Positions 1 to 34,913 of a DNA stretch of 34,913 nucleotides are shown here, piece by piece (positions within the stretch are counted from its first letter, which is position 1; each line of letters opens with the position of its first letter). Source of the stretch: Gammaproteobacteria bacterium (GTDB lineage: Bacteria; Pseudomonadota; Gammaproteobacteria; SURF-13). The notes beneath the pieces were generated by a model that saw only the letters and a program-made list of their open reading frames with translations, was not told where the DNA came from and made no database searches. Where the stretch lies: positions 1 through 34,913 of the forward strand of contig JACPZD010000034.1 in NCBI GenBank assembly GCA_016195665.1, given 5' to 3'. Made by a program: the position numbers and the translations under genes.

Positions 1-1
1 A

Positions 2-124
2 TTGCGCAAGGCCGCCAAACGTACAGTCAGCGATTTGTGGGATGAAATCGGAAAACTCCTTGATGCGTTCTCGCTAGACGAATGCAAAAACTATTTTGCG
101 TCTTCTGGATATGTATGTGCTTAA
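2..124 (+). CDS. IS630-family transposase, C-terminal fragment
   Basis: An open frame enters from the left edge and ends with TAA at 122-124, giving 40 residues. The tail contains TVSDLWDEIGKLLDAF followed by ECKNYFASSGY. That resembles the extreme C-terminus of IS630/Tc1-mariner-type DDE transposases, which often end in an E-C-x-N-Y-F-x-x-x-G-Y pattern. The start and the catalytic domain lie outside the window, so intactness cannot be judged. No terminal inverted repeat was recognised in the 100 bases after the stop. It is the only plus-strand gene in the left 21 kb, which fits a mobile insertion. The family call rests on memory of the motif. Confidence 0.6.
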   Translation: MRKAAKRTVSDLWDEIGKLLDAFSLDECKNYFASSGYVCA

Positions 125-226
125 ATCAAAAATGCTCTAGTTTGTCATGGCGTGTGTTTCTGATCTTTATTGTGCAAACCGGATAATTCAAGCCGAGCAG
201 CTCTCATTGGCCATACGGGTGTTGGG

Positions 227-1357
227 TTATTTGAGGCTGTTGACCTGCGAGGCGGCATGCTCTCTGGCACGGGCATCGCTCCAAGGCCTCACGGCCCCGG
301 CAGGTTCGATGTTATCGCCCGTGTTGCTGACACAATAGTTGCCCGAGACGATGACCTCGTCCAGGCGGGCCCCTGCGGCGATGCGGGTGTATTCAAATAG
401 GATGCTTCGCGTGATCTGGACGCCGGCCTCCAATCGGCAGCCGTGGCCGATCCAGGTGGGGCCGATGATGCGGCAGCCGGCCTCGATGTGCGCCCCCGGC
501 CCGATGTAGACAGGGCCGGTGATCTCGGTATCTTCCCATTCGATCCGGGTATTCAACCCCGCCCATACGCCTTTGCGGATCTCGGCGCCGGGCGGGCGTA
601 AATCCGCGATCTCTCCCCGCAGGGCGCGCTGTGTGGCCGACCAGTAATCGTACACGTTGCTGATATCCAGCCAGTTGAAATGCCGCCGCTGGGCGTAAAA
701 GGGCAACCCCTGAGCGACCAGAAGTGGAAACAATTGACCGCCGATGTCAAACGGAAGGCCGAAGGGAATGAGGTCAAGCGCTTCGGGCTCAAAGATATAA
801 ATGCCGGTGCTCGCCCAATTCGAGAGCGCCTCGTCGCGTTGCGGTTTTTCCTGAAACGAGGTAATGCGACCATCGTCATCGCTTACAACGATACCGTAGC
901 TCGACACCTGCTGCCACGGCACCTCTTTGACCACCAGGCTCACCAACGCCCGCTTTTGTTTATGTTCACGCATCGCAGCGCCGACGTCGAGATCAATCAA
1001 GGCGTCGCCGCACACTACCAGGGTGGTCTCATCAAAGAAACCGCCCAGGTCTTGAATCTTGCGCAGCCCGCCTGCGGAGCCGATAGGGTTTGGGAAGATC
1101 TTGTTGTTCTCGATGTGGCCTTCGAACGAATAACCGATCTGCACGCCGAGCCGCTGCCCGTGACCGAAATACTGCTCAATGGCGGGCGCCATGTGACTGG
1201 TGTTAATCATGATCTGCTTTATGCCTGCGCTTGCCAGGTGCTCGATCAGATATTCCAGCACCGGCTTGCCGAGCAGCGGCAGCATGGGCTTGGGTAAGTC
1301 GTGAGTTAGCGGCCGTAACCGGGTACCGCTGCCCGCAGCCAGTATCATGGCCTTCAT
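227..1357 (-). CDS. Nucleotidyltransferase / NDP-sugar synthase with left-handed beta-helix tail
   Basis: The 376-residue protein begins MKAMILAAGSGTRLRPLT, the nucleotide-binding signature of sugar-phosphate nucleotidylyltransferases. Motif KPMLPLLGKPVLEYLI (about 23-38) and the VVCGDALIDLD metal/nucleotide segment near 113-123 support this. After about residue 260 come hexapeptide-like turns (GPVYIGPGAHIEAGC, IIGPTWIGHGCRLEAGV), so the C-terminus is probably a left-handed beta-helix as in GDP-mannose pyrophosphorylase-like proteins. It would join a sugar 1-phosphate to an NTP in the cytoplasm for cell-surface polysaccharide or LPS precursors. The substrate cannot be told from the sequence. 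It lies 34 bp downstream of tRNA-Thr on the same strand, where tRNA-Tyr/Gly/Thr and tuf are often found in relatives. Confidence 0.85.
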   Translation of the reverse strand: MKAMILAAGSGTRLRPLTHDLPKPMLPLLGKPVLEYLIEHLASAGIKQIMINTSHMAPAIEQYFGHGQRLGVQIGYSFEGHIENNKIFPNPIGSAGGLRKIQDLGGFFDETTLVVCGDALIDLDVGAAMREHKQKRALVSLVVKEVPWQQVSSYGIVVSDDDGRITSFQEKPQRDEALSNWASTGIYIFEPEALDLIPFGLPFDIGGQLFPLLVAQGLPFYAQRRHFNWLDISNVYDYWSATQRALRGEIADLRPPGAEIRKGVWAGLNTRIEWEDTEITGPVYIGPGAHIEAGCRIIGPTWIGHGCRLEAGVQITRSILFEYTRIAAGARLDEVIVSGNYCVSNTGDNIEPAGAVRPWSDARAREHAASQVNSLK

Positions 1358-1391
1358 GTAAATTCGTCCATCGTAGGAAGATGACGGGTTA

Positions 1392-1467
1392 TGGAGCTGG
1401 CGAGAGGAGTCGAACCCCCGACCGGCTGATTACAAATCAGCTGCTCTACCAACTGAGCTACGCCAGC
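1392..1467 (-). tRNA. tRNA-Thr (anticodon UGU), 3' CCA encoded
   Basis: On the minus strand a perfect 7-bp acceptor stem (GCTGGCG / CGCCAGC) encloses a full cloverleaf. The D-arm contains AGCTCAGTTGGTAGAGC. The anticodon stem is GCTGA/TCAGC with loop TTTGTAA, giving anticodon UGU. The T-arm carries GGTTCGACTCC. The discriminator is U and CCA is genomically encoded (TGG at 1392-1394 on plus). It reads ACA/ACG codons. Following birA and coaX it corresponds by position to thrU of the E. coli and Pseudomonas tRNA-tuf cluster, but the tyrosine, glycine and second threonine tRNAs do not follow. Confidence 0.97.
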
Positions 1468-1553
1468 AAATCATACAAAACGCGCACAGCGCCTCGGCTC
1501 GCTCCCTTCTCCCCTTGGGAGAGGGATGGGGATGAGGGCTGAGCTACGCCAGC
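1468..1553. repeat. REP-like hairpin flanked by a duplicated tRNA-Thr 5' end
   Basis: The 15 bp CTGAGCTACGCCAGC at 1453-1467 form the 5' end of tRNA-Thr on the minus strand. They recur exactly at 1539-1553. Between the copies lie 71 bp containing a hairpin (TCTCCC/GGGAGA around 1508-1522) followed by GGGATGGGGATGAGGG. That hairpin-plus-G-tract layout resembles a widespread proteobacterial REP-like repeat and recurs in variant form at 2586-2625. The arrangement looks like a small insertion that duplicated part of the tRNA gene. The intact tRNA is the distal copy. Confidence 0.75.
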
Positions 1554-1614
1554 TTGAAATAAACTTTAGTGATGCCATCCGTACATTGTAGGCAGGGCTA
1601 TGTGCGAAGGCAAT

Positions 1615-1812
1615 TTATTCCGGGTGAGTGCCGGTATTTTGCGGCGGGATGAGCTTGAGTTGGGTGCTATCCACCTCCCGCAACAACTGGAGGCGTTTGA
1701 TCTCCGGTCCCGGCGCCGGACTACCTGCGGCGGAATCAATGTGAGGATACTGGATTTGCCAAGCAAAAAATCCCAGGTTCAGCACCACCAGCAAGCCGAA
1801 TAACCATTTCAT
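1615..1812 (-). CDS. Short membrane-anchored protein, probably truncated SPOR-type protein
   Basis: This is a 65-residue protein starting MKWLFGLLVVLNLGFFAW, one N-terminal membrane segment (about 3-18). A short Pro-rich periplasmic tail ends in QNTGTHPE. Its ATG overlaps the coaX stop by 4 bp, indicating translational coupling. In many gammaproteobacteria the gene after coaX encodes a membrane-anchored protein with a C-terminal SPOR (peptidoglycan-binding) domain. Here the SPOR domain is missing and the frame stops about 60 bp before the duplicated tRNA fragment. I infer a 3' truncation caused by the repeat insertion. A genuine short protein is the alternative. Confidence 0.55.
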   Translation of the reverse strand: MKWLFGLLVVLNLGFFAWQIQYPHIDSAAGSPAPGPEIKRLQLLREVDSTQLKLIPPQNTGTHPE

Positions 1813-2552
1813 TTCTCACCTCCCGCGATGATCGCAAGACCCTGTAATACCAGATCGGGTTCGTGTTTGAATGTAACGCTCAACAGCGGCATGAGCTGCC
1901 CGGCGTCGCCGCCTGTGATGAGCCAGGATTGTATCGCAAAACGGCTTGAGAGATCAGCCCGCGCGCGTTCGATCGCGGCGACGGCTGCATACAGTGTCCC
2001 TTGTAGGATGGCCTGCCCGGTGTCTTGAGCCAGGGGCGTAAGCTCTGAGACCTGTTGCTCCAGTGTCATGGGCAGTGTGGCGGTTTGGTTGCTGAGCGCT
2101 TTGCGCATCGTCGTAAGCCCCGGGAGTATCAACCCGCCCAGGTGCTTGCCTTCAGCGCTAAGGGTGTCGATGGTGATTGCCGTTCCACAATCAACAATGC
2201 AGGCTGCGCCGTGATGGAGATGGTGCGCCGCAATCAGCGCCGCCCAGCGGTCGGCGCCCAACTTTTCAGCGTCGCGGTAGGTATTGGTTACGCCGAAATC
2301 GTGCCTTGAGGGGGTAATAAACTCCGGCAGAAGGTTCCAGACATTGAGTGTGCAAGCGGTAAGCGTGGCGGCGAATTCTTCACCGCGCACATTGGAGACC
2401 ACTAGCCGCGCGGGCCGCTCGCCCCAGACCGCGATGAGATCGTCCGGCGGGCACTCGCCGTGTGCGGCGCCACCGGTACCGCGAATAACGCCCTCTCTCA
2501 AAAAGCCCCACTTGATGCGGCTGTTGCCGATGTCGAGCAGCAATATACTCAT
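1809..2552 (-). CDS. coaX: Type III pantothenate kinase
   Basis: The 247-residue protein phosphorylates pantothenate, the first step of coenzyme A synthesis, in the cytoplasm. The ASKHA-fold phosphate-binding motif DIGNSRIKWG lies at 7-16, GADRW at 99-103 and DCGTAITID at 121-129, followed by GGLILPGL near 139-146. These are the hallmark motifs of the CoaX family, whose usual length is about 240-260 residues. The ATG at 2552 gives a canonical N-terminus. The birA-coaX order is classical in proteobacteria, although about 150 bp with two inverted repeats separates them here. Downstream it overlaps the small membrane protein by 4 bp. Confidence 0.95.
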   Translation of the reverse strand: MSILLLDIGNSRIKWGFLREGVIRGTGGAAHGECPPDDLIAVWGERPARLVVSNVRGEEFAATLTACTLNVWNLLPEFITPSRHDFGVTNTYRDAEKLGADRWAALIAAHHLHHGAACIVDCGTAITIDTLSAEGKHLGGLILPGLTTMRKALSNQTATLPMTLEQQVSELTPLAQDTGQAILQGTLYAAVAAIERARADLSSRFAIQSWLITGGDAGQLMPLLSVTFKHEPDLVLQGLAIIAGGEK

Positions 2553-2585
2553 AAGTTAGTAAGTGTGATGCATTGCCCGCTACGT

Positions 2586-2611
2586 TCCCGCCCCCTGTGC
2601 AGGGGGCGGGA
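2586..2611. repeat. GC-rich REP-like hairpin between birA and coaX
   Basis: A perfect 11-bp stem, TCCCGCCCCCT / AGGGGGCGGGA, closes a GTGC loop and is followed by CAGGGTGGGGG. It shares the layout of the hairpin beside the tRNA (stem then G-rich tail). It has no T-tract on either side, so a DNA repeat is favoured over an intrinsic terminator. Confidence 0.7.
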
Positions 2612-2641
2612 CAGGGTGGGGGTAGATAAAACAGGGTGTTT

Positions 2642-2692
2642 ACTCAGGAGACATAAAGTATGACATGTAGTCTTACTTTGTAGCTCCTGAGT
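2642..2692. repeat. 51-bp inverted repeat between birA and coaX
   Basis: Arms ACTCAGGAGACATAAAGTA (2642-2660) and TACTTTGTAGCTCCTGAGT (2674-2692) pair with three mismatches over 19 bp around a 13-bp centre. It lies 11 bp beyond the birA stop on the coaX side. A small palindromic mobile element is plausible, and a folded mRNA element upstream of coaX is an alternative. No second copy was found in the window. Confidence 0.65.
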
Positions 2693-2703
2693 ATGTTCTG
2701 CGT

Positions 2704-3675
2704 TCACTCAGTCCCTCGCACGCTCACCTCGCCCGAATGATAGGCGCGCGTCACGCCGCCGTGGGCAACCAGCAAGGCCCCTTGTTGGTTCACGCCTTGC
2801 GCCCGCCCGGTGACCGTGCGATCGGCAAGCTGCACGGTCACGTCTTTATCTTTCAGCAGATCGAGCCTGTCCCACTCCGGAAGAAAGGGCGCAAGACCGT
2901 TCTGCTGAAATTGATGGAGAGTAAGCAGCAGGTGTTGCAGGACCCTCCCGGCAAGTGCATTACGCGCGATCCTGTGGCCCACTATCTCGCGCAGGTCTAC
3001 CCATGGCTGTGAGATGGCTGCTCCCGCAGGCATGGCGACGTTGATGCCGATCCCGGCGACGACATGACAAGGCCCTGCGGCCTCACCGGCCGTGTCCAGC
3101 AAGATACCTGCGAGTTTGCGCCCTTGCCAGAGTATGTCATTAGGCCATTTTACACCGATCCCGGTGATCCCCAGCGTCTCCAGGCTATTTGTGACAGCGA
3201 TGCCGACGGCCAAACTCAAACCGGAGAGGGCGGGGATTTGTTCGGCAAAGCGCCACAACAGCGACAGATAGATGTTCCCGCCGAAGGGCGACAGCCACTG
3301 CCGGCCGCGCCGGCCGCGCCCGGCGTGTTGCCGCTCGGCGAGGCAGGCATAGCCGCCCGGCGCACCTGCATTGGCTTTCTGCAGCAGATAAAGATTCGTC
3401 GAGTCTACCTCGGTGAGGATATCGAGCCCGCTGAGCAGGCGGCGCGCCTTGTCATTCAAACCGGCGAGGATGGCAGAGCTATCCAACAGTTCCAGGGGCT
3501 CCGTCAGCCGGTAGCCTCGGCCGGGTACCGCATAGACCTCGATGCCGGATTTAACCAGGATTCGAATCCGCTTCCACACCGCGCTGCGGCTGATCTTCAA
3601 GGTGCGTCCCAGCTCGGCGCCGGAATGAAAGAACCCGTCAGACAGCAAGCCCAGCAGTTCGGTGTCAACGCCCAC
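2704..3675 (-). CDS. birA: Bifunctional biotin--[acetyl-CoA-carboxylase] ligase / biotin operon repressor
   Basis: The 323-residue protein activates biotin to biotinyl-AMP and transfers it to the biotin carboxyl carrier protein. The N-terminal winged helix-turn-helix (about 1-60, including [15 protein letters not shown] and GRGYRL) makes it the repressor-type BirA. The ligase core has GRGRRGR (119-125) and KWPNDI (176-181), with a C-terminal SH3-like domain (about 275-320). The start is GTG at 3675 and overlaps the hemE 3' end by 11 bp, suggesting cotranscription with hemE. No biotin operon is in the window, so the repressor target cannot be named. Confidence 0.95.
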
Positions 3676-4744
3676 CGCGGGGTTGATGATGGTGTGCGCT
3701 CAATTCATGCACGGCCTCAATGAAGGCCGCCGCGTGTTCGGGTTTGACGTGTTGATGTATGCCGTGGCCGAGATTAAACACGTGGCCGCTGCCGGCGCCG
3801 TAACTCTTCAGGATGGTCTCGACCTCGCTGCGGATGCGTAGTGGCGAGGCGTATAACACGCAGGGATCCATATTCCCTTGCAAGGCTACCTTGTCACCGA
3901 CACGTTTGCGTGCGTCGGCAAGATCGGTGGTCCAGTCAATGCCCAGCGCGTCGCAACCCGTCTCCGCCATCGCCTCCAGCCACTGGCCGCCGTTTTTGGT
4001 GAATAAAATCACCGGCACGCGCCGCCCCTCGTTTTCCCGTGTCAGGTCTTTTACAATTTTGTCCATGTAGCGCAGCGAAAACTCCTTGTAATCGCGTGGC
4101 GTTAGTACACCGCCCCAGGTATCGAAGATCATCACCGCCTGCGCGCCTGCGGCGATTTGCGCGTTGAGATAAACGGTCACGGCTCGCGCCAGTACCTCCA
4201 ACAGCCGGTGCATGACGTCAGGCTCGTCAAACATCATGCGTTTAACCAGCGCAAATTCCTTGCTACCTTGTCCTTCCACCATGTAGGTGGCGAGCGTCCA
4301 GGGGCTGCCGGCAAAGCCGATCAACGGCACGCGGCCGCTGAGCTCGCGCCGGATCAGCCGCACCGCGTCCATCACATAACGCAGTTCCGTTTCCGGATCG
4401 GGCACACTGAGCGCTTCCACATCAGCCAGAGTACGCACCGGTTTCTGAAATTGCGGGCCTTCGCCTTCCGAGAAATACAGCCCCAGCCCCATCGCGTCTG
4501 GTATGGTGAGGATGTCGGAAAATAAAATCGCGGCATCCAGCGGAAAACGGTCAAGCGGCTGCAAGGTGACCTCACAAGCCAGTTCCGGCGTTTTGCACAG
4601 CGCCATGAAATCACCCGCGCGCTGGCGTGTGGCGCGGTATTCGGGTAAATATCTTCCTGCCTGGCGCATCATCCAGACAGGTGTGACATCTACGGGTTGA
4701 CGCAGCAGGGCACGCAGGAAGCGGTCGTTTTTGAGTGGGGTCAT
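3665..4744 (-). CDS. hemE: Uroporphyrinogen decarboxylase
   Basis: The enzyme decarboxylates the four acetate side chains of uroporphyrinogen III to give coproporphyrinogen III in haem synthesis. I chose ATG at 4744 (359 residues), giving [16 protein letters not shown], the usual family start. An in-frame TTG at 4753 would add three residues. Motif [11 protein letters not shown] (26-36) carries the substrate-binding arginines, D77 lies in LFSDIL, and [16 protein letters not shown] and DTWGG are conserved. It begins only 11 bp after the doc stop, with no clear Shine-Dalgarno. Expression may therefore depend on readthrough or coupling from the toxin-antitoxin operon, or from gltBD. The gltBD-hemE order is conserved in Pseudomonas. 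Confidence 0.96.
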
Positions 4745-4755
4745 AAGAACCAAAA

Positions 4756-5160
4756 TTATTTGCTGGGTTTTTTCTTAACGGCCTTGAAACTCTGTGTCAG
4801 CCACTGTGCAAACTCGGCTTCGGTTAATTGGCCGGCGGCGAGCGCGGTCATCGCGCTTGCTACTTCCGCCTCGCTCACTATGGGTTGAAAGCCATTATCC
4901 ATTAAAAACACCGTGCTGGTGAGAAACGCCGTGCGTTTGTCGCCGTCTATAAACGGATGGTTCTTGGCGATACCGTAGCCATACGCGGCGGCAAGCTCAT
5001 GCAGTGTGGGTGCGCCGTAGCAAAACAAATTTTCAGGACGCGCCGGCGCCGAGTCGAGTAACCCCTTATCACGCACGCCATCGCTGCCGCCAAAAGTCGC
5101 AATGCATTCTTTATGCAGGGCGAGCACAACCTGGCGGCTCACCCAGCGCGGGGATTTCAC
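4756..5160 (-). CDS. doc: Death-on-curing (Doc/Fic) family toxin
   Basis: The 134-residue protein has the Fic-fold core [12 protein letters not shown] at 68-79, matching the Doc signature H-x-F-x-D-x-x-K-R. Characterised Doc toxins phosphorylate elongation factor Tu and stop translation, whereas other Fic proteins transfer AMP. The sequence favours Doc by length and by the DGDKRT variant. It starts with GTG at 5160, overlapping the antitoxin stop by 4 bp (GTGA), the typical coupling of type II modules. The basic tail is KKKPSK. The module is wedged between gltD and hemE, which are neighbours in many relatives, so it was probably inserted. Confidence 0.87.
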
Positions 5161-5381
5161 TTCGCCAATTCACGCAAGGCGTTGCGGTAGCGGCGCATAA
5201 CCTGTTTGCCCAATTTCATCTGGCGTTCAAAGTCAGGATCATAAGCAGTGATTTCATAGCCATTGGGCGTTTCCACCAAAAATACTTGATCGCCTTTTTC
5301 GGCGTGTAATTTGCTCAAGGCTTCCTTGGGCAGGATCACGCCGGTGGAGTTGCCGATCGCGGTCAGTTTCGCTTTAATCAT
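5157..5381 (-). CDS. AbrB/MazE-type antitoxin
   Basis: The 74-residue protein begins MIKAKLTAIGNSTGVILPKEAL, the swapped-hairpin AbrB/MazE DNA-binding fold. The acidic and mixed C-terminus (YDPDFERQMKLGKQVMRRY) is the expected toxin-neutralising tail. Most classical Doc partners are Phd-type antitoxins. AbrB-type partners of Doc are also known. It is first in its operon and its start lies 18 bp from twin palindromes that are probably its own operator, so autoregulation together with Doc is inferred. Confidence 0.87.
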   Translation of the reverse strand: MIKAKLTAIGNSTGVILPKEALSKLHAEKGDQVFLVETPNGYEITAYDPDFERQMKLGKQVMRRYRNALRELAK

Positions 5382-5398
5382 GGCGGAGTCTCTCAGGT

Positions 5399-5438
5399 TA
5401 TAACAATTGTTATATTTTATATTATAACAAACGTTATA
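5399..5438 (-). promoter_or_regulatory. Twin palindromic operator/promoter of the toxin-antitoxin operon
   Basis: Two sites share the form TATAAC-N4-GTTATA. The first, at 5399-5414, has spacer AATT and is a perfect 16-bp palindrome. The second, at 5423-5438, has spacer AAAC. Their centres are 24 bp apart. They lie just upstream of the antitoxin start in an AT-rich patch that also ends the gltD side. Position and symmetry fit binding of dimeric AbrB-type antitoxin. Binding itself is inferred. Confidence 0.75.
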
Positions 5439-5446
5439 ACAAGGGC

Positions 5447-11427
<5,981 letters not shown>

Positions 11428-11558
11428 GTTGCAACAGCCAGCCTGCCCGGTGGAGGGCGGTATTTAATGGATCAAAACGACCTATCAGTATACAGCCACA
11501 TCGCAGGCTACTCAAATCTCAAGCTGGGTTTATGGAGCTGCGTCCAGGATGGACTCAG

Positions 11559-11690
11559 AACTTATCCATAAATAATTTACCGCAGAGGACGCAGAGGAAT
11601 ATCCTCAAGAAGGAGTTGTTTCTCCTCCGCGCCCTCCGTGGTGAAGCCTTTTTATCGCAAGGGACACAGGGATTATTTATGGATATGCTC
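11559..11690. mobile_element. MITE-like 132-bp inverted-repeat element, copy 1
   Basis: Terminal arms TATCCATAAATAAT (11563-11576) and ATTATTTATGGATA (11672-11685) are perfect 14-bp inverted repeats. Inside lies an ACCGCAGAGGACGCAGAGG...CCTCCGTGGT inverted repeat of the dispersed CGCAGAGG family. A close second copy, 129 bp, lies at 32080-32208. No open frame of note is inside, so it would be non-autonomous. It occupies most of the spacer between gltB and dgt. The rest of that spacer (11428-11558) shows no gene. No target duplication is seen at this copy. Confidence 0.8.
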
Positions 11691-11705
11691 TTATTCTGGG
11701 TTTTC

Positions 11706-12908
11706 TTAGGACAGATACGAGGGGTTGAAGACGCGGTCATATTCGGCGATGGCGTAACGGTCTGTCATACCTGCGATATAGTCGGTGATGATACGTGCGC
11801 GTCCTGTCATCCCCAGGTTCTGTTCCGACGTACAGGGACGTACTAGTGTCGCGGGAGGCAGGACGCCGGGAGCGACCGCCGTTTTCAGCCGGTTCGCGGG
11901 TTCCGGCGGCAACAAACCCGGTTCTTCCATGAAGGCCTCAAACAGGGCGCGCAAGATACGTCCGGCCTTGGCCGTCATTCGTATCACCCGGTAGTGGCGG
12001 TAAAGGTTTTCGCGGAGAAACCGTTTCAGTTCCAACCCCAGCTCACGCATCTCGGCGCTGAAGCCGATCAAGGGAGCAAGCTGTGCGCGCACCGACTCGA
12101 TGTCAGCCGGGGCCGCCCCGGCAATGCGGTCACGGCTGGCCTCTAAAAGATCGGTGATCTGACGGTTTATCATGCGCCGTATCACCTCATGCACGGTGCG
12201 CCGTTCGGGCAGGGTAGGATAGCTGCGGGTAACCAGGTTGTATTGCTCGTGGAATAATTCGATCTCGTTGAGTTGTTCGATAGTAATCAGCCCTGCGCGC
12301 AATCCGTCATCCACGTCGTGGTTGTTGTAGGCGATCTCATCGGCCAGATTGGCGAGCTGCGCCTCCAGGCTGGGCTGGGTCTTGTTGAGAAAGCGCGCCC
12401 CCAGATCGCCGAGCTCCCGCGCCTTGCCGGGCGAGCAATGTTTGAGGATGCCCTCGCGCGTTTCGAAGGTGAGGTTCAGGCCCTGGAATTCGGCGTAACG
12501 CTCTTCCAATTCATCCACCACGCGCAGCGATTGCAGATTATGCTCAAAGCCGCCGTACTCGCGCATACAGGCATTGAGCACATCCTGGCCGGCGTGGCCA
12601 AACGGCGTGTGGCCGAGGTCGTGGGCGAGCGAGACCGCCTCTGCGAGATCTTCGTTGAGGGCCAGGGCGCGTGCGACGGAACGCGCGATCTGCGCGACCT
12701 CGATGGAGTGCGTGAGCCGGGTGCGGAACATGTCGCCCTCGTGGTTTACGAACACCTGGGTCTTGTATTCCAGGCGCCGGAACGCGGCGCTGTGCACGAT
12801 GCGGTCACGGTCGCGCTGATATTCGCTGCGATAGGCGGGGGATGCTTCCCGAGTGCGGCGCCCGCGGGTTTGATCGGGATGGGCGGCGTAGGGCGCGAGT
12901 TGCAGCAT
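11706..12908 (-). CDS. dgt: Deoxyguanosinetriphosphate triphosphohydrolase-like protein
   Basis: The 400-residue HD-domain enzyme probably hydrolyses dNTPs to deoxynucleosides and triphosphate. I chose the ATG at 12908, which overlaps the aroB stop as TAATG. An upstream start would add nine residues. H67 ([10 protein letters not shown]), H96-D97 and H100/H105 ([11 protein letters not shown]) form the HD metal site. The [10 protein letters not shown] and GMTDRYA segments are typical of the type 2 dGTPase-like family. Residues 345-361 ([17 protein letters not shown]) come from a 51-bp repeat inserted in frame just before the conserved C-terminal [16 protein letters not shown]. The aroB-dgt-gltB order is known in other proteobacteria. 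Confidence 0.92.
11827..11877. repeat. 51-bp in-frame palindromic element within dgt
   Basis: This stretch matches 26386-26436 in priA at 49 of 51 positions. It contains nested symmetry: GTCGC...GCGAC enclosing GGC-AGGAT-GCC. Its length is 17 codons and it is stop-free in the dgt frame, where it is read on the minus strand. Confidence 0.85.
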
Positions 12909-14002
12909 TAGAGATGCACAGGCAGAGTGCGGCATTCGTCGAGTGTGGCGAGCAGGGCGCTTCGGTCAAAATCGGACGTGACTATCGCGCGCCCGATCCC
13001 CTTGAGCAGCACCAGACGTACTTTTCCATCCATGACCTTTTTGTCCACGGCCATGAGTTCCAGAAAACGCTCAGTGCTGATCCCGCCCGGAGCGCGGGGC
13101 GGCAGCCCGGCGCGTTCCAGTAAACGTTCCATCCGTTCAAGATCGGCGCGGTTTAACCAGCCCAACCGGCAGGAGAGATCTGCAGCCATGTACATCCCCG
13201 CCGCTACCGCTTCGCCGTGCAGCCACACACCGTAGCCAAGGGCGGTCTCAATCGCGTGGCCGAAGGTGTGACCCAGATTGAGCAGGGCGCGTTCACCGCT
13301 TTCTCTTTCATCGGCCGCCACCACCTCCGCCTTGTTGCGGCAGGAGCGTTCGATGGCGTAGGTCAGCGCATCGGGTCTGCGCGCACGCAGGGCTCCGATG
13401 TTAAGCTCCAGCCAGTTGAAAAATTCAAGATCGCGGATCAGACCATATTTGATGATCTCCGCAATCCCCGCGCCCAGCTCACGCTCGGGTAGTGTGTGGA
13501 GCGTGCCGGTATCGGCGATCACGCAGCGCGGCTGATGAAATGCGCCGATCATGTTTTTGCCGAGCGGATGATTGACGCCGGTCTTGCCGCCCACCGAGGA
13601 GTCCACCTGGGCGAGCAGGGTGGTGGGGATCTGGATGAAATTCACGCCGCGCTGATAACAGGCCGCGGCGAAACCGGTGATATCGCCGACCACACCGCCG
13701 CCCAGCGCGATCAGCGTAGTGTTGCGGCTGTGACGTTGAGTGAGCAGCGCATCAAAAACAGTATTAAGCGTGGAGAGGGTTTTGTACTCCTCGCCGTCCG
13801 GCAAGATAACCGTGTCGCACTGAAAACCGTTTAGGCCCGCGCGCACCTTGTCGAGATAAAGCGGCGCAACGGTTTCATTGCTCACAATCATCACCTGTCC
13901 GCCGGCGATGTACGGCCTCAATAATTCAGCCCGCCCCAACAGGCCGGCGCCGATGTAAATCGGGTAGCTGCGTTCACCAAGTTCGACAGTAAGAGTATTC
14001 AT
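12908..14002 (-). CDS. aroB: 3-dehydroquinate synthase
   Basis: The 364-residue NAD-dependent enzyme cyclises DAHP to 3-dehydroquinate in the shikimate pathway. Key motifs are DGEEYKT (69-75), GGGVVGD (101-107) and [17 protein letters not shown] (126-142). Later come the zinc-site segments GHTFGHAIE and HGEAVAAG. The length is typical of the family. It overlaps dgt by one base (TAATG), so the two are probably translated from one mRNA. It is separated from aroK by about 215 bp holding a CGCAGAGG-family inverted repeat, although aroK and aroB are usually adjacent. Confidence 0.97.
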
Positions 14003-14080
14003 ACGCTTAATAATAGGGCGGTGTCGGTAAGAAATAAAATCTTGCTTGGGCCGCCCCTCGGAATCAGATTACAAAATATT

Positions 14081-14175
14081 ACCGCAGAGGGCGCTGAGGA
14101 AATGCCCTTTCAAACCACTCATAGGACGTATCGGTTGAAGCTCTATTATACGAATACCTCCGTGTCCTCTGCGGT
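14081..14175. repeat. CGCAGAGG-family inverted repeat between aroB and aroK
   Basis: Arms ACCGCAGAGGGCGCTGAGG (14081-14099) and CCTCCGTGTCCTCTGCGGT (14157-14175) pair with three mismatches around 57 bp. It is one of at least seven copies in the window and it splits the aroKB pair. Confidence 0.8.
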
Positions 14176-14217
14176 GAGATTTTATCAGCTTAAATAAAGA
14201 CATTTGTGGGTCCTACA

Positions 14218-14733
14218 CTAGCCGTTAATCTGTTTAACAATGTCGCGCACCACACTCCCCGCGGCGCGCTCACCTGTTTCAACGATCAAATCCGCAATCT
14301 CCCGATAGAGCGGGTCGCGCTGCTTCACCAGTTGCGCCAGGCGCGCGGCGGGGTCATCGGTTTGCAGCAGGGGCCGGTGGTGGTCCCGGGCGGTGCGCTT
14401 GAGCAGGGTTTCCAAGGCGGCGTGCAGGTAAATCACAAAGCCGCGCGCGGCCAGGCAGTTGCGGTTTTTGGGATCAAGGATCACCCCGCCCCCGGTGGCG
14501 AGCACGATGCCCGTGCGCCGCGAGAGGTCGTCAATCACCACCGACTCGCGGGCGCGGAAACCCGCCTCCCCCTCCAGTTCGAAGATCAGCGGTATGGATG
14601 CCCCGGTACGTTCCTCGATCTCCCGGTCGCTGTCCAGGAACTCCATCTTAAGGGTCTTCGCCACCCCCCGGCCGATGGTGGTCTTGCCCGCACCCATGGG
14701 GCCGATGAGGAAGATATTCTTGGCGGTCTTCAT
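14218..14733 (-). CDS. aroK: Shikimate kinase
   Basis: The enzyme phosphorylates shikimate at the 3-hydroxyl using ATP. I chose ATG at 14733 (171 residues, MKTAKNIFLIGPMGAGKTT). An upstream in-frame start would add 15 residues not typical of the family. The Walker A motif GPMGAGKT is at 11-18, the DSD magnesium/shikimate motif at 34-36, R60 in GFRARE and GGG at 81-83, followed by the lid arginine region RTARDHHRPLL. It forms the expected pilQ...aroK-aroB neighbourhood but is separated from pilQ by the Ig-like lipoprotein gene. Confidence 0.96.
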   Translation of the reverse strand: MKTAKNIFLIGPMGAGKTTIGRGVAKTLKMEFLDSDREIEERTGASIPLIFELEGEAGFRARESVVIDDLSRRTGIVLATGGGVILDPKNRNCLAARGFVIYLHAALETLLKRTARDHHRPLLQTDDPAARLAQLVKQRDPLYREIADLIVETGERAAGSVVRDIVKQING

Positions 14734-14867
14734 ACCGCCATGATATGTCAGTGAGAGGCAAGTAGGAAGGCGAGTCAACTCTCCGGCGAAAAAGCAGGAG
14801 CCTCACGGATCCTCGGGACGCCTAATGCAGCCCGAGGAATGTGCATTTAGCTTTAACGCGCTGGACG

Positions 14868-16571
14868 CTAATCAGTCACAGTAAACGACTGACTGGTGAT
14901 AGTGCCGCCAGGGGTGGTGACCTTGACTGTTAGTAGGCCAGTGGCGCCGTTAGCATTGGTGCAGGTGAAAGCGGGCGGCGGTGTAGCGTTAACTCTTTGG
15001 TCGGCGTCACTCTTCATGGTGATGGGGAAGCTGGTCGTGTTAGGCCCGGTGCTGGCCGTGTTAGGCACGGTGAAGGAGGGAGAAGAGAGTAGGTTGCCAT
15101 TGGTCGTCGAGACGTCGATTTTCGTTTTGAACGGCATTACCTGCCCTCTCTGATCCGTCACGGTGAGGAAAACGGTGACGGGGTTATTGGCGAAAGCCAC
15201 ATCCGTGCGACAGGCTATTAGGTTAATTGTCCCCAGCGTAATCACTGCTGTGCTGCCCGACATCACGATAACAATATCGTCACGCACATGCAAGGATTTC
15301 GGGGCATCGCAGATCGCGCCAGGGATGCGTGCCGCATCGGTGCACAAGAAGCCGTTGTATTTTCCGTCAGCCGTGTCAAATACACCATTGGCGTTGAAAT
15401 CTAGAAATTCTTCCGTGGGGTCGCGCACGCCGTTTTCGTTATCGTCGCGGAAGGCCTCGGCTAGATCGTTGGCGCCGGCACCAGTGAGAGTGAAGATGTC
15501 GCCGCTGGCATCCAATAGACCGTTACCGTTAGAATCTACAAAGCTCTCTTCGCCAATGGCGGTGGCGAGGATGGTCACCCGGCCATTAATGGGTCGGGGA
15601 TTGGAGCTGACCCAATTTACCGTACACGTCCCGGCCACGGTGGTGCAGGAGGGAACGATTTGACCGCCCTCGGTGGTAAAGGCCACGGCGGTGCCGTCGG
15701 GCACCGGATTGTTGAAGTGATCGCCGACAAAAACAGGCAACGCAACTGTGACTCCATTAAAATCAAACGCCTCTGGATTAAAGGTTGCCACCGAAATCGA
15801 GAAGCTGTTTTGGTCCGGAATACCCGTGGTTATCGTAAGTTGATTCGACTGAGTGCGTATGGGCGGGTCGGTGCCGGTGATAGTGGCCGTCACGCGCACG
15901 GCGGTCGCCACGGCGCCGGCGGCCACCACCGTTTGCACCAAGCCTTGGGAGTTACTGAAGGCGCTGATCGGCGACAGAGAGAGTCCGCCGACGCTGGTAT
16001 TGAGCGAGAAAGTGACCGACTGCCCGGCGACGATTCCGCCGGTAGTGTCCTTGACCCTGAATACCACCACTGAGGTTTCCGGTAGCCCCGCTCCGCCCGA
16101 ACCTTTCAAGCCTATGTTGGTGGGTGTGGCAGAAACGAATTCCAGTGAGCCCAGTACCGGCGGCAGGACGTTGATGGTGCCGGTGGCGCTCAGCAAGCCG
16201 ACGCCGGGAGGCGTCGGGACCGTGGTGGTGGCGCTGATGACGTCATTGCCGCTGCAACCTTGCGCCGTATATGTTGTCGTCGCCACTCCGTTAACGAGGG
16301 CCACGGGAGAGGTCACCTTGGCTTTGCCGAGGGAGATGCAGTTGGAGGTGAAGGTTACGCTCGCGGCCCCCTGGGTATAAGGGCTGCCGTTAGAGTTGGT
16401 GACGGTTGCAGTAAGGCCGCTACTGCCACCTGAGGACAAGGTGGTGACTTCTATCGCCAGGGCGATCAGCACCGCGCCTGGCGCCGTGGAAAATCCGCCG
16501 CCGCCGCCGCCACACCCCGCGACCACGGTCATCATTAGCAGCGCCAGGATTTTTTTTATCATCTTGCCCAT
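14868..16571 (-). CDS. Ig-like domain lipoprotein with calcium-loop motifs
   Basis: The 567-residue protein has a signal peptide ending in the lipobox VVAGC with C20, followed by a poly-glycine linker, so it is probably lipid-anchored. Repeated beta-rich stretches (about 40-135, 140-250, 255-340, 430-565) resemble bacterial Ig-like (Big_1/invasin-type) domains. The central part has three D-x-N-x-N-G-x-x-D loops: DSNGNGLLD at 346-354, DDNENGVRD near 376-384 and DFNANGVFD at 391-399. These resemble EF-hand/dockerin calcium sites. Cysteines are scattered through the chain (C78, C106, C309, C316, C410, C421, C454, C537). A GAAGGA ribosome site precedes the ATG at 16571. It follows pilQ by 39 bp, so a surface or pilus-linked role is inferred, not shown. 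Confidence 0.75.
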   Translation of the reverse strand: MGKMIKKILALLMMTVVAGCGGGGGGFSTAPGAVLIALAIEVTTLSSGGSSGLTATVTNSNGSPYTQGAASVTFTSNCISLGKAKVTSPVALVNGVATTTYTAQGCSGNDVISATTTVPTPPGVGLLSATGTINVLPPVLGSLEFVSATPTNIGLKGSGGAGLPETSVVVFRVKDTTGGIVAGQSVTFSLNTSVGGLSLSPISAFSNSQGLVQTVVAAGAVATAVRVTATITGTDPPIRTQSNQLTITTGIPDQNSFSISVATFNPEAFDFNGVTVALPVFVGDHFNNPVPDGTAVAFTTEGGQIVPSCTTVAGTCTVNWVSSNPRPINGRVTILATAIGEESFVDSNGNGLLDASGDIFTLTGAGANDLAEAFRDDNENGVRDPTEEFLDFNANGVFDTADGKYNGFLCTDAARIPGAICDAPKSLHVRDDIVIVMSGSTAVITLGTINLIACRTDVAFANNPVTVFLTVTDQRGQVMPFKTKIDVSTTNGNLLSSPSFTVPNTASTGPNTTSFPITMKSDADQRVNATPPPAFTCTNANGATGLLTVKVTTPGGTITSQSFTVTD

Positions 16572-16610
16572 GGTGGAGTTCCTTCAGCTTAATTTGGGGT
16601 TAGGTTATAT

Positions 16611-18860
16611 TTAATTTGTTACCGTCAAAGTATCCTTCAAAATCTTGGGCGTGACAAACATCAGCAGCTCGCGTTTGTCATCTACGTTACGGGTGGTGCG
16701 GAACAACGCCCCGACGCCGGGCAAGTCGCCGAGCAGCGGCACCCGGTCCACCTCCTTACTGTCGGTCTGCTCATAGACACCGCCCAGCACCACGGTCTCG
16801 CCGTTGCCCACCAGCACCTGGGTGACCACCTCGCGGGTGTCTATGCTCGGCACCAGTGAGTTCAATAGTTGTATCGTCTGGCCGACCGTGTCCTTCTTCA
16901 GGGAAAGATCCATGATGATGTGATCGTCGGGCGTGATCTGCGGCTTGACCTTGAGCTCCAACACCGCCTTCCTGAACGTGATGGTCGTGGCGCCGCTGGA
17001 AGCGGCCTGCAGATACGGGATCTCGACGCCTTGTTCGATACTGGCCTCCTTCTGGTTGGAGGTCACCACACGCGGGTTGGAGAGCACCTCGCCGCGCTTT
17101 TCCTTTTGCAGCGCGGAGAGCTCCAGATCGAGCAGGATGTTGGAACCCAGGATGGCGAACGCGATTTGTCCCGCGGGGGTGGACACCGGCAGATTGACGT
17201 TCAGCCGGTTGTCGGGGTTGGGTAACACCGGAATGATCTTCGGGATATTGCTTGTGGGGCCGGACGGTAACACCACCGGGAAGGGCTGGCCGCTGTTGCG
17301 TATATTGGTCACCGCGCTGTCCACGGTGTTGTTGGTTCCCGCCAAGGTTCCGCTGGTGGTGAGAATGCCGTCATTGCCGTTTTTCTTTACCCCGGTGACG
17401 CCGAAGCGCACGCCCAAACTTTTGCTGAAGTCGTTGTTGGCGATCACGATGCGCGATTCGATCAACACCTGCCGCTGGGGGATATCCAGCGTAGTGACGA
17501 GCTTTCTGACTTCAACAAGCTTATCGGAGGTGTCCTGTACCAGCAGGGTGTTGGTGCGGTCGTCTATGGTGACGTTGCCGCGCGCCGACAACAGCGAATT
17601 CTCCTTCGACTTGAGCAAGGCGGCGAGATCGGAGGCCTTGGCGAAATTTACGCGGATAAACTCGGAGCGCAAGGGCGCCAGTTCCGCCACCTGTTTCTGC
17701 GATTCGAGTTCAAGTTTTTCGCGCGCCGCAATCTCTTCGGTCGGCGCGACTTGAATGACATTGCCGGCCTGCCGCATCCCGAGACCCTTGCTCTTCAGGA
17801 TGATGTCCAGGGCCTGATCCCAGGGTACGTTCTTGAGGCGCAGGGTCACATTGCCCTGCACCGAATCGCTCACCACCATGTTGAGGCCGGTGAAGTCGGC
17901 GATCAATTGCAGCACCGCACGCACGTCTATGCTCTGGAAGTTGAGCGAGAGTTTTTCGCCGGTGTAGCCGAGCTTCTCCTTCTTCGCGGCCTCCTGTTCG
18001 GCCTTGGTGAGCGGCTTCACCTCGATGGTATAGAGATTGCCGGCCTGATAGGCGAGGTGGTCATATTCACCGCTGGGGGTGATCTCCATGTGCACGTTCT
18101 TGCCGCGGGCGCTGGTCTCCACGGTCTTCACCGGGGTGGCGAAATCGGTCACATCGAGGCGGCGCTCCAGGGCTTCGGGTAACGAACTGTTGGCGAAGTC
18201 CACCATGATCTTGCCGCCCTGCTCGCGGATGTCCACGCCGGTGGAGGGATCTGAGAGCGTGACGACCACGCGGCCCTCGCCCTTTTCGCCGCGCCGGAAG
18301 TCAATATTTTCCAAACCGCGCCCGGCCGGGGCGCTTGCCCGCGGGCGTACCGTGGCGGCGGGTTGAGCCGCGGGGGCGGTCTGCGCCACCGCAGTGGCGG
18401 GCGCTTCACCGCCCGCGCTGCCGCCCAGGGTGAGATAGACGTTGTTGCCCTCGATACGGGTTTCGTACGGCGCCAACTGAACCAGATTCAACACGATGCG
18501 GGTGCGCCCTTTGGCCTCCACCGCGTTGATGCTGCGGGCGATGCCCACCCCGATCTGCTGGCTCTTTTGCGCGAGCCCCAGCGTGGTGTTGGGGAAGTCC
18601 AGCGCGATGCGCGCCGGATTATCTATGGTGAAGCTGATCGGCTGCGCCGGCGGGCCTGACAGGGTGAGCTTGATCTCAACGCGGTCGCCGGGGAGCGATG
18701 TGTAACTGATGTCCTGCAGGGTGTTGGCGCCGGGGGCGGTTTCCTCCGCAGGCGCCCAGGCGCCCGGCAGCCACAGGCTGATCAGTAGAGACACGTAGTA
18801 GAGCGCCCAGCGTGCCGGGCGGCCGTTTTCTGTAGCGGAATTATTCATATTCATTTTCAT
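16611..18860 (-). CDS. pilQ: Type IV pilus secretin
   Basis: The 749-residue outer-membrane secretin forms the pore through which the pilus exits. An N-terminal signal segment is followed by two AMIN domains (about 45-135 and 185-275) that bind peptidoglycan. Next is the secretin short N domain (LNFQSIDVRAVLQLIADFTGLNMVVSD begins near 308) and an N1-type domain with RTNTLLVQDT. The C-terminal secretin barrel includes LSNPRVVTSNQKEASIEQG and ends TPKILKDTLTVTN. It overlaps pilP by 4 bp and is last of the pilMNOPQ operon. The Ig-like lipoprotein follows 39 bp later and may share its transcript. Confidence 0.96.
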   Translation of the reverse strand: MKMNMNNSATENGRPARWALYYVSLLISLWLPGAWAPAEETAPGANTLQDISYTSLPGDRVEIKLTLSGPPAQPISFTIDNPARIALDFPNTTLGLAQKSQQIGVGIARSINAVEAKGRTRIVLNLVQLAPYETRIEGNNVYLTLGGSAGGEAPATAVAQTAPAAQPAATVRPRASAPAGRGLENIDFRRGEKGEGRVVVTLSDPSTGVDIREQGGKIMVDFANSSLPEALERRLDVTDFATPVKTVETSARGKNVHMEITPSGEYDHLAYQAGNLYTIEVKPLTKAEQEAAKKEKLGYTGEKLSLNFQSIDVRAVLQLIADFTGLNMVVSDSVQGNVTLRLKNVPWDQALDIILKSKGLGMRQAGNVIQVAPTEEIAAREKLELESQKQVAELAPLRSEFIRVNFAKASDLAALLKSKENSLLSARGNVTIDDRTNTLLVQDTSDKLVEVRKLVTTLDIPQRQVLIESRIVIANNDFSKSLGVRFGVTGVKKNGNDGILTTSGTLAGTNNTVDSAVTNIRNSGQPFPVVLPSGPTSNIPKIIPVLPNPDNRLNVNLPVSTPAGQIAFAILGSNILLDLELSALQKEKRGEVLSNPRVVTSNQKEASIEQGVEIPYLQAASSGATTITFRKAVLELKVKPQITPDDHIIMDLSLKKDTVGQTIQLLNSLVPSIDTREVVTQVLVGNGETVVLGGVYEQTDSKEVDRVPLLGDLPGVGALFRTTRNVDDKRELLMFVTPKILKDTLTVTN

Positions 18861-19399
18861 TTCTTTTGCTCCCCTGCTGATTCCTCGCTTAAGGCCAAAG
18901 AGGCTTGCCGTTCCATCCAGCCCCCCTGCCCGTCTTCTACGATTTCAGTCAACTCGATGAGTTCGTCCGAGATGCGTGTGATCTTGCCGTTGTTCTGTCC
19001 CAGATAATTGCCCGGCTGGACGCGGTAGATGGCTCCATCGGGCGCCTTCACGATGGACCATTTACCGCCGCTGCGCTCCAGAGAGCCCACCAGACGGAGG
19101 GCGTCGAGGGGGAATTCTTCCAGCGCCTCCTTGGGACGGTTGGCGTCCGGTTTGAGCCCGCCGCCCGCGGTCTGCGTCTTGGATTCGCCGGGCACCACCG
19201 GCGGCGTAAAGGGGTCGCGCAGATTGGTAGCGGTATAGGCGAAGGTCTCGTAAGGCTTGATGATCGGCATCGGCTCGATGGGCCCCTTGGGGCGCGCCTT
19301 CACCTGCTCGATATAGCTTTGCAGATCCTCGGTATTGTTACCGCAGCCCGCCAACAGGCCGCCGAGCAATGCGACACCCAAGGCGATGCGGCAGCTCAC
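18857..19399 (-). CDS. pilP: Type IV pilus assembly lipoprotein PilP
   Basis: The 180-residue lipoprotein has the lipobox GGLLAGC with C19. It links the inner-membrane PilNO complex to PilQ. An extended low-complexity linker (about 22-75, with LRDPFTPP) precedes a compact beta-sandwich HR domain (LDALRLVGSLERSGGKWSIVKAPDGAIYRVQPGNYLGQNNGKI is the family core; seen here in parts). It overlaps pilO and pilQ by 4 bp each. Confidence 0.94.
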   Translation of the reverse strand: MSCRIALGVALLGGLLAGCGNNTEDLQSYIEQVKARPKGPIEPMPIIKPYETFAYTATNLRDPFTPPVVPGESKTQTAGGGLKPDANRPKEALEEFPLDALRLVGSLERSGGKWSIVKAPDGAIYRVQPGNYLGQNNGKITRISDELIELTEIVEDGQGGWMERQASLALSEESAGEQKK

Positions 19400-20040
19400 G
19401 GTTTGACCCCCTTCTTTTTATCCGCGTCGGTCTGGACGGCGCCCTCCTCGAGATAGCGATAGGTCTTGGTGACAAGCTCCATGACCAATTTGCCGTTCTT
19501 GTCTTGAGTTTGCTGAGCGCCTTGCGGGGGATGTATAGCAATATCGTGCATCGTGACGATACGCGGCAGCGCCGCCACACCGCTCACGAAGGCGCCGAAT
19601 TGATGATAATTGCCGGTGACGCGGATATTGATCGGCAGCTCGGCGTAAAAGTCCTTGGGCGTCTCGTCCTTGGGGCTGAACAGCTCGAATTCGAGTCCGC
19701 TGGCCAGGCCCGTCTGAGAGATGTCCACCAACAGGTCCGCTACCTCCGCTTTGCTCGGCAGTTGCCGCAGCATCAGGCCAAAGGAGGCGTTCATTTCATC
19801 CAGTTGCTGCTTGTAGGCGTCCAGATTGACGGCCTTGGCCTGCTTGGTTTCGAAAGACTGTTTCAGCTCCTGCTCCTTGGCCTTGGCCTGTTGCAGCGCC
19901 TCCCACTGGCCTTTTGTATCGAACCAGTAGCCCGCCCCCAGGAGCACCAGACAGACCACACCGATGGCGACACCTTTGGCCGCCGGCGGCCAACCGCCGA
20001 TATTGTGGAAATCCAGATCGTTGAAATCGGAAAGATTCAT
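19396..20040 (-). CDS. pilO: Type IV pilus assembly protein PilO
   Basis: The 214-residue inner-membrane protein has one transmembrane helix (about 23-40), a coiled coil (about 48-75) and a periplasmic ferredoxin-like domain containing LPSKAEVADLLVDI and PINIRVTGNYHQFGAFVSGVAALPRIV. It dimerises with PilN to form the alignment subcomplex. It overlaps both neighbours by 4 bp. Confidence 0.94.
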   Translation of the reverse strand: MNLSDFNDLDFHNIGGWPPAAKGVAIGVVCLVLLGAGYWFDTKGQWEALQQAKAKEQELKQSFETKQAKAVNLDAYKQQLDEMNASFGLMLRQLPSKAEVADLLVDISQTGLASGLEFELFSPKDETPKDFYAELPINIRVTGNYHQFGAFVSGVAALPRIVTMHDIAIHPPQGAQQTQDKNGKLVMELVTKTYRYLEEGAVQTDADKKKGVKP

Positions 20041-20651
20041 GGCTTGGCCGCTTGACCCGCTTTAGTAGAATCTTTGGATTGATTTTGCTGGGATTGATTT
20101 TCTTGGCCCGGCTGGGTTTGCGTCACCCGCAGTGTGTAGCGGGTGGTGCGTACCTTGTCCTTCTCGTTGGTCTCTATCACATCCAGGACCGGGTTCTCCA
20201 GCCACGGCGAATCATCGAGATTTTTCATAAGGGCCGACACCCGCGCATTGGACTGGGCTATGCCCTCCAGGGTCAAGGCGTTGCCCTGCATCTTGGCGCT
20301 GGTGTAATACACACCCTCCGGCAGGTTCTTGATTAACTCGTCCATAAGGTGCACGGTGAGCGGCCGGCTGGTCTGGAGCTGCTGGATAATATTCATGCGC
20401 GAGAGCAGGTTGGAGCGCTGCGTGTCAAGGCTCTGGATCTCCTTGATCTTGGTGTCCAGCTGCGCGATTTCCTGGTTAAGGATCTGGTTGCGGCCCTCCT
20501 GATGGCTGATGAGGGCGCCAATATGGATATGCGCGTAGGCAATGATGACCAGCGTCAATACCACGGCGCCGATGCCGATGGACATGAATTGCCGCTCGCT
20601 CTCTTTGCGCCGGGCCTCGCGCCAGGGGAGCAGGTTAATGCGCGTGTTCAC
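20037..20651 (-). CDS. pilN: Type IV pilus assembly protein PilN
   Basis: The 204-residue bitopic protein starts MNTRINLLPWREARRK. The INLLPWRE motif docks into cytoplasmic PilM. A transmembrane helix (about 23-41) is followed by a coiled coil and a periplasmic ferredoxin-like domain (LPEGVYYTSAKMQGNALTLEG). The C-terminal tail is rich in Gln, Asn and Ser. It overlaps pilM and pilO by 4 bp. Confidence 0.95.
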   Translation of the reverse strand: MNTRINLLPWREARRKESERQFMSIGIGAVVLTLVIIAYAHIHIGALISHQEGRNQILNQEIAQLDTKIKEIQSLDTQRSNLLSRMNIIQQLQTSRPLTVHLMDELIKNLPEGVYYTSAKMQGNALTLEGIAQSNARVSALMKNLDDSPWLENPVLDVIETNEKDKVRTTRYTLRVTQTQPGQENQSQQNQSKDSTKAGQAAKP

Positions 20652-21715
20652 GCGTCGAAGCTCCGCATGGCGAGTCCGCAGGCCGTGAGCAGGATCGGCG
20701 CGTCGCTCTTCAGGGCCTTGGCGTCCACCCGCGAGGCGAGAGTCATGCCGGTAAACGGGTTGGCGACCGAGGCCGGGGTGCCGGTGGTGCTCTCGATCAG
20801 GGCCGCGAGCCCGGGCAGCAAGGCAGTGCCGCCGGCCAGCAGGATATGGTCTACGTTATGGTAAGGGCTGGAAGACAAAAAGAACTGCAAAGAGCGGCTG
20901 ACGTGTCGGGCGACGGCCTCCTTGAAGGGTTCCAGCACCTCGCTGGCGTAATCGGGGGGCAGCCCGCCGCCACCCTGCCGGATGGCCTTGGCGGCCTCTT
21001 CCGGACTCAGGCCGTAACGGCTCTGCACCGCCTCGATGAGCTGCTTGTTGCCGAAGCTCTGTTCGCGGCTGTAGACAAGTTTGAGCTTGTCGAGCACGTG
21101 GATGCCGCTGGTGGTCGCGCCGAGGTCCACTACGGCGATGACTTGGTTCGCGCCCTTGGGCAGGGCCTGGCCGAGCAGAGAGATGAGGTGTTCTGCGGCG
21201 TAGGCCTCGATGTCCACCACTCTGGTGGTGAGCCCGCCCAGTTCGATTGCCGCTACACGAGTATCCACGTTTTCACTGCGCGAGGCGGCCAGCAAAACTT
21301 CAACCATGTTTGGATCGCGCGGTGCGGGGCCTAATACCTGAAAATCCAGATTCACGTCTTCAAGGGGGTAAGGGATGTATTGACCGGCCTCCAGTTCGAT
21401 CTGGGTGGCCATTTCCTCGTCGGTCAAGCCGGCGGGCATATAGATGGTCTTGGTGATGACCGCCGAGCCCGACACCGCTACCGCGGCATTTTTGGCGCGG
21501 GTGCGGGCACGCTTGACCGCACGGCTGATGCCGGCGCCCACGGCCTCGACATTGACGATGTTTTTTTCAACGACGGCGCCTGCCGCAAGAGGCTCCACGG
21601 CATAGCTCTCAACCCTGTAACGATCCCCGTTGCGGCTTAGCTCTAGCAGTTTTACAGCGGTAGAGCTAATATCTAACCCTAGGATAGTTGGCGCTTTTTG
21701 AAAGAAGAGTGGCAC
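20648..21715 (-). CDS. pilM: Type IV pilus assembly ATPase-like protein PilM
   Basis: The 355-residue cytoplasmic actin/FtsA-like protein polymerises beneath the pilus machine. Motif GLDISSTAVKLLEL (13-26) is the phosphate-1 loop, AVVDLGATTSGIHVL the phosphate-2 loop and ILLAGGTALLPGLA the adenosine motif. The start is GTG at 21715, with AGGA eight bases upstream. It is the first gene of the operon. The promoter should lie in the AT-rich stretch 21720-21830, but no single -35/-10 pair is convincing. Confidence 0.95.
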   Translation of the reverse strand: MPLFFQKAPTILGLDISSTAVKLLELSRNGDRYRVESYAVEPLAAGAVVEKNIVNVEAVGAGISRAVKRARTRAKNAAVAVSGSAVITKTIYMPAGLTDEEMATQIELEAGQYIPYPLEDVNLDFQVLGPAPRDPNMVEVLLAASRSENVDTRVAAIELGGLTTRVVDIEAYAAEHLISLLGQALPKGANQVIAVVDLGATTSGIHVLDKLKLVYSREQSFGNKQLIEAVQSRYGLSPEEAAKAIRQGGGGLPPDYASEVLEPFKEAVARHVSRSLQFFLSSSPYHNVDHILLAGGTALLPGLAALIESTTGTPASVANPFTGMTLASRVDAKALKSDAPILLTACGLAMRSFDA

Positions 21716-21853
21716 CCGATTTTTCCTATGTTATACCCATAGTTACATGCCATATATAGTCTAATTTATTAACTACTGTTCTTAACTATAAGCGATTAAA
21801 ATAAAAAATCAACTATTTTTTAATACATGCCCGCAGCACGCGGCGGGCGCAAA

Positions 21854-21992
21854 GCGACGGGGTTTCCAAAGGGGAGAATCGCAGTTCTTCCCTTTGGTCG
21901 CCTTCGCGGTTTCACACCGCGAAGAGCGAAATTCCAATTAATTCTGCCATAATGGGTCACTCCCAGGCGGCCATACCCGAGGCTAGTCCTCG
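21854..21992. repeat. Hairpin cluster in the divergent pilM/mrcA spacer
   Basis: Three successive stems are visible. GCGAC and CCAAAGGG (21854-21873) pair with CCCTTTGG and GTCGC (21890-21901). CTTCGCGGT/ACCGCGAAG (21902-21924) closes loop TTCAC. CGAGG/CCTCG (21978-21992) sits just before the mrcA start and could mask its ribosome site. The GC-rich block contrasts with the adjacent AT-rich pilM promoter side (21720-21830). It may be a repeat remnant, but no second copy is in the window. Confidence 0.6.
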
Positions 21993-21997
21993 TCATT

Positions 21998-24484
21998 ATG
22001 AACATATTCTTTAAGGCAGCCGGTTTTGTCCTCGCCACCCTGTTCGGGGTGTTTACCTTGGCCGTTATCGCTGCGGCGCTCGGTTATTATTTATATCTGG
22101 AACCGCAACTCCCGCCCATTGCTAACCTGAAGGACGTGCGCATGCAAGTTCCGCTCCATGTCTACGCCCGTGACGGGAACCTGATGGCCGAGTTCGGCGT
22201 GAAGCGGCGCATCCCGGTGAAGATCGAGCAGGCGCCGCCGCTGCTCCTGCAGGCGGTGCTGGCCGCCGAAGACGACCGTTTTTATGAGCACCCCGGTGTG
22301 GATTACCGCGGCCTGCTGCGCGCCTCTACCCAGTTGTTGCTGACCGGCGAGAAGAAGCAGGGCGGCAGCACCATCACTATGCAGGTGGCGCGCAATTTCT
22401 TTCTCGACAGCGAAAAGACCTATCTGCGCAAATTCAAGGAGATCCTGCTCGCCCTCAAGATCGAACGCGAGCTCAGCAAGCCGGAAATCCTGGAACTCTA
22501 TTTGAACAAGATCTACCTCGGCAACCGCGCCTATGGGGTGGCCGCCGCCGCGCAGTTTTATTACGGTACGACGATAGACAAGTTGAGCGTGGCGCAGATG
22601 GCGATGATCGCCGGGCTGCCCAAGGCTCCTTCAAAGTACAACCCGATCGTCAACCTGGCGCGTGCGACCGAACGGCGTAATTACATCCTGGAACGTATGT
22701 ACGGTCTGGGTTTTCTGAAGGACGACGCCTACCGCGCGGCCCTCGCCGAAACCGAGACCGCGAGCCGCCATGTACAGGCCGTCGCCGTCGAGGCGCCTTA
22801 TATGGCGGAGATGGTGCGTGCCGAGATGGTCGCGCGCTACGGCGAGGAGGCTTATACCGGCGGCTATACGGTCTACACGACCATGGAGCCCCGCCTGCAA
22901 ACGGCCGCCAATGCCGAGCTGCGCGCCGCGTTACTGGAATACGATGCCCGCCATGGTTACCGGAAACCGTTGCCGCATGTGGATCTGCCGGCGGGGGGCG
23001 GGCCTGAGCAGTGGGCTGAGGTCCTGCAGGAGCAAGTGGAGATTGGCGGGCTGCCGGCGGCGCTGGTGGTCAAGGTCGAGAGCAAGAGCGCGCGCGCGTA
23101 TCTTACCGATAAGGGAGAAATCGAGTTGCCCTGGGAGGCGATGTCCTGGGCGCGGCCTTATGTCAACGAGAACCGCATGGGACCGAGCCCTAAGTCGGCG
23201 GCGGAGATCCTGGCGGTGGGCGACATCGTGCGCGTCCAGCCGCTGCCGGAGGGTAAATGGCGCCTGGCGCAAGTGCCCGCCGTGCAGGGGGCGTTCGTCG
23301 CGCTCAACCCCGACAACGGCGCCATCAGCGCGTTGGCCGGGGGGTTGGATTTTTATCAAAGCAGCTTTAACCGCGCCATTCAGGCCGACCGCCAGCCGGG
23401 TTCCAGTTTCAAGCCGTTTGTCTATTCCGCCGCGCTGGAGAAGGGATTTACCCCCGCGACGATGGTGAACGACGCCCCGGTGGTCGTCGAGGGGGCGAGT
23501 CTGGGCGAAGACTGGCGTCCCGAAAATTATGGCCGGGATTTCCTCGGCCCTATCCCGCTGCGCCAGGCCTTGGCATTGTCGCGCAACCTGGTCTCGATCC
23601 GGGTGCTGCGTGCCTTGGGGATAGAGTATACCCGAGACTATGTCACCCGCTTCGGGTTCAAGTCCGGCCGGCTGCCGCAAGGTTTGTCACTGGCCCTAGG
23701 CAGCGGTGTCGCTACCCCGCTGGAGATGGCGAAGGGCTTTAGCGTCTTCGCCAGCGGCGGCTATCGGGTGGAGCCGTATTTCATCGAACGTATTGAGGAT
23801 CCCGAGGGAAAGATTTTGGTGCAGGCCCAGCCCCTGACGGCCTGCCGGGAATGCGTCCCCAGCCCCGTCGAGGCGACGCCCGCCGGCCTTGAGGATCAGC
23901 TGCAGGCGGACATCCGTGCCGAAGAGGGAGGCATGCCGCCGGCAACACAGAATGCCGTTGTTGCACCCATAGCTGTGCCCGGTGGGGCCGGCCGCACCGC
24001 GCCCCGCGTCATCAGCGCCGAGAATGCCTATCTCATGACCTCAATGATGCAGGATGTCATCCGCAAGGGCACGGGCCGCAAGGCGCTGGCGCTCAAACGC
24101 GGTGATATCGCGGGCAAGACCGGCACCACCAACGAACAGCGTGACGCCTGGTTCGCGGGCTTTACCCCCAGCCTGGCGGCGGTCAGTTGGGTGGGCTTCG
24201 ATAACCATACCCCGTTGGGCGATCAGGAGACCGGCGGCCATGCCGCCTTGCCGATGTGGATGTACTTTATGAGCGAGGCCCTCAAAGATGTACCGGAAAG
24301 TGCCTGGCCCCAGCCGCCCGGCATCGTCACTGCACGCATCAACCCGGTGACCGGGCTGCTCGCCGCCGACGATGATCCCGATGGTGTGTCAGAATTCTTT
24401 ATGAAGGACTTTGTGCCCCTACAGCAGTCGGGCACGGGCGCCGCCGCAGGAGGGGCGGGTGGGGGAGCGGAACTGTTGTTTTGA
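21998..24484 (+). CDS. mrcA: Penicillin-binding protein 1A (bifunctional transglycosylase/transpeptidase)
   Basis: The 828-residue class A PBP polymerises and cross-links peptidoglycan in the periplasm. An N-terminal membrane anchor (about 9-32) is followed by the GT51 transglycosylase with catalytic E91 in EDDRFYEHPGVD, then QGGSTITMQ (121-129). An OB-like insertion (about 325-430) is typical of PBP1A. The transpeptidase has SSFK with S469 as nucleophile, SRN at 528-530 and KTGTT from 707. The glycine-rich tail (TGAAAGGAGGGAE) is odd but in frame. It is transcribed divergently from pilMNOPQ, the arrangement of ponA-pilM in Pseudomonas. Confidence 0.96.
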   Translation: MNIFFKAAGFVLATLFGVFTLAVIAAALGYYLYLEPQLPPIANLKDVRMQVPLHVYARDGNLMAEFGVKRRIPVKIEQAPPLLLQAVLAAEDDRFYEHPGVDYRGLLRASTQLLLTGEKKQGGSTITMQVARNFFLDSEKTYLRKFKEILLALKIERELSKPEILELYLNKIYLGNRAYGVAAAAQFYYGTTIDKLSVAQMAMIAGLPKAPSKYNPIVNLARATERRNYILERMYGLGFLKDDAYRAALAETETASRHVQAVAVEAPYMAEMVRAEMVARYGEEAYTGGYTVYTTMEPRLQTAANAELRAALLEYDARHGYRKPLPHVDLPAGGGPEQWAEVLQEQVEIGGLPAALVVKVESKSARAYLTDKGEIELPWEAMSWARPYVNENRMGPSPKSAAEILAVGDIVRVQPLPEGKWRLAQVPAVQGAFVALNPDNGAISALAGGLDFYQSSFNRAIQADRQPGSSFKPFVYSAALEKGFTPATMVNDAPVVVEGASLGEDWRPENYGRDFLGPIPLRQALALSRNLVSIRVLRALGIEYTRDYVTRFGFKSGRLPQGLSLALGSGVATPLEMAKGFSVFASGGYRVEPYFIERIEDPEGKILVQAQPLTACRECVPSPVEATPAGLEDQLQADIRAEEGGMPPATQNAVVAPIAVPGGAGRTAPRVISAENAYLMTSMMQDVIRKGTGRKALALKRGDIAGKTGTTNEQRDAWFAGFTPSLAAVSWVGFDNHTPLGDQETGGHAALPMWMYFMSEALKDVPESAWPQPPGIVTARINPVTGLLAADDDPDGVSEFFMKDFVPLQQSGTGAAAGGAGGGAELLF

Positions 24485-24513
24485 ATGTGCACTTTGAAGA
24501 TTTATAAGATATC

Positions 24514-24576
24514 ACCGCAGAGGGCGCAGAGGAAAAACATGAAAATGGTTTGTTTCTTCTCTGCGTCCTCCGTGGT
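24514..24576. repeat. CGCAGAGG-family inverted repeat after mrcA
   Basis: Left arm ACCGCAGAGGGCGCAGAGG (24514-24532) and right arm CTCTGCGTCCTCCGTGGT (24559-24576) form an imperfect hairpin. It lies between mrcA and the next start codon, and a spurious upstream extension of that gene would read through it. Confidence 0.8.
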
Positions 24577-24612
24577 GAATTTTTTTCGGCAAATGGATTC
24601 ACTTCCCTGACT

Positions 24613-25251
24613 ATGACTATCCATCAGCGCGACAAACGAATGCGGCAGTACATCGCCCTGGAGGCGGCGCGGCTCATGGCGGAGCACGGCGTCAATGATC
24701 ACTACGCCGCCAAACGCAAGGCGGCCCAGCAATTAGGCGCGCCGGATACCCGCAACATGCCGAGTAATCAGGAGATCGAAGAGGCCCTCCAGGATTATCA
24801 GCGCCTCTTCAAGGCCGCCAGCCAGCCACAGCGGCTCAAGCATCTACGCGCAGCGGCCCAACACTTCATGGGCGTGTTCGAGGCGTTTCAGCCGCGCCTG
24901 GTCGGATCGGTACTGAGCGGCACGGCCGGCGAGCATTCGGATGTCAATCTGCACCTGTTCACGGACAGCACGGAGGAGGTCGGTTTTTTCCTCATGCAGG
25001 AGGGGATCCCGTTTCAAACCGGGGAACGGTGGTTGCGGCCGGATAATGCGGCGCCGCCCCAAGCGTTTCCCACCTATAGATTCATGGCCGGAGATGTCGC
25101 CATGGATTTGACGGTGTTTCCCTTGGTCGGGATCCGGCAACCACCGCGCAGCCCGGTGGATGGACGCCCAATGCACCGGGCGCCTTTGGCGGCGGTCATC
25201 AAGCTGAGTGAGGAGGGGGCGTATGAAAAGGGCTATTTGTCACTACCCTAG
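24613..25251 (+). CDS. Nucleotidyltransferase-like protein of unknown function
   Basis: The 212-residue protein starts at ATG 24613 (MTIHQRDKRMRQYIALEAAR). An earlier in-frame ATG would translate a dispersed repeat and is rejected. The N-terminus is helical and charged (MAEHGVNDHYAAKRKAA). The middle has VGSVLSGTAGEHSDVNLHLFTD (about 97-118), which looks like the GS...DxD nucleotidyltransferase motif. The second aspartate is replaced by N112, so activity may be lost. A later DVAMDLTVFP (161-170) could supply the third acidic residue. Similar proteins are sometimes mislabelled as UDP-N-acetylmuramate-alanine ligase. No substrate can be assigned. It lies between mrcA and priA. Confidence 0.7.
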   Translation: MTIHQRDKRMRQYIALEAARLMAEHGVNDHYAAKRKAAQQLGAPDTRNMPSNQEIEEALQDYQRLFKAASQPQRLKHLRAAAQHFMGVFEAFQPRLVGSVLSGTAGEHSDVNLHLFTDSTEEVGFFLMQEGIPFQTGERWLRPDNAAPPQAFPTYRFMAGDVAMDLTVFPLVGIRQPPRSPVDGRPMHRAPLAAVIKLSEEGAYEKGYLSLP

Positions 25252-25262
25252 CAGGTTAAGGC

Positions 25263-25388
25263 AGGCCAGACTTGCAGGCTCAAAAGCGAGTATCTATGCG
25301 CTTTCCTGAGGCTGCGCAGGGCTAGCTTGTACACAGTCCAACGTCCGCTTCACGTAAGGATTACAAGCCGGCGCTAGAAGTCTGGCCT
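25263..25388. repeat. 126-bp element bounded by AGGCCAGACTT inverted repeats
   Basis: AGGCCAGACTT (25263-25273) and AAGTCTGGCCT (25378-25388) are perfect 11-bp inverted ends. A second, imperfect pair (CTAGCTTGTA... / ...TACAAGCCGGCGCTAG) lies inside. The motif AAGTCTGGCCT recurs at 32414-32424. No open frame is inside, so a small non-autonomous element is plausible. Confidence 0.6.
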
Positions 25389-25530
25389 TGTATTTATAAC
25401 TTATTGATTTACATAATTATTATAGAACAGTATAAATTATGTCCATTTTGTTACAAAGCCAACGATGATGCGGCTTGGCAAAACATTACCCCATGTATTC
25501 CACAAAGTTATCCACAGTTTTTGTGGATAA
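25389..25530. other. Origin-like region: AT-rich stretch, IHF match and inverted DnaA boxes
   Basis: A strongly AT-rich stretch (25389-25460) contrasts with the GC-rich flanks. It contains TAACTTATTGATT (25397-25409), whose complement AATCAATAAGTTA fits the IHF consensus WATCAANNNNTTR exactly. About 100 bp on, two perfect DnaA boxes face each other: TTATCCACA (25508-25516) and TGTGGATAA (25522-25530), with 5 bp between. They could equally be a 9-bp hairpin. No gene is seen in 25252-25647. Origin function is inferred only. Confidence 0.45.
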
Positions 25531-25647
25531 ATACTAATCTGTTGGTTACACATGAACTTAGCTAATTTTGGTCACGAAATTCCTCAACCAAATCGCCCAA
25601 CTCGATGCCTGCTCACGGTGTCTCCGGGCGATTGATTCCGGCCCGTA

Positions 25648-27819
25648 ATGCCTCGCTCATTGACCATAGTGCAGGTCGCCGTGCCTGCTCCGCTGCGTCA
25701 TACTTTTGACTATCTATCCCTCAAGGGAGGCGACTCTATGGGCTTGGTAAGTGGTGTGAGGGTCAAGGTACCCTTTGGCCGCGGCACCGCAGTGGGCGTG
25801 GTGATGGCGGTCGTCCAGGGCAGCCGGATTGCTTCCCACCGCCTCAAGCCGGTGTTGAGCGTGCTGGATAAGGAGCCCCTGTTCTCCGCGGATCAGCTCG
25901 ATCTGTTGCAGTGGGCAAGCAGTTATTATCAGCACCCCATCGGCGAGGTGATTGCGAGCGCCTTGCCCGCGCCGTTGCGCCGGGGCCGCCCGGCCCTAGT
26001 AAGGGTGAGGCGTGAGTTAAAGGCAGGTGAGGTGTCAGGAGTGAGGAGTGAGACGTTAGAAGCAGGTGAGGCGTTAGTCGTGGGGTATGACTACTCCTCA
26101 CTCCTCACCCCTCACTCCTCACTGGCTTCTAAACTCCTCACTCCTCACGCCTCGCCCGTTTCGCCACTACTGAACCCAGCCCAACGGCAAGCAGTAGAGG
26201 CCGTGAACGCCGCCCAAGGCTTTCAGGCCTTTTTGCTGGACGGCGTGACCGGCAGCGGCAAGACGGAGGTGTATCTGTGTATCATCGAGCAGGCCATCGC
26301 CGCCGGCCGTCAGGCGCTGGTGCTGGTGCCAGAGATCGGCCTAACCGCGCAATGGGTCGAGCGCTTCACCGAACGTTTTAACAGCGACGTACCGGGACGT
26401 ACTAGTGTCGCGGGAGGCAGGATGCCGGGAGCGACCACGGTGGCGGTGCTGCATTCCGGCCTCACCGATCAGGAACGGCTCAAGGCCTGGTTGATGGCGC
26501 GCAGCGGAGAGGCCGCCGTGGTGTTGGGCACCCGTTCGGCGGTGTTCACGCCAATGAGCAGGCTGGGGGTGATTGTGGTGGATGAGGAGCACGATCTCTC
26601 TTATAAACAACAGGAGGGGTTCCGCTACCACGCCCGCGATGTCGCGGTGCTGCGTGCGCAGCGCTTGGGCATCCCTATTATGCTTGGTTCAGCGACCCCG
26701 GCGCTGGAAAGTCTCTATAACGCCGGGCAGGGCCGCTACCGGCGGCTGGTGTTACCGGAGCGCACCGCTGTCGCTCAACATAACGACGTCACGGTGGTGG
26801 ACAGGCGGCGCGCGCCCGCCGACGGTATCCTGTCGCAGCCGTTGCTGACCTTAATGCGGCAACACCTGGAGCGCGGCGAACAGGTGCTGCTGTTTCTGAA
26901 CCGGCGCGGCTATGCCCCGACCCTGCTCTGCGACCGCTGCGGCTGGGTGGCGCGCTGCGCGCGTTGCGAGGTGCGCATGGTGTTGTATCAACAGCGGCGC
27001 CTGTTGCGTTGTCACCACTGCGGGGCCGAGCGCGCCGCCGAACAGCAGTGTCCGGATTGCGCGGGAACGGCGTTGCGCCCCCTGGGCCACGGCACGGAGC
27101 GCGCGGAAGAAATCCTGGCGCGGCACTTTCCCGGCGCCGGACTGATCCGCATAGACCGCGACAGCACCCGCCGCAAGGGGTCTTTGCAGGATATGCTGGA
27201 TGGTGTGCACAGCGGCCGCAGTCAAATTCTCATCGGCACGCAAATGCTGGCCAAGGGCCATCACTTTCCGAACGTAACCCTGGCCGGCATCCTCGATGCC
27301 GATCAAGGCCTGTACGGCGTGGATTTTCACGCCAGCGAGAGGATGGCTCAGACCATTGTGCAAGTGGCAGGGCGGTCGGGCCGCAGCGACAAGCCCGGCG
27401 CGGTGGTGATACAGACCCATCACCCCGATCACCCTCTGCTGCAAACCTTGTTGACGCGCGGCTATCACGCCTTTGCAACGGCTGCGCTCGACGAGCGCCG
27501 CCAGGCGGGTCTGCCACCTTATAGCATGATGGCCTTGTTGCGCGCCGAGGCAGTGAGCCGCAGCGCGCCGGAGGCCTTCTTGAACCAGGCCCGTGCGGAA
27601 GCGGAGACGCTGCTGACGAAGGGCGTGCAGTTGCTCGGGCCGCTGCCCGCGCCAATGGAGAAGCGGGCGGGGCGCTATCGCGCCCAGTTATTGTTGCAGT
27701 CCACGCGCCGCGCGGAATTGCAGCGTCTGTTACAGGCCTGGATACCCCTGCTGGAAAAACTCAAGCTTGCACGCAAGGTGCGCTGGTCGCTGGATGTGGA
27801 CCCGATGGAGATGCTTTAG
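25648..27819 (+). CDS. priA: Primosomal replication restart helicase
   Basis: The 723-residue helicase reloads the replisome at collapsed forks. The N-terminal 3'-DNA-binding and winged-helix regions (about 1-115) are followed by Walker A GVTGSGKT (199-206), DEEH (312-315) and GSATPALESL. The zinc-binding insertion has paired cysteines (LLCDRCGWVARCARCE, LRCHHCGAE, QQCPDCAG). The C-terminal lobe has IGTQMLAKGHHFPNV and QVAGRSGR. Two stretches are repeat-derived and absent from relatives as far as I know. Residues about 119-171 are a heptamer-rich, Leu/Ser/His-rich linker before the helicase core. Residues 247-263 are a 51-bp element inside lobe 1. Both keep the frame. The priA-argS neighbourhood resembles Pseudomonas. 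Confidence 0.96.
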   Translation: MPRSLTIVQVAVPAPLRHTFDYLSLKGGDSMGLVSGVRVKVPFGRGTAVGVVMAVVQGSRIASHRLKPVLSVLDKEPLFSADQLDLLQWASSYYQHPIGEVIASALPAPLRRGRPALVRVRRELKAGEVSGVRSETLEAGEALVVGYDYSSLLTPHSSLASKLLTPHASPVSPLLNPAQRQAVEAVNAAQGFQAFLLDGVTGSGKTEVYLCIIEQAIAAGRQALVLVPEIGLTAQWVERFTERFNSDVPGRTSVAGGRMPGATTVAVLHSGLTDQERLKAWLMARSGEAAVVLGTRSAVFTPMSRLGVIVVDEEHDLSYKQQEGFRYHARDVAVLRAQRLGIPIMLGSATPALESLYNAGQGRYRRLVLPERTAVAQHNDVTVVDRRRAPADGILSQPLLTLMRQHLERGEQVLLFLNRRGYAPTLLCDRCGWVARCARCEVRMVLYQQRRLLRCHHCGAERAAEQQCPDCAGTALRPLGHGTERAEEILARHFPGAGLIRIDRDSTRRKGSLQDMLDGVHSGRSQILIGTQMLAKGHHFPNVTLAGILDADQGLYGVDFHASERMAQTIVQVAGRSGRSDKPGAVVIQTHHPDHPLLQTLLTRGYHAFATAALDERRQAGLPPYSMMALLRAEAVSRSAPEAFLNQARAEAETLLTKGVQLLGPLPAPMEKRAGRYRAQLLLQSTRRAELQRLLQAWIPLLEKLKLARKVRWSLDVDPMEML
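26002..26160. repeat. In-frame heptamer-rich inverted repeat inside priA
   Basis: The left half carries GTGAGGCGTGAG, GAGTGAGGAGTGAG and TTAGAAGCAGGTGAGG. The right half carries CTCCTCA heptamers (from about 26094), GGCTTCTAA and CTCCTCACTCCTCACGCCTC. The halves are complementary in stretches, so the region forms a long imperfect inverted repeat. It is translated as SSLLTPHSSLASKLLTPHAS, with no stop. Confidence 0.8.
26386..26436. repeat. 51-bp in-frame palindromic element within priA
   Basis: It differs from the copy in dgt (11827-11877) at only two positions. It is translated here as [17 protein letters not shown] (residues 247-263). It carries GTCGC/GCGAC and GGC/GCC symmetry. Confidence 0.85.
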
Positions 27820-27825
27820 TAGCTA

Positions 27826-27964
27826 GGGAAGCTCTAAGGAAACTCTGAAAAATATATCGCCAACCGCCAAGGCGCCAAGGTCACCAAGAAAAAAGGCTTG
27901 AATTTGTAAAGAAAAGTCTTGGCGTTCTTGGCGTCTTGGCGGTTCAACATGATCAGAGCTTCCC
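27826..27964. repeat. CGCCAAG inverted repeat nested between GGGAAGCTCT arms
   Basis: The outer arms GGGAAGCTCT (27826-27835) and AGAGCTTCCC (27955-27964) are perfect. The inner arms AACCGCCAAGGCGCCAAG (27862-27879) and CTTGGCGTCTTGGCGGTT (27927-27944) differ at one of 18 positions. The structure starts 7 bp after the priA stop. It looks like one repeat inserted into the loop of another. Confidence 0.75.
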
Positions 27965-27969
27965 TAAAT

Positions 27970-28107
27970 AAGTCCATCCTGGACTTCTCAGAGCACGAAA
28001 AGCAAAAATGTGATTTTTGCTTTTCTTCATTTTTCAAACACTTCCGTGTTTGAAAAAGGGTGGTGCATCCTTGCACCACAGGAACCTCTGGCTTAATCAG
28101 AGGTTCC
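27970..28107. repeat. Composite hairpin-chain element, copy 1
   Basis: Five perfect or near-perfect hairpins follow one another. AAGTCCA-TCC-TGGACTT is at 27970-27986. GAAAAGCAAAAAT with its complement is at 27997-28025. TTTTTCAAACAC-TTCC-GTGTTTGAAAAA is at 28030-28057. GTGGTGCA-TCCT-TGCACCAC is at 28060-28079. GGAACCTCTG...CAGAGGTTCC is at 28081-28107. An inverted, interrupted copy lies at 32064-32411. No coding frame is supported in 27820-28197. Confidence 0.85.
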
Positions 28108-28120
28108 CTAGCCATCTAAA

Positions 28121-28186
28121 TATTGTCGAGAATCTCTTGAAATGTTGTCGATAATGTGTAAAATGCTTGTCGATATTGTTTATTTT
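28121..28186 (+). promoter_or_regulatory. Three 22-bp iterons upstream of the HTH-ATPase-STAS gene
   Basis: The core TTGTCGA occurs at 28123, 28145 and 28167, exactly 22 bp apart, so all three lie on one face of the helix. The flanks are AT-rich and partly alike (TTGTCGAGAAT, TTGTCGATAAT, TTGTCGATATT). The array ends about 12 bp before the start codon of a gene with an N-terminal HTH, so autoregulation is the simplest inference. It overlaps any possible promoter of that gene. Confidence 0.75.
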
Positions 28187-28197
28187 GTTTATAAATC

Positions 28198-29214
28198 ATG
28201 AGAAAGAAAACATCCGAAATCAGAAATTTCATGCTGCGCATATGCCGCAATAAGGCGCGTAATGTTGCTGCTGAAACGGCACGGCATTTCGGTATTTCCA
28301 AGCAAGCCGCAAGCCGTCATCTGCACGCACTTGAACATGACGGAATGATTGGCTCTTCGGGTAGTGGAAACGTAAAGGTTTCGTGGCTTATTCCATTGAT
28401 TGAAAAATCCTGGATATTCCCTTTGGCCGGTTTGAGGGAAGATATAGTTTGGCTTGAAACGTTGGCGCCACTTCTGGCCGGCTTGCCAGAAAATGTACGC
28501 GACATGTGGCATTACGGCGTCACGGAAATGATCAATAACGCCATAGATCATTCCGAAGGGACTGAGATCAGGGTTCATTTCGCTCGCACCGCGCTCGATA
28601 CAGAGATCTGGATTAACGATGACGGGGAAGGCATTTTTCATCGCATTCAACGATTAGAAAATCTATATGATCCCAGAGAGGCGATCCTGGAACTGGCAAA
28701 AGGAAAGTTCACAACAGATCCGGCCAACCATTCTGGTGAGGGTATATTTTTCACCTCGCGAGCTTTTGATTCATTCGCAATCATGTCGCGTACGCTCTAT
28801 TTCTCGCACACGGCAGAGCCGGATGATTGGTTGATAGATGACGAGAAAGACATCCCGGGGACACGCGTGTTATTGAAGCTAGATAACGATAGCCAGCGTA
28901 CGCTTGCTTCGATTTACTCACAGTTTGCTGCGCCAGACGAATTTACTTTCAGCAAAACCATTGTTCCGGTTCGATTGGCTCGCCATGAAGGTGAGAAGCT
29001 TGTTTCACGTTCACAGGCAAAGCGTCTGGTATCTCGCTTTGAGAAATTTAAGACGGTAGTTCTGGACTTCACTGGAGTGGAAGAAATCGGCCAGGCCTTT
29101 GCTGACGAGATTTTCCGGGTGTTCGCCTCATCGCACCCAGAAATTGAATTAATTACAATTCACGCCACAACAGAAGTACAGCAAATGATAGTTCGCGCTT
29201 TGGCTGTTAGATGA
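28198..29214 (+). CDS. HTH / GHKL-ATPase / STAS-like (DUF4325) regulator
   Basis: The 338-residue protein has three parts. Residues about 1-65 form a winged helix (NVAAETARHFGISKQAASRHLHALEHDGMI). Residues about 95-230 are a GHKL ATPase with N-box TEMINNAIDHS (109-119), DDGEGIF (141-147) and NHSGEGIFFTSRAFD (177-191). Residues 268-338 are a STAS-like DUF4325 domain (RSQAKRLVSRFEKFKTVVLDF, then EIGQAFADEIFRVF). No phosphoacceptor or sensor domain is present. It may act as an ATP-dependent switch controlling DNA binding. No Shine-Dalgarno precedes ATG 28198. ATG 28231 is an alternative start. GC content appears lower than in neighbours, and it splits priA from argS, suggesting acquisition. Confidence 0.8.
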   Translation: MRKKTSEIRNFMLRICRNKARNVAAETARHFGISKQAASRHLHALEHDGMIGSSGSGNVKVSWLIPLIEKSWIFPLAGLREDIVWLETLAPLLAGLPENVRDMWHYGVTEMINNAIDHSEGTEIRVHFARTALDTEIWINDDGEGIFHRIQRLENLYDPREAILELAKGKFTTDPANHSGEGIFFTSRAFDSFAIMSRTLYFSHTAEPDDWLIDDEKDIPGTRVLLKLDNDSQRTLASIYSQFAAPDEFTFSKTIVPVRLARHEGEKLVSRSQAKRLVSRFEKFKTVVLDFTGVEEIGQAFADEIFRVFASSHPEIELITIHATTEVQQMIVRALAVR

Positions 29215-29541
29215 GCCTCACTGCGTCCACGCTGTTGCGCGAACCTGGTTAATAGAACGGCAGCTGGCTCACAGTGAGCGCAACTAGGTCAGCGGCTGTC
29301 TGACAATCCCCTTACCCCTACCATCCGCCGGCCGGAATCTCCCGTTCGTCTGCTATCCTCAACATTTTGGCACATCTGATCCTTACGCACCGCTCCAGCG
29401 TATCCTGAAGAGCGCCATCAGCGGCGGCGGCAGCGGAATTTCGGCGGTACTATGACTTGGGTGGAGATTCATCCGCAGTAATAGTGGGCGAAGAAGGCTG
29501 GGATGAGGCACAGCACAATGCAGTCTAACTTTGAACCGTCA

Positions 29542-29570
29542 GACTGCCCCGGATCAAGTCCGGGGCAGTC
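29542..29570. repeat. Perfect 12-bp hairpin upstream of argS
   Basis: GACTGCCCCGGA (29542-29553) and TCCGGGGCAGTC (29559-29570) flank loop TCAAG. There is no T-tract, so a terminator is doubtful. The rest of 29215-29664 shows no convincing gene, only short frames without recognisable motifs. Confidence 0.7.
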
Positions 29571-29664
29571 CCCGCAGCCTGACCCACAAGGCTAATCAAA
29601 ACAGCACGCCATCACGGCTTGGTGTAAAATTCGCGCTTCACAAAGCGACTAACCAAGGCGTATC

Positions 29665-31431
29665 TTGAAACACTCCATCCAGACTTTACTCTCTCTCGCC
29701 ATTTCCAGACTGCAAGCCGACGGGTTGTTGCCTGGGAATCTGGAAGTGTGGGCGGAGGTCGAGCGGGCGCGCGACAAGCAACACGGCGATTTTGCCAGTA
29801 CGGTGGCGCTCGGTCTTGCCAAGGTGGCGCGGCGCAAGCCGCGCGAGCTGGCGGAGCTGATCGCCGGGCGTCTGCCGCACTCGGAGATGATCGCCAAGGT
29901 CGAGATTGCTGGACCCGGCTTCATCAATTTCTTTCTGACACCGGCTGCGTTTCAGATTATCGTAGGCGAGATTCTCGATCGCGGTGAGGCGTATGGGTTG
30001 GGCACGTCGGGACAGGGGAAACCGGTGCAGATCGAGTTCGTCTCGGCCAATCCCAACGGCCCGCTGCACGTCGGCCACGGGCGTGGCGCGGCCATCGGCA
30101 GTGCGCTGGCCAATCTGCTGGAGGCCGCCGGTTACAAGGTCTATCGCGAATATTATGTCAATGACGCCGGGCGGCAGATGGATATCCTCACGGTCAGCAT
30201 CTGGCTGCGTTATCTGGAGCTGCTCGGCGAACCGGTGACGTTTCCCGCCAACGGTTACAAGGGCGATTACGTATTCGACATTGCCCGCGCACTGCATGAT
30301 GAATACCGCGACGCATTGCGCCACCCGGTGAGCGAGGTGACGAAAGATCTGCCTCCCGACGCCGCACCGGACGGGGGCGGCGACAAGGAGGCGCACATAG
30401 ACGCGCTGATTCTGCGCGCCAAGATTTTGTTGGGAGATGAGACCTACCGCACGATCTTCGATCGCGGCCTCGACACCATTCTCGCCGACATCCGTGACGA
30501 TCTCGCCGAGTTCGGAGTCAGTTACGATAACTGGTTCTCCGAACGCTCGCTCACCGACAGTGGCGCGGTGGATCGGGCCGTCGAGCGCCTGAAGGAGAGC
30601 GGTCACCTCTACGAATGGAACGGCGCATGGTGGTTTCGCACCACCGACTACGGCGATGAGAAAGACCGTGTCGTGGTGCGTGAGAACGGCCAGCCGACCT
30701 ATTTTGCCTCCGACATCGCCTATCATCTGACCAAACTCGAACGCGGCTTTGAGCGTATGGTGAATGTCTGGGGCGCGGATCATCACGGCTATATCCCGCG
30801 CGTCAAGGCGGCGCTCGCGGCGCTCGGCGCCGATCCCGTGTGTCTGGAAGTGGTGCTGGTGCAGTTTGCGATTTTGTATCGCGGCGGCGAGCGCGCGCAG
30901 ATGTCCACCCGCTCGGGCGAGTTCGTGACCCTGCGCGAGCTACGCAACGAGGTCGGCAGCGACGCGGCGCGGTTTTTTTATGTGATGCGCAAGAGCGACC
31001 AGCACCTGGATTTTGATCTGGATCTCGCCAAGTCGCAGAGCAACGACAATCCGGTATATTATTTACAGTACGCCCACGCGCGCATTTGCAGCGTGCTGCG
31101 TCTGGCCGAGGAGCGCGGCCAAAGTTGGGATGAAACACAAGGCCGGGCGCATTTGCATCTGCTCACGGAGCCGCACGAGCAGAATTTGTTGACGACCTTA
31201 TCGCGTTATCCGGAGGTCATCGAGGCTGCGGCAGAGGCCCATGAACCCCACCAGATCGCCTATTATCTCAAGGAGCTGGCCACGGACTTCCACACCTATT
31301 ACAACGCACACATCTTTTTGGTGGACGATGCCGCTCTGCGCAATGCGCGTCTCGCGCTGCTCGCGGCAACGCGGCAGGTGTTGCGCAACGGGCTGGCGCT
31401 GTTGGGCGTCAGCGCGCCGCAGGCGATGTAG
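29665..31431 (+). CDS. argS: Arginyl-tRNA synthetase
   Basis: The 588-residue class I synthetase charges tRNA-Arg. The start is TTG at 29665, preceded by AAGGCG at suitable spacing. It gives [16 protein letters not shown], the expected N-terminal additional domain. [17 protein letters not shown] contains the HIGH-type motif (HVGH), and [15 protein letters not shown] replaces KMSKS, as usual for ArgRS. The C-terminal anticodon-binding helical domain ends in [10 protein letters not shown], typical of the family. Its stop overlaps the start of the SPOR gene (TAGTG), so the two are coupled. Confidence 0.97.
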
Positions 31432-32063
31432 TGGCGCGCGATTATAAAAACGCGGGGCGCGGCAGACCCGCGCCGCAGACACCCGGCTGGGTGTGGCTGC
31501 TGGCAGGGCTGCTGATGGGCCTTACGGTCGCCCTGCTTGTGTATCTGGGTGGATACAATATCTCTGAGCTCAGGAACAGCCGTACCACGCCCGTGCAAAC
31601 AGAGGGAAGTCTCCCAACCGATGCGCGCAGCGTGAGCAAGCCGTCCCAACCTCAACCTCTGCCCGAAACGCCGGCGGCGGCCAAGCCGCGCTTCGATTTT
31701 TACACCATCCTGCCGGAGATGGAGGTCGCCGTCCCTGAACAAGAGACGGCCGCCTCCACACCTAAATCGGCGTCCAATTTAAGTGGGGAGGCGCAGGGCG
31801 AAGGCGCTGCCCCGGTTGATAAGCCGGGCGCCTATATCCTGCAGGCGGGCTCGTTCCGCAGCCTCGAGGAGGCGGACAAGCTGAAGGCCAGCCTGGTGTT
31901 ATTAGGCGTCGAGGCCGGCATCCAGACCGTCACCGTCAATAATAAAGACACCTGGCATCGCGTTCAGATCGGCCCCTATAATGATCTCGCCGAGGTCAAT
32001 CAGATTCGCGCACGGCTCAAGCAAAACAACATCGAGGTGGTGTTGTTGAAAGTAAGGAGTTAA
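31431..32063 (+). CDS. FtsN-like SPOR-domain cell-division protein
   Basis: The 210-residue bitopic protein has a basic cytoplasmic start (MARDYKNAGRGRPAP) and a transmembrane helix (about 19-40). A Pro/Ala-rich periplasmic linker contains RFDFYTILPEMEV, a motif shared with FtsN-like SPOR proteins next to argS. The C-terminal SPOR domain (about 133-208, YILQAGSFRSLEEADKLKASL) binds denuded peptidoglycan at the septum. The start is GTG, overlapping the argS stop by one base. Its stop codon directly abuts the first hairpin arm of a repeat element. The argS-SPOR order is conserved in many proteobacteria. Confidence 0.9.
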   Translation: MARDYKNAGRGRPAPQTPGWVWLLAGLLMGLTVALLVYLGGYNISELRNSRTTPVQTEGSLPTDARSVSKPSQPQPLPETPAAAKPRFDFYTILPEMEVAVPEQETAASTPKSASNLSGEAQGEGAAPVDKPGAYILQAGSFRSLEEADKLKASLVLLGVEAGIQTVTVNNKDTWHRVQIGPYNDLAEVNQIRARLKQNNIEVVLLKVRS

Positions 32064-32411
32064 GGAACCTCTGATTAAGAACTTATCCATAAATAATTTA
32101 CCGCAGAGGGCGCAGAGGAATCAAGAAGGATTTGTTTCTCCTCCGCGTCCTCCGCGGTGAAGCTTTTTCACCGCAAGGGACGCAGGGGAACTATTTATGG
32201 ATATGCTCTAAGTCAGAGGTTCCTGCGGTGCAGGGATGCACCGCCATTTTTCAAACACGCAAGTGTTTGAAAAATGAAGAAAAGCACCATAATAATCTTA
32301 TGGCCACGTTTTTGCTTTTTGCCGGGCAGGACGCCCCAATGCCGCGGGCGCAGGGATGCGCAGGAGCGGCCGTGCCCTGAGAAGTCCGGGACGGACTTAT
32401 TCAGAGCTTCC
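32064..32411. repeat. Composite hairpin-chain element, copy 2 (inverted, interrupted)
   Basis: Read on the minus strand it repeats the order of copy 1. The stems are AAGTCCG/CGGACTT (32382-32398), the GCTTTT/GAAAAGC arms (now about 20 bp apart), CAAACAC/GTGTTTG (32246-32275), GCGGTGCA/TGCACCGC (32225-32244) and GGAACCTCTGA/TCAGAGGTTCC (32064-32074 and 32213-32223). The last stem is split by a MITE. A further GC-rich palindromic block lies at about 32320-32380. No gene is supported in 32064-32604. Confidence 0.85.
32080..32208. mobile_element. MITE-like 129-bp element, copy 2, with TAAG target duplication
   Basis: The arms TATCCATAAATA (32084-32095) and TATTTATGGATA (32192-32203) are perfect inverted repeats. 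TAAG flanks the element on both sides (32076-32079 and 32209-32212). Removing it with one TAAG restores a perfect 11-bp hairpin with loop TTAAG. The interior carries the ACCGCAGAGG family repeat, as in copy 1 at 11559-11690. Confidence 0.88.
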
Positions 32412-32484
32412 TTAAGTCTGGCCTGATGTTTGCACGCTATTAGCCAGATTTGGGTGGCTGCGCGACGTATTTTATAAAGGCCTC

Positions 32485-32547
32485 ACCGCAGAGGGCGCAG
32501 AGAGAAAATAAAAACCTAGGTATCTTTTTCTCTGCGTCCTCTGCGGT
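32485..32547. repeat. CGCAGAGG-family inverted repeat before the ABC transporter gene
   Basis: ACCGCAGAGGGCGCAGA (32485-32501) and TCTGCGTCCTCTGCGGT (32531-32547) pair with a single mismatch. It ends about 57 bp before the transporter start and may form part of the transcribed leader. Confidence 0.82.
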
Positions 32548-32604
32548 GTTATTTTGTAGTAGGCCGAATGAATTCGGCCCTACAATTATTAACAGGAGCC
32601 GGTT

Positions 32605-34764
32605 TTGCAAACACAAGAAAGTTGGCGGGTGGCGGGCCCTCAGGCCGCTTCGTTTGACCCCTTGCTGGAGTGTCTGGTGCTGCTCACTAAGACGCTGCAC
32701 CGGCCGTTTTCCGCCGAGTCGCTGTCGGCCGGTCTGCCGCTGGTCAATCATCAACTCACGCCTGAACTGTTTATCCGCGCCGCGGCCCGCGCGGGGCTCG
32801 CCGCCAAGGTCGTCAAACGGCCGCTGGCCAAGATCTCCAGTCTGGTGCTGCCCGCCGTGCTGTTGCTCAATGACCGGCAGGCCTGCGTGCTGACCGAGTT
32901 AAAAGACGCTGATGCAGCCAGAATCATCCAGCCCGAAGTCGGCGCGGGCGTAAAAGACATCGCGCTCGCCGATCTGAATAAAGTGTATTCCGGTTACGCG
33001 ATCTTCGCGCAGCCGGTGTTCCGCTTCGACGCGCGCACCGAACAGTCCGCCACCCCCAGCCCGCACCACTGGTTTTGGGGGGCCTTGCTGAAATCCTGGA
33101 GCATTTACGGCGAGGTGCTGGTCGCCTCGTTGCTGATCAATATCTTCGCGCTGGCCTCGCCGCTGTTCATCATGAACGTGTACGACCGCGTGGTGCCGAA
33201 CCGCGCCGTCGAGACCTTGTGGGTGCTCGCCATCGGCGTCACCATCGCCTTTACCTTCGACATCATCATGCGCACCCTGCGCGGCTATTTCATAGACATC
33301 GCCGGCAAGCGCTCCGATGTGATTTTGTCCGCCCGCATTTTCGAGCAGGTGCTGGGGATACAGATGGCGGCGCGGCCCGCCTCGGTGGGGGCCTTCGCCA
33401 ACAACCTGCATGAATTTGAATCGTTCCGCGATTTTTTCACCTCGGCGACCCTCACCACGCTGATTGACCTGCCCTTCGCCTTGTTGTTCATCGCGGTGAT
33501 CGCCCTGCTCGGCGGCCCATTGGCGTGGATTCCCATCGCAGCAATCCCGCTGGTGATCGGAGTCGGGATGCTGTTGCAGGCGCCGCTCAACAACACCGTT
33601 AAAGAAACGTATCAGCACCTCGGCCAGAAGCACGCCACGTTGATCGAGACCTTGAGTGGCCTTGAAACTCTCAAGAGCATGGGGGCGGAGAGCCCTATGC
33701 AGCGGCGTTGGGAACAGACCGTCGGGGTGCTCGCCACGCTGGGCCTGAAGACCCGCTTTTTATCCGCGCTGGGGGTCAATTTTTCCACTTTCGTGCAACA
33801 GATGGCGACCATCGCGGTGGTGGTATATGGCGTGTATTTGATCGCCGCCGGTACGCTGACCATGGGTGCGCTGATCGCCTGTACGCTGCTCGCCGGCCGC
33901 GCGCTCGCGCCGTTGTCGCAGGTGGCTGGGCTGCTGGCCCGTTATCATCAGTCGGTCGCCACCCTGCGCACGCTCAACAAGATCATGGAACTGCCGGTCG
34001 AGCGTCCCGCCGGGAAGGCCTTTCTGCACCGGCCCACGCTGCAAGGCGGCATCGAATTCAAGGACGTGAGCTTCAGTTATCCAAACCAGCAGGTCGGCGC
34101 GCTGAACGGGGTTTCGTTCAAGGTCGCGCCCGGCGAGCGGGTGGCCATCATCGGGCGCATCGGTTCGGGTAAAAGCACCATCGAGAAACTGATCCTCGGT
34201 CTGTACCCCCCCGGCTCCGGGGCCATCCTGATGGACGGCACCGACATACGGCAAATGGATCCCGCCGTACTGCGCCGCAACGTCGGCTATGTGCCGCAAG
34301 ACATCGTGCTGTTCTACGGCAGTGTGAAAGACAACATCGTGCTGGGCGCGCCCTACGCCGACGACGGCGCGGTGTTGCGCGCCGCAGAAATCGCCGGCGT
34401 CACCGAATTCATCGCCCGCCACCCGCAGGGTTTCGATCTCCAGACCGGCGAGCGCGGCGAAAATCTTTCCGGCGGGCAGCGGCAGACCATCGCGATCGCC
34501 CGCGCACTGCTGCTGGAGCCGCCCATCCTATTGCTGGACGAGCCCAGCAACGCGATGGATAACAGCACCGAGGAAAGACTCAAGCAGAAATTGGCCGCGC
34601 TGCTGGAAGGCCGCACGTTGTTGTTGGTTACCCACCGCGCCTCCCTGCTTACACTTGTAAATCGCGTGATTGTGGTGGACGGGGGACGGGTCGTCGCCGA
34701 CGGTCCGAAGGAGCAGGTCTTACACGCCCTCAGCGAAGGCAAGCTGCAAGCCTCGAAGAAGTAA
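32605..34764 (+). CDS. Type I secretion system permease/ATPase (LapB/HlyB-like ABC exporter)
   Basis: The 719-residue exporter starts at TTG 32605, with AGGAG nine bases upstream. Residues about 15-140 form a C39-peptidase-like domain without a catalytic CGxA motif (FDPLLECLVLLTKTLHRPF), as in LapB/HlyB transporters of RTX adhesins and toxins. The transmembrane domain (about 160-450) is followed by an ATPase with Walker A GRIGSGKST (517-525), Q565, LSGGQ (621-625), Walker B ILLLDE (641-646) and H677. It would export an unprocessed RTX-type protein with an HlyD-like adaptor and TolC-like channel. No partner gene is inside the window. They may lie downstream. Confidence 0.92.
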   Translation: MQTQESWRVAGPQAASFDPLLECLVLLTKTLHRPFSAESLSAGLPLVNHQLTPELFIRAAARAGLAAKVVKRPLAKISSLVLPAVLLLNDRQACVLTELKDADAARIIQPEVGAGVKDIALADLNKVYSGYAIFAQPVFRFDARTEQSATPSPHHWFWGALLKSWSIYGEVLVASLLINIFALASPLFIMNVYDRVVPNRAVETLWVLAIGVTIAFTFDIIMRTLRGYFIDIAGKRSDVILSARIFEQVLGIQMAARPASVGAFANNLHEFESFRDFFTSATLTTLIDLPFALLFIAVIALLGGPLAWIPIAAIPLVIGVGMLLQAPLNNTVKETYQHLGQKHATLIETLSGLETLKSMGAESPMQRRWEQTVGVLATLGLKTRFLSALGVNFSTFVQQMATIAVVVYGVYLIAAGTLTMGALIACTLLAGRALAPLSQVAGLLARYHQSVATLRTLNKIMELPVERPAGKAFLHRPTLQGGIEFKDVSFSYPNQQVGALNGVSFKVAPGERVAIIGRIGSGKSTIEKLILGLYPPGSGAILMDGTDIRQMDPAVLRRNVGYVPQDIVLFYGSVKDNIVLGAPYADDGAVLRAAEIAGVTEFIARHPQGFDLQTGERGENLSGGQRQTIAIARALLLEPPILLLDEPSNAMDNSTEERLKQKLAALLEGRTLLLVTHRASLLTLVNRVIVVDGGRVVADGPKEQVLHALSEGKLQASKK

Positions 34765-34773
34765 ACATAATTC

Positions 34774-34876
34774 ACCGCAGGGGACGCAGAGGAACACAAA
34801 GGAAAATATACAAACCTTCAAGGATGCAAAGGAATAACATCAAAGGGGTTTGTTTCTCCTCCGCGTCCTCCGCGGT
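34774..34876. repeat. CGCAGAGG-family inverted repeat after the ABC transporter
   Basis: Left arm ACCGCAGGGGACGCAGAGG begins at 34774. Right arm CCTCCGCGTCCTCCGCGGT ends at 34876. The element begins about 10 bp after the stop codon. Confidence 0.82.
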
Positions 34877-34887
34877 GAATTGTTGTT

Positions 34888-34913
34888 ACCGCAGAGGACG
34901 CAGAGGAACACAA
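34888..34913. repeat. Further CGCAGAGG-family arm, cut by the window edge
   Basis: ACCGCAGAGGACGCAGAGG followed by AACACAA starts 12 bp after the preceding repeat and repeats its left arm, including the AACACAA tail. At least two copies therefore stand in tandem here. Confidence 0.75.

Follow-up and report, generated by a model that had tools for sequence, protein, structure and literature searches.

The closest known systems to the gene described here are CapK/CapS and VapKSC. CapK has the domain order HTH-STAS-GHKL and is an ssDNA-activated kinase of CapS, with a Trp (W68) in the STAS-GHKL groove serving in the activation by ssDNA (Chambers et al., EMBO J 2026, PMC13373217). CapS is a STAS-wHTH repressor of immune operons, which carries a phospho-Ser54 and sits as a dimer on TTAA palindromes, and the CapK/CapS pair is autoregulated through an operator overlapping promoters (PMC13373217). 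In VapKSC, the STAS protein VapS restrains the VapC toxin (PMC13373217). In agreement with the initial annotation of the locus studied here, which held that such roles are normally split over several proteins, kinase and STAS partner are separate in both CapK/CapS and VapK/VapS (PMC13373217).

Here, we analysed a stretch of 34,913 nucleotides (the window), in which priA and argS flank an ORF with an ATG start that encodes a single protein of 338 aa. The features of the locus are as follows.

27820..29664, no strand: segment missing between priA and argS in four sister genomes, an insertion with approximate borders
28123..28129, + strand: iteron 1 (TTGTCGA), directly 5' of the predicted -35; triple significant against shuffles, position kept in loci L001-L004
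28137..28142, + strand: predicted -35 (TTGAAA) in the gap between iterons 1 and 2; best sigma-70 match
28145..28151, + strand: iteron 2 (TTGTCGA) within the promoter spacer; exact match
28159..28164, + strand: predicted -10 (TAAAAT) in the gap between iterons 2 and 3; sigma-70 match
28167..28173, + strand: iteron 3 (TTGTCGA), over the transcription start expected from the predicted -10
28198..29214, + strand: wHTH-GHKL-DUF4325 (STAS-like) protein, 338 aa; from ORF, Pfam and AF2 model
28201..28395, + strand: winged-helix DNA-binding domain, residues ~2-66, with the recognition helix at ~35-47; AF2 model
28396..28896, + strand: GHKL domain, SpoIIAB/RsbW-like, residues ~67-233; AF2 model and HATPase_c_2
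29014..29178, + strand: DUF4325 STAS-like domain, with GQA at residues 298-300 (29089-29097), where stand-alone relatives have Ser; Pfam and alignments

The proposed fusion of a winged helix, a GHKL ATPase and a DUF4325 domain in one protein was confirmed by Pfam searches together with the AF2 model. DUF4325 (PF14213) matched residues 273-327 (E 2.6e-16, 59.5 bits against a gathering cut-off of 23) and HATPase_c_2 (PF13581) residues 94-195 (E 3.3e-7, 30.8 bits against 27.4), and several HTH models gave weak matches below their cut-offs. In the AF2 monomer model, built from 35 relatives (pLDDT 85.5), the winged helix resembled MarR/ArsR/Zalpha-like folds (Z 8-9), and the GHKL domain resembled SpoIIAB (1l0o_A, Z 14.0, rmsd 3.0 Å over 135 residues) and RsbW (6m36_G, Z 13.8, rmsd 1.7 Å over 102 residues). 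A sequence search returned no solved structure of a full-length relative. The STAS assignment of the C-terminal part rests on its Pfam family, the model of this part alone being poor (pLDDT 62). The family sample consisted of the nearest 80 of 373 relatives, which together with the window gave 81 upstream regions. The GHKL boxes were recognized as an N box (E110-x3-N114-x3-H118), a G1 box (DDGEGI, 141-146) and a G2 box (GEG, 180-182); N113, N114, H118, D141, G143, G145, G180 and G182 were invariant in 81/81 and E110 was present in 79/81. Trp85 was also invariant among the family proteins aligned.

The gene differs from its surroundings in composition, its GC content being 0.42-0.49 against 0.60-0.65 in the flanking genes, as the initial annotation had noticed. 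The gap between priA and argS is 1846 bp in the window genome and 88-113 bp in four sister genomes of the same family, indicating that the 338-aa gene is an insertion. A search of 95 genomes found it in 11, and the five other genomes of its own family all lacked it. The empty site in the sister genomes and this patchy distribution bear out the suggested horizontal acquisition. Between priA and the iterons (27832-28110), the window holds two dispersed MITE-like repeats, one of ~135 bp with ~28 copies in the genome and the other of ~147 bp with ~10 copies; no Rfam match to a structured RNA was found between priA and argS.

Relatives of the gene also appear to travel alone. The ORF in the window is solitary, with argS as the next gene, and across 80 loci no conserved neighbour gene or operon partner was found, the downstream gene lying on the + strand in 37 and on the - strand in 41 without bias. 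No PADLOC family recurred among the immediate neighbours, and PADLOC gave no convincing match to the protein itself. The comparison of homologous neighbourhoods proposed in the initial annotation therefore upheld its remark that no effector gene is adjacent. Searches of plasmid and phage record collections gave no match to the gene. A few relatives lie on viral contigs, at least two of them among phage-like genes, and L110 and L112 look prophage-borne. In L064 (around 7750-9150), the family gene forms an integron cassette that is flanked by almost identical attC-like sites (0/320 controls). A general origin from integron cassettes was rejected, since attC-like pairs were found in L064 only and none in the window. 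In a further five loci (L027, L042, L049, L057 and L071), a similar transposase-like ORF lies less than ~1 kb upstream of the family gene on the opposite strand. On the genome comparisons, the gene is thus best described as a mobile, patchily spread insertion that travels alone.

Upstream of the ORF, the three TTGTCGA copies at 28123, 28145 and 28167 are spaced 22 and 22 bp from start to start, exactly as the initial annotation described, and this triple was significant against shuffles. The 7-mer by itself is unremarkable, with seven single copies in the whole window against 3.8 expected, so that the signal lies in the phased triple. The initial annotation had the array abut the gene start; it lies near the ATG but does not touch it, iteron 3 ending 24 bp before it. 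The best sigma-70 match in the window was TTGAAA (28137)-16 bp-TAAAAT (28159), and 0/100 shuffles contained one as good; the predicted -35 falls in the same place in several loci of the TTGTCGA class. The iterons are therefore predicted to interleave with, or double as, sigma-70 -35 and -10 elements, and such an overlap points to repression by occlusion.

The array proved to be a conserved feature of the family. In the 110 bp upstream of the starts of the 80 relatives, self-similarity was found at lag 22 in 65/80 and at lag 21 in 57/80, with ~2-7 expected from other segments. Direct search recovered a significant triple in 72/81 regions, with a spacing of 21+22 bp in 46 of them and of 22+22 bp in 15; nine regions had no clear triple. 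The triple was also present in 14/18 of a second, less biased set, for which whole-gene or Pfam searches and not conserved peptides had been used. These data indicate that the iterons are kept upstream of homologues and form a functional element shared across the family; the lack of such conservation, which the initial annotation had named as refuting its proposal, was thus not observed.

While the spacing is nearly fixed, the core varies with the protein clade. TTGTCRA is found in Chlorobium and around the window, TTGACAA in most other relatives, and CTTTACA and CTTTAAGA in one further clade each. On a tree built from the protein without its HTH, the operator class changes four times, compared with 18-22 changes when labels were shuffled, and consensus recognition-helix residues differ between the operator classes. 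For 36 of the TTGACAA loci, the best promoter was TTGACA-17 bp-GACAAT, with iteron 1 supplying the -35 and iteron 2 the -10, the 17-bp spacer resulting from the 21-bp first iteron gap; for three of the CTTTACA loci, the promoter TTTACA-17-TACATT uses the iterons in the same way. Going by their record titles, relatives with a phased triple occur in at least eight phyla. A spacing kept across phyla and a site sequence shifting with the protein point to a self-repressing switch.

The initial annotation had also supposed that targets of the protein may lie elsewhere, and proposed a genome-wide search for the 22-bp array. In this search, the phased array occurred only once in its own genome, and with three mismatches allowed the only other match was at control level. 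In the genomes of 28 relatives, most array matches were at the family gene and few elsewhere. Of the matches away from the gene, five were read: one is the promoter of a decayed second family copy (L098, about 1500-1700) with two iterons left, and no obvious target was seen at any. These results lend no support to remote targets reached through the array. As far as can be seen from these genomes, the array appears to serve its own gene only; single 7-bp sites are indistinguishable from chance.

In the STAS-like domain, the fused family has Ser or Thr at neither of two candidate acceptor positions in 81/81, and carries Gln-Ala or Gln-Gly at the usual phospho-Ser position. Selection accounts in part for the presence of Ala300 in 81/81, as the peptides used to collect relatives included QAFADEIF. 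In the less biased set, the motif was GQA or GQG only, except for one GPA fragment and one truncated ORF of 165 aa with Ser (L127). Stand-alone DUF4325 proteins, by comparison, aligned in 11/11 with Ser at one of two positions preceding the conserved aromatic residue. With the usual acceptor Ser replaced by Gln-Ala or Gln-Gly, the STAS domain has the appearance of a pseudo-substrate that cannot be phosphorylated. Ser270 and Ser272 are invariant in the family and could be alternative phospho-acceptors.

Comparison with the known systems revealed the same building parts in a different arrangement. Like CapK/CapS, the family combines an anti-sigma-kinase-like GHKL, a STAS and an HTH or wHTH domain in one regulatory module, and has an operator overlapping a promoter, here a predicted one. 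In contrast to CapK, in which HTH is followed by STAS and then GHKL and capS lies directly next, the family protein is a single chain of wHTH-GHKL-STAS and has argS next to it in the window. In CapS, the STAS domain with its conserved phospho-Ser precedes the wHTH and the operator is palindromic, whereas the order here is reversed, Gln-Ala occupies the two candidate positions and the operator consists of direct repeats at 22 bp. Moreover, CapK/CapS sit upstream of immune operons, and no downstream operon is present here. Because domain order, partner and acceptor residue all differ, the family protein is neither CapK nor CapS.

With VapKSC, the family shares a GHKL kinase and a DUF4325-type STAS partner, and in a profile comparison with eight VapK/CapK-like kinases the GHKL of the window matched with E 8e-9. 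However, VapKSC comprises three genes including the PIN-domain toxin VapC, its STAS protein keeps the Ser and its kinase is without a wHTH, whereas the family gene is solitary and its protein has lost the Ser and possesses a wHTH. Stand-alone DUF4325 genes often lie behind GHKL genes, and one locus (L149, 859-2637, -) has the vapK-vapS-vapC order with a kinase of 290 aa, a DUF4325 protein of 115 aa and a PIN-like protein of 180 aa. This gene order suggests that DUF4325 is a VapS-type STAS domain. In L159, a 389-aa protein of GHKL and C-terminal DUF4325 (895-2064), with no recognised HTH and with the serine of an SSF motif kept, is encoded beside a 165-aa PIN-like gene (367-864); the pair is possibly a fused vapK-vapS beside vapC. 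SpoIIAB and RsbW share the GHKL fold and the N box E-x3-N-x3-H with its catalytic Glu and Asn, but each of them consists of one domain and works with a sigma factor and a STAS antagonist that can be phosphorylated, whereas here the STAS lies in the same chain and is without the usual acceptor. With the iterons of plasmid and phage replication, the array has in common that direct repeats recur in phase roughly every two helical turns; the locus has neither a replication initiator nor an origin, and its repeats lie within the promoter region of a chromosomal gene for a regulator.

Taken together, we consider the gene to be a horizontally mobile single-gene autoregulatory switch that represses itself via iterons on its own promoter, with a probability of roughly 60%. 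The winged helix would bind the three same-face iterons over its own sigma-70 promoter and thereby repress its own transcription, and the pattern of operator and promoter makes autorepression by the family protein likely. The GHKL domain would act as an ATP-dependent domain of the anti-sigma-kinase type, with DUF4325 as its covalently attached STAS partner, turned into a pseudo-substrate by loss of the acceptor Ser. More speculatively, protomers may join into a head-to-tail chain through docking of each STAS domain on the GHKL domain of its neighbour; such a chain would fit direct repeats spaced by about two helical turns, just as the symmetric CapS dimer fits palindromes. That a kinase-substrate pair was frozen into one chain in this way, with the pseudo-substrate STAS as the head-to-tail link between protomers on DNA with direct repeats, is a tentative proposal that we hold to be possible, if on the doubtful side. 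A signal on the ATPase, perhaps ssDNA by analogy with CapK, would then take the chain apart and set free a burst of protein, which might be active in its own right, for instance by binding to a further partner or phosphorylating it. The operator might instead mediate activation, but its overlap with the -35 and -10 elements speaks for repression. Control of itself alone does not explain why the gene is retained, which counts against a self-repressing switch.

Alternatively, the protein could be a trans-acting stress regulator, with the array setting its own level and its main targets being other promoters with single or degenerate sites. The majority of wHTH repressors regulate other genes besides their own, and TTGACAA, the commonest core, is similar to a -35 element, so that many promoters could hold single sites. 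However, neither the window genome, searched with three mismatches, nor the matches read in the genomes of the 28 relatives yielded an array above control level or an obvious target beyond those at family genes, and single 7-bp sites do not stand out from chance; we regard a trans-acting regulator as unlikely. The mobility of the gene, its patchy spread, the integron cassette and the relatives on viral contigs, including L110 and L112, would also suit a defence or abortive-infection element of one gene that stays repressed until the cell is infected and whose protein then harms cell or phage, and its kinship to CapK and VapK, controllers of immune operons and of the VapC toxin (PMC13373217), points the same way. 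Nevertheless, the protein has no recognisable effector or toxin domain, its immediate neighbours are diverse and share no recurrent PADLOC family, and the plasmid and phage record collections hold no match, which makes a defence element quite improbable. As the GHKL fold is closest to SpoIIAB and RsbW, a classical anti-sigma partner switch was also considered, in which GHKL holds a sigma factor and STAS is released by phosphorylation; replacement of the canonical phospho-acceptor and the lack of a recurrent sigma-factor gene next to the family gene across the loci make it highly improbable, although the invariant Ser270 and Ser272 might stand in as acceptors.

The comparisons above point to a switch that is built from parts related to CapK/CapS but arranged differently. 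DUF4325 is barely mentioned in the literature searched, and its stand-alone form can now be linked to the VapS-like proteins that partner GHKL kinases, while a widespread fused family with a conserved phased operator is brought to light. This family is a natural experiment in which the operator sequence varies along with the recognition helix while the spacing is held, and it offers a directly testable example of two signalling partners converted into a switch made of one chain. If the head-to-tail reading is true, it would represent a repressor filament under ATP control on a mobile regulon of one gene, whose protein and operator co-diversify across phyla.
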